Source: Tamaricihabitans halophyticus | GTDB lineage: Bacteria; Actinomycetota; Actinomycetes; Mycobacteriales; Pseudonocardiaceae | Direction of reading: 5' to 3' | Length of the DNA stretch: 64,000 nucleotides | Assembly: GCF_004340875.1 (NCBI RefSeq) | Contig: NZ_SLXQ01000010.1 | Span: forward strand, 124,001-188,000 | In this document: positions 1 to 64,000 of the stretch, piece after piece | How positions within the stretch are numbered: position 1 is the first letter of the stretch | Layout: every line of letters begins with the position of its first letter | Notes under the pieces: model-generated | Told to the model about the DNA's origin: nothing | The model's input: the letters and a program-made list of their open reading frames with translations, nothing else | The model's database searches: none | Position numbers and translations under genes: made by a program

Positions 1-810
1 ATGCCGGAAGGGCATACGCTGCACCGGCTGGCGCGGCTGCACCAGCGAAGGTACGCGGGTGAACCGGTGGCGGTATCCAGCCCGCAGGGCCGGTTCGCGG
101 AAAGCGCCGCGCGGATCGACGGTCGGGTACTGCGGGCCGCCGAAGCACACGGCAAACACCTGTTCCACGAGTACGGGCCGGATGCCGTGGTGCATGTACA
201 TCTGGGGCTGTACGGGAAGTTCAGCGAGGCGAAGGTGCCGGCTGGCCCACCGATCGGCCAGGTGCGGATGCGGATGGTCGGCCAGCGCTACTGGACGGAC
301 CTGCGTGGGCCGAACGCCTGCCGGCTGATCACCGAGGACGAGGTGGCGGCTGTTCGCGCGCGGCTGGGTCCGGACCCGATCCGCGGGGACGCCGACCCGG
401 ACCGCGCCTGGCAGCGCATTTCGCGGTCGCGGACGTCAATCGCCACATTGCTGATGGACCAGTCGGTGCTCGCCGGCGTCGGCAATGTGTACCGGGCCGA
501 GGTGTTGTTCCGGCATGGCTTGCCGCCGCTGTTGCCCGGCAGGGAACTGGACTCGCCGGACTGGCAGGCGATCTGGACGGATCTGGTGCGCCTGATGCGG
601 TTGGGGGTACGCACCGGGCGCATTGACACCGTCCGTCCCGAGCACCTGCCCGAGGTGACTGGACGGGCGCCCCGCGAGGATCCGCACGGTGGCGAGGTGT
701 ACGTCTACCGGCGGGCTGGGCAGCCGTGCCTGATCTGTGGCACGGAGGTGCGCATTCAGGAGCTGGCCGGCCGCAAGCTCTACTGGTGCCCGACCTGCCA
801 GCCAGCCTGA
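1..810 (+). CDS. nei: Fpg/Nei-family DNA glycosylase (endonuclease VIII type)
   Basis: Base-excision repair enzyme of 269 aa that removes oxidised bases and nicks the abasic site. The N-terminus after Met is PEGHT; Pro2 is the Schiff-base nucleophile and Glu3 the catalytic acid of the Fpg/Nei family. The C-terminus has a zinc finger, CLIC ... CPTC, with the GRKLYW strand between the cysteine pairs. Length fits the family. The gene begins exactly at the window edge, so its upstream signals are not visible. In mycobacteria the nei1 gene also lies next to tig-clpP1-clpP2, which agrees with this position. A convergent membrane-protein gene follows, with two repeat elements in the gap. Confidence 0.93.
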   Translation: MPEGHTLHRLARLHQRRYAGEPVAVSSPQGRFAESAARIDGRVLRAAEAHGKHLFHEYGPDAVVHVHLGLYGKFSEAKVPAGPPIGQVRMRMVGQRYWTDLRGPNACRLITEDEVAAVRARLGPDPIRGDADPDRAWQRISRSRTSIATLLMDQSVLAGVGNVYRAEVLFRHGLPPLLPGRELDSPDWQAIWTDLVRLMRLGVRTGRIDTVRPEHLPEVTGRAPREDPHGGEVYVYRRAGQPCLICGTEVRIQELAGRKLYWCPTCQPA

Positions 811-811
811 C

Positions 812-833
812 CTCGCTAACCCTAAAGAACGCG
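812..833 (-). repeat. Dispersed repeat type B, copy 1
   Basis: Read on the minus strand this is a 22-bp unit containing GTTCTTTAGGGTTAGCGAG. It is nearly identical to the copies at 37822-37843 and 58226-58247. It lies just after the nei stop codon and 27 bp from a type A hairpin in the same orientation. Confidence 0.75.
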
Positions 834-860
834 ATCACAGCGGGTGCACAAGAGCCCCGA

Positions 861-890
861 TGCCCGCAAGATCCCTAGAGATTGCGGGCA
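861..890 (-). repeat. Dispersed hairpin repeat type A, copy 1
   Basis: Perfect 9-bp arms TGCCCGCAA / TTGCGGGCA enclose a 12-nt loop that reads TCTCTAGGGATC on the minus strand. The loop matches the other type A copies while the outer stem bases differ but still pair. It lies between the convergent genes nei and the membrane-protein gene, so it may also act as a terminator. Confidence 0.8.
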
Positions 891-906
891 CCGAGGGTGT
901 GCCTGC

Positions 907-1677
907 TCAGAAGCCGAAGTCGCCGAAGCCGCCCATGTCGCCGAAGTCTCCACCACCGAAGTCGCCACCCATGTCGCCGCCCATGTCACCGCCGTCGCCC
1001 ATATCGCCTTCGCCGCCCATGTCGCCGCCGCCGTCCATATCGCCGCCCATGTCACCCGCGGCGTAAGGCACTCCGGCCATCCCGGCGAACATCGTGCTGA
1101 AGAGCATCATCGAGCCGACACCCCAGGCGCCAGCTACCAGCGCGGGCTTCCACCACGGCTGGCTGTACCAACCCTGTGGCACCGGCCGACCGGCGACCCG
1201 ACCACCGGGGTAGTAGTGCGGCGTGTTCGCGCCCGGCTCCGGCGAGGCCTCGTAGTCCTCGCCCTCCACGGTGACCTTGCGGTGCTCGCTGACCTTGCCG
1301 GCGTCCCGCTGACCGTTCAGCATCGGCGGCTCCGGTCCGGGGTCCATGCCCATCGCAACCCGCGCGGCGCGCACGTAGTACAGACCCTCCGCGGCGGTCT
1401 CGGTGACCAGGCGACACTGCTCGACGCTGGTTGCCTGCTCCATCTGGGAACCCGCCGCGGTGTAGCGCTCGGCGGCATCCGCGATCGCCTGCTGGGACGC
1501 GGTGTCCGTCCCGGTGAGGTTCATGACCTGGCCGCCGAGGCGCTCGACCCAACGGCGGGACTCGGCCTTGGCGTCTTCCAGGCGTTGCTGGCGAGCCGCT
1601 GCGTTCTTGCGCACGGTGACCACGCCGAGCCCGATGATCACGATCACGAGCGCGAGCAGGATCAGGGGTGTCTCCAC
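907..1677 (-). CDS. Membrane protein with Gly/Asp/Met-rich C-terminal tail
   Basis: Hypothetical protein of 256 aa; no family recognised with confidence. GTG start at 1677 preceded by GGGAGG. One N-terminal membrane segment (about residues 4-22) is followed by a charged, probably helical region (about 23-125), a Pro/Tyr/Trp-rich linker (about 150-175), a second hydrophobic segment (about 178-200), and a tail of about 50 residues made almost only of Gly, Asp, Met and Phe in GDMGG-like units, ending GDFGF. Cysteine is nearly absent. The tail suggests a flexible, acidic, low-complexity segment; whether it binds metal or another protein is not known. It is convergent with nei and followed upstream by the HIT gene on the same strand. 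Confidence 0.8.
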   Translation of the reverse strand: METPLILLALVIVIIGLGVVTVRKNAAARQQRLEDAKAESRRWVERLGGQVMNLTGTDTASQQAIADAAERYTAAGSQMEQATSVEQCRLVTETAAEGLYYVRAARVAMGMDPGPEPPMLNGQRDAGKVSEHRKVTVEGEDYEASPEPGANTPHYYPGGRVAGRPVPQGWYSQPWWKPALVAGAWGVGSMMLFSTMFAGMAGVPYAAGDMGGDMDGGGDMGGEGDMGDGGDMGGDMGGDFGGGDFGDMGGFGDFGF

Positions 1678-1744
1678 TCCTACCTCCCAGGGGTGATTCT
1701 GAACGGGACAACGCGGACACCGGTCCGGAAGTTCCCGGGAACGT

Positions 1745-2086
1745 TTAGCCGGGTGGCCACGTCATCGGTCGGCCGGCCAACACATGACAGTGCACATGGA
1801 AGACGGTCTGATTGGCGTCGCGTCCAGTATTGAACACGAGTCGGTAGCCGGACTCGACAACCCGGTCGATTCGGGCGACCTCCGCGGCCGCGGCGAGCAC
1901 GGCGCCGGCCAGTGGCGGATCGGCCTCGGTCATCGCCGCCACGTCTGTGTGGTGCGTTTTCGGGATCACCAGCACGTGGGTGGCGGCCTGTGGGCTGAGA
2001 TCGCGGAAGGCGAGCACCGAATCGGTTTCGTGTATCACCGTGGCCGGTAGCTCACCGTGGACGATCCGGCAGAACACGCACTGCAT
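1745..2086 (-). CDS. HIT-family nucleotide hydrolase/transferase
   Basis: Protein of 113 aa with the histidine triad HVHCHVL near residues 97-103 and the N-terminal CVFCRIV zinc-type motif typical of Hint/HIT proteins, which hydrolyse nucleoside phosphoramidates or related adenylated substrates in the cytoplasm. The start at 2086 is chosen because AGGAAG lies 6 bases upstream. An in-frame ATG at 2128 would add 14 residues but has no such site. The gene is divergent from the VOC gene at 2246, and an AT-rich palindrome lies between them. Confidence 0.9.
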   Translation of the reverse strand: MQCVFCRIVHGELPATVIHETDSVLAFRDLSPQAATHVLVIPKTHHTDVAAMTEADPPLAGAVLAAAAEVARIDRVVESGYRLVFNTGRDANQTVFHVHCHVLAGRPMTWPPG

Positions 2087-2175
2087 AGCGCTTCCTAACG
2101 CAGAGTTTTGCTGGCCGGGGTCAGGCATGATCAGCAGCCAGACCGTAGCAGGCGAACTATTGTCAACTCGGCTGC

Positions 2176-2197
2176 TATATAAGAAAGTGCTTATATA
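2176..2197. promoter_or_regulatory. AT-rich perfect inverted repeat, likely operator
   Basis: TATATAAG - 6 nt - CTTATATA, two perfect 8-bp arms. It stands out in GC-rich DNA and sits in the divergent HIT/VOC intergenic region about 50 bp before the VOC start. Architecture resembles ArsR- or MarR-type operators. No regulator gene lies directly beside it. Confidence 0.6.
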
Positions 2198-2245
2198 AAG
2201 CCTGAGTTGGTTAACTGGAACAGCGGCGAGGAACTGGAGACGACC

Positions 2246-2653
2246 ATGACCGTGGCGGCACCGAAGATCACCACTTTCCTGATGTTTGAAGGCAAGCAGG
2301 CGGAAGCGGCGATGAACTTCTACGTTTCGCTGTTCGCCGACGGAGCGATCCTGTCGATGACCCACTACGGACCGGAAAGCGGTCCGCTGGCCCGTCAGGT
2401 TCAGCATGCGACGTTCACCATCGCGGGGCAGCGGTTGATGTGTATCGACAGCAGCATGCCGCACGACTTCGGGTTCACCCCGGCCGTGTCGCTGTACGTG
2501 CAGTGCGATACGGCCGAGGAGATCGATCGGTTGTATGCCGCGCTTTCCGAAGGTGGCGGCGAGTTGATGCCGCTGGATTCCTACGGCTTCAGCGCCAAGT
2601 TTGGCTGGCTGACCGACCGGTTCGGTGTCTCCTGGCAACTGAACCTGGCGTAA
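2246..2653 (+). CDS. VOC-family protein (PhnB / 3-demethylubiquinone methyltransferase-like fold)
   Basis: Protein of 135 aa. It has the PhnB-type pattern: TFLMFEGKQAEAAMNFY near the N-terminus, a central LYVQCDTAEEIDRLYAAL helix, and a C-terminal YGFSAKFGWLTDRFGVSWQL block. Family members are small glyoxalase-fold proteins whose substrates are mostly unknown. The start at ATG 2246 is supported by GGAG 7 bases upstream. Upstream lies the AT-rich palindrome, so expression is probably controlled by a repressor encoded elsewhere. It is convergent with the sigma factor gene, with only 26 bp between stops. Confidence 0.85.
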   Translation: MTVAAPKITTFLMFEGKQAEAAMNFYVSLFADGAILSMTHYGPESGPLARQVQHATFTIAGQRLMCIDSSMPHDFGFTPAVSLYVQCDTAEEIDRLYAALSEGGGELMPLDSYGFSAKFGWLTDRFGVSWQLNLA

Positions 2654-2679
2654 TCGTCCACAGTGCACGAAACACGCCG

Positions 2680-3594
2680 TCACCGGCTGATCGTGGTCGA
2701 TTGCTCCACACGAGACAGTTTCGCCGGGTTGCGCACATAGAACAGTCCGGTGATCAGCCCAGCTTCCATGCGGACTGTGAATACGCCGTCGAGTTCCCCG
2801 TTGACGCGGCTGAGCAGCGCCGGGTTTCCGTTGATCAGCACGGGTTCGAAGGAAAGTAGTCCACCCGCGTCGATCCCGGCGCTGAGCAACCTGGCGACCT
2901 TGTCCGCGCCGACGATCGGGCGCGGCATCACCCGGCGAGCACCCCCGCCATCGCCCATCGCGACGACGCCCGGTGCCAGGATGTCGACCAGATCCTGTAC
3001 CTCGCCCGTGGTGATCGCCCGTTGAAACGCCGCAAGCGCCGCCTTGGTTTCGGCTGAGGTGGTGCCGGTGCGTGGCCGGCGAGCGGCGACGTGTTCCCGG
3101 GCGCGATGCGCGATCTGCCGGACCGTCGCCGCGCTCTTGTCGACCGCGTCCGCGATCTCGCGATAGCTCACGTCGAACACCTCACGCAGCACGAACACGG
3201 CGCGCTCGGTGGGGGTGAGGGTTTCCAGTACCAGCAGCATCGCGATCGAAACGCTTTCCGCCAGCTCGACGTCTTCGGCTACGTCGGGGGCGGTCAGCAG
3301 CGGTTCGGGTAGCCAGGGGCCGACATAGGACTCCTTGCGCCGGCTGAGCGTGCGCAGCCGGGTGAGCGCCTGGCGGGTGGTGATCCTGATCAGGTACGCG
3401 CGGGCGTCCCTGATCGCGGCGTGCTCGACATCGGCCCACCGCAGCCAGGTTTCCTGCAGCACATCCTCCGCGTCCGCCGCCGAGCCGAGCATTTCGTAGG
3501 CAACCGTGAACAGCAGGTTCCGGTGGGTGAGAAACGCATCGGTCGCGGAGTGCTGCTGGTCTTCCGTCGCGCCGGGTCGCGCCGCGCTGGCCAT
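2680..3594 (-). CDS. sigJ: ECF41-type RNA polymerase sigma factor (SigJ-like)
   Basis: Sigma factor of 304 aa. Region 2 (about residues 20-85) and region 4 (about 118-170, with the SYREIADAVDKSAATVRQIAHRA helix-turn-helix) are followed by a SnoaL-like C-terminal domain (about 180-300). Three signatures of the ECF41 group are present: WLPEP at 94-98 in the linker, DGGG at 215-218, and NPAKL at 289-293, a variant of the usual NPDKL. In this group the C-terminal domain acts as a built-in regulator instead of a separate anti-sigma factor. Start at ATG 3594 with GGAG upstream. The divergent gene at 3787 encodes a flavin oxidoreductase, a common ECF41 partner and probable target. Confidence 0.92.
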   Translation of the reverse strand: MASAARPGATEDQQHSATDAFLTHRNLLFTVAYEMLGSAADAEDVLQETWLRWADVEHAAIRDARAYLIRITTRQALTRLRTLSRRKESYVGPWLPEPLLTAPDVAEDVELAESVSIAMLLVLETLTPTERAVFVLREVFDVSYREIADAVDKSAATVRQIAHRAREHVAARRPRTGTTSAETKAALAAFQRAITTGEVQDLVDILAPGVVAMGDGGGARRVMPRPIVGADKVARLLSAGIDAGGLLSFEPVLINGNPALLSRVNGELDGVFTVRMEAGLITGLFYVRNPAKLSRVEQSTTISR

Positions 3595-3630
3595 AGTGGT
3601 CTCCGTTCGCTCGCTGCTGCTTCCCCAGAG

Positions 3631-3657
3631 GACCCCGGACCGCGTGGGTTTGTGACA
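3631..3657 (-). promoter_or_regulatory. Candidate ECF41 promoter for the sigma factor gene
   Basis: On the minus strand TGTCACA (3657-3651) is followed after 16 nt by GGTC (3634-3631). The recalled ECF41 consensus is TGTCACA for -35 and CGTC for -10. This would give a 5' leader of about 30 nt and autoregulation. Confidence 0.5.
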
Positions 3658-3723
3658 GGCCCGCCAGTGTCCTGTACTCAGCTGTGTCCTACGCCACTTT
3701 AGGTGCTTGAGGTCCGCGCCGGT

Positions 3724-3750
3724 TGTCACGCGAACCGGGGCGCCGGCATC
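3724..3750 (+). promoter_or_regulatory. Candidate ECF41 promoter for the oxidoreductase gene
   Basis: TGTCACG (3724-3730), 16 nt, then CATC (3747-3750). It has the same spacing as the minus-strand candidate and lies about 37 bp before the start codon at 3787. Confidence 0.45.
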
Positions 3751-3786
3751 TCCATGTCGACTAGTTGAGCCGATCAGGAGGTCACC

Positions 3787-4872
3787 ATGAGGATCGTGGT
3801 TGTGGGCGCCGGCTACGCGGGTACGTTCGCGGCGAACCGGCTGGCAAGGAAGCTACCGGCGGCCGAGGTCACGGTGCTCAACGCGCGGCCCGAGTTCGTC
3901 GAGCGAGTTCGGCTGCACCAGCGGATCGTGGGATCGCACGAGGCGAGTACGCCGCTGAGCGCGATGCTGCGGGATGGCATTACCGCGCGGGTGGGCGTGG
4001 TGGACAAGCTCGGGGCGGGCGCGGCGCATCTCGCCGATGGTGCGAGCCTCGAATTCGACTACGCGTTTCTCGCGGTCGGTAGTGCCTCCCGGCCCATGCC
4101 TGGCACTGTGCCGGTGGACAGCTGGGAAGGTGCGCAGCGTGCCCGCGCGGCGCTGGCCGCTCTAGGCGCGGGCGACACCGTGACGGTGGTCGGGGGAGGT
4201 TCGACGGGCATCGAGACGGCGACCGAGGTTGCCGAGGCGCGACCGGATCTCCGGGTGCGGCTGGTGGGTGCGGCGATCGCGGACTACTTCGCGCATTCGG
4301 CGCGTGACCGCGTGCTCGCCGGACTGGCACGGCTGAACGTCGAGGTTGTCGCCGACACCGTGGTCGATATTGCCGAGCGCGGTACGGGCGCTGGTCCAAC
4401 CGCTGGGCTGCTGCGGCTCTCCTCCGGGGCGAGATTGTCCAGCGAACTGACCCTGTGGGCCGTGGTGGCCGAGGTGCCCGCGCTGGCGGCGCGAAGCGGG
4501 CTCGAAGTCGATGCGAGCGGCCGGGCGGTCGTGGATCACTACTTGCGCAGTGTGAGCGATGGGCGGATCTTCGCGATCGGGGACTGTGCGGGCGTGCCGG
4601 GCGCCAGGTTCGCCTGTCAGGTGGCCCTGCCACAGGCCTCGCACGCGGTCGATACGTTGGCGCGGCTGGTCGCCGGGCGGGTGCCCAGGCCGTACTCCTG
4701 GCGCTATTTCGGTCAGGGTGTCAGCCTCGGCCGCAAGGACGCGGTGAACCAGTTCGCGTACCGCGACGACACGCCCCGGCGGGCGTATTTCGCTGGCGGT
4801 GCCGCGGCGCTGACGAAAGAGGCGGCCAGCCGAGGTATTCGGGCGGTCACCCGAGCCGGCATTGGTATCTGA
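3787..4872 (+). CDS. NAD(P)/FAD-dependent oxidoreductase, NDH-2/ferredoxin-reductase-like
   Basis: Flavoprotein of 361 aa, pyridine nucleotide-disulfide oxidoreductase fold. The FAD site GAGYAG is at residues 7-12, the NAD(P) site VVGGGSTGIE lies near 133-142, and the second FAD motif GRIFAIGDCAG near 258-268. No redox-active CxxC pair is seen, so it resembles type II NADH dehydrogenase-like enzymes more than thioredoxin reductases. Electron acceptor is unknown. Start has a perfect AGGAGG 5 bases upstream. Divergent from the ECF41 sigma gene, with which it probably forms a regulatory pair. Confidence 0.88.
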   Translation: MRIVVVGAGYAGTFAANRLARKLPAAEVTVLNARPEFVERVRLHQRIVGSHEASTPLSAMLRDGITARVGVVDKLGAGAAHLADGASLEFDYAFLAVGSASRPMPGTVPVDSWEGAQRARAALAALGAGDTVTVVGGGSTGIETATEVAEARPDLRVRLVGAAIADYFAHSARDRVLAGLARLNVEVVADTVVDIAERGTGAGPTAGLLRLSSGARLSSELTLWAVVAEVPALAARSGLEVDASGRAVVDHYLRSVSDGRIFAIGDCAGVPGARFACQVALPQASHAVDTLARLVAGRVPRPYSWRYFGQGVSLGRKDAVNQFAYRDDTPRRAYFAGGAAALTKEAASRGIRAVTRAGIGI

Positions 4873-4966
4873 CCACTGGGTTAACCGTTCGCGGCGAGGG
4901 TTGGCGGTCCACAAAGGATTACGGCTCGTGCGGTACCGCCGATATGGCCGGTCAGGCCTTGTCAAG

Positions 4967-5043
<77 letters not shown>

Positions 5044-5128
5044 TACGTCACCCGACTCGCACCGAGGCCGGTGCGATGGTGTCGAATCGACGTGGGCTAG
5101 ACTAACCTGCGTCGCACGGCGACCCCAT

Positions 5129-5199
5129 GCGGGTGTAGCTCAATGGTAGAGCCCCAGCCTTCCAAGCTGGCTACGCGGGTTCGATTCCCGTCACCCGCT
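5129..5199 (+). tRNA. tRNA-Gly (UCC)
   Basis: Cloverleaf with acceptor GCGGGTG / CACCCGC, D stem GCTC/GAGC, anticodon stem CCAGC/GCTGG with loop CTTCCAA (anticodon TCC), T loop TTCGATT, discriminator T. The 3' CCA is not encoded. A strong terminator follows 7 bp later. Confidence 0.97.
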
Positions 5200-5206
5200 C
5201 TCGGTT

Positions 5207-5243
5207 GAAGGAGTGCCCCGGCCGCCGGGGCACTCCTTCTTTT
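5207..5243 (+). terminator. Rho-independent terminator after tRNA-Gly
   Basis: A perfect 14-bp stem (5207-5220 with 5226-5239) and a 5-nt loop are followed by four T residues. One of the clearest intrinsic terminators in the window. Confidence 0.92.
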
Positions 5244-5433
5244 CGGTTCCGGCCCGTATCTCGGTCTGGCCGGCATCGTGGAGCGACGGTGTTACCAAAC
5301 ACCCGGCGGTGCTCCGCACGGCATTTGTCCCACCCAAATCCGGTGCTCCAGGCTGCTCGAATAGACTCGGCCAGCATCCCGCGGTGAACTATGCCCGGGG
5401 TATCTAGTCCTGCATGCGCCCAAGGAGATCACG

Positions 5434-6897
5434 TTGAAAAGCACCGTCGAGCAGCTGAGCCCGACGCGGGTCAAGATCAACGTCGAGGTGCCGTTCGACG
5501 AGCTCAAGCCCAACTTTGACCGCGCCTACCGCAAGCTTGCCAAGCAGGTGCGCATTCCCGGTTTCCGGCCGGGCAAGGCGCCCGCGCGAGTGCTGGAAAG
5601 CCGGCTCGGCCGCGGGGCAGTGCTCGAAGAGGTCGTCAATGAGGCCATTCCCGCGAAGTACATGGAAGCCGTGAACAGCGGGGAAGTGCGCACCCTCGGC
5701 CGTCCGGACCTCGAGGTCACGCAGATCGAGGACGGTGACACGCTCGCGTTCACCGCCGAGGTCGATATCCGCCCGCAGATCACCATCCCCGCCTTCGGCG
5801 AGTTGGCCATCACCGTCGACGACATCGAGCTCGACGAGTCCGAGGTCGAGGAGCAGCTTGACCAGCTGCGTGCTCGGTTCGGCACGTTGTCCGGAGTGGA
5901 TCGCCCCGCCGAGTCCGGCGATTTCGTTTCCATCGACCTTTCGGCCACTGTGGACGGCGAGCCGGTCGAGGACGCCACCACGTCCGGTCTGTCCTACGAG
6001 ATCGGTTCCGGTGAACTCGTCGAGGGCATCGACGAGGCGTTGATCGGCGCCAACGAGGGCGAAACGAAGACGTTCACCACCAAGCTGGTCGCCGGCGAGT
6101 ACGCCGACCGGGACGCCGACGTCGAGGTCACCGTCCAATCGATCAAGCACCGCGAACTCCCCGAAGCCGACGACGAGTTCGCCCAGCTGGCCAGTGAGTT
6201 CGACACCATCCAGGAACTGCGCGACGACCTGCGGCAGCGGGTCGAGCGGGTCAAGCGGATGCAGCAGGGCGTGCAGGCCAGGGACAAGGTGCTGGACGCG
6301 CTGCTGGAGAGCACCGAGATACCGGTGCCGGACAGCGTCGTCGAGTCCGAGGTGGACGTACGCAAGCACGACGCGATCCACGCCTTCGACCACGACGACG
6401 CCGCCTTCCAGAACTGGCTGCAGGAGCAGGGCCAGTCCCAGGAAGAGTTCGACGCGGAACAGCGGGTCGAGGCCGAGAAGTCCGTCCGCAGCCAGCTGCT
6501 GCTGGACACCATCGCGGACGAGCAGAACCTCCAGGTTTCGGACAACGAACTCACCGAACGCATCGTCTACCAGGCGCAGCGGTTCGGGGTGAGCCCTGAT
6601 GAGTACGTCCAGCGTGCGCAGCAGTCCGGCCAGCTCGGTTCGATCTTCGCCGACGTCCGGCGGGGCAAGGCCCTTGGCACCGTGGTTCGCTCGGCCACGG
6701 TGACCGATGCCAGCGGTAACGCGATCGACCTCGACGAGCTGTTCGGGCCTGCGGAGGACGCCTCCGCGGAGGCGTCGACTGACGAGACAGCCGCGGTGGA
6801 AAGCTCAGATGAAGCGGTGCCGGCGGACGAGACCTCGACGGTTGAGGCCTCGGACGCGGCCGGGGACAGCGAGCAATCGGATCAGCGCGATAAGTGA
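5434..6897 (+). CDS. tig: Trigger factor, ribosome-associated chaperone
   Basis: Chaperone of 487 aa that binds nascent chains at the ribosome exit and has peptidyl-prolyl isomerase activity. The ribosome-binding signature GFRPGKAP lies near residues 43-50, the FKBP-like domain spans about 150-240, and the long helical C-terminal arm about 245-430. After about residue 445 there is an acidic Glu/Asp/Ala/Ser-rich tail that is longer than the enzymatic core needs, as in other actinobacteria. The start is TTG at 5434, supported by AAGGAG 7 bases upstream and by the conserved N-terminus MKSTVEQLSPTRV. It precedes clpP1-clpP2, coupling folding and degradation genes. Confidence 0.97.
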   Translation: MKSTVEQLSPTRVKINVEVPFDELKPNFDRAYRKLAKQVRIPGFRPGKAPARVLESRLGRGAVLEEVVNEAIPAKYMEAVNSGEVRTLGRPDLEVTQIEDGDTLAFTAEVDIRPQITIPAFGELAITVDDIELDESEVEEQLDQLRARFGTLSGVDRPAESGDFVSIDLSATVDGEPVEDATTSGLSYEIGSGELVEGIDEALIGANEGETKTFTTKLVAGEYADRDADVEVTVQSIKHRELPEADDEFAQLASEFDTIQELRDDLRQRVERVKRMQQGVQARDKVLDALLESTEIPVPDSVVESEVDVRKHDAIHAFDHDDAAFQNWLQEQGQSQEEFDAEQRVEAEKSVRSQLLLDTIADEQNLQVSDNELTERIVYQAQRFGVSPDEYVQRAQQSGQLGSIFADVRRGKALGTVVRSATVTDASGNAIDLDELFGPAEDASAEASTDETAAVESSDEAVPADETSTVEASDAAGDSEQSDQRDK

Positions 6898-6913
6898 TTT
6901 CGCACGCTCTGGG

Positions 6914-6955
6914 CGAACGTGGGCGGTGTCGGGAAGTCGGCGCCGCCCACGTTCG
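6914..6955. terminator. 13-bp inverted repeat after tig
   Basis: CGAACGTGGGCGG (6914-6926) pairs perfectly with CCGCCCACGTTCG (6943-6955) around a 16-nt loop. There is no T tract. It may be an actinobacterial-type terminator between tig and the clp genes. Confidence 0.65.
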
Positions 6956-7013
6956 TTAGGGTCGATTGCATAGAGATCAGCTCACCCGAATCTCTGAAAG
7001 AAAGCAGGCAGAC

Positions 7014-7625
7014 GTGACGCAGCACCCCACGCCCGAGATGCGGACGGCGACCGCTGGGCTCAACCTGAACGACTCGGTGTACGAGCGGCTGCTCCGGGAA
7101 CGGATTATCGTCCTCGGCTCGGAGGTCAAGGACGATATCGCCAATCAGATCACCGCGCAGCTGCTGCTCTTGTCCGCGGAAGACCCCGAGTCGGACATCA
7201 AGTTCTACATCAACTCGCCGGGCGGTTCGGTCACCGCGGGCATGGCGATCTACGACACGATGCACTTGATCGAGTGTGACGTGGTGACCGTCGGAATGGG
7301 CCTGGCGGCTTCGATGGGGCAGTTCCTGCTCTCCGCCGGCACCCCTGGCAAGCGCTACGCGCTGCCGCACGCGCGCATCCTGATGCACCAGCCTTCGGCC
7401 GGCGTTGGTGGCACCGCGGCCGACATCGCGATTCAGGCCGAGATGCTGGTCAAGCACAAGCAGGAGATGGCCGAGCTCATCGCGCAGCACACCGGGCAGT
7501 CCGTGGAACGGATCGTGTCCGACTCGGACCGCGACCGGTGGTTTACCGCGCAGGAAGCGCAGGAGTACGGCTTCATCGACCACGTGCTTTCCCGTGAGAA
7601 CCAGCTCCCCAGGTCGGGCAGCTGA
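7014..7625 (+). CDS. clpP1: ATP-dependent Clp protease proteolytic subunit 1
   Basis: Serine peptidase of 203 aa, family S14. The catalytic triad is Ser100 (GLAASMG), His125 (MHQP) and Asp174 (DRDRWF). INSPGGS forms the oxyanion-side loop. The GTG start at 7014 gives MTQHPTPEMR..., which aligns with mycobacterial ClpP1; an upstream in-frame ATG at 6966 would add 16 residues without family support. In actinobacteria ClpP1 and ClpP2 form a mixed double ring that works with ClpX or ClpC1. clpP2 begins 29 bp downstream, so the two are co-transcribed. Confidence 0.96.
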   Translation: MTQHPTPEMRTATAGLNLNDSVYERLLRERIIVLGSEVKDDIANQITAQLLLLSAEDPESDIKFYINSPGGSVTAGMAIYDTMHLIECDVVTVGMGLAASMGQFLLSAGTPGKRYALPHARILMHQPSAGVGGTAADIAIQAEMLVKHKQEMAELIAQHTGQSVERIVSDSDRDRWFTAQEAQEYGFIDHVLSRENQLPRSGS

Positions 7626-7654
7626 GGCACGTACCCCACGAGGAGATATTTCAG

Positions 7655-8281
7655 ATGAGCGAGTTGCATCTTCCGCAAGCCCGGTACGTGCTGCCGTCGT
7701 ACATCGAGCGGACCAGCTACGGGGTCAAGGAATCCAATCCCTATAACAAGCTCTACGAGGAACGGATCATCTTCCTCGGTGTGCAGGTCGACGACGCCTC
7801 CGCGAACGACGTGATGGCGCAGCTGCTGCACCTCGAGCACGACGATCCGGACCGCGACATCACGATGTACATCAACTCGCCGGGTGGTTCGTTCACCTCG
7901 CTGATGGCCATCTACGACACCATGCAGTACGTCCGCCCGGACATTTCCACCGCTTGCCTCGGCCAGGCTGCCTCGGCCGCGGCCGTACTACTCGCGGCCG
8001 GTACCCCCGGCAAGCGGATGGCATTGCCGAACACCCGCGTGTTGATCCACCAGCCGGCTACCGAGGGTGTTTACGGTCAGGTGTCGGACCTGGAGATCCA
8101 GAACAACGAGATTCAGCGGGTGCGCAGGCTGATGGAGTCCACCCTGGCCAAGCACGCGAACAAGTCGGCGGAGGAGATCCGGCAGGACATCGACCGGGAC
8201 AAGATTCTCACCGCCGAGGAGGCGAAGGAGTACGGCATTGTCGACGAGGTGCTGCCGTACCGCAAGATGTCCGCGTCGTAA
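7655..8281 (+). CDS. clpP2: ATP-dependent Clp protease proteolytic subunit 2
   Basis: Second S14 subunit, 208 aa. The triad is Ser107 (GQAASAA), His132 (IHQP) and Asp182 (IDRDKI). The N-terminus QARYVLPSYIERTSYG corresponds to the propeptide and axial-loop region that is trimmed in mycobacterial ClpP2. An AGGAG-type ribosome binding site lies in the short spacer after clpP1. A 12-bp inverted repeat follows the stop codon and separates the operon from clpX. Confidence 0.96.
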   Translation: MSELHLPQARYVLPSYIERTSYGVKESNPYNKLYEERIIFLGVQVDDASANDVMAQLLHLEHDDPDRDITMYINSPGGSFTSLMAIYDTMQYVRPDISTACLGQAASAAAVLLAAGTPGKRMALPNTRVLIHQPATEGVYGQVSDLEIQNNEIQRVRRLMESTLAKHANKSAEEIRQDIDRDKILTAEEAKEYGIVDEVLPYRKMSAS

Positions 8282-8299
8282 GACACCTGGGCTAGCGGC

Positions 8300-8341
8300 G
8301 GCCGGACCGGTAAATTGGCGACACGCTCGACCGGTCCGGCC
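8300..8341. terminator. 12-bp inverted repeat after clpP2
   Basis: GGCCGGACCGGT (8300-8311) and ACCGGTCCGGCC (8330-8341) pair perfectly around an 18-nt loop. No T tract. The remaining sequence up to 8573 holds no convincing gene and must contain the clpX promoter. Confidence 0.65.
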
Positions 8342-8573
8342 TATGCTGAAAGGTGGGCGCGGGGCGTTGGTGGGCTGGTCCTCCCGCAAACCGGGGTCCG
8401 GCGGGTACCGTCAGCAGCAACCGCGACCTGCATGTCGGGTCGGTCAGCGATAGATACCGAGAAGTGCTGGCACATAGTGTGGTCTACCGGTCACACTGGC
8501 CAGTGGAATCGAGCCCGGAGACGTAACCAGGGGCATCTCTCGAGGTGCACCGGAGGGGACGAGGTCAGCGGTC

Positions 8574-9869
8574 ATGGCACGAATCGGCGACGGCGGGGAC
8601 CTGCTCAAGTGCTCATTTTGTGGCAAGAGCCAGAAGCAGGTAAAGAAACTGATCGCCGGACCGGGCGTGTACATCTGCGATGAATGTATCGACCTGTGTA
8701 ACGAGATCATCGAGGAGGAGCTGGCTGAGGCCGGCGACGTCAAACTCGACGAGCTGCCCAAGCCCGCGGATATCCACGAGTTCCTCGAGCAGTACATCAT
8801 CGGACAGGACGACGCGAAACGCAGCCTCGCCGTCGCGGTGTACAACCACTACAAGCGCATTCAGGCTGGTGAGAAAGGCGCGGCGAACCAGAGCAAGAAC
8901 TCTGGCGAAGAGTCTGTCGAGGTCGCCAAGTCGAACATTCTGATGCTCGGGCCGACCGGCTGCGGCAAGACCTATCTCGCGCAGACACTCGCCAAGCTGC
9001 TCAACGTGCCGTTCGCGATCGCGGATGCCACCGCCCTCACCGAAGCCGGGTACGTCGGCGAGGATGTGGAGAACATCCTGCTCAAGCTGATCCAAGCGGC
9101 CGACTACGACGTGAAGCGCGCCGAGACCGGGATCATCTACATCGATGAAGTCGACAAGATCGCGCGCAAGTCCGAGAATCCCTCGATAACCAGGGACGTA
9201 TCCGGTGAAGGCGTCCAGCAGGCCCTGTTGAAGATCCTGGAGGGTACGACGGCCAGCGTGCCGCCGCAGGGCGGGCGCAAGCACCCGCACCAGGAGTTCA
9301 TCCAGATCGACACCTCGAACGTGCTGTTCATCGTGGCCGGCGCGTTCGCCGGGCTCGAGAAGATCGTCAACGAGCGGATCGGCAAGCGGGGCATCGGTTT
9401 CGGCGCCGACATCCAGTCCAAGATCGATGTGGACACCTCGGACTTCTTCGCGGACACGATGCCCGAGGACCTGATCAAGTTTGGCCTGATCCCCGAGTTC
9501 ATCGGCCGGCTGCCGGTCGTGGCCAGTGTGACCAACTTGGACAAGCCGTCGCTGGTGCGCATCCTCACCGAACCACGCAACGCGCTGGTGAAGCAGTACA
9601 AGCGGCTGTTCGAGATGGACAACGTGGAGCTGGAGTTCACCGAAACCGCCCTTGAAGCGGTGGCGGATCAGGCGATCCTGCGCGGCACGGGCGCGCGCGG
9701 ACTCCGCGCGATCATGGAGGAAGTCCTGCAGCAGGTGATGTACGACATCCCGAGCAGGGATGACGTGGCCAAGGTCGTGATCACCGAGCAGACCGTCAAG
9801 GAGAACGTGAACCCGACGATCGTCGCTCGGCAGCCTTCCCGGCGCCAGCGCAGCGAGAAGTCCGCGTAG
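8574..9869 (+). CDS. clpX: ClpX, AAA+ unfoldase of the Clp protease
   Basis: Protein of 431 aa. An N-terminal zinc-binding domain (Cys13, Cys16, Cys35, Cys38) recognises substrates and adaptors. The AAA+ module has Walker A GPTGCGKT at 126-133, Walker [11 protein letters not shown] near 180-189, and the C-terminal small domain with [14 protein letters not shown]. The GIGFG loop near 280 is the IGF tripeptide that docks on ClpP. Length and motifs are standard. It lies 292 bp after clpP2, so it probably has its own promoter while staying linked to the peptidase genes. Confidence 0.97.
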
Positions 9870-9887
9870 CCCGCGTCGGTCAGTTAG

Positions 9888-10898
9888 CTAGTCAGGGGAT
9901 TCGCGCTCGAGCGACCGCGAGGTGGTGCCGAGTGAATCGGTCACGGAACTCGGGTCCGTTTCGACTGTCTGGCCGCCACAGTGTCGCCCCAGAAACGCCA
10001 GCGTATCCGGCACTACGGAACTGAAATACGGCCCGGTGTGCCCGCCTGGGCGAATATCGGCGACCTCGGGCTCGACCGTCGTGATGAACCGGCGCGCGCC
10101 CTCGATGAACCGGTCACGGTCACCGCACCACACGCCGAGCGGGGTAGTGCCAGTGGCTCGCGGATGCCGAAGCGGGTCAAGCGAAGCCCACTCCCGCCGG
10201 CTCCGGAACGCCTCGCGTTTCCGCATCTCCCGCCACGAGGTGAGCAACGCGGGCGCGACAACGGCGATCGCGCCGAGCGGGGAGCCACGTTCCACCCGCC
10301 GCCGGCCGTAGAGCAGTGCGCCGAACCCGCCCATGGAAGTGCCGAGACACATTTCCGGCATGCCGTCCTCGCGTAGCCCCAAGCCCCGCTCCCGCAACCA
10401 CCCGGGTAGCTCATCGAGCAGCATGGCGAGCGGATCATCTCCGTCGGGCTGCTCGTGCCAGTAGTGGTTTCCGCCGTCCACCGCGACCAGTGCGAACGGC
10501 TGCTGGCCAGGCTTCGACACCTGAGCGCGGAGCTGGTCGCCGAGTTCGGGAAGCCCGGTCGCGGCGGCGCGGCCGTTCAGTCCGTGCAGGACGAGCGCTA
10601 CCGGTAGTTGCTCGGGCGGGTCCCGATCGGGGAGATGGGTCACCAGATTGACCGTGCGGCCCCGCGCCGCGGAATAGACTTGCTCGCGGACCGTCATACC
10701 GATCCGCTGCGGCGCGCCGATCGTCGCGGATAACCGTTGGTGCCCGAAGCGGAACTCCTCCAGCGCGGTGACGGCGAAGCCTGTCGCGGCCAACACCGCC
10801 GAGCCTGCGATAGCGAGGTAGCGGCGGCGGCCAAGGACCGCGTGCCGATGCGATTCGTCGCCTTGTTCCGTGCTGTCTGTGTTGTCGGAGCTCGGCAT
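9888..10898 (-). CDS. Exported alpha/beta-hydrolase esterase, copy 1
   Basis: Protein of 336 aa of the esterase D / antigen 85-like alpha/beta-hydrolase type. A polar N-terminus with RRRY and a hydrophobic segment (about residues 27-45) suggests a Tat-like signal or membrane anchor. Catalytic features are the LHGLNG oxyanion loop, nucleophile elbow GTSMGGFG, acid in WCGDRDRFIE and His in PGGHTGPYF. Start at ATG 10898 is supported by GGGAGG upstream. It is clearly paralogous to the next gene upstream (11085-12008), sharing HYWHEQPDGDD-like and SMGGFG blocks. Natural substrate is unknown. Confidence 0.85.
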   Translation of the reverse strand: MPSSDNTDSTEQGDESHRHAVLGRRRYLAIAGSAVLAATGFAVTALEEFRFGHQRLSATIGAPQRIGMTVREQVYSAARGRTVNLVTHLPDRDPPEQLPVALVLHGLNGRAAATGLPELGDQLRAQVSKPGQQPFALVAVDGGNHYWHEQPDGDDPLAMLLDELPGWLRERGLGLREDGMPEMCLGTSMGGFGALLYGRRRVERGSPLGAIAVVAPALLTSWREMRKREAFRSRREWASLDPLRHPRATGTTPLGVWCGDRDRFIEGARRFITTVEPEVADIRPGGHTGPYFSSVVPDTLAFLGRHCGGQTVETDPSSVTDSLGTTSRSLERESPD

Positions 10899-11084
10899 GC
10901 ACCCCGCCTCCCGGTCGACTGGCACCGAGATCCATCCTGCCACGGTCGCGCCAGCCAGCCAGGCTTCCGAACGCAAGGACGCTCGGATGATCTAATCCGC
11001 GTCCCGCTCGACTCGGCCGGTTTTGTCCGTAATGGTGCGCTGTTCGGGGCTGACGACGCTTTCTCGGACTGTCGCATGTGGATG

Positions 11085-12008
11085 CTATCCGGGCTTGGGG
11101 ACGTAGTCAGTGAGAAACCCGAGAACGTCGCCGACCACCGACTGGAAGAAGTCCGGCCCGTGTGGACCAGGGCGCAGATCAGCGTGCGTCGGATCGGCTT
11201 TCGCGATGAACTGCCGAGTGCCTTCGATGAACCGGTCGTCCTCGGTGCCGCACCACACTCCTAACGGGACGTCACCGTGCGCGCCGGGATTCCGTAGCGG
11301 GTCGATCGCCGCCCATTGCGCCTCGTCCGTGAAGGCGTCTCGGCTGCGCAACTCCGACCACTCGGTGAACAGTGCGGGGGAGACCACGGCAAGGGCACCG
11401 GGCGAGTTACCGCGCTCGCGGCGTCGACGAGCGTAGACGAGCGAACCAAAGCCGCCCATGGACACCCCGGTGGCCGCCCATGGCTGGCCATCCCCGCCGC
11501 CGAGCCCGCGTTCGCGCAGCCAGCGCGGGATTTCGTCAAGCAGCATGCCCAGCGCGTCATCGCCGTCCGGGTATTCGTGCCAGTAGTTGTCCCCGCCGTC
11601 CACCGAGACGAAGGCGAACGGGCGGGTTTTGCCCTCGGCGACCGCGTCCCGCAGCTGGCCGCCCCAGCCGTGCCAGGTGACCTCCTCCGCACTGCCGCCC
11701 CTGCCGTGTAGCAGCAGGGACACCGGCAGCCCAGCTGGCGGCTGCTCCTTCGGCAGGATGGTTACCAGGTTGACGTCCTGCCCTCGGGCACGGGAATACA
11801 CCCGTTCGGTATGGGTGATGCCGGTATCCGCCGGTGGTCCGGGGTCGAACGTGCCACCCGTGGCCGAGGGCATGCTCTGGCAACCGGCGCTCAGCGCGCC
11901 AGCTCCGGCCAGTGCCACCGCGGAGGCGCTGGCCCGGAGCAGGGTTCGGCGGCTTGTACGGGTGTTCGAGTGTGGAGCTTCGCGCATAGCTGGTCGCTTA
12001 TCCCGCAT
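11085..12008 (-). CDS. Exported lipoprotein esterase, alpha/beta hydrolase, copy 2
   Basis: Protein of 307 aa (300 from the internal ATG at 11987). The N-terminus has a twin-arginine motif SRRTLLR followed by a hydrophobic stretch and a lipobox LSAGC, so it is probably a Tat-exported lipoprotein. Catalytic features are LHGRGG, nucleophile elbow GVSMGGFG, acid in [11 protein letters not shown] and a C-terminal His in GPHGPDFF. The start at 12008 overlaps the end of fdhD by 11 bp, suggesting translational coupling, although neither candidate start has a clear ribosome binding site. It is a tandem paralogue of the esterase at 9888-10898, separated by 186 bp with no other gene. Confidence 0.85.
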
Positions 12009-12870
12009 GCCGCGCGTAGCTGGGTGCCGTCGATTCTGGTGTATCGGTTTCGGGTATCCGGTGCCCTCCGGTGTAGACGTTCATCGAGGAACCGCGTAGG
12101 AATCCCACCAGGGTGATGCCGTTCTCCTCGGCCAGTTCCACGGCCAGCGAGGAGGGCGCGGACACCGCGGCCAGCATCGGAATACCCGCCATCGCCGCCT
12201 TCTGCACCAGCTCGAACGATGCCCTGCCGGAAACCAGCAGGATCTGCTCGCGCAGCGGCACCCGACCCTCCAGCACGCCCCAGCCGAGCACCTTGTCCAC
12301 GGCGTTGTGCCGGCCAACGTCTTCGCGGACGGCGAGCGCCTCGCCGGCGGTGGTGAACAACCCGGCCGCGTGTAATCCACCGGTGGAGGCGAAAACTCGC
12401 TGTCGCTCGCGCAACGTGCCGGGCAACTCGGCCAGCAGTTCGGGCGGCACGCGCAGCGCCGCCGACCCCGGGTCGAACCGGGTCCGCAACCGCACCGCGT
12501 CCAAGGCGGCCTTGCCGCACACCCCGCAGGAGGACGTGGTGTAGAAGTTGCGCTCCACGCCGACATCCGGCGGATCAACACCGGCTGCGAGCGAGACATC
12601 GAGCACGTTGTAGGTGTTCTTGCCATCCGGCCCCTTGCCGTCGCAGTACCTGGCTACCGCGATATCGGCCTTGCCGCCGATCACGCCCTCGCTGAGCAGG
12701 AAACCGTGCGCGAGTTCCACATCGTGGCCGGGCGTGCGCATGGTGACCGCGAGTGCCTTGCCGTTCACCCGCAGTTCGAGGGGCTCCTCCGCGGCAAGGG
12801 CGTCCGGCCGTTGCCGTTCACCCCGTGGACCAATCATCCGTACTGGACGACGAACGGTCACCCGTCCCAT
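11998..12870 (-). CDS. fdhD: FdhD, sulfur carrier for formate dehydrogenase maturation
   Basis: Protein of 290 aa. FdhD transfers sulfur from a cysteine desulfurase to the molybdenum cofactor of formate dehydrogenases; Cys115 and Cys118 in TSSCGVCGK are the conserved cysteines. Start at ATG 12870 has GAGGAGG 7 bases upstream. Its probable client is the FdhF/YdeP-type enzyme at 18055-20340 in this window. The gene is divergent from a winged-helix regulator, and the 130-bp gap between them holds an array of TCAAGA/TCTTGA half-sites. Confidence 0.93.
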
Positions 12871-12940
12871 GGTCAGCCTCCTCTCGCACGGCTGAATCCA
12901 TCGTCTCACCTTGCCGAGGGAGTAGGCCCGCCCGATCAAA

Positions 12941-12996
12941 TCAAGACTCTTTTATCAAGATGTCTTGCTAAATAAGTCTTGATAAAGATATCTTGA
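12941..12996. promoter_or_regulatory. Five-half-site operator array, 14-bp phased
   Basis: TCAAGA at 12941 and 12955, then TCTTGC at 12963 and TCTTGA at 12977 and 12991. Like-oriented half-sites are exactly 14 bp apart. Local palindromes include AAGATATCTT at 12985-12994 and CAAGA-TG-TCTTG at 12956-12967. The array is AT-rich and ends just before the ATG of the regulator at 13001. Confidence 0.75.
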
Positions 12997-13000
12997 GCAC

Positions 13001-13591
13001 ATGACCGATGGCGCACCGGAGCGAATCAGCGATCCGAAGAAGTTGCGGGCCCTGGCGCATCCGTTGCGCTGGCGGTTGATCGAACTGTTGGGGGTGGCGG
13101 ATCAGGCGACCGCGACCTATTGCGCCAGTGAGCTCGGCGAGAGCGTGGCGAGTTGCTCGTATCACCTCAACCAGCTCGGCAAGTACGGATTTGTCGAAGT
13201 GGTCGAATCCGAGGGCAGGGAAAAGCCGTGGCGGTTGACGAACTATGACCAGAGCTGGTCGGCCGAAGGGCTGGACCTGGAAGGTCAGCTGGCTGCCGAA
13301 GCGGTCTCCGAGGCGTTCCTCGAGCACACCTTCGATCAGTTCCGTCGACTTCAAGTCCAGCGGTCCCAGCAGCCGAAGGAGTGGCGCGAGGCCGCCGGCA
13401 TGTCCGCTGGCACCACGTTCCTGACCGCCGAGGAGCTGGCCGAGGTCAAGGGCCAGCTACGTGCGGTCATCGATCGCTATTTCGACCGGCTTGCCGATCC
13501 CGGCTCGCGACCGGCGGGTGCTCGTCCGGTGCATCTGTTCGTCAGCGCACTCGGCGCCTGGGCGCCGGAACCGGATGAGGCCCGCGAATGA
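13001..13591 (+). CDS. ArsR-like winged helix-turn-helix transcriptional regulator
   Basis: Protein of 196 aa. The N-terminal domain (about residues 12-85) has the ArsR/HTH_20 pattern: KLRALAHPLRWRLIELL, then TYCASELGESVASCSYHLNQLGKYGFVEVV, then a wing. The C-terminal half is helical and contains no recognised ligand domain. It is probably autoregulated through the phased half-sites that run up to its start codon, and it may also control fdhD in the opposite direction. The short spacing of the array to the start codon would put RNA polymerase and repressor in direct competition. Convergent with a hypothetical gene, 11 bp between stops. Confidence 0.88.
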   Translation: MTDGAPERISDPKKLRALAHPLRWRLIELLGVADQATATYCASELGESVASCSYHLNQLGKYGFVEVVESEGREKPWRLTNYDQSWSAEGLDLEGQLAAEAVSEAFLEHTFDQFRRLQVQRSQQPKEWREAAGMSAGTTFLTAEELAEVKGQLRAVIDRYFDRLADPGSRPAGARPVHLFVSALGAWAPEPDEARE

Positions 13592-13602
13592 GCGCCCTCG
13601 GC

Positions 13603-14550
13603 TTAACCGTCGGACTCGGCAGGCACCTCGTCGAGACCGAGCCGGAGCCACTCGCCGGTGTTCAGTACGACGTGGAGATCCGCGCCCCTGCCGATCACCT
13701 GTGCGCGAAACGGCATTGGCTCCCCGCCGGGCAGGACGAGCCGGTACTCGCCCGTCACTCGCAGGCCTTCCGTCTCGAGCACACCAGTGGCCAGGCGGTC
13801 ATGGGCGGCCTTGCCCCCGCCATACAGCGCGACCCGCGACCCGTCCACGGCAAGGGCCTTGGCGCCCCGAATATCGTTGTGCCACCAGGTGAGGGTGTCG
13901 TCCTGGATCCGCACGACGGGAAATCGCCGGTAGTAGCAGGTCCACGTCGCATCGTCGGTGACATTGAGCGCGTAGCAGTCGCTGATCGCGCCCCAGGGGT
14001 GCAGCGAATGCGAAGGGTAGTGCCAGCGGGCGGTGAGTTCGGTGTCGTAGCGGACCAGACCAGCCGCGCCGAGCGGCGAAGGGCCCGTGGTGCCGCTCCA
14101 GCCGAGGTTGCCGAAGACGCCTTCGTCGAAGTACCCAACCCAGACGTCCCCCTGGCGAGTGCTCAGCACGTGCTCGATGCCATCGCCGAGTGTCTGCTCG
14201 GCGCATACCTGCCCGGTCGAGTCGTAGGTGACCGCGTTTTGTTCCGGGCCGGCGTGGCGCCACTGGCAGCGCGCGGCGACGACGAGCACTCGGCCATCGG
14301 GCAACGGCTGGATCATCGGATGCGCACTCGGTCGCCAGTCGATCGGGGTACTGCTGGTCGTTGCCGCGGTGTGCGTGCTGATCCGAGCCCGCACCGGCAG
14401 CGAACTCTGGGTGGCTGCCTCGGGGTTTGCCGCCCACAACGCCAATGCTTCACCGGAAGGGCCGATCGAGGCGCATACCCGTACGTCGCCCGGATCCGGT
14501 GGCAGCAGCTGGGCGTGGTGGCCAACCGGGAGCGTCGGCAACGCGAGCAT
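13603..14550 (-). CDS. Conserved hypothetical protein, beta-rich
   Basis: Protein of about 315 aa from ATG 14550; a GTG at 14604 would give 333 aa and neither start has a good ribosome binding site. The sequence is rich in short beta-like blocks with Trp, Gly and Asp, for example GDVWVGYFDEGVFG, GLVRYD, DCYALNV and ATWTCYYRRFPVVRI, which suggests a beta-propeller-like or sandwich fold. There is no signal peptide or catalytic motif that I recognise. The opposite strand also lacks stops over most of this region, but its product is Arg/Pro-rich with no domain, so the minus strand is taken as coding. Confidence 0.75.
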   Translation of the reverse strand: MLALPTLPVGHHAQLLPPDPGDVRVCASIGPSGEALALWAANPEAATQSSLPVRARISTHTAATTSSTPIDWRPSAHPMIQPLPDGRVLVVAARCQWRHAGPEQNAVTYDSTGQVCAEQTLGDGIEHVLSTRQGDVWVGYFDEGVFGNLGWSGTTGPSPLGAAGLVRYDTELTARWHYPSHSLHPWGAISDCYALNVTDDATWTCYYRRFPVVRIQDDTLTWWHNDIRGAKALAVDGSRVALYGGGKAAHDRLATGVLETEGLRVTGEYRLVLPGGEPMPFRAQVIGRGADLHVVLNTGEWLRLGLDEVPAESDG

Positions 14551-14622
14551 CGCCGCGCGCTGCTCGGCTTCCCGCTGCTGCCAACGACTCGTCGAAGCAT
14601 TCACCGAACTATTGGAACACGC

Positions 14623-14640
14623 TCCTGGCTGGAGCCAGGA
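14623..14640. repeat. 18-nt inverted repeat
   Basis: TCCTGGCT-GG-AGCCAGGA, perfect 8-bp arms, in the otherwise sparsely coding stretch 14551-14949. Function unknown. Confidence 0.4.
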
Positions 14641-14662
14641 CTTCGCTAAGTGGGTGATCTTG

Positions 14663-14836
14663 ATGCTGGTTGACCCGACACAGGCAGCGGCCGTAGCCAA
14701 GTATCGCGCGGCGGACCCGCGCACGGTCGCGGCGCGCCAACGGAAGGCGCTGGCGGTATTGCGTTCCGGCCGCGCGGTGTGCACTAGTTGTGGTCAGCGC
14801 GCCACGCGGCGCTCGTTGCGGCCGGTCACGATCTGA
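14663..14836 (+). CDS. Possible small protein, 57 aa
   Basis: The 399-bp stretch 14551-14949 contains one small frame that could be a gene: ATG 14663, 57 aa, basic, beginning MLVDPTQAAAVAKYRAAD and containing one CTSC pair. Third codon positions are mostly G or C, as expected here, and the opposite strand reads like an antisense shadow. There is no clear ribosome binding site and no recognised family, so this remains a weak call. Otherwise the stretch holds only the palindrome at 14623 and the transporter leader. Confidence 0.25.
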   Translation: MLVDPTQAAAVAKYRAADPRTVAARQRKALAVLRSGRAVCTSCGQRATRRSLRPVTI

Positions 14837-14949
14837 ACGCGCCGGCCGTAGGGCTTTCCTCTGGCAACGGGTAGTGCCATGCTGTGCAGCCGGAAATGGT
14901 TGCGCCTTCAATGAGACGCCCCGGAACGACCTGCCACGGAGGGCAATGC

Positions 14950-16308
14950 ATGGCCGAAGGATTCCTCAGCAGATCGCGCATCGTCGCACCGAATGACTGG
15001 AACCGGTGGCTGATTCCACCCGCGGCGCTGTCCGTGCATCTGGCGATCGGTCAGGCCTACGCGTGGAGCGTGTTCAAATCACCGCTCGAGGGCACGCTGA
15101 ACCTGTCCGGGACGCAGAGCGCGCTGCCGTTTCAGCTCGGCATCGTCATGCTCGGGCTATCCGCGGCGTTCGGCGGCACCCTGGTGGAACGTAACGGCCC
15201 GCGCTGGGCAATGTTCGTGTCGCTGGTGTGCTTTTCCGGCGGGTTCCTGATTTCCGCGCTCGGCGTGGCGACGGGCCAGTACTGGCTGGTGGTGCTCGGT
15301 TACGGCGGCGTCGGCGGGATCGGGCTGGGCATCGGCTATATCTCACCAGTGTCCACACTCATCAAGTGGTTCCCGGACCGTCCGGGGATGGCGACCGGAA
15401 TCGCAATCATGGGTTTCGGTGGTGGCGCGCTGATCGCTTCGCCGTGGTCGAACCAGATGCTGGATTCGTTCGGCACGGACAGCTCGGGGATCGCGACGAC
15501 GTTCGCGGTGCACGGCGTGGTGTACGCGATCTTCATGTCGCTGGGTGTGCTGCTGGTGCGGGTTCCGGCCGATGGCTGGCGCCCCAAGGGGTGGCGGCCG
15601 GAGCAGGCGAAGTCCGGAAAGCTCATCGCCACGGGCCATGTCTCCGCGAACACGGCGCTGCGTACCCCGCAGTTCTGGCTACTGTGGATAGTGCTGTGCT
15701 TCAACGTCACCGCGGGTATCGGGATCCTGGAGAAGGCGGCGCCGATGATCGTCGACTTCTTCGCGAACACCGAAGCGCCGCTCACGGTCGCCTCGGCAGC
15801 CGGTTTCGTCGCGTTGCTCTCGCTGACGAACATGCTCGGCCGGTTCGTCTGGTCGTCCACATCGGATATCGTCGGGCGCAAGAACATCTACCGGCTCTAT
15901 CTGGGTGGTGGGGCGCTGCTCTACCTCGGGATCGTGCTCAGCGGCGACTCCTCGAAGGTGGTGTTCATCCTCGCCGCGCTGGTGATCCTTTCGTTCTATG
16001 GGGCCGGATTCGCCACCATCCCGGCATACCTGCGCGATCTGTTCGGCACCTACCAGGTCGGCGCGATCCACGGCCGGCTGCTCACCGCCTGGTCCACCGC
16101 AGGAATCCTCGGGCCGCTGATCGTCAACGCGGTGGCCGACAGTCAGGCTGCCGCGGGCAAGAGCGGGCCGGCGCTGTACACGGTCTCGCTGTACATCATG
16201 ATCGGCCTACTCGTGGTTGGCTTTGCTGCCAACGAGTTCGTCCGGCCGGTCAACCCGAAGCACCACGAGCGGTTCGCGGACAGCGAAGCGGAAGGGGCCA
16301 ACCGATGA
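14950..16308 (+). CDS. MFS transporter, OFA (oxalate/formate antiporter) family
   Basis: Integral membrane transporter of 452 aa with about 12 predicted helices. OFA features include the early block LSVHLAIGQAYAWSVFKSPLE, the loop GPRWAMFVS after helix 2, and SPVSTLIKWFPDRPGMATGIAIMGFGGGA in helices 4-5. Start at ATG 14950 with GGAGGG 6 bases upstream. Substrate is probably a small carboxylate such as formate or oxalate, given fdhD and an FdhF-like enzyme nearby, but specificity cannot be read from sequence. Its stop overlaps the start of a 42-aa gene (ATGA), a pairing known for this transporter type. Confidence 0.88.
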   Translation: MAEGFLSRSRIVAPNDWNRWLIPPAALSVHLAIGQAYAWSVFKSPLEGTLNLSGTQSALPFQLGIVMLGLSAAFGGTLVERNGPRWAMFVSLVCFSGGFLISALGVATGQYWLVVLGYGGVGGIGLGIGYISPVSTLIKWFPDRPGMATGIAIMGFGGGALIASPWSNQMLDSFGTDSSGIATTFAVHGVVYAIFMSLGVLLVRVPADGWRPKGWRPEQAKSGKLIATGHVSANTALRTPQFWLLWIVLCFNVTAGIGILEKAAPMIVDFFANTEAPLTVASAAGFVALLSLTNMLGRFVWSSTSDIVGRKNIYRLYLGGGALLYLGIVLSGDSSKVVFILAALVILSFYGAGFATIPAYLRDLFGTYQVGAIHGRLLTAWSTAGILGPLIVNAVADSQAAAGKSGPALYTVSLYIMIGLLVVGFAANEFVRPVNPKHHERFADSEAEGANR

Positions 16309-16433
16309 ACGACAGCGTGCGCACACGGCCCCGTGCGGGCCTGCTGACCTTCGTGTGGTTGTGGGTCGGCATACCGTTCGGTTACGGCGTTTACCAGCTG
16401 GCCACCCAGGTCGTGCAGTTGTTCACTGGCTAG
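16305..16433 (+). CDS. MFS transporter small subunit, 42 aa
   Basis: A 42-residue single-span membrane protein, overlapping the transporter stop by ATGA. After a basic N-terminus it has one hydrophobic segment LLTFVWLWVGIPFGYGVYQL. The WxWVxIPFGYGVYQL signature matches small proteins that I recall always following OFA-family transporters in actinobacteria and proteobacteria. It probably assembles with the transporter, but its role is not established. Because of its size it is easily missed in automatic annotation. Confidence 0.8.
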   Translation: MNDSVRTRPRAGLLTFVWLWVGIPFGYGVYQLATQVVQLFTG

Positions 16434-16458
16434 CCGGTCATCCGGTTAGGGTGTGCGG

Positions 16459-18015
16459 ATGGCTGCAGGCGCCGAAGCGTATGACGTTGTCGTAGTCGGT
16501 GGCGGGCACAACGCGCTCGTCGCCGCCGCATACCTGGCCAAGGCCGGCCGTTCGGTACTGGTCGTGGAACGCCGCGCCGAGGTGGGCGGCGCGGCGGTCA
16601 GCACCGAACCGTTCGCCGGCGTTCCGGCACGACTTTCCCGTTACTCGTATCTGGTGAGCCTGCTGCCGGACCAGATCGTGGCTGATCTCGGGTTGCGGCT
16701 GACGCTTCGCTCGCGCGCGGTGTCCTCGTACACCCCGCGGCGGGACGGCACCGGGCTGCTGGTGACCGGCGGCGACGAGGATGCCGCCACCTTCCGCGCG
16801 GTCACCGGCTCGGAGCGCGATTACCAGAACTGGCAAGCGTTCTACGCCGATCTTGGCGCGCTGGCGAAGGTACTGGCGCCGAGTCTGCTCGAGCCGCTGC
16901 CGAGGCGCGCACGGCTGCGCGCGGCGGTCGTCGGCGCGGCGGGGGAGCGCACCTGGACGCGGGTGTTCGAGCAACCGCTTGGCGCCACGCTCGAGGAGCT
17001 GTTCACCGACGACCTGGTGCGTGGGGTGGTCGCCACGGACGGGCTGATCGGTACACATACCTCGCTGCGCGACCCCGGTCTGCTCGCGAACCGTTGCTTT
17101 CTTTACCACGTGGTGGGCAACGGAACTGGGGACTGGCGGGTGCCGGTCGGTGGCATGGGGGCGGTGACCGCGGAGCTGGCGCGGGTCGCGCGGGACTCCG
17201 GCGCGCGGATCGTCACCGGTGCGGAGGTGACCAGTGTCGAAGTCGATGGTCGGGATGCCGAGGTGCACTATCGAGTAGGCGATACGGCCCATCGAGTCGG
17301 CGCGCGACGGGTACTCAGTGGTGTCGCGCCCGCCGAGCTCGATCGGTTGCGCGGTAGGCAGTCCGCCATTCCCGCAGGGGCGCAGCTGAAGGTCAATATG
17401 CTGCTGCGCAAGCTGCCTGAGCTTGCCGACGGCACCGACCCGCGAGCGGCGTTCGCCGGTACCTGCCATCTGAACGAGTCGTACCGCCAGCTGGAGAACG
17501 CCTACGCGCGGAGCGCGGCGGGGCAACTGCCAGATGAGCTGCCGGGCGAGATGTACTGTCACTCGCTGACCGATCCGTCGATTCTCGGCCCGGAGTTGGC
17601 CGAGCGCGGTTGGCAGACCCTCACCCTGTTCGGGCTCCACCTGCCGGCTGGGCTGTTCGAGGCGGACAACGCAGGGCTGCGGGATCGACTGGTCGCCGGG
17701 TACTTCGCGGCGCTGAACGAGTACCTTGCCGAACCGATCGAGGACTGCCTTGCCCGCGATACGCGGGGGCGGCCGTATGTGGAGGCCCGCAGCCCGCTCG
17801 ACCTTGCCGAGGAGCTGCGGATGCCCGGTGGGCACATCTTCCACGGTGACCTGGGGTGGCCCTATGCGGCCGAGACGGAGGTCGCGGATCCCTGGGGTGT
17901 GCGCACTGATACCGACAACCTGTTGCTGTGCGGTAGCGGTGCCCAGCGCGGCGGCGGGGTCAGTGGTATCGCCGGCCACAACGCCGCGATGGCCGTACTG
18001 CACGACTCCCGTTAA
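16459..18015 (+). CDS. Phytoene-desaturase-like NAD(P)/FAD-dependent oxidoreductase
   Basis: Flavoprotein of 518 aa related to the phytoene desaturase / PYROXD2 group. The FAD-binding motif VVVVGGGHNALVAAAYLAKAG is at about residues 10-30 and is followed by VVERRAEVGGAA. The C-terminal FAD block reads LLCGSGAQRGGGVSGIAGHNA. Start at ATG 16459 is preferred over the GTG at 16453 because AGGG lies 7 bases upstream of it. No carotenoid genes surround it, so a carotenoid role is not implied; substrate unknown. It follows the small transporter subunit by 25 bp and may be in the same transcript. Confidence 0.85.
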   Translation: MAAGAEAYDVVVVGGGHNALVAAAYLAKAGRSVLVVERRAEVGGAAVSTEPFAGVPARLSRYSYLVSLLPDQIVADLGLRLTLRSRAVSSYTPRRDGTGLLVTGGDEDAATFRAVTGSERDYQNWQAFYADLGALAKVLAPSLLEPLPRRARLRAAVVGAAGERTWTRVFEQPLGATLEELFTDDLVRGVVATDGLIGTHTSLRDPGLLANRCFLYHVVGNGTGDWRVPVGGMGAVTAELARVARDSGARIVTGAEVTSVEVDGRDAEVHYRVGDTAHRVGARRVLSGVAPAELDRLRGRQSAIPAGAQLKVNMLLRKLPELADGTDPRAAFAGTCHLNESYRQLENAYARSAAGQLPDELPGEMYCHSLTDPSILGPELAERGWQTLTLFGLHLPAGLFEADNAGLRDRLVAGYFAALNEYLAEPIEDCLARDTRGRPYVEARSPLDLAEELRMPGGHIFHGDLGWPYAAETEVADPWGVRTDTDNLLLCGSGAQRGGGVSGIAGHNAAMAVLHDSR

Positions 18016-18022
18016 CCCACCA

Positions 18023-18050
18023 AACCGCGTTCCTGAGGGATCTTGCGGTT
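18023..18050 (+). repeat. Dispersed hairpin repeat type A, copy 2
   Basis: AACCGC / GCGGTT arms around GTTCCTGAGGGATCTT. An outer pair TAACC (18013-18017) / GGTTA (18053-18057) also matches. TAA at 18013 is the stop of the upstream flavoprotein, and TTA at 18055 is the reverse-strand stop of the FdhF-like gene. Confidence 0.78.
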
Positions 18051-18054
18051 GCGG

Positions 18055-20340
18055 TTATTCCAGGCGGATCACGATGGACTTGGAGGTCGGCGTGTTCGAC
18101 TTGTCCGCCACCGAGTTCAGCGGCACCAGCGCGTTCGCTTCCGGGAAATAGGCGGCCGCGCAGCCCTGCGCGGTCGGATAGTGCACCACCCGGAAACCCT
18201 TGGCGCGCCGCTCGTGGTCCTCCCACTCGCTGATCAGATCGACCAGCTGGCCATCGGCAACACCCTGCGCGGCCGCGTCGTCCGGATTGACCAGTACGAC
18301 CCTGCGGCCGTCCTCGATGCCACGGTAGCGATCGGACAACCCGTAGATTGTGGTGTTGTACTGATCATGGCTGCGTAGTGTCTGCAACAGCAGCCTGCCT
18401 TCGGGGATCTCCGGCGCGGTGAACTCGTTGACCACGAAGTTCGCCTTGCCGGTCGAGGTTCCGGTGAACTCCCGCGAATCCCTCGGCGGATGCGGCAGCA
18501 CGAAGCCATCCGGCTGGCGCACCTTCGCGTTGTAATCGGTGCAACCCGGAACCACCTTGGCGATCCGATCCCGGATCCGGTCATAGTCGGCTTCGAACTC
18601 ACCCCACGGAACCGCGTGATCCGCGCCGAGCAACTCCCTGGCAAGTCCACAAAGGATGGAAACCTCGGACCGCAGTTGCTCGCTTGCCGGATCCAGCCGG
18701 CCGCGTGAGGCGTGCACCGCGGACATCGAATCCTCCACGGTCACGAACTGCTCGCCGCCGGCCTGCTGGTCACGTTCGGTGCGCCCGAGCGTCGGCAGGA
18801 TCAGCGCCTCGGTGCCATGCACGACATGCGAGCGGTTCAACTTCGTCGAGACATGCGCGGTCAGCTGGCAGGACCGCAGCGCGGCGGAACTCGCGTCAGT
18901 GTCCGGGGTCGCGGACACGAAGTTACCGCCCATGCCGAGGAACACCTTGCCCTCGCCCGCGCGCATCGCGTTGATCGCCTGCACCGTGTCATACCCGTGC
19001 TTGCGAGGTACCGGGATACCGAACTCCGTCTCAAGCGCGGAAAGGAAGGTCTCCGGCATCTTCTCCCAGATGCCCATCGTGCGGTCACCCTGCACATTGG
19101 AATGCCCGCGCACCGGGCACAACCCCGCGCCCGGTTTGCCGATCATGCCACGCAGCAGCGCGAGATTGGAGATCTCGGTAATCGTCGGCACCGAATGCTT
19201 GTGCTGGGTAAGCCCCATCGCCCAGCAGTAGATCGTCCGCTCGGAGTCAGCGATCATGCGCGCCACCCGGACGATCTGTTCCTTGCTCATCCCGGTTGCC
19301 GCGAGTACCCGGTCCCAGTCCAGCTCGCGTACTGATTCGGCGTATTCCGCGAAGCCGTGCGTGCGCTCGGCGACGAATTCCTCGTCCACGATGGTGCCCG
19401 GCGCCGCCTGCTCCCAGGACACCAGCAAATGCCCGATGGCCTGGAACAGCGCGAGGTCGCCGCCCAGCTTGATCTGGCAGAACTCGTCAGCCAACTGGGT
19501 GCCCTTGCCGACCACGCCGCGTACGTTCTGCGGGTTCTTGAACCGCAGCAGCCCAGCTTCGGGCAGCGGGTTGACCGCGATGATCCGCGCGCCATCGCGC
19601 TTGGCTTCCTCGAGCGCGGAGAGCATCCGGGGATGGTTCGTGCCGGGGTTCTGCCCGATGACGATGATCAGATCCGCCTCGCCAATATCGGCGAGGCTGA
19701 CCGAGCCCTTGCCGATACCGGTCGTCTGGGACAGCGCGGCGCCGGAGGACTCGTGGCACATGTTGGAACAGTCCGGCAGGTTGTTCGTGCCGAACGAGCG
19801 CACCAGGAGTTGGTAGAGGAACGCGGCCTCGTTGCTGGTGCGACCGGAGGTATAGAAGATCGCGTCGTCCGGGCTCGGCAAGGCGCGCATCCGACTGGCC
19901 AGCAGTTCCAGCGCACCGTCCCAGGAGATTGGCTCGTAATGGCTCGCACCGGCCCGCAGCACCATCGGCTCGGTCAGCCTGCCCTGCTGGCCGAGCCAGT
20001 AGTCGGTTTTGTCGGCGAGCTCGGCCACACTGTGCGTGGCGAAGAACTCCCTGGTCACACGGCGCTTGGTGGCTTCCTCGGCCACCGCTTTCGCGCCGTT
20101 TTCACAGAACTCGGCGAGCTTGCGGTGCCCCTGCGCTTCCGGCCAGGCGCAGCCAGGGCAGTCGAACCCCTCGCGCTGGTTCAGCAGCCGCAGCGTGCGC
20201 ACGGTGCGGCCGGGCCCCATCTGTTCGAGTCCCCGGCGAAGCGACACCGTGACACCGGTGACGCCCGCCGCCCAGTCTTTCGGCTTGCCGACTTCGAGTT
20301 CGGTCTCATCGATGTCGTGCCGCGGTGCCTTACGAGCCAT
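18055..20340 (-). CDS. FdhF/YdeP-family molybdopterin oxidoreductase
   Basis: Protein of 761 aa of the molybdopterin oxidoreductase superfamily, most like the formate dehydrogenase alpha-like group that includes E. coli YdeP. The likely molybdenum ligand is the Cys in NMCHESSG. Molybdopterin-binding blocks such as IGQNPGTNHPRML, CPVRGHSNVQGDRTMG and GMGGNF are clear, and the C-terminal dinucleotide domain has LLLQTLRSHDQYNTTIYG. The N-terminus has only one CPGC pair instead of the four-cysteine [4Fe-4S] motif of true formate dehydrogenases, so electron transfer differs. Its maturation factor FdhD is encoded about 5 kb away. Formate as substrate is not proven. Confidence 0.88.
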   Translation of the reverse strand: MARKAPRHDIDETELEVGKPKDWAAGVTGVTVSLRRGLEQMGPGRTVRTLRLLNQREGFDCPGCAWPEAQGHRKLAEFCENGAKAVAEEATKRRVTREFFATHSVAELADKTDYWLGQQGRLTEPMVLRAGASHYEPISWDGALELLASRMRALPSPDDAIFYTSGRTSNEAAFLYQLLVRSFGTNNLPDCSNMCHESSGAALSQTTGIGKGSVSLADIGEADLIIVIGQNPGTNHPRMLSALEEAKRDGARIIAVNPLPEAGLLRFKNPQNVRGVVGKGTQLADEFCQIKLGGDLALFQAIGHLLVSWEQAAPGTIVDEEFVAERTHGFAEYAESVRELDWDRVLAATGMSKEQIVRVARMIADSERTIYCWAMGLTQHKHSVPTITEISNLALLRGMIGKPGAGLCPVRGHSNVQGDRTMGIWEKMPETFLSALETEFGIPVPRKHGYDTVQAINAMRAGEGKVFLGMGGNFVSATPDTDASSAALRSCQLTAHVSTKLNRSHVVHGTEALILPTLGRTERDQQAGGEQFVTVEDSMSAVHASRGRLDPASEQLRSEVSILCGLARELLGADHAVPWGEFEADYDRIRDRIAKVVPGCTDYNAKVRQPDGFVLPHPPRDSREFTGTSTGKANFVVNEFTAPEIPEGRLLLQTLRSHDQYNTTIYGLSDRYRGIEDGRRVVLVNPDDAAAQGVADGQLVDLISEWEDHERRAKGFRVVHYPTAQGCAAAYFPEANALVPLNSVADKSNTPTSKSIVIRLE

Positions 20341-20420
20341 AAGCCAATCTTGCGTCCTATAGCGAGTGTTGACCAGTGTCAGGTTGAGCTGAACCGGTAC
20401 CCGTCTCGCGGTGTGGACGC

Positions 20421-21776
20421 TCAGGCAGCGGCAGCCGCGCGTTTCGTGTGGCCAGTCAAGGTCTTTCGGGACAGTGAGCGGTCCAGTGCGATCACCAACA
20501 CCAGCAGCGCACTGGCGCCGATCAGCAGCCAGGCGAGCTGGTGCAGCCCCGCCGAACTGGCCTCGGCCCCGTAGGCGAAGGCGATCAGCGTGGATGCGCC
20601 GATCGCGCCGACATACTGCGCGGAACGGAACAGCCCGCTGAGCGTGCCGAGCTGCTCGGTCGGCGCCTGCGCCTGCAACACGGTCTGGTTGGTGACACTG
20701 GTCAGTCCCTGCGCGATCCCGAAGACCAGCGCGATGCCGAGTAGCAACAGCAGGGGGCTAGCCGTGTGGGTGAACAGCAACATACCGGCGCCCGCACCCA
20801 GAACGATCCCGCTGACCAGCAGCTTCGCCCGGACTCCTCGTCCGCGTGCGGCGAGTGCCGCCGTACCGATAGCCATCCCGGACATCGGCAGCAGCAGGAT
20901 GCCGGCCACCGACTCGCTCAACCCCCTGCCCTGTTCCAGCCATTGCACGTAGCCGAACATGATCGCGTAGATGATCAGGAACGCGAGTGCCTGCCGGAGA
21001 TAGGTACGCAGGATCGGCCGGTTCGCGCGCAGCGTGCGCAGATCCACGAACGGGGTACGGACGCGAAGTTCCACGAGTATGAACGCGCCGCCCACGACTA
21101 TCCCGATCAGCAGGAGGTAAGCCGACCGCGGCGCGGGATCCATCACGAACAGCAGTACCGCGAACATCGCGAGGGAAAACAGCAGAATGCCGCCGAGGTC
21201 GACCTTGGTCAGCGGGGTGCGGTTGGCGGTGCGGTCGTCCTTGGGCAGCCAGCGCAGCGCGAGCACAATCGCGACGACACCGAGCGGTACGTTCACCGCG
21301 AAGATCGACGGCCAGCCGAAAAGCATGATCAACACGCCGCCGAAGGCCGGTCCGATGGCCATCGTGGTCTGCGCCGCGATCGCCAGGGTGGCAAGCGAAC
21401 GCCGGGGCACTTCGGTCGCGGCGTCCTCGGCCCGGTACCGCAGAATCGTCATGGCGGCGGGAAACGCGGCGCAGGTACCGATTCCCAGTAGCGCGCGAAC
21501 CCCAACCAGCCATTCGAGGGACAGCGCCAGCAGGCCGCCGGCGCCGGCCAGCACCACGATGCCGGCGCCGACCAGCAGTACCCTGCGCGGTCCGAACCGG
21601 TCGACGAGCAAGCCCATCAGGGGTTGGCCGATCGCGGTAGCGAGATAGAGCGCGGAGATCAGCCACGCCGTTTCCGCGGGGCTAGCGCCAAGGCTGTGTC
21701 CGATGGGGATCAGCGCCACCGCGATCAGCGTTGAGTTGATCGGGTTGAGCAGGGCGCTGGCCACAAGTGGGGCCAT
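20421..21776 (-). CDS. MFS drug-type efflux transporter
   Basis: Membrane transporter of 451 aa with about 12-14 predicted helices. Signatures are LVDRFGPRRVLLVGAG after helix 2 and a GPAFGGVL block in helix 5, as in multidrug exporters of the DHA families. The ATG at 21776 has no ribosome binding site. A perfect AGGAGG at 21838-21833 lies upstream in a region that has no ATG, GTG or TTG in this frame; an ACG sits 8 bases after it (21824-21822), so a non-standard start is possible. It follows the marR gene by 86 bp and is presumably controlled by it. Confidence 0.82.
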   Translation of the reverse strand: MAPLVASALLNPINSTLIAVALIPIGHSLGASPAETAWLISALYLATAIGQPLMGLLVDRFGPRRVLLVGAGIVVLAGAGGLLALSLEWLVGVRALLGIGTCAAFPAAMTILRYRAEDAATEVPRRSLATLAIAAQTTMAIGPAFGGVLIMLFGWPSIFAVNVPLGVVAIVLALRWLPKDDRTANRTPLTKVDLGGILLFSLAMFAVLLFVMDPAPRSAYLLLIGIVVGGAFILVELRVRTPFVDLRTLRANRPILRTYLRQALAFLIIYAIMFGYVQWLEQGRGLSESVAGILLLPMSGMAIGTAALAARGRGVRAKLLVSGIVLGAGAGMLLFTHTASPLLLLLGIALVFGIAQGLTSVTNQTVLQAQAPTEQLGTLSGLFRSAQYVGAIGASTLIAFAYGAEASSAGLHQLAWLLIGASALLVLVIALDRSLSRKTLTGHTKRAAAAA

Positions 21777-21862
21777 CAGCCGGGCACCGAATCCGGGTGT
21801 GCGCGTGGTGGTGGTCGCTTTCGTGGTCCTCGCCTCCTGGTCGGCGGTCGGGGTGGCTGGGA

Positions 21863-22399
21863 TTACCTGGGCAGTGGGCTCGCTGCGGGCGGATCGGCTG
21901 GTTCGGCCGGCGAGGCGCCGGCGGCTGCCTGGGGCGCAGCCGTTGCCGCTGCTTCGGTTGCCCGTACGGCGGCAAGGCGTTCCAGTAGCGGTAGCGCGGT
22001 GACCAGCGTCTGGCGCTCGGCCGGCGTGAACTGGTTGGCCAGCGCGGCGGCCAGCCACTCGTCTCGGGTGCGCCGTAGCCCGCTCATCGTCTGCCGGCCG
22101 TGTTCGGTGAGCGAGATCAGCGACCGTCGCCCGTCGTGCGGATCGGCGGTGCGTTGCAGGTGGCCAAGCTGTTCCAGTGCCGTGACGTTCGAGGCCATGG
22201 ATTGCTGGCGCACCTGCTGGACCTGTGCCAGCTGGGCCTGACTGGCCGGGCCGTTGCGATACAGCTCGCTGAGTACCGCCGTCTGCGAAGGCGTGAGCAC
22301 ACCGGCGTGATCGACCTGGCGGAGCCGGCGGTGGAGCTGGCCGATCGTGCCGCGCAGCCGGCTTGCGGCGCGGGCGACGCTCGGCGATACGGTAGCCAT
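21863..22399 (-). CDS. MarR-family transcriptional regulator
   Basis: Protein of 178 aa. The winged helix spans about residues 30-105: LTPSQTAVLSELYRNGPASQAQLAQ, then QSMASNVTALEQLGHLQRTADPHDGRRSLISLTEHGR, which is the MarR recognition helix and wing. A Pro/Ala-rich tail follows. Start at ATG 22399, with GTG 22405 as an alternative. Its start codon lies inside a set of nested palindromes, implying autorepression. It probably controls the adjacent efflux gene. Confidence 0.9.
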   Translation of the reverse strand: MATVSPSVARAASRLRGTIGQLHRRLRQVDHAGVLTPSQTAVLSELYRNGPASQAQLAQVQQVRQQSMASNVTALEQLGHLQRTADPHDGRRSLISLTEHGRQTMSGLRRTRDEWLAAALANQFTPAERQTLVTALPLLERLAAVRATEAAATAAPQAAAGASPAEPADPPAASPLPR

Positions 22400-22438
22400 A
22401 TACACAGTCTAGACTGTGCAGTTTGAGCTGTGTATATG
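22397..22438. promoter_or_regulatory. MarR-type operator with nested palindromes
   Basis: Outer arms CATATACACAG (22397-22407) and CTGTGTATATG (22428-22438) are perfect. Inside lies the perfect 16-bp palindrome CACAGTCTAGACTGTG (22403-22418). The site overlaps the marR start and lies about 45 bp before valS. Confidence 0.75.
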
Positions 22439-22481
22439 AGTCGCGTCGCACCAGCCAGAACGGGGTTCGTAGACTTCCGGT

Positions 22482-25118
22482 GTGACAACCACCCAGCCCG
22501 CAGCAGACGTGTCGGACCTCCCTACGCACTGGGTTCCAGCCGAGGTAGAGGAGCAGCTGTACCGCCGCTGGGTCGACGCGGGGTATTTCACCGCGGACCC
22601 GGCGAGTGACAAGCCGGCGTTCTCGGTAGTAATCCCGCCGCCGAATGTCACCGGCTCGCTGCACCTTGGCCATGCGCTGAACAACACGCTGATCGACGTA
22701 CTGGTGCGCCGGAAGCGAATGCAGGGCTTCGAGGCGCTGTGGGTACTCGGGATGGACCACGCGGGTATCGCCACCCAGACGCGGGTCGAGCGGCACCTGG
22801 AGGCGACCGAGGGCAAGTCCCGCACGGACTACTCGCGCGAGGAGTTCCTGGACAAGGTCTGGCAGTGGAAGCACGAGTACGGCGGCAAGATCCTCGGCCA
22901 GATGCGCAGGCTGGGCAACAGCGTCGACTGGTCCCGCGAGCGGTTCACAATGGACCCCGGGCTGTCCCGCGCGGTGCAGACGATCTTCAAGATGCTGTAC
23001 GACCAGGGGCTGATCTACCGCGCTGAGCGGTTGGTGAACTGGTCGCCGGCGCTGCGCAGCGCGATCAGCGATATCGAGGTGGACTACCAGGACGTCCAGG
23101 GCGAGCTGGTTTCCATGCGCTACGGCGAGGGCGACAAATCGGTGGTGGTCGCCACGACCCGGGTGGAGACCATGCTCGGGGACACCGCGGTCGCGGTGCA
23201 TCCGGACGATTCGCGGTACGCGCATCTGGTTGGTACCCAGATCGAGCACCCACTCACCGGGCGGTTGATCCCGATCGTCGCGGATTCCTATGTGGATCCG
23301 GAGTTCGGTTCGGGGGCCGTGAAGATCACCCCGGCACACGACCCGAACGACTTCGAGATCGGTCGCCGGCACGAGCTGCCGATGCTGACGATCATGGACG
23401 AGGCCGGCACGATCACCGGTACCGGCACCGAATTCGACGGCATGGACCGCTTCGAAGCTCGGGTCGCGGTGCGCGAGCGGCTCGCCGAACAGGGGCGGAT
23501 CGTCGCCGAGAAGCGGCCGTATGAGCACAGCGTTGGGCATTGTTCGCGGACCGGCGTGCCGATCGAGCCGCGGCTGAGCCTGCAGTGGTGGGTCAAGGTG
23601 GAGCCGCTTGCCAAGGCTTCCGGTGACGCGGTTCGCGACGGCCGGGTGCGCATTCACCCGCCGGAGCAGGAGCCACGCTGGTTCGGCTGGGTCGACGACA
23701 TGCACGACTGGTGCATTTCCCGGCAGCTGTGGTGGGGGCACCGGATCCCGATCTACTACGGCCCGGACGGCGAGATCGCGTGCGTTGGCCCGGATGACGA
23801 GGTTCCCGGCGAGGGCTGGACGCAGGATCCGGATGTGCTGGACACCTGGTTCTCCTCCGCACTGTGGCCGTTTTCCACCCTTGGCTGGCCGGAGCGGACC
23901 CCGGAACTCGAGCGGTTCTATCCGACCAGCGTGATGGTGACCGGCTACGACATCCTGTTTTTCTGGGTGGCCAGGATGATGATGTTCGGGTTGTACGCGA
24001 TGGACGGTGTCCAGCCGTTCCAGCATGTGTTGCTGCACGGACTGATCCGGGACCAGTTCGGCAAGAAGATGACCAAGTCCAAGGGCAACGTGGTCAACCC
24101 GCTGGAGTGGGTGGACGACTACGGCGCCGATGCCACCCGGTTCACCCTCGCCCGCGGTTCGGTACCCGGCGCCGATCAGGCGATCTCCGAGGAGTGGGTT
24201 GCCGGCTCGCGGAACTTCTGCACCAAGTTGTGGAACGCCAGCAGGTACGCGCTCAGCAACGGGGCGAATATCGCCGGCGAGTTGCCGCCGCACGACGAGC
24301 TGACCGACGCCGACCGCTGGATCATCGATCGGGCGGATGCGGTGATCGTCGAGGCGGACGAGCTGTACGAGCGGTTCCAGTTTGGCAAGGCCTGCGAAGC
24401 CCTCTACCACTTCGTCTGGGACGAGTACTGCGACTGGTACGTGGAGCTGGCGAAGGTGCAGATCGCCGAGGGCGGGCAGCGCGCGGAGCGCACCCGGCTG
24501 GTGCTCGGGCACGTACTCGACACGATGCTGCGCGTGCTGCATCCGGTGATCCCGTTCGTCACCGAACGGCTGTGGATCGCGCTGACCGGCGGCGAATCGC
24601 TCGTGGTCGCGCAGTGGCCGCAGCGGCGTGGCCGGGAGCGCGATGTTGCCGCCGATGAGCGGATCCAGGATGTCCGCAAGCTGGTGACCGAGATTCGCCG
24701 CTTCCGGTCCGAGCAGGGCCTCAAGCCGGGGCAGCGGGTGGCCGCCCGGCTGTCCGGCCCGGCGGCGGTCGGGTTGGCGGCGCACGACAGGGCGGTCCGC
24801 GTACTGGCGAAGCTGGACGAGCCGAGCGAAGCGTTCACCCCGAGCGCGAGCCTGGAGGTGCTGCTCGGCGCCGGCTCGCTCACCGTGGAACTCGACCTGT
24901 CCGGGGCTATCGATGTGGCCGCGGAACGTAAGCGGTTGACCAAGGATCTGGCCGCGGCGGAGAAGGAGCTCGCCGGCTGCGTGGCGAAGCTGGAGAACCC
25001 CAACTTCACCGACAAGGCGCCGGCCGACGTGGTCGCGAGGATCAGCGAACGGCGGGACACGGCCGCGGCCGAGGTCACTCGGCTGACCGAACGGCTAGCC
25101 GCCCTGCCACAGGCGTAA
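22482..25118 (+). CDS. valS: Valyl-tRNA synthetase
   Basis: Class I aminoacyl-tRNA synthetase of 878 aa that charges tRNA-Val. HIGH-type motif [14 protein letters not shown] near residues 53-66, KMSKS-type motif KKMTKSKGN near 528-536, an editing domain in between, and a C-terminal coiled-coil arm (about 815-875) that grips the tRNA. GTG start at 22482 gives [19 protein letters not shown]. Divergent from marR. A long open frame on the opposite strand is only its shadow. Confidence 0.97.
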
Positions 25119-25122
25119 CCCT

Positions 25123-25168
25123 CCGCCCGGTGACCGCGGCCTTGAGGGATCTTGCGGCCACCGGGCGG
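25123..25168 (+). repeat. Dispersed hairpin repeat type A, copy 3
   Basis: The longest stem of the family: CCGCCCGGTG-a-CCGC pairs with GCGG-c-CACCGGGCGG (one mismatch) around GGCCTTGAGGGATCTT. It lies between the convergent genes valS and the SGNH esterase. Confidence 0.82.
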
Positions 25169-25173
25169 TCTGA

Positions 25174-26073
25174 TCAGTGGGTTGGGGCGTATGCGTTGTT
25201 GATGACGTCGGCCATCCCCGCCATACCCAGTTTGGTGGGGTGATAGCGCGCGGCGTCCGGCTGGTCGTGCTGGCCGTTCACCCACGCCGCATCCGCGGGC
25301 GCGCAGATGTCGTGCCCGGTAGATGGTTCGTAGACATCCACGAAGCGCACGCGCTCGCCACCGGTGGCCGCGCCATCGGCCAGCGCGGTACCGATCGCCC
25401 GCTCGACCTCATCGGCCCAGGCGTAATCGCCCTCGGCGAAGGGCAGGCGCTCCGGACAGAAGCCCTCCTCGGGCGCCAGCCGCGGGTAGTTGATCACCAG
25501 CACCTCGGCCTCCGGCGCTCGCTCGGTGATCCCACGCACCACCGCGCTGATCCGCTCGGTCAGCTCTGGCATCCGCGCGAGCAGTGTGTCCTGCCCGTCC
25601 TCGGTGAAATGCGCCTGGCATGGCGCACCGGTCGGGTCGCTTTCCCTGAGTTCAGGGCACACCCCGACGAGGTTGCCGAACAGCCCGAAGTCATTACCCC
25701 CAATACCCACCGTGACCAGGTCGGTGTCCGCGCGCAGCGCGTCGAACTGTGGCGCGTTCTGCTCCCCGCCCTCCAGCGGCTGCGGCCGGGTCATATCCGC
25801 GGTTTGTGCCCCGCCGCAGCTCACGTCGGTGAACTCGACCACGTCCAGCCGCTCGGCGAGTATCGATGGGTAGTTGTTCGTCGAGCGGGCGCAACCAGCG
25901 GGGTCCGGCCGCTGCTCGGGAATCAATGGGCCGGAGGTGAACGAATCTCCCAGGGCCACATAGTGATCAACCGGCGGCGCTGGGTCCGTCGACGGCGCGG
26001 CGAACGCCTGGCTCGCCCCGACGACCAACAGCGATACCGCTGCGCTGATACCGATGAGATTGCTCTTGCGCAC
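25174..26073 (-). CDS. Secreted SGNH/GDSL-family esterase
   Basis: Protein of 299 aa with a signal peptide (RKSNLIGISAAVSLLVVGAS then AFA cleavage). SGNH blocks are GDSFTSG (Ser nucleophile), VGIGGNDFG (Asn), and ARYHP near the C-terminus (His). Six or more cysteines suggest disulfides outside the cell, as in Streptomyces secreted lipases. GTG start at 26073 is chosen because GGGGGAG lies 6 bases upstream and the signal peptide begins directly; an upstream GTG-type frame start at 26118 lacks this. Substrate is probably an acyl ester or lipid. Divergent from folC. Confidence 0.9.
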   Translation of the reverse strand: MRKSNLIGISAAVSLLVVGASQAFAAPSTDPAPPVDHYVALGDSFTSGPLIPEQRPDPAGCARSTNNYPSILAERLDVVEFTDVSCGGAQTADMTRPQPLEGGEQNAPQFDALRADTDLVTVGIGGNDFGLFGNLVGVCPELRESDPTGAPCQAHFTEDGQDTLLARMPELTERISAVVRGITERAPEAEVLVINYPRLAPEEGFCPERLPFAEGDYAWADEVERAIGTALADGAATGGERVRFVDVYEPSTGHDICAPADAAWVNGQHDQPDAARYHPTKLGMAGMADVINNAYAPTH

Positions 26074-26210
26074 TCGCGCTCCCCCAAGACGTTGTCGCAT
26101 GCCTCGAACCGTGGACACCCTATGTGGCCGGGCCGGAACGGGTGCACGCAGGCATCCGCGACGGCCGTAGACTCGATGCGGGATATGTCGTTATCGGAAA
26201 GGCCGAGTAC

Positions 26211-27578
26211 GTGAATGGCATCGAGCCGATCGATCTGGACGAGCTACGGGCCGTCGAGGCCGAGCTGAACACCCGCTGGCCGGAAACCAAGATCGCTCCG
26301 TCCACCGACCGGATCGCCGCGCTGCTCAGCATGCTCGGGGACCCGCACCACTCGCTGCACACCGTGCATATCGGCGGGACGAACGGGAAGACCTCGGTTG
26401 CCAGGATGGTCGACGCGTTGCTGACCCGCCTCGGTCTCCGGGTCGGCCGCTACGTCAGCCCCCACCTGCAGCTGGCGACCGAGCGCATCAGCATCGATGG
26501 CGCCCCGATCAGCGCCGATGGTTACGTCGAGGCTTTCCGCGACGTCGGGCCCTATGTGTCCATGGTGGACGGGCGAAGCGATGTTGCGATGACCAAATTC
26601 GAGGTGCTCACCGGGATGGCCTTTGCCGCCTTCGCGGACGCGCCGGTCGAGGCGGCCGTGCTCGAGGTCGGCATGGGGGGCACCTGGGACGCGACCAATG
26701 TGGCCGACGCGCAGGTCGCGGTGATCGGACCGATCGGACTGGACCACGTCGAACACCTCGGCAACGACCTCGCCGGGATCGCGAAGGAGAAGGCCGGCAT
26801 CATCAAGCCCGGCTCGGTCGCGCTGCTCGCCGAGCAGGAGCCGGAGGTCATGCGGGTGCTGCTGGAACGCTGCGTTGAGGTGGACGCGACCGTCGCCCGC
26901 CAGGGCCAGGAGTTCGGCGTACTGCAGCGCGAGGTGGCGGTGGGTGGTCAGCGCCTCAAACTGCAGGGGCTCGGTGGTGTCTACGACGAGATCTTCCTGC
27001 CCCTGCATGGTGCGCATCAGGCGGACAACGCGGTGCGCGCGCTGGCCGCGGCCGAAGCTTTCTTCGGCGCGGGCTCGGACAAACGGCTCAACCAGGAAGC
27101 CGTGGCGGAGGCGTTCGCCGAGGTGCGTACGCCCGGCCGGATGGAGCGGGTGCGCTCGGCACCGACGGTTTTCGTGGACGCCGCGCACAACCCGCACGGC
27201 GCCCGCGCCCTGGCCGCGACCATCACCGAAGAGTTCGCGTTCCGCCGGCTGAACGGGGTGCTCGCGGTACTCGAGGACAAGGACGTGTCGGGCATCCTTG
27301 CCGAGCTGGAACCGGTGCTCTCCGAAGTGGTGATCACCCGTAATTCCTCGCCGCGCTGTATGGACGTGGATGAGCTCGCTGGCTTGGCGACCCAGGTGTT
27401 CGGCGAGGAACGGGTGGTCGTGGAGCCCACTATGGACGACGCGGTGACCAGGGCCATCCAGCTCGCGGAAGAAATGCAGGATCCGGAGGAACCCCTTGCC
27501 GGCAGCGGTGTGCTGATCACCGGTTCGGTGGTTACCGCTGGCGAGGCGCGTGCGCTGTTCGGAAAGGAGCCGGCGTGA
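26211..27578 (+). CDS. folC: Folylpolyglutamate synthase / dihydrofolate synthase
   Basis: Protein of 455 aa of the Mur ligase superfamily that adds glutamate to (dihydro)folate. ATP loop HIGGTNGKTSVARM near residues 50-63, FolC signature VLEVGMGGTWDATNV, and C-terminal domain block VFVDAAHNPHGARAL. GTG start at 26211 with GGAAAGG upstream is preferred; an in-frame GTG at 26124 would add 29 residues that look unrelated to the family. Order valS - folC - DUF4233 is conserved in actinobacteria, here interrupted by the antisense SGNH gene. Confidence 0.94.
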   Translation: MNGIEPIDLDELRAVEAELNTRWPETKIAPSTDRIAALLSMLGDPHHSLHTVHIGGTNGKTSVARMVDALLTRLGLRVGRYVSPHLQLATERISIDGAPISADGYVEAFRDVGPYVSMVDGRSDVAMTKFEVLTGMAFAAFADAPVEAAVLEVGMGGTWDATNVADAQVAVIGPIGLDHVEHLGNDLAGIAKEKAGIIKPGSVALLAEQEPEVMRVLLERCVEVDATVARQGQEFGVLQREVAVGGQRLKLQGLGGVYDEIFLPLHGAHQADNAVRALAAAEAFFGAGSDKRLNQEAVAEAFAEVRTPGRMERVRSAPTVFVDAAHNPHGARALAATITEEFAFRRLNGVLAVLEDKDVSGILAELEPVLSEVVITRNSSPRCMDVDELAGLATQVFGEERVVVEPTMDDAVTRAIQLAEEMQDPEEPLAGSGVLITGSVVTAGEARALFGKEPA

Positions 27579-28012
27579 GTGAGTCAGCTACCGAGGAAGG
27601 CCGCAAGCAGGCTGAACCGGCGCCGCAGCGACCCCAGAAAGATCCGCTGCGGTCGTTCCGGGGCGTGATGGCTGGTGCCCTCCTGCTGGAAGCCATCGTC
27701 GTTGGCCTGGCACTGCCGCTGGTGGACACCCTCGGTGACGGAGTCGGCACCGCGCAGGGTGCGCTGGTGATCGGCGTCGTGGTGGCGCTGGTGCTCTGCT
27801 GCGCGTTCCTGCGGTTCGACTGGATCCGGATCGTGATCGGGCTGATCCAGCTGGTGTTGCTTGCCGGGTTCTTCTCGCTGGTCGCGATCGGCATCATCGG
27901 CCTGGTGTTCTGCTGCGTCTGGGCCGGCTTGTTCTGGATGCGGTGGGATGTGGCGCGGCGGATGGCTGCCGGTCAACTACCGAGCCAGCAGCCGACCCCG
28001 GAGCAGGCCTAG
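27575..28012 (+). CDS. DUF4233 membrane protein
   Basis: Protein of 145 aa with about four membrane helices after a charged 28-residue N-terminus. The block RSFRGVMAGALLLEAIVVGLALP and the order folC - this gene - (ndk) match DUF4233 proteins such as mycobacterial Rv2446c. Function unknown. The GTG start at 27575 overlaps the folC stop (GTGA), so translation is coupled. Its last four bases overlap the stop of the convergent small membrane protein. Confidence 0.88.
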   Translation: MSESATEEGRKQAEPAPQRPQKDPLRSFRGVMAGALLLEAIVVGLALPLVDTLGDGVGTAQGALVIGVVVALVLCCAFLRFDWIRIVIGLIQLVLLAGFFSLVAIGIIGLVFCCVWAGLFWMRWDVARRMAAGQLPSQQPTPEQA

Positions 28013-28335
28013 CTACCGAAGTCGGTCCGCATCGCTACGAGGAACAGCGTCACGTTGAACGCGGCGATCCCGAGGCACGCCGGCACCTGTATCCGTAGCG
28101 GCTTCTGACGCCGGAACAGGTAAATGGACAAGACGAAGCCGACGATCCCGGCGGCGATCATCGCGATCTTCGCGGGTAGCCAGACCACGTGGAAGATCCC
28201 GATCCAGAAGCAGCCCAAACTACTGAACACCGCTGCGGCGATCAGGTAGGCGCGCAGCAAGACTTCGAGAACCAGCAGCGTGACCTTCGCGGTTTTCCGC
28301 GACTTCGAGTCCGACGGCTGCGGTTCACGGGCCAT
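28009..28335 (-). CDS. Small membrane protein, 108 aa
   Basis: Hypothetical protein with three hydrophobic segments (about residues 16-38, 48-70 and 83-103) and a polar basic N-terminus MAREPQPSDSKSRKTAK. No family recognised. Its stop codon shares the tetranucleotide CTAG with the stop of the convergent DUF4233 gene, leaving no room for a terminator between them. The hydrophobic periodicity and codon use support a real gene. Confidence 0.72.
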   Translation of the reverse strand: MAREPQPSDSKSRKTAKVTLLVLEVLLRAYLIAAAVFSSLGCFWIGIFHVVWLPAKIAMIAAGIVGFVLSIYLFRRQKPLRIQVPACLGIAAFNVTLFLVAMRTDFGS

Positions 28336-28406
28336 TGCTGGACGGTAGCCCGACCCAACGGGAAACGGTGCCTAGTTGCGGCGATTCTGTTCGGTCCGAC
28401 ACCCGA

Positions 28407-30815
28407 CTAGTCCAATCGCAACACTCGCAAATCGGGCGAACTGCGGATATCGCGTTCGCAGAACCGGCCAGCCACCCATTTGCTAGCAGAGAATAACTCG
28501 GTCTGGTCCGCGAAATGCGGTGAGCTCGGATCACTGGATTGCGAGTAGGTCAGCAGGGTGGACACATCCGGGCAGCGGTCCCCGGTGAAGGCCACGGACT
28601 GGATGTAGCTTGACCCGTGCACCACCTCGGTGTTGCCGCGTTCGGGATCCCAGGTGGGCACCAGCATGTTCAGTACGCCGAGCTCTTCGGGCGCGCCATG
28701 GACCGGGATTCGCCGTTCTCCGCGCTCCACGAACTGATTCTCGCCAAGCGGGGCATCCAGGGCGATCCCCGCCGACCGCAGTTCCGCCGCGGCGTTCCCG
28801 AAGGCCGCCCGCACCTCGGGATGATCGGTACGCAGTGTGTTCGGTGTCCCGAGTGGATCGTTCGGATCGAACGGCACCCGCCACGGGCTCACCGAGAAGT
28901 CCTCGAGCGCGAGCACGAACCGTTCGAACAGCAGTGCGCCCCGCGCGTCCAGTCGATAGTCGTGTCCCCATCCGGCCAGGGCGGCGCACCCTTCCGCGAC
29001 GGGGACCGGGCCGGCGGCGGACGGCGCCTGTCCATCCGGGAAGGACGCGCACATCCGCGCCGTATCCGCCGCGGCCAGTTCGGCGACCGAACTGCGATTG
29101 GCGAACAGCATTCGCTGCATCGATTCGCGGTCGAACCCCTTGCCTGGTCGCCCATCGGTGCCCGCGAGCCGCTCGGTGACGGTACGCAACGCCTCCCTGG
29201 TGCGTGGCGAGCGTTCGGTGTATTTGTCGCCGACGACGCGTGGATAGTCAGTGATCGGTTCGGTCGCGTTCGTCAGCCAGGCGCTATCATTCGAGTTCAG
29301 GACATAATCGTCCCGCTGCTGGCTGGGTAACGCATCCGGGCCGAACAAGCCGGGTTCGATCGCATCCGGATCGCTACCCCAAGCGCATCCGGAACGCGAA
29401 CCGTCGAGCACCGAAAGGCCGGTGTCCGGGAAAAGCTGCTGGCCGAGCGGGGTTCCGCAGCGCTTCGCAAGCTCGTCGGTGACGTGCGGGACCACCTGGA
29501 TATCGCTGTACAGCGCAGTTCCTTCGTTGTCCGACGCGATGGTGTTAACCCATGGCACGCCCTGCGTTTCGCGCAATGCGTGGTGCAGATCCGCGGTGCT
29601 CTGCGCTCTGTTGAACTCGAACCAGGTGTTCAACCCGCGCATGTTCGTCATATTGGCGTCCCGGATGGCGTACGCGGACTCCGCGGTCCAGGGCAGCGGT
29701 ACCCCCGCGCCGGAGGTCACTACCGGACCGTATTCGGTGGAGTACAGGGTGCGGGACACCGGCCGCACCGAGCCGTCCGGCTGCTTCGCTTGCACCGTCA
29801 CGGTTCGACTGGTCATTCGTTTCGGCTTGCCGTCAACCAGGTAGCTGGTCGGGTCGTCCTGCGCGAGCTGGACCTCGTACAGGCCAAAGGTTCGCGGGGT
29901 AGCGACGGTATGCGTCCACGCGACACCGTTAGTATGTCCTATTTGGATTAACGGGAGGCCGAGCAAGCTGCCGCCGGCCACGTTCAGCTCGCCGGGAATG
30001 GTGAGCTGTGCCTGCCAGAACCTACGGCCGCCCTGCCACGGATAGTGCGGGTTGCCGAGCAGTACGCTCCGCTCCTTGCCCGTGGTGCCCGCCGAGCCGA
30101 TGGCGATTCCGTTACTTCCCATATCGGGAGTACGCAGCGCGGCGCCCAACCGTTGCGCGGTGGGCTGCTCGGCCGGGCTCGTGCCGGCCGATGGTGGCTG
30201 GGCGCGGGAGATGCCGTCGACCACCAGGCCCTGCCCGCTGATCGTGGCGATCGCGTAGAAGTGCCGGTACACATCGGTCACGGTGATCGGCCGAAGCCAC
30301 TCGGCGCCACGGCAGGTGGGGTCGGTGATCCCGTCCGGACCGCGTTCGGCGAGGTACCGGTTGTAGCCCCGCGTGTAGCCGTCGAGCAGTTGACGCACCT
30401 CCGTGCGTGGACCGAGCGGCGCTGGGCGTTGCGCGAGTCGTTCCACGATCCCGGAATCGTTGATCTGCTTGAAGTGCAGATCGCTGTCCAGGTTGGTGCT
30501 CGCCGAACCGAGCGCCGGATCCGCTGGCTGGTCCGCGCCGAGGAAGCGGGAGCGTTCCGCGCTGACGGTGAGGTAGCCGTTGGCGATCTCGCAGATGTTG
30601 TCGGTCGCGGCGGCGTAGCCGTACCCGTAGCCGAGATCGCGGTAGTTGTTCGCGCGAATATGCGGGACGCCGTATTCGGTGTAGCGGATCGTGCTGCGTG
30701 CCTCGCCGGCGTCTGCTGATTCGGCCGTTGCGGACGGTGCTACCAGCGGCAGCAGAGCGCAGGCGAATCCGATGATGAGCAGCCGAGTGGCGTGGCCGTA
30801 TCGACGATGGCGCAT
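28407..30815 (-). CDS. Secreted penicillin-acylase-family amidase (acyl-homoserine lactone / lipopeptide acylase type)
   Basis: N-terminal nucleophile hydrolase of 802 aa, made as a precursor that splits itself into alpha and beta chains. A signal peptide spans residues 1-31 (cleavage near SATA). The predicted beta-chain N-terminus and nucleophile is Ser234 in DMGSNGIAIG, preceded by a spacer peptide. Downstream blocks HTNGVAWTHTV and NTWFEFNRAQS are typical of the aculeacin-acylase / quorum-quenching acylase branch. It cleaves amide-linked acyl chains; the exact substrate is not readable. Start at ATG 30815 with GAGGAG upstream. Divergent from phoD. Confidence 0.9.
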   Translation of the reverse strand: MRHRRYGHATRLLIIGFACALLPLVAPSATAESADAGEARSTIRYTEYGVPHIRANNYRDLGYGYGYAAATDNICEIANGYLTVSAERSRFLGADQPADPALGSASTNLDSDLHFKQINDSGIVERLAQRPAPLGPRTEVRQLLDGYTRGYNRYLAERGPDGITDPTCRGAEWLRPITVTDVYRHFYAIATISGQGLVVDGISRAQPPSAGTSPAEQPTAQRLGAALRTPDMGSNGIAIGSAGTTGKERSVLLGNPHYPWQGGRRFWQAQLTIPGELNVAGGSLLGLPLIQIGHTNGVAWTHTVATPRTFGLYEVQLAQDDPTSYLVDGKPKRMTSRTVTVQAKQPDGSVRPVSRTLYSTEYGPVVTSGAGVPLPWTAESAYAIRDANMTNMRGLNTWFEFNRAQSTADLHHALRETQGVPWVNTIASDNEGTALYSDIQVVPHVTDELAKRCGTPLGQQLFPDTGLSVLDGSRSGCAWGSDPDAIEPGLFGPDALPSQQRDDYVLNSNDSAWLTNATEPITDYPRVVGDKYTERSPRTREALRTVTERLAGTDGRPGKGFDRESMQRMLFANRSSVAELAAADTARMCASFPDGQAPSAAGPVPVAEGCAALAGWGHDYRLDARGALLFERFVLALEDFSVSPWRVPFDPNDPLGTPNTLRTDHPEVRAAFGNAAAELRSAGIALDAPLGENQFVERGERRIPVHGAPEELGVLNMLVPTWDPERGNTEVVHGSSYIQSVAFTGDRCPDVSTLLTYSQSSDPSSPHFADQTELFSASKWVAGRFCERDIRSSPDLRVLRLD

Positions 30816-30900
30816 CGGGTCTCCTCGCCGTAGTCGCATCCTCGCGAACAACTGGCAATCTAGCGATCGCGCAGCGTGCTGGCCAAGTGGCGGTCACCCA

Positions 30901-30930
30901 TAACCGCAAGATCCCTAAAGATTGCGGTTA
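30901..30930 (-). repeat. Dispersed hairpin repeat type A, copy 4
   Basis: Perfect arms TAACCGCAA / TTGCGGTTA with loop TCTTTAGGGATC on the minus strand. Unlike the other copies it lies between divergent genes (acylase and phoD), where a simple terminator role is less likely. Confidence 0.82.
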
Positions 30931-31002
30931 CGGGGCGTGGGGTTACCTGCCGGACAGTCAGCGTTCGTCCCGCGTACGGCTTGCTCGGCTAGAACTTGCA
31001 CC

Positions 31003-32559
31003 ATGACCGAACAGAACGCGTTCCCCACGATCAGCCGCCGCACCGCTCTGCGGGCGGGTTTCGTCGGTGCTGGCGCGCTCGCCACCGGCCTGTTGACCGC
31101 CGGCACGTCGAACGCCGCTCCCGCGCTGGTGCGTAGCGACCGCCCGGTGCTCACCCACGGCGTCCAGTCCGGCGATGTCACGGCACGGTCCGCGATCGTC
31201 TGGACCCGCGCGGACCGGCCGAGTCGGATGTATGTGGAGATCTCGCCGGACGAGAGTTTCCGTGCCGCGCGCCGCGTACGCGGGCCGCTGCTGACTCCGG
31301 ACACCGGCGGCACCGGCCAGTTGCGCCTGCCCGGCCTGACTCCCGGAAAACCGCTGCATTACCGGGTGACCGCCGAAGAGATCACCTCCGGCGCGCGCAG
31401 TGAACCGGTGACCGGAGTACTCCGCACCGCGCCCGTGACGCCGACCGATATCCGGCTGCTGTGGGCCGGTGACGTCGCCGGCCAGGGCTGGGGGATCAAC
31501 CCGGACATCGGCGGTATGCCGATCTTTCGCGCGATGCTCGCCCGGGAACCCGATCTGTTCCTGCACAGCGGCGACACCGTGTACGCGGATCACCCACTTG
31601 CCGAACGGGTCACCCTGCCGGACGGGCGGGTCTGGCGCAATCTGCTGACCCCGGAGAAGGAGAAGGTCGCCGAAACCCTGGACGAGTATCGCGGGCAGTG
31701 GGCCTACAACCTGCTCGACGAACCGTTCCGGGAGTTCCTCGCCGCCGTACCCAGCTACGTACAGTGGGACGACCACGAGGTCGTGAACAATTGGTATCCA
31801 GGTGAGATACTGGATCTGCCGGAATACACCGAGAAAAACGTCGACGTGCTTGCCGCGCGGGCGCTGCGCGCCTTCCATGAATGGCAGCCGATCGACCGCA
31901 AGGCCACTGTGGACGGCAGGGTGTACCGCAGCTTTCGATACGGCCCGCAGGTCGAGGTCTTCGTCCTCGATATGCGCAGCCACCGGGACGCGAACACCGC
32001 GGATCCGCGCGGCGATGGTCGTATTCTTGGCGAGAAGCAGACGAACTGGCTGATCAACGCCCTCAACAAGAGCACCGCGACCTGGAAGATCGTGCAGTCG
32101 GACATGCCGATCGGGTTGATCATCCCGGACGACGAGGACATGGAAGGCGTGTCCAACGGTCTGCCAGGCGAGCCGGGCGGGCGCGAAGTGGAACTCGCCA
32201 AGGTGCTCAAGGAGATCGCGCGCCGGCAGGTGCGCAATGTGGTGTGGGTGACCGCCGATGTGCATTACACCGCCGCGCATCACTACGCGCCCGAGCGCGC
32301 GGCCTTCCGTGATTTCGCGCCGTTCTGGGAATTCGTCAGCGGCCCCCTGCACGCGGGTTCGTCGGGCACCAGGGAGCTGGACCCGACGTTCGGGCCACGT
32401 GTGGAGTTCCAGCATGCGCCCGACTACGACGCCTCACCGCTGGACAACTTCCGGCACTTCGGCGAACTGGAAGTCAGCGCCGGCAGTGGTGAGCTGACCG
32501 TCCACCTGCGGGATGCGGCCGGAGCGGCACTGTGGTCGAAGACCCTGCGGCCGGAGTAG
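31003..32559 (+). CDS. phoD: PhoD-type alkaline phosphatase, Tat-exported
   Basis: Secreted phosphodiesterase/phosphatase of 518 aa using Fe and Ca. The Tat signal is SRRTALRAGFVGAGALATG at residues 11-29. Metal-binding and catalytic blocks include WAGDVAGQGWGINPD, HSGDTVYADHP, WDDHEVVNNWYP and TADVHYTAAHHY. Start at ATG 31003; the upstream frame lacks family similarity. Phosphate regulation would be expected for the family, but I see no unambiguous Pho box in the 70 bp upstream. Confidence 0.92.
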   Translation: MTEQNAFPTISRRTALRAGFVGAGALATGLLTAGTSNAAPALVRSDRPVLTHGVQSGDVTARSAIVWTRADRPSRMYVEISPDESFRAARRVRGPLLTPDTGGTGQLRLPGLTPGKPLHYRVTAEEITSGARSEPVTGVLRTAPVTPTDIRLLWAGDVAGQGWGINPDIGGMPIFRAMLAREPDLFLHSGDTVYADHPLAERVTLPDGRVWRNLLTPEKEKVAETLDEYRGQWAYNLLDEPFREFLAAVPSYVQWDDHEVVNNWYPGEILDLPEYTEKNVDVLAARALRAFHEWQPIDRKATVDGRVYRSFRYGPQVEVFVLDMRSHRDANTADPRGDGRILGEKQTNWLINALNKSTATWKIVQSDMPIGLIIPDDEDMEGVSNGLPGEPGGREVELAKVLKEIARRQVRNVVWVTADVHYTAAHHYAPERAAFRDFAPFWEFVSGPLHAGSSGTRELDPTFGPRVEFQHAPDYDASPLDNFRHFGELEVSAGSGELTVHLRDAAGAALWSKTLRPE

Positions 32560-32620
32560 CGCGGCCAACGCCTTAAGCTGCGCGAACGAGTGTCAACATC
32601 GATAAAGGAGAAGCACCGTC

Positions 32621-33031
32621 GTGAGTGAGCGCACGCTGGTACTGGTCAAACCCGATGGCGTAAGCAGGGGCCTGGTCGGCGAGGTGATCTCGCGGATCGA
32701 GCGTAAGGGGCTGCGGCTGGTCGCGCTGGAACTGCGCAACGTCGCGCGTTCGGTCGCCGAAGAGCACTACGCGGAGCACAAGGACAAGCCGTTCTTCGGC
32801 GATCTTCTCGAGTTCATCACCTCGGGTCCGCTGGTCGCGGCAATCGTGGAGGGTCCGCGGGCGGTGGCCGCGTTCCGGCAGCTCGCCGGCGGCACCGATC
32901 CGGTAGAGAAGGCCACGCCGGGCACCCTGCGTGGCGACTATGCGCTGGAGACCCAGTTCAACCTGGTACACGGGTCGGACTCGGTGGAATCCGCGGAGCG
33001 CGAGCTCAAGCTCTGGTTCCCGGACAACTGA
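32621..33031 (+). CDS. ndk: Nucleoside diphosphate kinase
   Basis: Protein of 136 aa that transfers the gamma phosphate among nucleotides. The N-terminus [11 protein letters not shown] and the active-site block [15 protein letters not shown], whose His carries the phosphate, are diagnostic. GTG start preceded by AAAGGAG. In mycobacteria ndk sits between DUF4233 and rne; here acylase, phoD, ABC and radical SAM genes are inserted around it. A good terminator follows. Confidence 0.97.
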
Positions 33032-33046
33032 GCGGTTGCTGGCTAG

Positions 33047-33090
33047 GTCCCGGCAGGGTTACCCGTGCCGGGACTTATTCGGTTTTTTAT
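33047..33090 (+). terminator. Rho-independent terminator after ndk
   Basis: GTCCCGGCA (33047-33055) pairs with TGCCGGGAC (33066-33074), followed shortly by six T residues at 33083-33088. Confidence 0.85.
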
Positions 33091-33157
33091 CGTCGGTGCC
33101 GCCATCTACAGTGCAGTCGGTTGACTTCCAGTCCGGTCGAGGTTGCACGGTGGAGAC

Positions 33158-34099
33158 ATGACGACGGTGGGGGATGGCGTACTCGTCCAAGCCAACGGCT
33201 TGGTCAAACGCTTTGGCGAGTTCACCGCGGTCGGCGGGATCGACGTCGCGGTGCGCAAAGGTGAGGCGTTCGGTTTTCTCGGGCCGAACGGCGCGGGCAA
33301 ATCGTCCACGATGCGGATGGTGGCCTGTGTCTCCCCGCGCACCGAGGGTGAGCTCTCGGTACTCGGTATGGACCCGGACCGCGATGGCCCGCGGATCCGT
33401 GCCCGACTCGGTGTCGTCCCGCAGCTGGACAATCTGGATACCGAGCTGACGGTTCGGCAGAACCTGCAGGTCTACGGTCGCTACTTCGGTCTTTCCCGGG
33501 CAACGGTCCGGGCGAAGGCGACCGAGCTGATGGAGTTCGCGCAACTGTCCGAACGGGCCGATGACGAGGTCGAGCCGCTCTCCGGCGGGATGAAGCGGCG
33601 GCTGACCATCGCCCGCTCGCTGGTCAACGACCCCGAACTGCTGCTGTTGGACGAACCGACCACCGGCCTCGATCCACAGGCACGACACCTGCTCTGGGAC
33701 AAGCTCTACCGGCTCAAGCAGCAGGGCGTCACCCTGATCATCACTACGCATTTCATGGACGAGGCCGAGCAGTTGTGCGACCGGCTGGTGGTCATGGACC
33801 ACAGTCGAATCGTCGCGGAAGGCGCCCCGAGCGCGCTGATCAAGCAGTACTCCACACGGGAAGTACTCGAACTGCGCTTCAACCCTGGCGAGCAGCAGGA
33901 CGCGCTGGACAACGGCGTCGCCGACCTCGTCGAGCGGATCGAGGTGCTGCCGGACCGGTTGCTGCTCTACACCGAGAACGGCGAGTCGACGCTGGAAACC
34001 GCGCATGCGAAAGGCATCCGCCCGTTGTCCAGCCTGGTCCGGCGAAGCACCCTCGAAGACGTCTTCCTGCGGTTGACCGGCCGAAGCTTGGTGGACTGA
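33158..34099 (+). CDS. ABC transporter ATP-binding protein (NodI/DrrA type)
   Basis: ATPase of 313 aa. Walker A GPNGAGKSS near residues 46-54, Q-loop PQLDNLD, signature LSGGMKRR, Walker B LLLLDEPTTGLDP, and H-loop TTHFMDEAEQ. The C-terminal extension (about 225-313) matches the DrrA/NodI type that pairs with ABC-2 permeases. Start at ATG 33158; GGAG lies close upstream. It is followed after 2 bp by the first permease, forming a three-gene export operon. Confidence 0.92.
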   Translation: MTTVGDGVLVQANGLVKRFGEFTAVGGIDVAVRKGEAFGFLGPNGAGKSSTMRMVACVSPRTEGELSVLGMDPDRDGPRIRARLGVVPQLDNLDTELTVRQNLQVYGRYFGLSRATVRAKATELMEFAQLSERADDEVEPLSGGMKRRLTIARSLVNDPELLLLDEPTTGLDPQARHLLWDKLYRLKQQGVTLIITTHFMDEAEQLCDRLVVMDHSRIVAEGAPSALIKQYSTREVLELRFNPGEQQDALDNGVADLVERIEVLPDRLLLYTENGESTLETAHAKGIRPLSSLVRRSTLEDVFLRLTGRSLVD

Positions 34100-34101
34100 C
34101 C

Positions 34102-34923
34102 GTGCCACAGGTGAGCGCCCCGACGACCCAGGCGACCGGCAGAGTGGTGCGTAGTCCACACGCGGCCTGGCTGCGCGTGGAGGGTCACTGGCAGTGGTAC
34201 CGACGGCACTGGCATTCCACCCTGTTCAGCAGCATCGCGCAGCCGATCCTCTTCCTCGTCGCGATGGGCATGGGTTTCGGTTCGCAGGTGGAGCCAAGCG
34301 AAGCGACCAGGAACCTGCCGTACCTGGTCTATCTGGCGCCGGCGATGCTGGTGGTTGGCGCGCTGCAGAACGCGGTCGGGGAGTCCTCCTACCCGGTGCT
34401 TTCCGGGTTCAAATGGCAAAAGGACTACTGGGCGGTCACCGCCACGCCGATTACCCCCGGCCAGCTGCTCGCCGGTCAACAGATCTGGATCGCGCTCGTC
34501 ATCGGCTTCAACGGCTGCGCCTTCGTGCTGATCGCCACGCTGCTCGGCGCCGTGCAGAGCCCGGGCATCCTGCTCTCGCTGCTGGCAATGGTGCTGACCG
34601 GGATGGCGTGTAGCGCGCCGGTCGTGGCGCTGGCCGCCACGGTGACCAACGACGGCAACGCGTTCAACGGCATCTTCCGGTTCGTCGTGATGCCGATGAC
34701 GCTGTTCTCCGGGACCTTCTTCCCGGTTTCGCAGTTGCCCGAATGGGCCCAGCCGGTCGTCTGGCTGAGCCCGCTCTGGCACGGCACCGAGCTGTCCAGG
34801 GCCGCGGCCTTCGGCGGCGCCGAGTTCGGGCCCGTGTTCGGCCACGTCGCCTATCTGGTTGGCCTGTTCGCGCTGGGGATATGGCTAGCCCGGTGGCGGT
34901 TTCGGCGAAGGTTGGTGGTCTGA
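34102..34923 (+). CDS. ABC-2 type permease, first subunit
   Basis: Membrane protein of 273 aa with about six helices and the ABC-2 / NodJ-type pattern, for example LPYLVYLAPAMLVVGALQNAVGESSYP and the late block FSGTFFPVSQLPEWAQPVVWLSPLWHGTEL. GTG start at 34102, 2 bp after the ATPase gene (a GTG at 34111 is the alternative). The next permease starts 3 bp after its stop. Substrate is unknown; such systems export lipids, polyketides or oligosaccharides. Confidence 0.9.
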   Translation: MPQVSAPTTQATGRVVRSPHAAWLRVEGHWQWYRRHWHSTLFSSIAQPILFLVAMGMGFGSQVEPSEATRNLPYLVYLAPAMLVVGALQNAVGESSYPVLSGFKWQKDYWAVTATPITPGQLLAGQQIWIALVIGFNGCAFVLIATLLGAVQSPGILLSLLAMVLTGMACSAPVVALAATVTNDGNAFNGIFRFVVMPMTLFSGTFFPVSQLPEWAQPVVWLSPLWHGTELSRAAAFGGAEFGPVFGHVAYLVGLFALGIWLARWRFRRRLVV

Positions 34924-34926
34924 GCG

Positions 34927-35757
34927 ATGTCCACGACCCAGACCGATACCAGGGTGGTCAGTCCGCTGCTGCGGATCGCGCCGACCGGCATGTACGCACG
35001 CCGCGCCCGGATGCTGGTCGAGCGTTCGGTGCTGGTCAGCCGCAAGATGTGGCTGATCATCCTTTCCGGGTTCTTCGAGCCGCTGTTCTACCTGCTCGCC
35101 TTCCAGGTCGGCTTCGGCAAACTGGTGGAAACCGTGCAGGGCCCCGGCGGTCAGACAATGAGCTACGTGGCCTTCGTCGCGCCCGCGCTGCTCGCCTCGT
35201 CCGCGATGAATGGCGCGGTATACGACTCCACGTTCAACATCTTCTTCAAGATGAGATACCAGCGGCTCTACGAAGGGGTGCTGGCCACCCCGCTCGGCCC
35301 GCTCGATATCGCGATGGGGGAGATCAGCTGGGCCCTGGTGCGCGGTGTGCTCTATGCCGTTGCCTTCTTTGCCGTGGTGTCCGGGATGGGCTTGGTGACC
35401 TCGCCGTGGGCGCTGCTGATGGTGCCGGTGGCGATTCTGATCGCGTTCGCCTTCGCCGCGATCGGGATGGCCGCGACCACGTGGATCCGGTCCACCACGG
35501 ACTTCGGCTTGATCCAGTTGGTGCTGATCCCGATGTTCCTGTTCTCCACCACGTTCTTCCCGTTGAGCGTGTTCCCCGGCGCGGTGCAGGTCATCATTCA
35601 GATCTTCCCGCTGTATCACGGGGTCGAGCTGATGCGTGGATTGGCGACCGGGGTGCTCGATCCGAGCATGCTCGGACACCTTGCCTATCTCGTGGTGCTC
35701 GCCGTCGTCGGCATGCTGGTCGCCGCCCGCAGGTTGCGTGTCCTGCTGCTGCGCTGA
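34927..35757 (+). CDS. ABC-2 type permease, second subunit
   Basis: Membrane protein of 276 aa, homologous to the previous gene. It shares the ABC-2 blocks MSYVAFVAPALLASSAMNGA and FSTTFFPLSVFPGAVQVIIQ then PLYHGVELMRG. The two permeases probably form a heterodimer with the ATPase dimer. Duplication of the permease with a single ATPase is common in actinobacteria. Confidence 0.9.
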   Translation: MSTTQTDTRVVSPLLRIAPTGMYARRARMLVERSVLVSRKMWLIILSGFFEPLFYLLAFQVGFGKLVETVQGPGGQTMSYVAFVAPALLASSAMNGAVYDSTFNIFFKMRYQRLYEGVLATPLGPLDIAMGEISWALVRGVLYAVAFFAVVSGMGLVTSPWALLMVPVAILIAFAFAAIGMAATTWIRSTTDFGLIQLVLIPMFLFSTTFFPLSVFPGAVQVIIQIFPLYHGVELMRGLATGVLDPSMLGHLAYLVVLAVVGMLVAARRLRVLLLR

Positions 35758-35791
35758 GTTATCCGGGCTACTGGACCCACCGCCACCGCCG

Positions 35792-35810
35792 GAGCCCGCT
35801 GGGCTCGTTT
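35792..35810 (+). terminator. Weak hairpin between the ABC operon and the radical SAM gene
   Basis: GAGCCC-GCT-GGGCTC followed by GTTT. Short stem; may be a weak terminator or leader hairpin 14 bp before the next start codon. Confidence 0.35.
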
Positions 35811-35823
35811 ACCCTGGACAACC

Positions 35824-37746
35824 GTGAGCGTCGAGTCCGTTTTCCCCAGGTTGGAACCGCTGCTGCCGAAGGTGGCCAAACCTGTGCAGTACGTCGGCGG
35901 TGAACTCAACGCGACCACCAAGGAGTGGGACGCGGTCGCCGTGCGTTGGGCGCTGATGTATCCGGACGCCTACGAGGTCGGCGTGGCCAACCAGGGCGTC
36001 ATGATCCTCTACGAGGTGCTCAACGAGCGGCCCGATGCGCTCGCCGAACGCACCTACTCGGTGTGGCCGGATCTGGAAGAGCTGATGCGTGCGCACGGCG
36101 TGCCACAGTTCACCGTCGATGCGCACCGACCGGTCGGTGCCTTCGACGTGTTCGGGATCAGCTTCGCCACCGAACTCGGCTACACCAATATGCTCACCGC
36201 GCTTGACCTCGCCGGAATCCCGCTGCACGCGAGCGAGCGCGGGTTGGACGATCCGATCGTGCTCGGTGGCGGGCACGCCGCGTTCAACCCGGAGCCGATC
36301 GCCGAGTTCCTGGACGCAGCCGTGCTCGGCGACGGTGAGGAAGCGGTCGGCGAGATCACCGACATCCTGCGCGACTGGAAAGCGGCCGGTCGGCCCGGTG
36401 GCAGGGACGAGCTGCTCACCCGGCTGGCCGAAACGGGCAACGTGTACGTGCCGAAGTTCTACGACGTGCGCTACCTGGCCAGCGGCGGTATCGACACGGT
36501 CCTGCCGAACCGGGAACGGGTTCCGGAACGGGTCGGCAAGCGCACCACGATGGACCTGGACGAGTGGCCGTACCCGAAACAACCGCTGGTGCCGCTCGCG
36601 GAGAGCGTGCACGAGCGGATGAGCGTCGAGATCTTCCGCGGCTGCACCCGTGGCTGCCGGTTCTGCCAGGCCGGCATGATCACCCGCCCGGTGCGGGAAC
36701 GGTCCATTCAGGGCATCGGCGACATGGTGCACAATGGACTGGAGGCGAGCGGGTTCCAGGAAGTCGGTCTGCTCAGCCTGTCCAGTGCGGATCACTCGGA
36801 GATCGGGGAGATCGCCAAAGGGCTCGCCGATCGCTACGAGGGAACCAACACCGGGCTGAGCCTGCCGAGCACCAGGGTCGATGCGTTCAATGTGGACCTC
36901 GCGAACGAGCTGTCCCGCAACGGCAGGCGATCCGGGCTGACGTTCGCGCCGGAGGGTGGTAGTGAGCGGATCCGGCGGGTCATCAACAAGATCGCGTCTG
37001 AGGAAGATCTGATTAGGACGGTCAGTACCGCGTATGCCAGCGGCTGGCGGCAAGTGAAGCTGTACTTCATGTGCGGGCTACCGACCGAGACAGATGAGGA
37101 TGTCCTGCAGATCGCGCATATGGCGCACGAGGTCATCCGCGCCGGGCGCGAAGCGAGTGGGCGCAAGGACATTCGCTGCACCATCTCGATCGGCGGGTTC
37201 GTGCCGAAGCCACACACGCCGTTCCAGTGGGCCGCACAGTCTGATCCGGCCACGGTGGACAACAGGTTGCGCAAACTGCGAGCCGAGGTCAACTCGGACC
37301 GCAAGCTCGGTCGCAATATTGGAATGCGTTACCACGACGGGGAGCCGAGCTTTATCGAAGGACTGCTCTCCAGGGGCGACCGGCGCATCGGCAAGGTCAT
37401 CGAGCGGGTATGGCGCGAAGGCGGCCGGTTCGATGGCTGGCAGGAGCGCTTCTCGTACCAGCGGTGGGTGGACGCCGCGGATGCCGAATTGGAGCCGCTC
37501 GGGGTCAGCCTCGCCTGGTTCACCACCAGGGAGCGTGATGAGCTCGAGGTGTTGCCATGGGACCACCTGGACTCCGGGCTGGAGAAGGAATGGCTGTGGG
37601 CGGACTGGCAGGACGCGCTGAACGGCGAGGAGCAGGACGACTGTCGCTGGACGCCGTGCTTTGACTGCGGGGTATGCCCGACGATGGGCACCTCGATCCA
37701 GGTGGGACCGAGCGGACAACCACTGCTACCGATCTCCCCGGTATGA
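35824..37746 (+). CDS. B12-binding-type radical SAM protein (TIGR03960-like)
   Basis: Protein of 640 aa. An N-terminal cobalamin-binding-like domain (about 1-200) is followed by a radical SAM core with the cluster motif CTRGCRFCQ near residue 275. A C-terminal extension with several cysteines ends CFDCGVCPTMGT. This family normally lies next to, or is fused with, a DUF2344/TIGR03936 protein; that partner is at 39574 here, separated by an antisense subtilase. The modified substrate is unknown, possibly RNA- or ribosome-related given the neighbouring rne-rplU-rpmA genes. GTG start at 35824. Confidence 0.9.
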   Translation: MSVESVFPRLEPLLPKVAKPVQYVGGELNATTKEWDAVAVRWALMYPDAYEVGVANQGVMILYEVLNERPDALAERTYSVWPDLEELMRAHGVPQFTVDAHRPVGAFDVFGISFATELGYTNMLTALDLAGIPLHASERGLDDPIVLGGGHAAFNPEPIAEFLDAAVLGDGEEAVGEITDILRDWKAAGRPGGRDELLTRLAETGNVYVPKFYDVRYLASGGIDTVLPNRERVPERVGKRTTMDLDEWPYPKQPLVPLAESVHERMSVEIFRGCTRGCRFCQAGMITRPVRERSIQGIGDMVHNGLEASGFQEVGLLSLSSADHSEIGEIAKGLADRYEGTNTGLSLPSTRVDAFNVDLANELSRNGRRSGLTFAPEGGSERIRRVINKIASEEDLIRTVSTAYASGWRQVKLYFMCGLPTETDEDVLQIAHMAHEVIRAGREASGRKDIRCTISIGGFVPKPHTPFQWAAQSDPATVDNRLRKLRAEVNSDRKLGRNIGMRYHDGEPSFIEGLLSRGDRRIGKVIERVWREGGRFDGWQERFSYQRWVDAADAELEPLGVSLAWFTTRERDELEVLPWDHLDSGLEKEWLWADWQDALNGEEQDDCRWTPCFDCGVCPTMGTSIQVGPSGQPLLPISPV

Positions 37747-37764
37747 CCCCGCCCGACACACCCC

Positions 37765-37796
37765 GTCACCGCAACCTTTAGGGATCTTGCGGTGAC
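37765..37796 (+). repeat. Dispersed hairpin repeat type A, copy 5
   Basis: Perfect 10-bp arms GTCACCGCAA / TTGCGGTGAC around loop CCTTTAGGGATC. It lies between the convergent radical SAM and subtilase genes and is followed 25 bp later by a type B copy in the same orientation. Confidence 0.85.
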
Positions 37797-37821
37797 TTTC
37801 CGTGGTCGGTTCTTTAAGGGT

Positions 37822-37843
37822 CGCGTTCTTTAAGGTTAGCGAG
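37822..37843 (+). repeat. Dispersed repeat type B, copy 2
   Basis: Contains GTTCTTTAAGGTTAGCGAG. A partial copy TTCTTTAAGG also occurs at 37810-37819. TTA at 37836-37838 is the reverse-strand stop codon of the subtilase gene, so the repeat encodes the end of the protein. Confidence 0.8.
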
Positions 37844-39308
37844 CTTGGTTGGTGACGGCGGCCAGGGCGTCGACGAGACCGTTGCCGTAAAAGCCGTTGT
37901 ACTCGGAATAGCCCGAGCAGTAGGCATCCTGCTGCCCATCGCCACTCAGGTCGTAATCGGTCGGGCAGGACACCGGCCGGGCCTGGTCGCCAAGCATGCC
38001 GCGCAACTCCTCCGGCCCACTGTCCGGATTCGCGGCGGCGAGCAGCGCGGCTACCCCGGCCACATGGGGCGCGGCCATCGATGTCCCGCAGTTCGTCGCA
38101 TAACCCCGCGGCACCGTGGACAGTACGCAGCTGTCGGCGTCGGCGCGGCCCTGTTCCCTGGCACCGCCTGGGGCAGTGACGTCGATCGTGCCCAGCCCGT
38201 ACGAGCTGTAGCCGGCCTTCACCCGCTCTGGTCCCACCGAGGACACGGCGACCACCTCGGACAACCCGGCCGGCAGTACATCGCAGCCCTTGCTCGGCGT
38301 CGTCGCCTTACGGTCCAGGTAGTCCCCGGGGGCCGTGCCAAGGTCGGCGGCCTCGTTGGTCGCCGCGGCGATGTTCAGCGTGCCGCGGTCGTCCGCGTAC
38401 CGCACCGCCCGTCGTAGCGCCTCATACACCACCTGCTGACCGGCCCCGTCCTGGCAGGTGAACAACCACGGTTCAACGTAGAAGCTGCTGTTGGTGATGT
38501 CCATCTCGTTCTTGGCTGCCCACATGAACCCACAGACCGCTGCTTCCGGGGTCACCTGGCCGGCGTCGTCCACGACCCGTACCGAAGCCAGCCGGGTGTC
38601 TGGGGCGACCCCGGTGATGCCCTTGCCGTCATCGGCCGCGGCGAGAATGCCAGCGACATGCGTGCCATGCGCCGAGCTCCGTGGTGCCCACGCCGTCCGG
38701 CTGGTGTCTGGTTTGCCCGTGACACAGCTGGCTGAGGTCGTCGGATCCACGGCGGCCGCGAGGTCCGGGTGGCGCGCGTCGATGCCGGAATCCAGCACGC
38801 CGACGGTTACCTCCTGGCTGCCCTGCTGGTACTGCCGAGCCCGATCCGCGCCGATCATGCGCATATCCCATTGATCGCCGGTGCGGTCCGCGCTCGGCAC
38901 CGCGGCAGGGTCGGTTGGTGCGAACTCGGTATCCGTGCTGGTGCCCTGCGTGTCGGCCGCGTCACGCTGGTTTGCCGAGTCGTCGCTGAGCTCGCTGGCC
39001 GCGCTGAACGCACGGTGGGTGCCGATCCGTTGGGTGAACTTCGCGTCGGCTGAGGTCGCCACGGCAACGGCGATCTCCGGGTAATACACGGTCGTGTCGC
39101 CGCAGGCACGGGTGATGGCCGAGCGCGCTTCGGTTTCCGGCGTGTCCTCGTCGAAGACCACGATGTACCGCGGCGCGGGGCCGGAAGCCGCGCAACCGGC
39201 GGGGCGCTCGGCTGGACTGCCGCTCGCGGGCATAGCAACGGCAAGCGCGCTCGCCGCGATGACGAACGTGACTACCGCCGCCGCCCTGATGCGGCCGCGC
39301 AGAGGCAC
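37836..39308 (-). CDS. Secreted subtilisin-like serine protease (S8)
   Basis: Protein of 490 aa. A signal peptide (about residues 1-32) is followed by an inhibitor I9-type propeptide (YIVVFDEDTPETEARS onward) and the catalytic domain. Triad: Asp in VGVLDSGIDARHPDL, His in HGTHVAGI, Ser in GTSMAAPHVAG; oxyanion Asn in NIAAATNEA. GTG start at 39308 is supported by GGAGG 6 bases upstream and places the signal peptide at the very N-terminus. It sits antisense between two genes that are usually neighbours, so it looks like a later insertion. Its stop codon lies inside a type B repeat. Confidence 0.93.
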   Translation of the reverse strand: MPLRGRIRAAAVVTFVIAASALAVAMPASGSPAERPAGCAASGPAPRYIVVFDEDTPETEARSAITRACGDTTVYYPEIAVAVATSADAKFTQRIGTHRAFSAASELSDDSANQRDAADTQGTSTDTEFAPTDPAAVPSADRTGDQWDMRMIGADRARQYQQGSQEVTVGVLDSGIDARHPDLAAAVDPTTSASCVTGKPDTSRTAWAPRSSAHGTHVAGILAAADDGKGITGVAPDTRLASVRVVDDAGQVTPEAAVCGFMWAAKNEMDITNSSFYVEPWLFTCQDGAGQQVVYEALRRAVRYADDRGTLNIAAATNEAADLGTAPGDYLDRKATTPSKGCDVLPAGLSEVVAVSSVGPERVKAGYSSYGLGTIDVTAPGGAREQGRADADSCVLSTVPRGYATNCGTSMAAPHVAGVAALLAAANPDSGPEELRGMLGDQARPVSCPTDYDLSGDGQQDAYCSGYSEYNGFYGNGLVDALAAVTNQAR

Positions 39309-39573
39309 AGCTGACCTCCAGGTATGGGTGTCGACCGGGTCGGGGTACCGGCCGAGCAACTGATGCGGACGGTAGTCAGCCACGCCGGCGCAGACAAGTG
39401 AATCCGGCAAAGTCCCCCAGTCGATACGGTGATACCCACGCTGGCCAACCCGGGTTACGGTGTGCCGGTTGGGCAGTCCACGGGCTGGCCAGCTCGTGGA
39501 AGTGCAGGCCAGCGAGTCAACAAGGGGGTAACTGCTGAACCGGCAAGATCAGCCCAACCCGTCACCCGCGCCG

Positions 39574-40362
39574 GTGGCAAAACTGCGGCTGCGTTATGCG
39601 AAACGCGGCAAGCTGCGGTTCACCTCACATCGAGATATCGCGCGCGCCGTGGAACGCGCCGTGCGCAAGGCGCATCTGCCCGTAGCGTTCTCCCAGGGTT
39701 TTAGCCCGCACCCGAAGCTGTCCTGGATCGGCGCGGCGCCCACCGGAGTGGCCAGCGAGGCGGAGTACGTGGAGATCCAATTGGTGGAACGCCGTGCGCC
39801 GGATGTCGTACGCACGGCCTTGAACGCGGCATTACCCAACGGTCTGACCGTGCTCGATGTGGTAGATGCCACAGGCGGCTCGCTCGCCGAGCGGATCGAG
39901 GCAAGCGAATGGCTGCTCGAGCTGCCGGGTATCGCCGACGACACCCTGCAAGCCGCGGCCGCCGCGTTGCTGGCCGTGCCGCATGTCGAGGTGGACCGCC
40001 TGACCAAGAACGGCATGCGCAAGCTGGACGTGCGGCCAGCGGTGCTGAGCCTGCGGACCGTGCGCCCCGAGGAATCCGGTTTGCCAGAAACTCCGCCGGA
40101 GGCCACGACCGGAGTTGGTCCGTATGGGATACTTGCGATGGTGGTACGGCAGACGACACCTACCGTGCGACCCGACGACGTACTGAGTGCGCTTGGTGTC
40201 GTCGCTGGTCTTGCGCCTCTGGTGCCCGTGAAGGCGACCCGGGTGGCGCAGGGTCGGCTCGACGACGCCGGTGGCCTCGTCGACCCGTTGCTCGAGGATC
40301 GGGGAGCGGGCGCCGCCGAAGTGGTCCATACGGGCCAACCGGTTCAGCACGTAGTCGACTGA
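39574..40362 (+). CDS. DUF2344 / TIGR03936-like radical SAM partner protein
   Basis: Protein of 262 aa from GTG 39574. The N-terminal blocks LRLRYAKRGKLRFTSHRDIARA and VAFSQGFSPHPKLSWIGAAPTGVASEAEYVE are hallmarks of DUF2344. The family works with, or is fused to, TIGR03960 radical SAM proteins. The annotated GTG has no ribosome binding site. Upstream and in frame, CTG at 39535 is preceded by AAGGGGG at 6 bases, so translation may begin there and add 13 residues. It precedes rne by 183 bp. Confidence 0.85.
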   Translation: MAKLRLRYAKRGKLRFTSHRDIARAVERAVRKAHLPVAFSQGFSPHPKLSWIGAAPTGVASEAEYVEIQLVERRAPDVVRTALNAALPNGLTVLDVVDATGGSLAERIEASEWLLELPGIADDTLQAAAAALLAVPHVEVDRLTKNGMRKLDVRPAVLSLRTVRPEESGLPETPPEATTGVGPYGILAMVVRQTTPTVRPDDVLSALGVVAGLAPLVPVKATRVAQGRLDDAGGLVDPLLEDRGAGAAEVVHTGQPVQHVVD

Positions 40363-40545
40363 CCTGCCGTCACGCAAGCCGGGGGAGATATCCGGGGCGC
40401 GGGCGGCGCGAGGCAAGGATTCCCGCTTACCGGGTGCCACCCGAAGCGGAACAGAACAGAACAGGGCCCCTGCGCGGCCGCGTTTACGCCACTCGGTGCG
40501 ATAAGCATCGGTGGCCGAGAACGCGCCCGGGGGCGGAGGAGCTAC

Positions 40546-43500
40546 ATGTCGAAGATCGACCAACCTGCCGGCGCGGACGGCGGGGATACCGGCACATCCA
40601 ACTCAGCGCGATCGCCGGAGTTGCCGGAACGTATCCGAGTGCACGCACTCGCCAAACTACTCGGGATCACGAGCCGTGAGCTCGTCACCGAACTCGGCGA
40701 GTTGGGTGAACATCCGCGTAGCGCGCAGTCCAGCGTGTCGCGCGCCGTGGCGCAAGCCGTTTTCGACCGACGCGCCTCGGCCGCGGAGCCGGAACCAGCG
40801 GCCGAGCCGGCGGAACCGGTAGCCGCGGAACCAGCGGCGGCCGAGCCAGAGTCGGTAAGCCCGGAACCGGTAAGCCCAGAACCGGCCAGCCCGGAACCGG
40901 CCAGCGCCGAGGCGGCGCCCTCGGGTGCCCTGGCGCCCGTGTTCACTCCGCCGTCCCCGGTGTTCCTGCCGCCACGGCAGGAGGCGAGCACGCCAGCGCC
41001 GTCGGCCACCGATGAGCAGGAGTCCGCCGCCGAGGTTGAGGACACCCCGGACGATGACGGTTCCGCGGCGGACGAGGACCTGAACGGCCGTCGCCGGCGG
41101 CGTCGTGGCCGGCGTGGTCGCGGTCGTGGCAAGGGTGGCGCCGATGACGTCGAAGGCGCCGTAGCGGACAAAGAGGCCGGTAAGGACGGCGATGCCAGCC
41201 GGGCCAAGGCGGAGGACGCTGAGCGGGACAAGGCTGGCCAGTCGGACGGCGAATCAACCAAAAAGGGCAAATCCGCCAAATCAAACAAGTCTGCCAAGTC
41301 GGGTAAGTCCGATGATTCGAGCCAGGTGACCGATGGTGGTACCGCCGCGGAGGATGGCGCCACCAAGGACGAACCGGCAGAAGTCGACGGTGCGGAGGAC
41401 GCCGACGGCGGTTCGCGGCGGCGACGCCGTCGCCGGCGGCGCAAGGGTAACGGCGATGACGATGGCACAACGAGTTCGGCCGACGATCCGCCGAACACGG
41501 TCACCCACGTCCGCGAAGCACGCGAAGAAAAGTCCGATGCCCGCAACGAGGTACGCAGCGTGCGTGGCTCGACGAGGCTGGAAGCCAAACGGCAGCGCCG
41601 TAGGGACGGCAGGGAAGCGGGACGGCGGCGCGCGCCGATCGTCTCCGAGGCGGAGTTCCTGGCCCGGCGCGAGTCGGTGGCGCGGTCCATGGTGGTTCGC
41701 GAGTCGGGGGACAGCACCCAGATTGGTGTGCTCGAGGACGGCGTGCTTGTCGAGCACTTCGTGACCTCGTCCGGCACCGGTTCGCTCGTCGGCAACGTGT
41801 ACCTGGGCAGGGTGCAGAACGTGCTGCCGAGCATGGAAGCCGCGTTCGTGGATATCGGCCGAGGGCGTAATGCCGTGCTCTACGCGGGCGAAGTCGACTG
41901 GGACGCGGCCGGACTGGAAGGTAAATCCCGGCGGATCGAGCAGGCGCTGGCCACCGGCGACAGCGTGCTCGTTCAGGTGACAAAGGATCCGGCCGGACAC
42001 AAGGGTGCCCGGTTGACCACGCAGATCAGCCTGCCTGGTCGGTTCCTGGTGTACGTGCCGAGCGGGGGCGCCACCGGGATCAGCCGGAAGCTGCCGGAAA
42101 ACGAGCGCAAGCGGCTCAAGGACATCCTCAAACGGATCGTGCCGGACGACGCGGGCGTGATCATTCGCACCGCCTCCGAGGGGATCAGCGAGGACGAGCT
42201 GGCCCGCGACGTGCGCCGGCTACAGGCCCAGTGGCAGGTGATCAAGGACAAGGCCGAGGGCGGCGACAACGTCAAGAAGGCGAGCGCTCCGGCGCTGCTC
42301 TATGAAGAGCCGGATCTGCTGATCAAGGTCGTCCGTGACCTGTTCACCGAGGACTTCACCTCGTTGACGGTGGAAGGTGCCACCGCGTGGGAAACCATCG
42401 AGGCCTACGTGCAGCATGTCGCGCCGGACCTGACGGACCGGTTGAAGCGTCATGTCGGCGGCCCCGATGTGTTCAGCGTGCACCGGATCGACGAGCAGAT
42501 CACCAAGGCGCTGGACCGCAAGGTCTGGCTGCCGTCGGGTGGCTACCTGGTGATCGATCGCACCGAAGCGATGACCGTGATCGATGTGAACACCGGTAAG
42601 TTCACTGGCTCCGGTGGAAACCTTGAGGAGACGGTGACCAGGAACAACCTGGAGGCCGCCGAGGAGATCGTGCGTCAGCTACGGCTGCGGGACATCGGCG
42701 GGATCATCGTGATCGACTTCATCGACATGGTGTTGGAGTCGAACCGCGATCTGGTGTTGCGCCGGCTCACCGAATGCCTTGGCCGGGACCGCACCCGCCA
42801 TCAGGTCGCCGAGGTGACCTCGCTGGGACTGGTGCAGATGACGCGTAAGCGAGTGGGCACCGGATTGCTCGAGGCCTACAGCACGACGTGTGAACACTGC
42901 CGGGGTCGTGGCGTGGTGGTGTCCACCGAGCCAACCAAATCCGGGAACGGCAACGGTAACGGCGGGGGGAACGGGAACCAGCAGTCGCAAGGTGGTTCGC
43001 GGCGTTCCCGGCAGCGTGGGCGTGGTGATGACCGCGCGAAGGGCGAGGACCGCGCGAAGGGCACTGACGACAAGACTGAGGACAAGTCCGGCCCAGATAA
43101 ATCCGGCCCAGATAAAACCGGCCCAGATAAATCGGGTCCAGATACGTCCGGCCCAGATGCCTCTGGCGCAGAGCAGTCGGATTCCGCGAAACCCGCCGCC
43201 GACGTGCCGGTCAAGCCGGCCGAGCCGGTTGTGGAGCAGTCCGGGGCGGTGATCGAGCCACCCGCGGCGGAACCGTCCGGGCCCGCTGTGGAGCAGGCGA
43301 CGGAGCCAGCCGAGCCCGGTAAGCCAGCCGAGCCCGCCAAGACTGCCGAGCCCGCGGTCAACGTGAGCTCCGGGAGCAAACCGAGGGGGCGTGGGCAGCG
43401 CCCCGCGGGACCGCCGGCCACCGCGACCGTGGTCGAACCGGTTCGGGTCCCGGCGAGTACGACCACCGGCGATCCGGCGGCTTCCGGGCGGCCAGCGTCC

Positions 43501-43662
43501 AACGGAGCGGCATCGGCGGAGCAGGCTGCCTCGACCGGGCACGGTAGCGCTGCGGTGCGGGAATCGGGCGAGTCGGGCGCCGCTCGGCCCCGGCCCCGTG
43601 CGCCGCGCCGCGCCGCATCGCGGCCGGCAGGGCCACCGCCCGGGGCGCAGCAAGACAGCTAA
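40546..43662 (+). CDS. rne: Ribonuclease E/G with IF2_N-like N-terminus
   Basis: RNA-processing and decay endonuclease of 1038 aa. Order: IF2_N-like helical motif IRVHALAKLLGITSRELVTE (about 30-49); long disordered acidic and basic region with Ser-Pro-Glu-Pro repeats (about 75-330); S1 domain with GNVYLGRVQNVLPSMEAAFV; catalytic domain with VIDVNTGKFTG near 677 and IVIDFIDM near 722 (metal-binding aspartates); zinc-link CEHC at about 783-786; then a long tail with five SGPDK-like repeats (DNA 43087-43158, 15-bp period). Start ATG 40546 with GGAGGAG. The order rne-rplU-rpmA-obg is conserved. Confidence 0.95.
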   Translation: MSKIDQPAGADGGDTGTSNSARSPELPERIRVHALAKLLGITSRELVTELGELGEHPRSAQSSVSRAVAQAVFDRRASAAEPEPAAEPAEPVAAEPAAAEPESVSPEPVSPEPASPEPASAEAAPSGALAPVFTPPSPVFLPPRQEASTPAPSATDEQESAAEVEDTPDDDGSAADEDLNGRRRRRRGRRGRGRGKGGADDVEGAVADKEAGKDGDASRAKAEDAERDKAGQSDGESTKKGKSAKSNKSAKSGKSDDSSQVTDGGTAAEDGATKDEPAEVDGAEDADGGSRRRRRRRRRKGNGDDDGTTSSADDPPNTVTHVREAREEKSDARNEVRSVRGSTRLEAKRQRRRDGREAGRRRAPIVSEAEFLARRESVARSMVVRESGDSTQIGVLEDGVLVEHFVTSSGTGSLVGNVYLGRVQNVLPSMEAAFVDIGRGRNAVLYAGEVDWDAAGLEGKSRRIEQALATGDSVLVQVTKDPAGHKGARLTTQISLPGRFLVYVPSGGATGISRKLPENERKRLKDILKRIVPDDAGVIIRTASEGISEDELARDVRRLQAQWQVIKDKAEGGDNVKKASAPALLYEEPDLLIKVVRDLFTEDFTSLTVEGATAWETIEAYVQHVAPDLTDRLKRHVGGPDVFSVHRIDEQITKALDRKVWLPSGGYLVIDRTEAMTVIDVNTGKFTGSGGNLEETVTRNNLEAAEEIVRQLRLRDIGGIIVIDFIDMVLESNRDLVLRRLTECLGRDRTRHQVAEVTSLGLVQMTRKRVGTGLLEAYSTTCEHCRGRGVVVSTEPTKSGNGNGNGGGNGNQQSQGGSRRSRQRGRGDDRAKGEDRAKGTDDKTEDKSGPDKSGPDKTGPDKSGPDTSGPDASGAEQSDSAKPAADVPVKPAEPVVEQSGAVIEPPAAEPSGPAVEQATEPAEPGKPAEPAKTAEPAVNVSSGSKPRGRGQRPAGPPATATVVEPVRVPASTTTGDPAASGRPASNGAASAEQAASTGHGSAAVRESGESGAARPRPRAPRRAASRPAGPPPGAQQDS
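43087..43158 (+). repeat. 15-bp tandem repeat inside rne
   Basis: Five copies of a 15-bp unit (TCCGGCCCAGAT plus three bases) at 43087, 43102, 43117, 43132 and 43147, encoding SGPDK/T units in the disordered C-terminal tail. Confidence 0.85.
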
Positions 43663-43691
43663 GGAGTACCCCGGTGTCACATCGGCTAGCT

Positions 43692-43714
43692 CCGCCCCGT
43701 AACCTATAGGGCGG
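43692..43714 (+). promoter_or_regulatory. Hairpin in the rplU leader
   Basis: CCGCCC / GGGCGG around CGTAACCTATA in the 184-bp rne-rplU gap. It may terminate rne transcripts or act in the ribosomal-protein leader; TATAGG within it could also be a -10 element. Confidence 0.35.
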
Positions 43715-43846
43715 CCCGCTAGTCGGTGGGCCCGCGTCAGATGCCTAACCGCGTTTCCGGGTTCCCGGATGGTCGCGAGTCCGAGCGCATCGGGGCGCAC
43801 CTGAGATTTGCGAACCAGTAGGCACTACGACCAGCAGGAGACTTCC

Positions 43847-44161
43847 GTGTCGGCGTACGCGATCGTCAAGACCGGCGGCAAGCAGTACAAGGTGGCTGTC
43901 GGCGACGTCGTCCAGGTCGAGAAGCTCGAGGGCGAGCCGGGCACCGAGCACACTTTCCCGGCACTGCTCGTCGTCGACGGCAGCGACGTCACGACGGATG
44001 CCGAAGCGCTCGGCAAGGTCTCGGTGACCGGCAAGGTCCTCGAGCAGACCAAGGGTCGTAAGATCCGCATCCACAAGTTCAAGAACAAGACCGGTTACCA
44101 CAAGCGCCAGGGTCATCGCCAGCGGCTGACCCGCGTTGAGGTCACTGGCATCAACAAGTAA
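43847..44161 (+). CDS. rplU: Ribosomal protein bL21
   Basis: Large-subunit protein of 104 aa that binds 23S rRNA. The conserved starts [16 protein letters not shown] and the signature [18 protein letters not shown] are present. GTG start at 43847 with AGGAG 6 bases upstream; the frame extends upstream to 43808 but that part is not L21. rpmA follows after 15 bp in the usual pair. Confidence 0.97.
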
Positions 44162-44176
44162 GGGACCTGACCAGCC

Positions 44177-44434
44177 ATGGCACATAAGAAGGGCGCATCC
44201 AGCTCTCGTAACGGCCGTGACTCGAACGCGAAGCGTCTTGGCGTGAAGCGGTTCGGCGGTCAGGTCGTGAACGCTGGCGAGATCATCATCCGGCAGCGCG
44301 GCACGAAGTTCCACCCCGGGGTGAACGTCGGTCGCGGCGGCGACGACACACTGTTCGCGCTGGCGGCCGGTTCCGTGCAGTTCGGCGAGAAGCGCGGCCG
44401 TAAGCTCGTGAACATCGTTCCGGCGGACGGCTGA
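44177..44434 (+). CDS. rpmA: Ribosomal protein bL27
   Basis: Large-subunit protein of 85 aa whose N-terminus reaches the peptidyl transferase centre. [16 protein letters not shown] and [20 protein letters not shown] are diagnostic. There is no Firmicutes-type N-terminal cleavage extension. Co-transcribed with rplU. Confidence 0.97.
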
Positions 44435-44452
44435 GGCTAGATTCTCCGCGAC

Positions 44453-44499
44453 CAAGCGGCGTGTGTCCCCCTGGTGACGGGTGTGGACCGCGCCGCTTG
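44453..44499. terminator. 9-bp inverted repeat after rpmA
   Basis: CAAGCGGCG (44453-44461) pairs with CGCCGCTTG (44491-44499), followed by TTCGCGTTCT. Possible partial terminator between rpmA and obg. Confidence 0.5.
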
Positions 44500-44579
44500 T
44501 TCGCGTTCTGGGCGCGACTGCCGGGTGTCTTCGTATGCTGGTGGCAGGCCGCCGGCTCACCTTCGGAAAGGAACAACCC

Positions 44580-46052
44580 GTGTCCCGCTTTGTCGACCGT
44601 GCGGTGATCCACGCTGTGGCCGGCGGGGGCGGCAACGGATGCGCGTCCGTGCATCGGGAGAAGTTCAAGCCGCTCGGCGGACCGGATGGCGGTAACGGCG
44701 GTAACGGCGGCGATGTCGTGCTTGTCGTCGACGCTGGCGTACATACCCTGCTCGACTTCCATTTCCGCCCGCATGCCAAGGCCACGAATGGCAAGCAGGG
44801 GCAGGGCAGCAACCGCAACGGCGCCGCGGGCGAAGACCTGGAGCTGCGGGTACCAGATGGAACCGTGGTGCTCGACGAGGACGGCGAGATCCTTGCCGAC
44901 CTGGTCGGTGCGGGCACCCGTTACATCGCCGCGCAGGGCGGTCGCGGCGGGCTCGGCAATGCCGCGCTTGCCTCCAAATCACGGAAGGCGCCCGGTTTCG
45001 CGTTGCTCGGCGAGCCCGGAACGGCACGAGATCTCACGCTCGAGCTGCGTTCAGTCGCCGATGTTGGGCTGGTTGGCTTTCCGTCAGCAGGTAAGTCCTC
45101 GCTGATCGCGGTGCTTTCCGCGGCGCGGCCCAAGATCGCCGACTATCCGTTCACCACCCTGGTGCCGAACCTGGGCGTGGTCACCGCGGGCGACGAGGTG
45201 TTCACCATCGCCGATGTGCCGGGGCTCATTCCTGGCGCCAGCGAAGGCAAGGGGCTCGGGCTGGATTTCCTCCGGCATATCGAGCGGTGCGCCGTGCTGG
45301 TGCACGTTGTGGACTGTGCCACCTTCGAATCCGGCAGGGACCCGATCTCCGATGTGGACGCGTTGGAAGCCGAGCTGGCCAAGTACACGCCGTCGCTTGG
45401 TGGTGATCTCGACTCCCGGCCACGCCTGATCGTCCTGAACAAAGTGGACGTTCCTGATGCGGCCGAGCTCGCCGAACTGGTCCGCCCTGAGTTGACCGCG
45501 CGCGGTTTCCGGGTGTTCGAAGTGTCCACGGCAAGCAGGGATGGCTTGCGCGAGTTGGGTTTCGCGATGGCCGAGGCGGTCGCCAGCGACCGCCTCGCGC
45601 GGCCAAAGGTGAGCGCGCCGCGACAGGTGGTTCGCCCGGTCGCGGTGGACGATCGAGGATTCACCGTGCACCGCGATCCGGAGAATCCCGAGGGTTTCCT
45701 GGTACGGGGGCAGCGCCCGGAACGGTGGGTGCGGCAGACCGATTTCGCGAACAACGAGGCGGTCGGGTATCTCGGCGATCGCCTCGCGCGCCTTGGCGTC
45801 GAGGAAGAACTGGCCAGCCAGGGCGCGCAGCCCGGCGCACCGGTCACGATCGCCGGCTATACCTTCGACTGGGAGCCGACCACGCCTGCCGGCGTCGCGG
45901 TCGTGCGTTCCGGTCGTGGTTCCGACCCGCGCTTGGATGAGGACAACCGGATCAGCGCGGCCGAACGTAAACAGGCGCGCCGGATCCGCCGGACCGGGGA
46001 GCCGGACCCGGATGGCGAGCGGGCGGCGCGCCCGCACGAGGAATCCGAATGA
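44580..46052 (+). CDS. obg: Obg GTPase, ribosome assembly and stress
   Basis: GTPase of 490 aa. N-terminal glycine-rich Obg fold (residues 1-158, [14 protein letters not shown]), G domain with G1 GFPSAGKSS near 166-174, [16 protein letters not shown] (G3) and NKVD (G4), then a C-terminal OCT domain (about 345-425) and an acidic/basic tail. GTG start at 44580 with AAAGGA upstream. Binds the 50S subunit and links ribosome assembly to growth state. Its stop overlaps the proB start (ATGA). Confidence 0.96.
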
Positions 46053-47161
46053 CCGAGCCGAATACCCGGGCGGCCGTGGCTGCGGCGCGCCGGTTGGTGG
46101 TCAAGGTCGGTTCCTCCGCACTGACCACCGCGCACGACGGGCTCGACGCGGACCGGCTGGACACGCTGGTGGACGGCATCGCCGGCCGGGTCAGCAGGGA
46201 TAGCCAGGTTGTGCTGGTCTCCTCGGGCGCGATCGGGGCCGGTATCGCGCCGCTCGGGCTTCGCGCGCGCCCGCGTGATCTCGTCACGCAGCAGGCGGCG
46301 GCAAGCGTGGGGCAACTCAGCCTGGCGCACGCCTACAGCGAATCGTTTCGCCGGCACGGTTTACGGGTTGGCCAGGTGCTGCTCACCGCCGACGACGTGG
46401 TGCGTCGCGCGCATTACCGCAACGCGCAGCGCACCCTGTCCCGGCTACTGATGCTCGGTGTGGTGCCGGTGATCAACGAGAACGACACCGTGGCGACCGA
46501 AGAGATCCGGTTCGGCGACAACGACCGGCTCGCCGCGCTCGTCGCGCATCTGGTCGGCGCCGACGCGCTCATCTTGCTGTCCGATGTGGATGCGCTTTAC
46601 GACGGCGATCCTCGGCAGGGCGCGACGCGGCGGATCAGCGAGGTCACCGCGGAGTCGGAGTTGGCCGGTTTGCGAGTCGGGAAATCCAGTTCGGGGCTCG
46701 GCACCGGCGGCATGCTGTCCAAGGTCTCCGCCGCGAGCACCGCGGCGGCCGCCGGCATTCCGGTATTGCTCGCGGCGGCCGCGCACGCCGAGGACGCGCT
46801 CGGCGCCGCGGAGGTGGGGACGGCTTTCCAGGCCGCGAAGTCCCGGTTGTCCGCGCGCCGGTTCTGGCTCGGTTATGCCGCGGGCCCTGTTGGTCGGCTG
46901 CACCTCGATGACGGGGCGGTCGCCGCGGTGGTGCGCCGCCGCCGCTCTTTGCTCGCCGCCGGCATTACCGGCGTTGAGGGCGAGTTCGAGGCTGGAGACG
47001 TGGTCGATCTGGTCGATCCCGCCGAACAGCTCGTCGCGCGTGGCGTGGTCGCCTTCGACGCGGTCGAGTTGCCCTCGCTGATCGGCTACTCCAGCCGGGA
47101 TCTGGCGCCGGAACAGCGCCGCGAGGTGGTGCACGCGGATGATCTGGTTCCGCTGCGCTAA
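46049..47161 (+). CDS. proB: Glutamate 5-kinase
   Basis: First enzyme of proline synthesis, 370 aa. Amino-acid kinase domain (about 10-255) with [27 protein letters not shown] and GTGGMLSKV motifs, followed by a PUA domain (about 275-360) that is typical of feedback-regulated forms. Start overlaps the obg stop by ATGA, so the two are translationally coupled. proA is not in the window. Confidence 0.95.
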
Positions 47162-47175
47162 CACCCCTTCGACTG

Positions 47176-47191
47176 TGTGACTCAGATCACA
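47176..47191. promoter_or_regulatory. CRP/FNR-type binding site
   Basis: TGTGA-CTCAGA-TCACA, a perfect match to the TGTGA-N6-TCACA consensus, 15 bp after proB and about 210 bp before nadD. A class III adenylate cyclase gene lies 1.7 kb downstream. Confidence 0.6.
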
Positions 47192-47275
47192 TCAATGTAG
47201 GTGGCTTTTGCCGTCACGATCCTCGCCCTCGGTACTCGATTAGGTATGCGGGTCTCCGCGGGGGAGTGACCCGCA

Positions 47276-47308
47276 GGTCCGGTGGTCCGCCCCCAGAACT
47301 ACCGGACC
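47276..47308. repeat. Stem-loop in the proB-nadD gap
   Basis: GGTCCGGT (47276-47283) pairs with ACCGGACC (47301-47308). Possible terminator. Confidence 0.4.
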
Positions 47309-47311
47309 CGT

Positions 47312-47373
47312 CGGTGCGGCGTGTGGTATGACCCGCAGCCGGGGCCATAACGGTCGACCCACACGCCGCACCG
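47312..47373. repeat. 15-bp perfect inverted repeat in the proB-nadD gap
   Basis: CGGTGCGGCGTGTGG (47312-47326) and CCACACGCCGCACCG (47359-47373) with a 32-nt loop, ending 28 bp before nadD. No open frame with coding character occupies the 240-bp gap. Confidence 0.7.
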
Positions 47374-47401
47374 GCGATCGACGCACGTAGGCTGACCTGC
47401 T

Positions 47402-47995
47402 ATGTCCGAGGGGCGGCGGATCGGTGTCATGGGCGGCACGTTTGATCCCATTCATCACGGTCACCTGGTTGCGGCCAGCGAGGTACAGGTCCGGTTCGAG
47501 TTGGACGAAGTGCTTTTCGTGCCGACCGGGCAACCGTGGCAGAAGGCCAGTAGGTCGGTCAGCGCGGCCGAGGACCGGTACCTGATGACGGTGATCGCGA
47601 CCGCGTCCAACCCGCGGTTCTCCGTGCTGCGCATCGAGGTTGACCGGGATCGGCCCACCTATACCGTGGATACCCTGCATGAACTGCGCGAGTTGTATCC
47701 GGGCGACGAGCTGTACTTCATTACCGGCGCGGACGCGTTGGGGCAGATCCTGTCCTGGCGCAACGCCGAGGAGCTGTTCACCCTCGCGCATTTCGTCGGC
47801 GTCACCCGCCCTGGCTACCAGCTGCACGACCGGCATTTGCCGGGCGGCGCGGTGAGCCTGATCGAGGTGCCGGCGATGGCGATCTCGTCCAGCGATTGCC
47901 GTGCGCGGGTCTGTGCTGGTCAGCCGGTCTGGTATCTGGTGCCGGACGGGGTTGTGCAGTACATCACTAAGCGCGGCCTGTATCACTGCGACTAA
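47402..47995 (+). CDS. nadD: Nicotinate mononucleotide adenylyltransferase
   Basis: NAD synthesis enzyme of 197 aa. The nucleotidyltransferase motif [12 protein letters not shown] is at about residues 11-22 and the second motif [10 protein letters not shown] near 161-170. In most actinobacteria a LytR-family gene and rsfS (ribosome silencing factor) follow; here the next gene is a degenerate hydrolase and neither is seen. A hairpin with a T run follows the stop. Confidence 0.95.
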
Positions 47996-47999
47996 CCAG

Positions 48000-48028
48000 C
48001 CGCGTTTCGCGGGCTAACCGTGTTTTTT
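48000..48028 (+). terminator. Terminator-like hairpin after nadD
   Basis: CCGCG-TTT-CGCGG followed by GCTAACCGTG and six T residues. Short stem but clear T run. Confidence 0.55.
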
Positions 48029-48143
48029 GCCGACGCTTCCCGGCATTGGGGGACCGTGCCGAGCCCGTTTTGCCTGTTTGCGGTGCAGGTAGGGCGGATA
48101 TACGCTCACTGACACTGTTTCGAATCGGGCCAGCGCGGTCCGG

Positions 48144-48803
48144 GTGATCACACCGGATCAGCGCGGGATGGGGGCCACCCCGCTGCCGGCCACCACCCGT
48201 GCACCCAGCCTGACCGATGCGGCCGGCGATGTGCTGGACATGCTTGACCGGCTTGGGCTGCCGCAAGTGGTGATCGGCGGCTGCGAGATGGGCGGCTACG
48301 TTGCCATGGCGGTGCTGCGTGCCGCGCCGCACCGGGTGGCGGGCTTGCTGCTCAGCGACTGCACACCGAAGGGTGATTCGGTATCGCGGTGCGTCGAGCG
48401 GCTGAGTATCGCCGAGCGAGCGGAAACCGAGGGCACGGCCGGTTGGCTCGCGGAGCACACGCTGCCGAGCCTGTTCGGCCGAACGAGTCTGGAAACGCGT
48501 TCGGCGATGGTGCGCTGGACGCGTCAGCTGATTGAACTGCAATCCCCTGGTGGGGTTTCCTGGGCTCAGCGTGCCATGGCCGCTCGCCGGGATGTCACCG
48601 AGATCCTGCGGGATTCGACCATCCCCGCGCTGGTGCTTGTCGGGGAGCAGAACCAGCTCTTCTCGCCGGCGGAGGCGAAGCAGACCGTCGAGTTGCTGCC
48701 CTACGGCGAACTGACCGTGCTCCCCGGGGTTGGCCAGCTGTCCGCCTTGGAAGACTCCGGTACGTTCGCCGAGCTCGTACGCGGCTGGCTCGCCCGCTTT
48801 TAA
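48144..48803 (+). pseudogene. Truncated, catalytically degenerate alpha/beta hydrolase
   Basis: Product of 219 aa from GTG 48144. It starts in the middle of the fold (ITPDQRGMGATP, normally about residue 50) and lacks the usual N-terminal strands and the HG oxyanion loop; a stop at 48090 closes the frame upstream. The nucleophile elbow reads GGCEMGGY, with Glu where Ser is expected, and the catalytic His position reads GVGQLS with Gln. Three independent losses point to a pseudogene or a non-catalytic remnant. The rest of the lid and core still align. No ribosome binding site is evident. Its stop codon is in the arm of a type A hairpin. Confidence 0.7.
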
Positions 48804-48837
48804 CCGCCGCGCGTGTTCTTGAGAGATCCTGCGGTTA
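48801..48837 (+). repeat. Dispersed hairpin repeat type A, copy 6
   Basis: TAACCGC (48801-48807) / GCGGTTA (48831-48837) with GTGTTCTTGAGAGATCCT between. TAA at 48801 ends the hydrolase frame and TTA at 48835 is the reverse-strand stop of the cyclase gene, so both arms double as stop codons. Confidence 0.78.
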
Positions 48838-49872
48838 TTGGGCGCGCCGGAGGACGGCGGGTTTCAGACGGTGGAAACCGCGGACCGATACCGGTCGGCG
48901 GGGCCGCAGGACGTAGCGGCTGTCCTCGCGGAGCGCTTCGGCGAACGCGCGGTCCACCAGGACGCGTGCGGGGCGGGCGATCGAGGTCAATCGGCTGGCG
49001 ATGTTCACCGTCGAGCCATAGACATCGCCGTACCGGCCGAGCACCCTGCCGTAGGCGAGTCCGGCGCGTAGCGATGGCAGCAGGTCGTCCTCTTCCGCCG
49101 CGTCCACCAGGTGCAGCGCGATCTCGGCCGCGTCCCGCGGCGTGCCGGCGAGAAACAGCACCTCATCGCCGAGCGTTTTGACCACCCTGCCGTAGTGGTC
49201 GGCCACGATCCCCGCCGCCACGGCCTCGAATCGCTCGAGCACGGTTGACAGCTCGGTCGCGCTGGACTGCCTGGTCAGGCTGGTGTAGCCGACCATATCG
49301 ACGAATCCAACGGCCGAGATTCGGGTGTCCAGATCCTCGTCCTGGGTGGCCAGCGCACGCCCAGCGTAGGCAGCCAGGTGCCGCCGCCACACCAGGCTCT
49401 GCACCTCTTCGAGCTGCGGGAGCAACTGATCGATGAACCGGGTCAGCCGGCGGTCGTTACCGGCCAGTTCCGGATTGGCCGCGATGGCCGAGCGCAGCAG
49501 ATCCACCTGCCATTCGGCGATCCGGGCAAGGTGCTGGCCGAGCGCGCGCGCCGTGGACACCTGCGCCGACACATCCAGGATTCCGTTCTGTACCAAGGCT
49601 TCCGCCACACGAAGCGCCTGCACATCGCTATCCGTGAACAGCACGGCGTCGTCCTCGGTACTGGCGAAACCCATTGCGCGCCACAGTTGCGCGGTGCGCT
49701 CCATGCTGACCCCGGCACGTTCGGCCACCTGGTGTCGGGTGTACTTACGGCGACCGCCGAGCAGGATCCGTTCGATCCGCCGTTGCACGATCTCCAGCTC
49801 GGCATCGTCCTCCGGCTCCGCGGCCGGTTGGTCCGTCTGTTCGGTGAGCTGATCCGAATCCGTGGGGTTCAT
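48835..49872 (-). CDS. Class III adenylate/guanylate cyclase with N-terminal regulatory domain
   Basis: Protein of 345 aa. N-terminal helical domain (about 25-170) resembling the regulatory domain of mycobacterial Rv1264/Rv2212-type cyclases, then a class III catalytic domain (about 184-340). Metal-binding aspartates are Asp192 (GFVDMVGYT) and Asp236 (KTLGDEV); Lys232 is at the substrate-specifying position. GSTVNIASRL supplies the transition-state Asn and Arg. It probably makes cAMP as a soluble homodimer. The USP gene lies just upstream on the same strand, 6 bp away, suggesting an operon. A CRP-type site is near nadD. Confidence 0.9.
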   Translation of the reverse strand: MNPTDSDQLTEQTDQPAAEPEDDAELEIVQRRIERILLGGRRKYTRHQVAERAGVSMERTAQLWRAMGFASTEDDAVLFTDSDVQALRVAEALVQNGILDVSAQVSTARALGQHLARIAEWQVDLLRSAIAANPELAGNDRRLTRFIDQLLPQLEEVQSLVWRRHLAAYAGRALATQDEDLDTRISAVGFVDMVGYTSLTRQSSATELSTVLERFEAVAAGIVADHYGRVVKTLGDEVLFLAGTPRDAAEIALHLVDAAEEDDLLPSLRAGLAYGRVLGRYGDVYGSTVNIASRLTSIARPARVLVDRAFAEALREDSRYVLRPRRPVSVRGFHRLKPAVLRRAQ

Positions 49873-49878
49873 GACCGC

Positions 49879-50331
49879 TCAGGTGGTGTGCACGATCAGC
49901 ACGTCGGTCCGGGACCGGCGGGCTGCCTCGGAGGGCACCGAGCCGAGGATCCGGCCGGCCAGACTACGCAACCCGCGGTTACCTACCACCAGCAGTTCCG
50001 CCTCGTGTTTGGCGACCACCTTGAGCAGGGTTTCCACTGGTTTCCCGGAAACCGCCACGGTGTCGATCTTGGTGGCGCCATGCGCGCGGGCCCGTTCGGC
50101 GGCCCTGCGCACCGTGTCCTCCGCCGGGTTCGAGCCGACGACCTGGTAGGCCACGTCGTCGCCAAGCTCGTCCCTTGCCTTGGCTACCTCGCGTTCGTCC
50201 GTGGGGAAATACGCGCAGGCGATCACCAAGGTAGCTCCCGCAGTGCCAGCCAGCTCCGCGGCACGGGCTACCGCATGCAACGACGAATCCGAGCCGTCCG
50301 TGCCGACGACAACGGTGTGGTACATGCTCAT
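49879..50331 (-). CDS. Universal stress protein, UspA family
   Basis: Single-domain protein of 150 aa. VVVGTDGSDSS at the N-terminus and the nucleotide-binding signature VVGNRGLRSLAGRILGSVPS at the C-terminus (G-2x-G-9x-G-S type) indicate ATP binding. Start at ATG 50331 with GGGAGG upstream. It is in line with the cyclase gene, so stress signalling and cAMP may be linked; in mycobacteria some USPs bind cAMP, which makes this pairing notable. Confidence 0.92.
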   Translation of the reverse strand: MSMYHTVVVGTDGSDSSLHAVARAAELAGTAGATLVIACAYFPTDEREVAKARDELGDDVAYQVVGSNPAEDTVRRAAERARAHGATKIDTVAVSGKPVETLLKVVAKHEAELLVVGNRGLRSLAGRILGSVPSEAARRSRTDVLIVHTT

Positions 50332-50443
50332 GGGCGTCCTCCCGGATGGATGACCGACGGGCAGATCGCGGTGGCCGAGTACCGGCGGCCACCGGTCATC
50401 GTTGGCAAGGACCCTACTGGCAAGTCAACTAACGTGCATTGCC

Positions 50444-51727
50444 TCAGCTGCTGGCGTGCGGTGTCGAACCCTGCGTAACCGGCTCCTCGGTAGCCGGACT
50501 ATCGGCCGGTGAGTCTTCGGCGGGTTGCTCGGCGGTCCCGTTCTCGGCTAGCGAGCCCCCTGGTGCTGGGCTCTCTGGTTCTGGGCTCCCTGGTGTTGGG
50601 CTTCCCGTTTCTGGGCTCCCTGGTGTTGGGCTTCCCGTTTCTGGGCTCGCCGCCGACGGTTTCGCCTGCTCGGCCGCGGCCGGCTCCTGCTCCTGCTCGG
50701 TGGCGCGCTCCTGCGGCAACGGATCGAGCACCTGCGCGGAGCCGTCCAGCGCGGCGCCCGCCTCCTGCAGCACCGTGCGCGCGGACTCCAACTGGTTGGC
50801 GATCTGGCTACGCAGCGAACGCAGCGCCTCTACGCGCTCGACCGCGTGATTGATCCGCCGGTTGGCTTCCTCGGTCGCCTCGCGCACCCTGCGATGTGCC
50901 TCGTCGCTGGCTTCCTGCAGGCGCGCGTTCGCTTCGGTGATCGAGTCATGCCGTCGCTTGTTGGCTTCCTCGGTGGACTCCCGCCGTCGACGTTCGGCCT
51001 CGGCCTTGCTCTCCGCCTGTTCCTGGGCGACGCGCTCGCGGATCTCGGTCGCCTCTTCGGTGGCTTCCCGAACGCGTCGTTCGGCCTCGGCCTTGCTTGC
51101 GGCTTCCTGCTCGGCCAACTGGCGCATGGATTCGGTGCGCCGCCCAGCCATCGCGATCTCGAAGTCCTCTTCGACCTGGATTCGCCGCTGTTCGGCCTCG
51201 GCGTCCAGCCGGTCGCGTTCGGCCGCGGCCGTGCTGGTGATCTCCTCGGCCTTGGCGCGGGCGGTTTCCAGTACGCCGCGATGCTCGGCTTCCATCTCGG
51301 CACGCCGCTCATCGAGCTCGGTGAGCATCTTGTCGTACCTGGCCCGCAGCTCGGTGGCGTCCGATTCCGCTTTTGCCCGGATATGTCCGGCTTCGGCCTC
51401 GGCGCGTGCTTTGGTTTCGGTTGCCTCGTCCTGGGCCAGCCGCAGCATCCGCTGCAGCCGCTCGGAAAGGCCCTCCATGGTGGTCGGCGGCAGCGAAAGG
51501 CGGTCGATCTGGCCGCGCAGGTCGTCGATCTCCGAACGCGCCGATTCGAGTTGCCGTGCCAGGTCGTTTGCCTGGGAGTACGCGGCATCGCGGTCGAACG
51601 CGAGCTGCTTCAGCTCGTTGTCGACCCGCTCGAGGTGTTCCTCGACCTGACCGCGACTGTATCCGCGCTTCGTGATGTCGAACCCGGCGCCAAGGGGGAC
51701 GAGCTCACGTTCGTCGCTTAAGCCCAT
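50444..51727 (-). CDS. DivIVA-like coiled-coil protein
   Basis: Protein of 427 aa. The N-terminus (about 12-75) resembles the DivIVA domain (FDITKRGYSRGQVEEHLERVD), and residues about 25-320 form an almost continuous coiled coil rich in Glu, Arg and Ala. The tail (about 335-427) is Pro/Glu/Ser-rich and contains SPETGSPTPG repeats encoded by a perfect 30-bp tandem duplication. Actinobacterial relatives act in polar growth or cytoskeletal scaffolding; the precise role is not known. Convergence with nothing: it lies between the USP and ccr genes on the same strand. Confidence 0.85.
   Translation of the reverse strand: MGLSDERELVPLGAGFDITKRGYSRGQVEEHLERVDNELKQLAFDRDAAYSQANDLARQLESARSEIDDLRGQIDRLSLPPTTMEGLSERLQRMLRLAQDEATETKARAEAEAGHIRAKAESDATELRARYDKMLTELDERRAEMEAEHRGVLETARAKAEEITSTAAAERDRLDAEAEQRRIQVEEDFEIAMAGRRTESMRQLAEQEAASKAEAERRVREATEEATEIRERVAQEQAESKAEAERRRRESTEEANKRRHDSITEANARLQEASDEAHRRVREATEEANRRINHAVERVEALRSLRSQIANQLESARTVLQEAGAALDGSAQVLDPLPQERATEQEQEPAAAEQAKPSAASPETGSPTPGSPETGSPTPGSPEPESPAPGGSLAENGTAEQPAEDSPADSPATEEPVTQGSTPHASS
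50581..50640. repeat. Perfect 30-bp tandem duplication
   Basis: Positions 50581-50610 and 50611-50640 are identical, and the unit continues imperfectly on both sides. It lies in the coding tail of the coiled-coil gene and adds 10 residues per copy. Confidence 0.95.
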
Positions 51728-51785
51728 GGGGTCACGGTACCTGGCAGCGCGGATTCCGGTGGGCGACTCCCCGGAGTCGGCACGC

Positions 51786-53126
51786 TCATACGCCGCGGAA
51801 CCGGTTGATCGCGCTCAGATGCCGGGCGCGCTTGTCCTGATCGCGCACGCCGAGACCTTCCTCTGGCGCCAGACACAGCACGCCAACCTTGCCCTGATGC
51901 GCGTTGTGGTGCACGTCGAGCGCGGCCTGTCCAGTTTCCGCGAGCCCGTAGGTCTTCGACAGGGTGGGGTGGATCAGCCCCTTGTCGATGAGCCGGTTGG
52001 CCTCCCAGGATTCCCGGTAGTTCGCGAAGTGCGAGCCGATGATCTGCTTCAGGTTCATCCACAGGTACCGGTTGTCGTACTGGTGCATATACCCCGAAGT
52101 GGACGCGCAGGTGACGATCGTGCCACCACGGCGGGCCACGTACACCGAGGCGCCGAAGGTTTCCTTGCCCGGATGTTCGAACACGATATCCGGGTCCTCG
52201 CCGCCCGTGAGCTCGCGGATTCGCGCGCCAAAACGCTGCCATTCCTTCGGATCCTGGGTGTCCTCGTCGGACCAGAATCGGTAGCCCTCGGCGCTGCGGT
52301 CGATGATCAGCTCGGCGCCCATCTTCCGGCAGATCTCCGCCTTCTGCTCGTTGGAGACCACACACACCGGAATCGCCCCACCATTGAGCGCGAACTGGGT
52401 GGCATACGAGCCGAGTCCGCCGGAAGCTCCCCAGATCAGCACTACATCGCCCTGCTTGACGTCCGCGCCGTTGCGCGAGACCAGCTGCCGGTACGCGGTG
52501 GAGTTCACCAGACCAGGCGAGGCGGCTTCCTCCCAGGTCAGATGCGCTGGTTTGGGCATCAACTGGTTGGCCTTGACCAGCGAGAGTTCCGCGAGCCCAC
52601 CGAAGTTCGTCTCGAATCCCCAGATGCGCTGCTCGCTGTCCAGCATCGTGTCGTTGTGCCCGTCCGGGCCCTCGAGTTCGACGTTGAGACAGTGCGCCAC
52701 CACCTCATCGCCAGGCTGCCAGGAGTGCACGCCGGGCCCGGTGCGCAGCACCACGCCGGACAGATCCGAGCCGACCACGTGGTAGGGCAGATCGTGCCGG
52801 GCGGCAAGTGGCGAGAGCTTGCCGTACTTCTTGAGGAATTTGAAGGTGGAAACCGGCTCGAAGATCGAGGTCCACACCGTGTTGTAGTTGATCGCGCTGG
52901 CCATCACGGCGATCAACGCCTCGCCGGGACCGAGTTCAGGGGTGGCGACTTCGTCCAGATGCAGCGAGGCACGTGGATCCTTGTCCTTGCTGGGTACCCC
53001 GGCGAACATATCGGCCTCGTCGGCATGCACCGTCACCCCGCGGTAATGGTCCGGGATCGGTAGATCGCTGAGTGCCGCGGCGCGGTCGGGCTCGTCGGCA
53101 AGGATGGTGTCAAGGATCTTTCGCAC
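51786..53126 (-). CDS. ccr: Crotonyl-CoA carboxylase/reductase
   Basis: Enzyme of 446 aa that reductively carboxylates crotonyl-CoA to (2S)-ethylmalonyl-CoA with NADPH and CO2. It is a long medium-chain dehydrogenase with the NADPH site VLIWGASGGLGSYATQFA and the Ccr blocks INYNTVWTSIFEPVSTFKFL, VVGSDLSGVV and IVFEHPGKETFG. GTG start at 53126 with GGAGG 6 bases upstream. Used either for polyketide extender units or for the ethylmalonyl-CoA pathway. A perfect palindrome lies 51 bp upstream of its start. Confidence 0.95.
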   Translation of the reverse strand: MRKILDTILADEPDRAAALSDLPIPDHYRGVTVHADEADMFAGVPSKDKDPRASLHLDEVATPELGPGEALIAVMASAINYNTVWTSIFEPVSTFKFLKKYGKLSPLAARHDLPYHVVGSDLSGVVLRTGPGVHSWQPGDEVVAHCLNVELEGPDGHNDTMLDSEQRIWGFETNFGGLAELSLVKANQLMPKPAHLTWEEAASPGLVNSTAYRQLVSRNGADVKQGDVVLIWGASGGLGSYATQFALNGGAIPVCVVSNEQKAEICRKMGAELIIDRSAEGYRFWSDEDTQDPKEWQRFGARIRELTGGEDPDIVFEHPGKETFGASVYVARRGGTIVTCASTSGYMHQYDNRYLWMNLKQIIGSHFANYRESWEANRLIDKGLIHPTLSKTYGLAETGQAALDVHHNAHQGKVGVLCLAPEEGLGVRDQDKRARHLSAINRFRGV

Positions 53127-53176
53127 GGCTGACCTCCATGCGGTGGACGTCGTTGGTTCACGGCGGAAGGTTGAGA

Positions 53177-53190
53177 TTACCGGCCGGTAA
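53177..53190. promoter_or_regulatory. 14-bp palindrome upstream of ccr
   Basis: TTACCGGCCGGTAA, perfectly self-complementary, typical of TetR-family operators. Candidate binder is the TetR-type regulator at 53807. Confidence 0.65.
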
Positions 53191-53391
53191 CGCAAGTCGC
53201 GCACCAGTGTGAGTGAGGGCACCTGAATAGAGGCCGATGGTTACCCGAAAGTGGGCTTTTGACCTTTGACCGGCCGGCCAATCAAGGCGGACAATTGAGG
53301 CGTCAGCCAGCGAGGTCACCCGGAATGTGCTTTTCGGGCGTGCCTGATCGGCACGTTTCGCCTGATCTCTGCATAACCGGAGGAGGTTGTG

Positions 53392-53763
53392 ATGAGTGAT
53401 CTCTCCACGCGGTCTTGGACTCGTTGGCAGGACTGGGGCGAGGTGGTTCTCGGCGTCGTGGTGGCGCTGACCCCGCTGTGGTTCGACACGTCGACCGGTG
53501 CGATGTGGACGATGGTCATCCTCGGTGCGCTCGTGGCGCTCGACGGGCTCGCGTCCCTGGCGATGCCCGGTATGGTGTACGCCGAATGGTTCCAGATGGT
53601 GCTGGGTGCCCTGCTGTTCATTTCGCCATGGGTGTTGACCTACACCGATATGACCGGTGCGGCCTGGACCTCATGGATCGGTGGCGCACTGATCGTGCTG
53701 GCCGGGGCGGCCGCGCTGCCTGCCGCGACAAGCGCACACGGGCGGACCGCCGGCCAGCACTGA
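53392..53763 (+). CDS. SPW-repeat membrane protein
   Basis: Small membrane protein of 123 aa with four hydrophobic segments and SPW-type motifs (LTPLWF and ISPWVL with a preceding acidic/aromatic loop). The family is of unknown function and is common in actinobacteria and proteobacteria. ATG 53392 follows AGGAGG by 5 bases; GTG 53389 is an alternative. Intergenic sequence from ccr (53127-53391) holds the palindrome noted above and a GACCGGCCGGCC stretch. Confidence 0.85.
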   Translation: MSDLSTRSWTRWQDWGEVVLGVVVALTPLWFDTSTGAMWTMVILGALVALDGLASLAMPGMVYAEWFQMVLGALLFISPWVLTYTDMTGAAWTSWIGGALIVLAGAAALPAATSAHGRTAGQH

Positions 53764-53806
53764 CCGGGCTCGTGCGGCGTCGCGAGCAGACGCCGAGGAG
53801 TGTTCG

Positions 53807-54454
53807 GTGGTTGGTTCGAGTTCGTCGCGGCGAGCTGGCAAGGCTCAGGATCCGTCCGCTCGGGAGCGGATCCTGAGCGCTGCCGAGGAATTGTTTGCCG
53901 CCCGCGGTTTCGACGCCACGCCGACTTCGCGGATCGCCGATCGTGCCGGGGTGCCAAAGGGACTGGTGCACTACTACTTCCGGCGCAAACGAGATCTGCT
54001 CGTGGCGCTGGTGGACCGGTTGCCTTCGGAGGCGGTGGAGCCAGCCTCGGTGGTCGTGCAGGGTGATCTGGCGGCTAGCCTGCGCGGCTTGGTCGCCGAG
54101 CTGGACGCCCGGCTTGCCTCTTCGCGCGTACTGTCCCATCTGCTCTGGCGGGAGGCCGATACGCACGAGGTGGTTCGGGTTGCCATGCAGGAGCGCTATC
54201 AGCGCATCGTTGATCTACTGCGCACGGTCATCCTCGCGGCCGGTGCGGGCGGTCTGGCACTCGCCGATGTGGACAGTGCGGCCGGCTTGCTCGCGCTCGC
54301 GGTGAGCTACCGGCATTCTGTCGCCAGGCACTCGGACGTCAGACAGTGGGAGGACACCGGACAAGCCGGTACGGCCGACCCTGCGGATGACATGCGGCGG
54401 GAGGTGGCCTTCATTGCCACGGCCCTGCAGCACCGCTGCTGGGCCAATGGTTAG
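53807..54454 (+). CDS. TetR-family transcriptional regulator
   Basis: Protein of 215 aa. N-terminal HTH: RERILSAAEELFAARGFDATPTSRIADRAGVPKGLVHYYFRRKRDLL, the classic TetR pattern. C-terminal ligand domain is helical. GTG start at 53807 after GAGGAG. It sits between an SPW membrane protein and acyl-CoA genes and could respond to an acyl-CoA ligand, controlling ccr. Its last codons lie in the first of three 34-bp repeat units. Confidence 0.9.
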   Translation: MVGSSSSRRAGKAQDPSARERILSAAEELFAARGFDATPTSRIADRAGVPKGLVHYYFRRKRDLLVALVDRLPSEAVEPASVVVQGDLAASLRGLVAELDARLASSRVLSHLLWREADTHEVVRVAMQERYQRIVDLLRTVILAAGAGGLALADVDSAAGLLALAVSYRHSVARHSDVRQWEDTGQAGTADPADDMRREVAFIATALQHRCWANG

Positions 54455-54526
54455 CGCGCTGCAGCACCGCTGCTGGGTTAGTGACTAGCGCCCTGCGGCA
54501 CCGCTGCTGGGCTAGTCACTAGCGGC
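54425..54526. repeat. Three 34-bp tandem repeats at a tail-to-tail junction
   Basis: The core CTGCAGCACCGCTGCTGGG recurs at 54425, 54459 and 54493 (third copy with one change), exactly 34 bp apart. The repeats span the TetR stop and reach the mce stop at 54512. The pair TAGTGACTAG / CTAGTCACTA (54479-54488, 54512-54521) forms an inverted repeat. Confidence 0.9.
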
Positions 54527-54958
54527 TGGTTCCACGAGTTCCACCAGCACGCCACCGGCGTCTTTGGGGTGTACGAAGTTCACCCTGCTGTTCGCGGTGC
54601 CGCGTTTGGCCTGCGGGTAGAGCAGCCGGAGACCGCGTTCGGTGAGCGCGGTGGTCACCGCGTCGATATCGGTGACGCGGTAGGCGAGTTGTTGTAGCCC
54701 GGGGCCGTTGCGGTCGAGGAACTTGCCGATCGTCGAGTCCGCGCTGAGCGGGGCGAGTAGTTGCACGGCCGCGCCCGTCCCATCGTCGGTTGCCGCGCGC
54801 AGCATTGCCTCGCGCACGCCCTGTTCGGCGTTTTCCTCGACGTGTACCGCGGCCAGCCCGAAGTTGTCCCGGTAGAACGCGATCGCCTCGTCCAGGTCGG
54901 CGACCGCGACGCCGACATGATCGATCCCGGTGACGTACTGCTGCAGCGCTGCATCCAT
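54512..54958 (-). CDS. mce: Methylmalonyl-CoA epimerase
   Basis: VOC-fold enzyme of 148 aa that interconverts (2R)- and (2S)-methylmalonyl-CoA (and often ethylmalonyl-CoA). Metal ligands appear in GIDHVGVAV (His) and VLVELVEP (Glu); the central LAYRV and NFVHPKDAGG blocks fit the family. It supports propionate and ethylmalonyl-CoA metabolism together with ccr and meaB nearby. The mutase itself is not in the window. Confidence 0.93.
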   Translation of the reverse strand: MDAALQQYVTGIDHVGVAVADLDEAIAFYRDNFGLAAVHVEENAEQGVREAMLRAATDDGTGAAVQLLAPLSADSTIGKFLDRNGPGLQQLAYRVTDIDAVTTALTERGLRLLYPQAKRGTANSRVNFVHPKDAGGVLVELVEPAASD

Positions 54959-55130
54959 GCGCCGGAGTGTACGACCGTATCCAGCGACCTGGGCCGCGCG
55001 TACCGCGCCGTGAGCGGTGTTCGTGCAGTTCAGCAGGGGGTGTAAAACTGCTCACACGGCTGTCGGGCTACTGGGCGGTATGGTCGAGCCAACTTCAGGC
55101 ACGGCTCGTCAGTTCTATGGAGGCTGTCTC

Positions 55131-56309
55131 ATGTCCGGTTCGGTGCTCGTATCCGGGGCGCGTACCCCGATAGGACGGTTGCTTGGCTCGCTCAAGGACT
55201 ACTCCGGCGCGCAGCTGGGTGGTGTCGCGATCAAGGCGGCGCTGGAGCGTTCCGGGATTGGGCCGGAGCAGGTGCAGTACGTGATCATGGGCCAGGTGCT
55301 TACTGCGGGGGCCGGGCAGATACCGGCCAGGCAGGCGGCGGTGCATGCGGGTATCGGGATGGACGTGCCTGCGTTGACCGTGAACAAGGTCTGCCTTTCC
55401 GGGCTGGACGCGATCGCGCTCGCCGATCAGCTGATCCGGGCTGGCGAGTTCGACATCGTCGTCGCTGGCGGGCAGGAGTCGATGACGCAGGCGCCGCATC
55501 TTTTGCCGAGGTCGCGGTCCGGGTTCAAGTACGGCGATACCGCGCTGGTTGATCACCTTGCCTTCGACGGGCTGCACTGCGCTTTCGACCAGGTCGCCAT
55601 GGGCGCGGCCACCGAGAAATACAACTCCCGCTACCAGTTGAGTCGCGCGGAGCAGGATGAGTTCGCCGCGCGCTCGCACCAGCTCGCCGCGGCCGCGGCG
55701 GCGGCCGGCCGGTTCGACGCGGAACTCGCCCCGGTGAGTATCCCGCAGCGTAAGGGTGATCCGGTCGAGTTCGGTTCGGACGAGGGCGTGCGTGCGGACA
55801 CCACGGCGGAGGGCTTGGCCAAGCTGCGTCCCGCTTTCGCCTCGGATGGCACGATCACCGCGGGTTCCGCGTCGCAGATTTCCGATGGCGCCGCGGCCGT
55901 TGTGGTGATGAGCAAGGCAAAGGCCGAGGAGCTTGGCGTCGAATGGTTGGCTGAGATCGGCGCGCACGGCGTGGTCGCCGGGCCGGACGCCAGCCTGCAC
56001 GAGCAGCCGTCGAATGCCATCAAGGCGGCACTGGGCAAGGCGGGGCTGGATGCCAGTGCGCTGGATCTGGTGGAGATCAACGAAGCGTTCGCCGCGGTCG
56101 GGCTGGTGTCCACCAAGGAATTGGGGATCGACCCGGACAAGGTCAATGTGGACGGTGGAGCGATCGCGCTTGGCCATCCGATTGGCGCCTCTGGCGCGCG
56201 CCTCGCGGTGCATCTCGTCCATGAGTTGAAGCGGCGCGGCGGCGGGCTTGGCGCGGCGGCGCTCTGTGGTGGCGGTGGGCAGGGCGACGCATTGCTGCTC
56301 CGGGTGTGA
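55131..56309 (+). CDS. Acetyl-CoA C-acetyltransferase (thiolase)
   Basis: Thiolase of 392 aa. Nucleophilic Cys88 is in [11 protein letters not shown], the [10 protein letters not shown] block provides the His, and the second Cys is in [11 protein letters not shown]. It condenses two acetyl-CoA to acetoacetyl-CoA, the entry reaction of the ethylmalonyl-CoA pathway, or works in reverse in beta-oxidation. ATG 55131 follows GGAGG by 8 bases. meaB starts 12 bp after its stop, so the two are in one operon. Confidence 0.94.
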
Positions 56310-56321
56310 TCCGGGCTGGCC

Positions 56322-57296
56322 GTGGCGAAATCCGTTGATGTCGGGGAGCTGGTGGATCGAGCTCGCGCCGGTCAACCCCGGGCGATCGGCCGGCTCATCT
56401 CGCTGGTCGAGGATGCGCACCCGCAGCTTCCGGAGATCGCTGCCGCGCTGGTGCCGTATGCCGGGCATGCCAGGATCGTCGGGCTGACCGGACCGCCCGG
56501 TGTCGGCAAATCGACGACGACCGCGGCGTTGATTTCGGCGCTGCGGGCGAGTGGTGCACGGGTCGGGGTGCTTGCCGTCGATCCGTCTTCGCCGTTCTCC
56601 GGTGGTGCGTTACTCGGTGATCGCATTCGGATGACCGAGCACGCCACGGACAGCGGGGTGTTCATCCGGTCCATGGCGACAAGGGGGCATCTCGGCGGGC
56701 TGGCTTGGGCGAGCCCGCAGGCGATCCGCGTGCTGGACGCCGCTGGGTTCGACGTGGTTCTTGTTGAGACTGTCGGCGTTGGACAGTCTGAAGTGGACGT
56801 TGTCTCGCTCGCGGACAGTACCGTCGTGCTGCTGGCGCCGGGAATGGGTGACGGTATCCAGGCGGCCAAGGCTGGTGTGCTGGAGATCGCGGACGTTTTC
56901 GTGGTGAACAAGGCGGACCGGGACGGTGCCGATCTCGTCGAGCGCGACCTGCGGCAGATGATCTCGCTGGCGCGCAGGGAAATACGTGGGCCGAGCTGGC
57001 GGCAACCGATCGTACGTAGCGTGGCCCCGCGTGGCGAGGGGGTCGATGAACTGGTGGCCGCGCTGGACAAGCATCGGGATTGGCTCGCGGCGCATGATGA
57101 GTTCGCGGTGCGGCGCCAGCGGCGTGCCGAAAGCGAGGTGCAAGCCATCGCGATCGAGCGGTTGCGGGCCCGGTTCGGCGATATTCGTGGTGCGGCCGGC
57201 CGCAGCGTGCTGAGCACGGCGGCCGGGCGGGTCGCCGCCGGCGAACTCGATCCGTACGCCGCGGCGGACCAGATGATCGCCGCCCTGGACGGATAG
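56322..57296 (+). CDS. meaB: MeaB/ArgK-type G3E GTPase, mutase chaperone
   Basis: GTPase of 324 aa that loads and protects the B12 cofactor of methylmalonyl-CoA or ethylmalonyl-CoA mutase. Walker A GPPGVGKSTTT near 57-67, switch blocks DPSSPFSGGALLGDRIRM and ETVGVGQSEVDV, and NKAD as the guanine motif. GTG start at 56322. Usually adjacent to mutase genes; here it follows a thiolase, and no mutase is visible. Confidence 0.94.
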   Translation: MAKSVDVGELVDRARAGQPRAIGRLISLVEDAHPQLPEIAAALVPYAGHARIVGLTGPPGVGKSTTTAALISALRASGARVGVLAVDPSSPFSGGALLGDRIRMTEHATDSGVFIRSMATRGHLGGLAWASPQAIRVLDAAGFDVVLVETVGVGQSEVDVVSLADSTVVLLAPGMGDGIQAAKAGVLEIADVFVVNKADRDGADLVERDLRQMISLARREIRGPSWRQPIVRSVAPRGEGVDELVAALDKHRDWLAAHDEFAVRRQRRAESEVQAIAIERLRARFGDIRGAAGRSVLSTAAGRVAAGELDPYAAADQMIAALDG

Positions 57297-57378
57297 CCCG
57301 GCCGTGCGTGGCGGCGCCGGGTTGCGTGCCGGCCATACGATGCTGGCCGGTCAGCACCCATAGCGGGAGGTCCGCAGC

Positions 57379-58185
57379 ATGCGTATCCGGAGAACGCTCA
57401 CGGCATTGTCGAGTCTGATCGCGGTCGCCCTGGTGACCTTGAGCGGCCATGCCGCGGCGGAGCCAGCGAGTGGAACGGCGCCGCTGATCGTGGGCGGTAC
57501 GGATGCCACCGAGGCCTACCCGTTCGCTACCGCGTTGCTGAACAGCGCCGACGAGTCCTTTGTGTGCAGTGCATCGTTGGTCGAGCGGCAATGGGTACTC
57601 ACCGCCGCGCATTGCGTCTACTCGATGCAGCCGGGCGAGCTCAAGGTGCGGGTGGGTAGCCACGACCGCACCAGCGGTGGCGAGGTGCGTGCCGTCAGCA
57701 AGCTGACGCTGCACCCTGACTACGACGACACCGAGCAAACCAGGGTCGACGCGGACATCGCGCTCGTCAAGCTGGCCGAGCCGGTCACCGAGTCCGCCCC
57801 GGTCGAGCGAGCTTCCGAGCAAACCGAGCCGGGTACCGAGGGCCGGCTGCTTGGTTGGGGACAGCAGTGCGCGGAGCCAGGTGGTTGTGACTCGGCGGTC
57901 ACGCTCCAGGAGCTGGATACGGTCACCGTTGGCGATGGATGTGGCTATGGCTACAACCCGGATACCGAGTTCTGCCAGGATCCCGGACCGGGCAAGGGTA
58001 TGTGCTTTGGTGACTCCGGCGGGCCGCATCTGCTTCCCACCGAGCACGGCTGGCGGCTTGCCGGGGTGACCGTGCGGCTCGGCTACTACGAGGGCGGCGA
58101 TATGCCGGATTGCGGGCAAGGAGCCACGATTGCCACGGACGTGGCCTACTACGACGACTGGATCGACACCGAACTAGCCCGCTGA
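57379..58185 (+). CDS. Secreted S1 (chymotrypsin-fold) serine protease
   Basis: Protein of 268 aa. Signal peptide (about 1-27, cleavage near HAAA), then a short propeptide and the mature start LIVGGTDATEAYPF. Triad: His in LTAAHC, Asp in DADIALVKL, Ser in GDSGGP. The specificity residue six before the Ser is Gly (GMCFGDSGGP), not Asp, so cleavage after Lys/Arg is unlikely. Several cysteines suggest disulfides. Start has GGGAGG upstream. A 15-bp segment covering its stop codon is duplicated directly after it. Confidence 0.9.
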   Translation: MRIRRTLTALSSLIAVALVTLSGHAAAEPASGTAPLIVGGTDATEAYPFATALLNSADESFVCSASLVERQWVLTAAHCVYSMQPGELKVRVGSHDRTSGGEVRAVSKLTLHPDYDDTEQTRVDADIALVKLAEPVTESAPVERASEQTEPGTEGRLLGWGQQCAEPGGCDSAVTLQELDTVTVGDGCGYGYNPDTEFCQDPGPGKGMCFGDSGGPHLLPTEHGWRLAGVTVRLGYYEGGDMPDCGQGATIATDVAYYDDWIDTELAR

Positions 58186-58203
58186 CTCAACTAGCCCGCT
58201 GAC
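58172..58203 (+). repeat. Short direct repeat at the protease stop codon
   Basis: AACTAGCCCGCTGAC at 58172-58186 and 58189-58203 (17-bp period). The first copy includes the stop TGA; the second is a non-coding duplicate. Confidence 0.85.
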
Positions 58204-58225
58204 GTGGCATGGCACGCTCTGTGAC

Positions 58226-58247
58226 CGCGTTCTTTAAGGTTAGCGAG
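58226..58247 (+). repeat. Dispersed repeat type B, copy 3
   Basis: Contains GTTCTTTAAGGTTAGCGAG, identical to copy 2 over 22 bp. TTA at 58240-58242 is the reverse-strand stop of the HelD-like gene. No type A hairpin lies beside it. Confidence 0.82.
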
Positions 58248-60522
58248 CTTCGGCGAGTACCGGTGGCAGTGGTTCGGTGTGGAGGACACCGAGCCGCTGT
58301 GTGGCGCGGGTGAGCGCGACGTAGAGGTCGTTCAACCCGCGCGGTGATTCGGCGAGGATCAGCTGCGGTTCGGCGACCAACACGGAATCGAACTCCAACC
58401 CCTTTGACTGCTCGACGCTCAGGGTCACCACCCGTGCGGTGAGGTCCGGGTCGGCGCTGGCCGCGGCCTCCGGCACCGCCGAGGCGATCCGGTTGCCGAT
58501 CGCGTGCACCTGCTCGGTTGGCACGATCACCGCGAGCGTGCCCTCGCCAATCCGCACGGCTTCCTTGGCCGCGCATTCCACCAGCCGGTCCGCGAGCGGC
58601 CCATCGATGCGCTCCTGCCACGGGGCGACACCGGTGTCCCGAACGGAGCGCGGCGCGGCGAGTTCCGGGTTGATCTCGGCAAGCAGCCGCGCGGCCACCG
58701 CCATGATCTCGCTCGGGGTGCGGTAGTTGACGGTCAGTTCGACCTTGCGCCACCGGTCGCCGACATAGGGCTCGAGCGCGCTCGACCACGAGGTACTGCC
58801 CGCCGCGCCACCGGTCTGCGCGACATCGCCGACCAGCGTCATCGACCGGCTGGGGCAGCGCCGCATCAGCAGCCGCCAGGCCATCGCGGACAGCTCCTGC
58901 GCCTCATCCACGATGACATGCCCGAACGTCCAGGTGCGGTCGGCCGCGGCTCGCTCGGCGGTGGTGTGCGGCGCGGAGCGCTCATGCCGCTCGGCCAACC
59001 GGTACGCGTCCAGCAAGTCGGTCGCCATCAGGATGTCCGGATCAGCGTCGTCGGCCAGATCCATGATGTCCAGCACGCCCTGCGCGTAGTCGATCGCCTG
59101 GCGCTGCTGGCGTTGCTCCCGCTCCCGTGCCTCGGGGTCATGCTCACCGAGCAGTTCAGCGGCCTCATCGAGTAGCGGGACGTCCGCGGGTGTCCACGGT
59201 GCTGTCGGCTCCCGCAACAGCAGATCTCGTTGTTCGACGGGAAAATCGCGCATGGCGGCGGCGATCCTGGCGGGGGCGCGGAACAGGTCGGTGAGTAGTT
59301 GCTCGGGGGAGAGCAGCGGCCACAGCCAGGTCAACGTCGCCTGCACGGTGTCCGACTCGGACAGTTCGCGGCGGATATCGGTCAGGTCCGCCTCGTCGAG
59401 TAGTTCCGCACCGAGCCGTGCGGCGACCTGGTCGGCGAGCGCGTTGACGATCTCGCGAACGAAAATCGGCCGCGCCTCGTTATGCGTGCGCTGTGAGCTG
59501 CGCGCCTTCTCTCTCGCCTGAGCGCAGGTTTGCGGATCAAGTAGCAGCGTCTCGCGGTCGAAGCTGACCTCGATCGCGGTGCTGGGTACCCGTTCGCGAT
59601 CGGCGACCGCGGCGGCGAGTACCTCGACCATTCGCGTGCTGCCCTTGAGCGTCGTGGTCTCGACGGATTCCTTACCGCGCGCGGTGATCCCGGGGTAGAG
59701 GTCACCAATCGTGCTCAACAGCACGTCCGTCTCGCCAAGCGAGGGGAGTACCTGCCCGATATAGCGCAGGAAGGTGGGGTTCGGACCCAGCACCAGCACC
59801 CCACGCTTGGCCAGCTGCTCCCGGTAGGTGTAGAGCAGGTAGGCGGCGCGGTGCAGCGCGACCGCGGTCTTGCCGGTGCCGGGGCCGCCCTGCACGACGA
59901 GTACGCCGGTCAATCCCGAGCGGATGATCCGATCCTGTTCGCCCTGGATCGTCGCGACGATATCGCTCATCTGCCCGGTTCTGCTGGCGTTCAGCGCGGC
60001 GAGTAGCGCGGATTCGCCGGCGAGGCCGTCCCTGCGCTCCGGGTCGGCGATGTCGAGATCGAGTACCTCGTCGTCGATCGCGGTCACCGTTCGGCGCCGG
60101 GTCCGGATATGCCGACGCCGGCGCACTCCGTCCGGTGCCGCGGCCGTGGCGAGGTAGAACGGGCGCGCGGCCGGCGCCCGCCAGTCCATCAGCAGTGGCT
60201 CGTAGTCACCCTGTTCATCGAAAAGACCAAGTCGCCCGATGTACTGGTGTTCCTCGTGCTGGAAATCAAGGCGACCGAAGCACAGACCATTCTCTACGGC
60301 GCTGAATTGCGCGATCCGATCCGAGTAGATCGACGCGGAGATATCCCGTTCCCGTTGGTGCTGGTGATTACTGCTGTTCTCACCGAGCACTTTGGACAGA
60401 CCTGTCGTTGCCTGCTCGCGCAGCTCGTCGAGCTTGGCATACAACATCGACACGTATTCCTGCTCACGCGCTATCTCGGCTTCTTCGCGCTGCTCCCGCG
60501 AACCACCTGACGACATTGACAA
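58240..60522 (-). CDS. HelD/HelR-like RNA polymerase-associated ATPase
   Basis: UvrD-family ATPase of 760 aa. An N-terminal coiled coil (about 8-60, EQEYVSMLYAKLDELREQ) is the arm that enters RNA polymerase. Walker A GGPGTGKTAVALHRAAYL near residues 208-225, Walker B VIVDEAQELSAMAWRLL, and motifs VNYRTP and SKGLEFD are clear. Actinobacterial relatives remove stalled or rifamycin-bound polymerase from DNA. The TTG at 60522 has GAGG at good spacing; ATG 60516 is the alternative. No rifamycin-associated element is visible upstream, so drug induction is not supported here. Confidence 0.9.
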   Translation of the reverse strand: MSMSSGGSREQREEAEIAREQEYVSMLYAKLDELREQATTGLSKVLGENSSNHQHQRERDISASIYSDRIAQFSAVENGLCFGRLDFQHEEHQYIGRLGLFDEQGDYEPLLMDWRAPAARPFYLATAAAPDGVRRRRHIRTRRRTVTAIDDEVLDLDIADPERRDGLAGESALLAALNASRTGQMSDIVATIQGEQDRIIRSGLTGVLVVQGGPGTGKTAVALHRAAYLLYTYREQLAKRGVLVLGPNPTFLRYIGQVLPSLGETDVLLSTIGDLYPGITARGKESVETTTLKGSTRMVEVLAAAVADRERVPSTAIEVSFDRETLLLDPQTCAQAREKARSSQRTHNEARPIFVREIVNALADQVAARLGAELLDEADLTDIRRELSESDTVQATLTWLWPLLSPEQLLTDLFRAPARIAAAMRDFPVEQRDLLLREPTAPWTPADVPLLDEAAELLGEHDPEAREREQRQQRQAIDYAQGVLDIMDLADDADPDILMATDLLDAYRLAERHERSAPHTTAERAAADRTWTFGHVIVDEAQELSAMAWRLLMRRCPSRSMTLVGDVAQTGGAAGSTSWSSALEPYVGDRWRKVELTVNYRTPSEIMAVAARLLAEINPELAAPRSVRDTGVAPWQERIDGPLADRLVECAAKEAVRIGEGTLAVIVPTEQVHAIGNRIASAVPEAAASADPDLTARVVTLSVEQSKGLEFDSVLVAEPQLILAESPRGLNDLYVALTRATQRLGVLHTEPLPPVLAEAR

Positions 60523-60616
60523 ACTAGCCTCGCCTTTGCTAAAATCCAGCCACGGTTTCTCCCGAATTCTCCGGGAATCTCACACGCCCGACTGGAAAAC
60601 ATAGCAAGTTTCCTGG

Positions 60617-61663
60617 TTATTCCGCCAGCGGGACATCCGCCGGGTCGGGTGGCCGGCAGTATACAGCCGTGATCTCACCGTCCACAATGGTCTCGCCGGC
60701 GCCGTGTGGGATGACCACCGTGCTGCCCCTGCCGATCGGCAGCGGCGGACCCGATTCGGGACGTAGCGTCGCGGTCCCGCTGAGTGCAACCAGTACCCCA
60801 TAGCACGGAGCGAGTCGTGCCTGCGTGCTGATCCGCAGCCACTCCGCTCGGAAGAACGGGTTGGCCGCCGCGGGCAGCGGGTTCAACCTCGGGCCATCGC
60901 CAGGTCCACGGTGCACTACCTCGGCCAGCCGGGCAGCTGACCAGCCGGAGTGATCCAGGCAGCGCAGGGCGTTCGGATAGCCGATGCCCAGGTGCGCTTT
61001 CGCCGCGTCGGGGAGAAAGTCCTGCCATTCCAGGGTTATCGACAGGTCGGTTGGCTGCTGTAGCTCGACGATGAACACCCCGGCGCCGATCGCGTGCGGT
61101 ACACCTGCCGGTACGAACACGGTGTCCCCCGGATTGACGGTGATCGCGTTGAGCGCGTCGAGCATTGCCGCGCTGTCCTGCTCGGCGACCCAGCCAGCAA
61201 CCGTCTGCGGGTCCTGGTCCTCCCGGAAGCCAAGGTAGACGGTGCGGTCGGGGGAATCCGTGTGCACCACCACCCAGGCTTCGGTCTTCCCGCAACCGGC
61301 GGAGAGCTGTGTCCTGGCGAAGGCGTCATCCGGATGACAGTGCACCGGCAGTCGCTGGCCGGCATGCAGCAGCTTCACCAGTAGCCCGGTGTTCACGCCG
61401 AGCGCATCGTGCTGCGCGGCGCCGAGCCAGCCGAGCGGATCGGCCGCAACCGCATCGCGGAGTAGCCGGCCATCCGCCAGTGTGCTCAGGCCGTGCGCCT
61501 GCTGGCCGAACAGCGTGGTGGCCGAAGCTACCCAGTCTTCCGGGCCGAATTCCGCGGCGTCCACGCTGCCGCGCAGCTCGGCGATGGCGGCACCGCCCCG
61601 ATAGAACTGCGGGGGCTGATTCGCCGGCAGTAGCTCGATGGTGGGCGGACGGCTGGCGTTCAT
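60617..61663 (-). CDS. manA: Mannose-6-phosphate isomerase, class I
   Basis: Zinc enzyme of 348 aa interconverting fructose-6-phosphate and mannose-6-phosphate. Zinc ligands appear in VHCHPDD (His), GKTEAW (Glu) and VPHAIGAG (His). Length and the C-terminal cupin domain match class I forms. Its start overlaps the LacI stop by ATGA, so it is co-translated with the regulator. It may serve mannose catabolism as well as mannan precursor supply. Confidence 0.93.
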   Translation of the reverse strand: MNASRPPTIELLPANQPPQFYRGGAAIAELRGSVDAAEFGPEDWVASATTLFGQQAHGLSTLADGRLLRDAVAADPLGWLGAAQHDALGVNTGLLVKLLHAGQRLPVHCHPDDAFARTQLSAGCGKTEAWVVVHTDSPDRTVYLGFREDQDPQTVAGWVAEQDSAAMLDALNAITVNPGDTVFVPAGVPHAIGAGVFIVELQQPTDLSITLEWQDFLPDAAKAHLGIGYPNALRCLDHSGWSAARLAEVVHRGPGDGPRLNPLPAAANPFFRAEWLRISTQARLAPCYGVLVALSGTATLRPESGPPLPIGRGSTVVIPHGAGETIVDGEITAVYCRPPDPADVPLAE

Positions 61664-62703
61664 GTACTGACCTCTCCTGAGCCACGTGGCACCAGCCGTA
61701 CCGGCAGGACCACTTGTTTCGCGGGGGTGGAATCTCCCCGCATTCTGGCGAACAGCCGCTCCGCCGCGGCCCTGCCGAGTTCGGCGGGATCATGCGCGAT
61801 CACGGTGACCGCGGGCCGCAGCAGATCGGCCAGTTCGAAATCATCGAAACCCACCAGCGCCGGCCGGTGATCCCGCTCGTGCAGCGCGCGCAGCGCATGC
61901 ACGGTGGCCCTGTTGTTCCCGGTGAACAACGCGGTCGCGGGGGATGGGCCGTCGAGGACGGCGCGCAACGCGTCGCCGATGCTCGCTTCGGTTGGCGCGG
62001 CCATCTGAATCAGGTGCTCGGGTAGTTCGATACCCGCGAGCGCGCAGCCCTCGCGAAAACCCCGCAGGCGTTCGCCGGCGGTGAAGATGTGCGAGCTGTC
62101 GCCGAGGAAAGCGATCCGCCGGTGTCCGTGCGCGGCCAGATGCGCGACGGCCGCGCGGGCACCGCCCACGTTGTCCACCAGAACCGTGTCCGCGGTCAGT
62201 CCGCGGGGCGGGCGGTCCGCGCAGACGATGGGAGTGCCGGCGTGCTGCTCCGGCGCGAGGTAGCCGTGCTGGTCGCCGGTCGGCACGACGATCAGCCCAT
62301 CCACCCTGCGGGCGCAGAACTCCGCGGCCAACTGGTGTTCCCTGGTGGGGTCCGCGTCCGAGGAACCGGTGAGCACCTGGCAGCCGTGGCTTCGGGCGAC
62401 CTCTTCGACGGCACGGGTTAGCCCGGAGTAGAACGGATTCGACACGTCCTCGAGGACCAGCCCAACGGTGCCGGTGGAGCGTCCGCGCCGGAGATTGCTC
62501 GCGCCGATATGGCGCCGGAATCCGAGCGAGTCGATCGCGGCGAGGACCTGGCTCGCGGTATCCGGGTGCACCCCTGGCTCGTCGTTGACCACTCGGGACA
62601 CGGTTTTGACGCTCACCCCGGCCAGCCGGGCGACATCGGTCATCGTCGCCCGGCGAGATGCTGGTAGGGGGTGCGCGAACGGGGAGTCTGACAACGATGT
62701 CAT
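61660..62703 (-). CDS. LacI-family transcriptional regulator
   Basis: Protein of 347 aa. HTH TMTDVARLAGVSVKTVSRVVND near residues 20-41, then a periplasmic-binding-like sugar domain with GLVLEDVSNPFYSGL and DRPPRG blocks. It forms an operon with manA (4-bp overlap) and probably represses it in response to a mannose-related sugar. Upstream 62704-62837 has no clear LacI palindrome that I can point to. Confidence 0.92.
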   Translation of the reverse strand: MTSLSDSPFAHPLPASRRATMTDVARLAGVSVKTVSRVVNDEPGVHPDTASQVLAAIDSLGFRRHIGASNLRRGRSTGTVGLVLEDVSNPFYSGLTRAVEEVARSHGCQVLTGSSDADPTREHQLAAEFCARRVDGLIVVPTGDQHGYLAPEQHAGTPIVCADRPPRGLTADTVLVDNVGGARAAVAHLAAHGHRRIAFLGDSSHIFTAGERLRGFREGCALAGIELPEHLIQMAAPTEASIGDALRAVLDGPSPATALFTGNNRATVHALRALHERDHRPALVGFDDFELADLLRPAVTVIAHDPAELGRAAAERLFARMRGDSTPAKQVVLPVRLVPRGSGEVST

Positions 62704-62837
62704 AGCGCGGAGATTTCACCCTGCCTGGGGCTGTCGTGTCAACTGCCCCAGGCGGCCAGTCGGAACCGACCAGTCTTGCGATACGTCGACTAGTTATCTG
62801 TCACATCTGGAGTTATCACTGACGAATCGAGGCGGTC

Positions 62838-63305
62838 ATGCCGGTATTCCTCCGGATCCTGCGCGTCGTGCTGCTCGTCGGCGGGTTCGCCTTCCTGGTG
62901 CTCGCGCTGGCACAGGAGATCTTCTACGCCAAGGGAAGTGGCCGCCTCGATGTAGAGCTGACCTGCACACCCGATGAGTTCGAGCCGCTGGTCACGGTGT
63001 GCTCGACCGATCTGATGCCGAACAACAGCGTGTTCGCGGACATCCGGATCAGGGACGTGCTCTATGCGGTCATCGGGATCGGGTTCCTGCTCGCGGCGCT
63101 GATCGTCAGCCTCAGTGGTATTCGCAGGGCGCTGTTGCCAGGGCCGGTGCGGACCGGTTCGGCCCAGCTTGCCGCGCCGATGCCGGCGGGTCCAGCTGCC
63201 GGAGTTGCCTATTCGCCGGTGCAGTTCCCGCAGCCCGGACAGCCCGGATGGTCAGCGCCACCCGGGCACGGCGCGCCGTGGTCACCGGACCAGCCGCCAC
63301 GGTGA
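62838..63305 (+). CDS. Small membrane protein with Pro-rich tail
   Basis: Hypothetical protein of 155 aa. Two membrane helices (about 6-26 and 73-95) flank an extracytoplasmic loop with two cysteines, CTPDEFEPLVTVCS, which could form a disulfide. The tail (about 105-155) is rich in Pro, Gly and Ala (SPVQFPQPGQPGWSAPPG). No family recognised. ATG 62838 with GAGGCGG upstream. Confidence 0.75.
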   Translation: MPVFLRILRVVLLVGGFAFLVLALAQEIFYAKGSGRLDVELTCTPDEFEPLVTVCSTDLMPNNSVFADIRIRDVLYAVIGIGFLLAALIVSLSGIRRALLPGPVRTGSAQLAAPMPAGPAAGVAYSPVQFPQPGQPGWSAPPGHGAPWSPDQPPR

Positions 63306-63363
63306 GCGCGGTCACGCAGCACACTGAGGGGGAGCCGTCGATCCCCGACCCGTAGGAGAGCCC

Positions 63364-63696
63364 GTGCTGAGTACCGCGAGTGGCAAGTTCCGCGTTATCG
63401 CCTTCGCTGAGGCGGCTTCCTGGTTGGGCCTGCTGATCGGGATGTACGTGAAGTATCTGGGCAGCGGTTCGGAAATCGGCGTGAAGATTTTCGGTCCCGT
63501 ACACGGTTTCCTGTTCGTGGCCTACGTGCTGATCGCGATCTGGGTGGCCAAGCCGTTGAACTGGAACGGCCGGATGCTGGTGCTGGCACTACTGGCAAGC
63601 ATCCCGCCGCTGTTCACCGTGCTGTTCGAGCGCTACGCCACCCGGGCGGGCAAGCTGTCCGATGGGGAAACCAGCGAAACCACCGAGACGGCTTGA
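63364..63696 (+). CDS. DUF3817 integral membrane protein
   Basis: Protein of 110 aa with three predicted helices and the DUF3817 pattern FRVIAFAEAASWLGLLIGMY then GPVHGFLFVAYVLIAIWVAK. GTG start at 63364 preceded by AGGAG. Function unknown; the family is widespread in actinobacteria. The C-terminal tail is Glu/Thr-rich. Convergent with the MarR gene at the window end. Confidence 0.88.
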   Translation: MLSTASGKFRVIAFAEAASWLGLLIGMYVKYLGSGSEIGVKIFGPVHGFLFVAYVLIAIWVAKPLNWNGRMLVLALLASIPPLFTVLFERYATRAGKLSDGETSETTETA

Positions 63697-63726
63697 GTAA
63701 GCCATCCGCCTAGCGTTCGAGCATGC

Positions 63727-64000
63727 CTAGTTCTCGAAGTCGCCGACCGCCTTGCGCACCTTCGCCAGTAGCTCGGTGAGCTGCTCCGTCTGCTTGCCGG
63801 TGAGCCCGCGCAGGCCGAAGTCCACGGCGGTCACCGCTTCGGTGGCCGCCTCCCTGCGGGCCCGGCCCGCGTCGGTGATCTCCACGAGGGTGGTGCGCCG
63901 ATCGGTCGGGTGTGGAATCCGCTTGACCAGATCGTCGGCCTCCAGTCGGTCCACGATGTTGGTCACGCTGGTCGGGTGCAGCTGCAGTCGCTCGCCCATC
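63727..64000 (-). CDS. MarR-family regulator, partial (start beyond window)
   Basis: C-terminal 90 residues of a MarR regulator. The visible part starts in the recognition helix (LQLHPTSVTNIVDRLEADDLVKR), followed by the wing HPTDRRTTLVEITDAGR and the dimerisation helices. The Met at the window edge (63999) is internal to the domain; the N-terminal helices lie beyond 64000. Convergent with the DUF3817 gene, 30 bp between stops. Confidence 0.88.
   Translation of the reverse strand, partial: MGERLQLHPTSVTNIVDRLEADDLVKRIPHPTDRRTTLVEITDAGRARREAATEAVTAVDFGLRGLTGKQTEQLTELLAKVRKAVGDFEN

Follow-up and report, generated by a model that had tools for sequence, protein, structure and literature searches.

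A conserved array of 14-bp palindromic units precedes an ArsR-like regulator gene and is predicted to be its operator

A phased array lies in front of a regulator gene

We analysed a 64,000-nucleotide stretch of the Tamaricihabitans halophyticus genome (NCBI RefSeq assembly GCF_004340875.1, contig NZ_SLXQ01000010.1, positions 124,001 to 188,000 of the forward strand), hereafter called the window. Beside the fdhD gene, four abutting 14-bp units fill positions 12941-12996, each a degenerate version of the palindrome TCAAGANNTCTTGA (TCAAGA-NN-TCTTGA), and 4 bp separate the end of this array from the start codon (ATG) of a regulator of the HTH_20 (ArsR-like) type. The features of the locus are as follows.

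11998-12870, - strand: fdhD, the divergent neighbour, starting 70 bp left of the array and probably not its main target
12941-12954, + strand: predicted operator unit 1, TCAAGACTCTTTTA; right half degenerate, 3 of 7 complementary pairs
12955-12968, + strand: predicted operator unit 2, TCAAGATGTCTTGC; 5 of 7 dyad pairs
12965-12970, + strand: tentative -35-like TTGCTA, read by eye, across units 2 and 3 and 18 bp from the -10-like hexamer
12969-12982, + strand: predicted operator unit 3, TAAATAAGTCTTGA; left half degenerate, 4 of 7 pairs
12983-12996, + strand: predicted operator unit 4, TAAAGATATCTTGA; 6 of 7 dyad pairs, holding the -10-like hexamer
12989-12994, + strand: -10-like TATCTT at positions 7-12 of unit 4
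13001-13591, + strand: HTH_20/ArsR-like regulator of 196 aa, assigned by HTH_20 domain match and structure model

A first-pass annotation had described five half-sites here, and both their positions and their spacing were confirmed: TCAAGA occurs at 12941 and 12955, TCTTGC at 12963 and TCTTGA at 12977 and 12991, exactly 14 bp apart within each orientation. These are the well-preserved halves of the four palindromic units, which that annotation had missed. AAG and CTT half-site cores take turns every 7 bp, and a second dyad, CTT-N4-AAG, is thereby centred between neighbouring units.

The periodicity exceeds chance. Within the 70-bp stretch 12931-13000, 59% of positions matched themselves at lag 14 and 48% at lag 28, twice the period, with values of at most 36% at the other lags from 1 to 27. 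Allowing up to two mismatches, TCAAGANNTCTTGA had four matches in the window, three of them inside the array (0.61 expected). A lattice of six half-sites, searched with up to three mismatches, had the 12941-12996 array as its sole locus in the 6.4-Mb genome (two overlapping matches), and its reversed control matched nowhere in that genome. We also compared the regions upstream of 30 of the 43 HTH_20 matches in the same genome: the highest lag-14 value among those listed for the other upstreams was 0.50, compared with 0.69 for the array locus, and none of the 29 others examined (of 42) carried a comparable lag-14 signal.

A degenerate two-unit pattern (up to three mismatches) was found at five places in the genome, of which three overlap at the array with one mismatch. 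The two further places, with two and three mismatches, are at chance level given eight control matches, and a wider regulon based on this pattern was rejected. Separately, a perfect TCAAGAGTTCTTGA dyad lies at G000:C15:69082-69095 (L003), between a TetR-like gene (identified by eye) and a divergent gene; it is perhaps the TetR-like protein's own site and was not counted as a target of the array, as its 3-kb stretch holds no homologue of the 13001-13591 regulator.

The regulator has an ArsR-type winged-helix fold

The regulator matched the HTH_20 domain with 31.3 bits (Pfam curated cut-off 27), which places it in the HTH_20 branch of the ArsR/SmtB superfamily; its score against the HTH_metalloreg model, 32.3 bits, fell short of the cut-off of 55 for metal-sensing ArsR proteins. 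Unlike metal-sensing SmtB/ArsR regulators, it is also without the ELCVCD metal box, which was absent from the alignment of its homologues when read by eye.

Searches with the structure model (mean pLDDT 90) by Foldseek and VIA-align recovered a winged-helix fold like that of CzrA, SmtB and CadC. The top solved match, 4g6q (Z 12.3, 163 aligned residues, rmsd 4.2), spans almost the full length of the regulator and is titled as a protein of unknown function. It is tied by Z with CzrA (Z 12.2, 84 aligned, rmsd 2.8) and CadC (Z 11.7, 84 aligned, rmsd 2.8), which align about half as many residues, and was followed by SmtB (Z 11.4, 83 aligned, rmsd 2.9). A sequence search of solved structures with a first alignment gave no match at a threshold of 0.001; with a larger alignment and a threshold of 1 it returned 21 sequences, the best an ArsR protein (2.7e-4) and the rest mostly ArsR-type.

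The 14-bp lattice is conserved upstream of homologues

To assess conservation, homologues were chosen by protein alone, without use of the array. Among 150 family genomes, 56 encode a regulator homologue at E <=1e-20, paralogues counted in, and the conservation set comprised the best 80 of 217 encoding stretches. These 80 loci span Pseudonocardiales, Micromonosporaceae, Catenulispora, Streptomyces, Microbacterium, Acidimicrobiales and others, and they are not independent of one another because many come from Lentzea and Streptomyces.

Every one of the 80 upstream regions had a higher array score (4-13) than any of 1,853 control stretches taken at these loci (maximum 3), so the earlier proposal that the spacing would be conserved at orthologous loci survived a refutation test set beforehand. 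Scores at the low end, 4-5, occurred in 12 of the 80; composition-keeping shuffles reached 4 or 5 in 116 of 40,000 cases and never went higher. For 78 loci, none of 500 shuffles of the locus itself scored as high; the other two were reached by three (L074) and two (L058) of 500.

The spacing itself hardly varies. When exact dyad pairs separated by no more than 45 bp were counted (104 pairs), 102 were spaced by 14 bp (69), 28 bp (27) or 42 bp (6), and two otherwise. Including the window, 81 loci carry arrays of two (27 loci), three (36), four (15), five (2) or six (1) units, the counts of five and six including weak cells. The four-unit array of the window is thus one form within a range of two to six, and three-unit arrays are the most frequent class. 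An unusually long array was seen in Microtetraspora glauca (L115), with altered half-sites, CTTGTAAACGA repeats, a 14-bp period and up to six cells.

Strict two-unit sites mark the regulator family

Complementarily, we searched from the DNA side with a strict two-unit pattern, MAAGRNNYCTTKNNMAAGRNNYCTTK, which occurs at 24 places in 23 of the 150 family genomes, while its reversed control had 0 matches in each of them. In all 23 loci examined, the gene immediately downstream encodes a member of the 13001-13591 regulator family, and hmmsearch divided these members into 14 orthologue-like (at least 256 bits) and 9 paralogue-like (93-119 bits) proteins; the 24th place is upstream of a regulator paralogue. 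Outside the family sample the strict pattern is rare, as it was found in one of 296 genomes of a phylum-wide sample, again adjoining a member of the regulator family (108.8 bits). The pattern undercounts arrays, because the array of the window itself is missed (its unit pairs need one mismatch).

As members of the regulator family stand at all strict-pattern places, it seems that the array acts on the regulator's own gene and on anything co-transcribed with it; targets with one unit may exist elsewhere. The repeats might instead be bound by some other factor, or form a structural DNA element whose place ahead of the gene is coincidental; the operator role is, after all, a prediction, and the array stretch is AT-rich (34% G+C, compared with 67% in the window). 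We regard this as highly improbable, since each of the 24 places in the family sample and the one in the phylum sample is upstream of the regulator family, since this link holds across different gene neighbourhoods, and since the six-half-site array is unique in its own genome.

The array usually keeps a fixed register to a -10-like hexamer and the start codon

The regulator-proximal unit usually carries a -10-like hexamer in a fixed phase. TAnnnT was present at positions 7-12 of the cell ahead of the start codon in 69 of 81 loci and missing in 12, and this hexamer position ends 6-7 nt ahead of the start codon in 68 of 81; in the window, the start codon follows 6 nt past the hexamer, with no Shine-Dalgarno-like motif. 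The distance from the end of the array to the start codon is 4 or 5 nt in 47 of 81 loci; in another 21 it is 18 or 19 nt, longer by one cell, so that the register is fixed in 68 loci and broken in 13. Some of the exceptions in register or TAnnnT could be traced by eye to automatic start-codon assignment. One of the 81 loci showed a Shine-Dalgarno-like motif.

A stricter sigma-70 scan returned no promoter at its threshold, the TTGCTA at 12965-12970 included, and the promoter call is thus based on register and conservation rather than on a strong consensus. The layout is the one expected of leaderless promoters in actinobacteria. The regulator mRNA is, on this layout, probably leaderless, with its -10 box within the last operator cell.

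The first-pass annotation had seen the array as a bidirectional switch between fdhD and the regulator gene. In the window, fdhD does begin just 70 bp left of the array, and counts by tblastn in the 81 loci place fdhD in the regulator's flanks (about 6 kb at most) in 30 and a molybdopterin oxidoreductase nearby in 25, so the genes may be functionally linked. However, fdhD is the immediate divergent neighbour in only 7 of the 81 loci, and the array is present with or without it. The -10-like TA step is enriched solely in the regulator-proximal unit (T7 0.82, A8 0.65, compared with 0.15 and 0.46 in the first unit), which indicates that the promoter faces the regulator and not fdhD. Other homologues instead have an MFS_3-type exporter (14 of 81) or a TPR/S41-like gene (5 of 81) directly downstream, an FAD protein is encoded nearby in 32 of the 81, and the array is kept across these differing neighbourhoods. 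The proposed switch is accordingly not supported by the comparison, and we consider it quite unlikely. Long open frames had also raised the suspicion of regulator-MFS fusions; these proved to be shadow frames, since what they encode ahead of the MFS domain is not the regulator.

The array as a predicted autoregulatory operator

We think it likely that the 56-bp array is the regulator's own operator and serves cooperative autorepression by stacked dimers. Four head-to-tail 14-bp dyads would overlie the core promoter of the regulator; the last dyad would contain the -10 hexamer, and transcription would start at or beside the start codon. Winged-helix dimers would occupy one dyad each, with neighbours aiding one another; a 14-bp step amounts to about 1.33 helical turns, and successive dimers, turned by about 120 degrees, would be able to abut. 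The resulting coat of dimers, reaching from the -35 region to the start, would block RNA polymerase and the gene would repress itself, until a ligand held by the C-terminal half of the protein releases repression. The loading of several dimers in a cooperative manner, which the first-pass annotation had suggested, is what we infer from sites that are both phased and conserved. The poor palindromy of units 1 and 3 in the window (3 and 4 of 7 pairs) counts against this explanation, as do the negative promoter scan, the 12 low-scoring upstream regions, the loci that lack the in-phase TAnnnT or break the register, and the paralogues that do not have the exact lattice.

As for the ligand, a small organic molecule seems likelier than a metal, given the exporter context and the parallel with LugJ, an exporter repressor that is released by lugdunin and whose dimer was modelled on 4g6q.

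The alternation of half-sites allows a second reading, namely that the regulator binds the register CTTK-NN-MAAG between the units, in which case the module would be a roughly 28-bp double site that approaches the classical 12-2-12 repeats of SmtB/ArsR operators, and not a row of single sites. Both dyads are present in the array, and the accessible description of SmtB/ArsR promoters gives them one or two 12-2-12 inverted repeats (PMC8790569). The operators of paralogues point the same way: in a comparison of 20 of the paralogue places found, six upstream regions had the exact lattice, the remainder being degenerate or without one, and these six operators form two-unit palindromes of about 36 bp centred between the units, with 14-18 of 18 pairs matched (18 of 18 in L180). 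Yet the ends of the arrays tell against this register. Among 76 exact runs of at least two half-sites, 45 run from AAG to CTT, as whole 14-bp units predict, compared with 5 of the opposite kind and 26 of odd number; likewise, the three-unit arrays of 36 of the 81 loci cannot be divided into whole double sites. We therefore hold the between-unit register to be unlikely and, because the runs end at whole units, favour AAG-N4-CTT as the predicted binding unit. The paralogue palindromes suggest a minimal two-dimer module, which may have been enlarged by 14-bp steps in the regulator clade. In one paralogue upstream (L187), the best self-match was at lag 13 and not 14, a possible array variant with another pitch.

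The half-site type differs among loci together with one residue of the protein. Residue 57 directly follows the nearly invariant SVASCSYHL of the regulator homologues. All 14 loci whose half-sites are AAAG-type have Arg at this residue, and 45 of the 50 with CAAG-type half-sites have Asn or Gly, 16 of the 80 loci being of mixed half-site type and omitted from the count. This covariation follows phylogeny and is confounded by it. The array offers a proposed operator code for this regulator clade, the nearest solved relative of which carries an annotation of unknown function.

More tentatively, we can picture an ArsR-type clade whose regulators wrap their own leaderless promoters in a short helical dimer filament. 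With a 14-bp pitch, it would fit three dimers into four turns of DNA; the strength of repression could be tuned in evolution through the number of units, and the -10 box and start codon would be fixed within the lattice. We hold this picture to be less secure than autorepression as such. The arrays offer a natural series of two to six equally pitched units before one regulator family, in which unit number could be tested against the steepness of autorepression. Leaderless transcripts, with promoter, operator and start codon in one register, are predicted as well.

Comparison with known systems

TubR, an ArsR-like protein that binds centromeres on tandem repeats, resembles the array described here. 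CmtR of Mycobacterium tuberculosis reportedly binds cooperatively to multiple operator sites and represses itself; the proposed regulation would be similar, as ArsR-type autorepression through several sites, a likeness that is taken from a title-level description of CmtR and leaves phasing aside. As in SmtB/ArsR operators generally, palindromic sites predicted for winged-helix dimers lie near or over the core promoter, and cooperative binding is reported for members of that family in the available text of PMC8790569 and PMC5658604. In contrast to the one or two 12-2-12 repeats given there, however, the arrays here consist of 2-6 abutting 14-bp units.

LugJ of Staphylococcus lugdunensis is, in the portion of the report available, a winged-helix repressor with a dimer modelled on 4g6q; it binds a palindrome, with another shifted band appearing as protein is raised, its targets are exporter and immunity genes, and lugdunin releases it (PMC11980582). 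The likeness to our regulator lies in the winged-helix fold, in the palindromic site (predicted for ours) and in 4g6q, LugJ's modelling template and the top match of our model; unlike LugJ, for which that portion describes no tandem array, our regulator is preceded by one.

Two further systems share the tandem arrangement, as far as the accessible parts of their reports go. BldC of Streptomyces, also a winged-helix protein, shows cooperative loading onto tandem repeats whose number varies (PMC5859096), but it is MerR-like and its protomers sit head to tail on 9-bp direct repeats, whereas the units here are 14-bp palindromes and a domain search of the regulator gave no MerR family match. The Omega/ParB protein of pSM19035 binds contiguous 7-bp heptads of varied orientation (PMC9499535), similar to the present array in its contiguous short sites, 7-bp element and varied orientation; it is, however, a ribbon-helix-helix protein at a plasmid centromere, and the regulator has another fold. 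We found no description of an array of the present kind in the open-access literature, an absence that weighs little, as most subscription papers were outside the scope of the search. The conserved architecture is real, and on sequence evidence we predict that it is an operator and an apparently new variation on ArsR-type autoregulation.

Other genes around the array

The window holds further genes near the regulator. A molybdopterin oxidoreductase homologue runs from 18058 to about 20343 on the - strand (tblastn match 18058-19500, the rest by eye), in one neighbourhood with an MFS transporter and an FAD protein (14884-16308 and 16453-18015) and with fdhD (11998-12870). The MFS transporter narrowly missed the cut-off of the L-lactate model and also fell short of those of the oxalate/formate models. 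Parts of this neighbourhood recur near the regulator in other genomes. Finally, two putative esterase genes, both matching Pfam Esterase, lie side by side on the - strand at 9888-10976 and 11085-12008.
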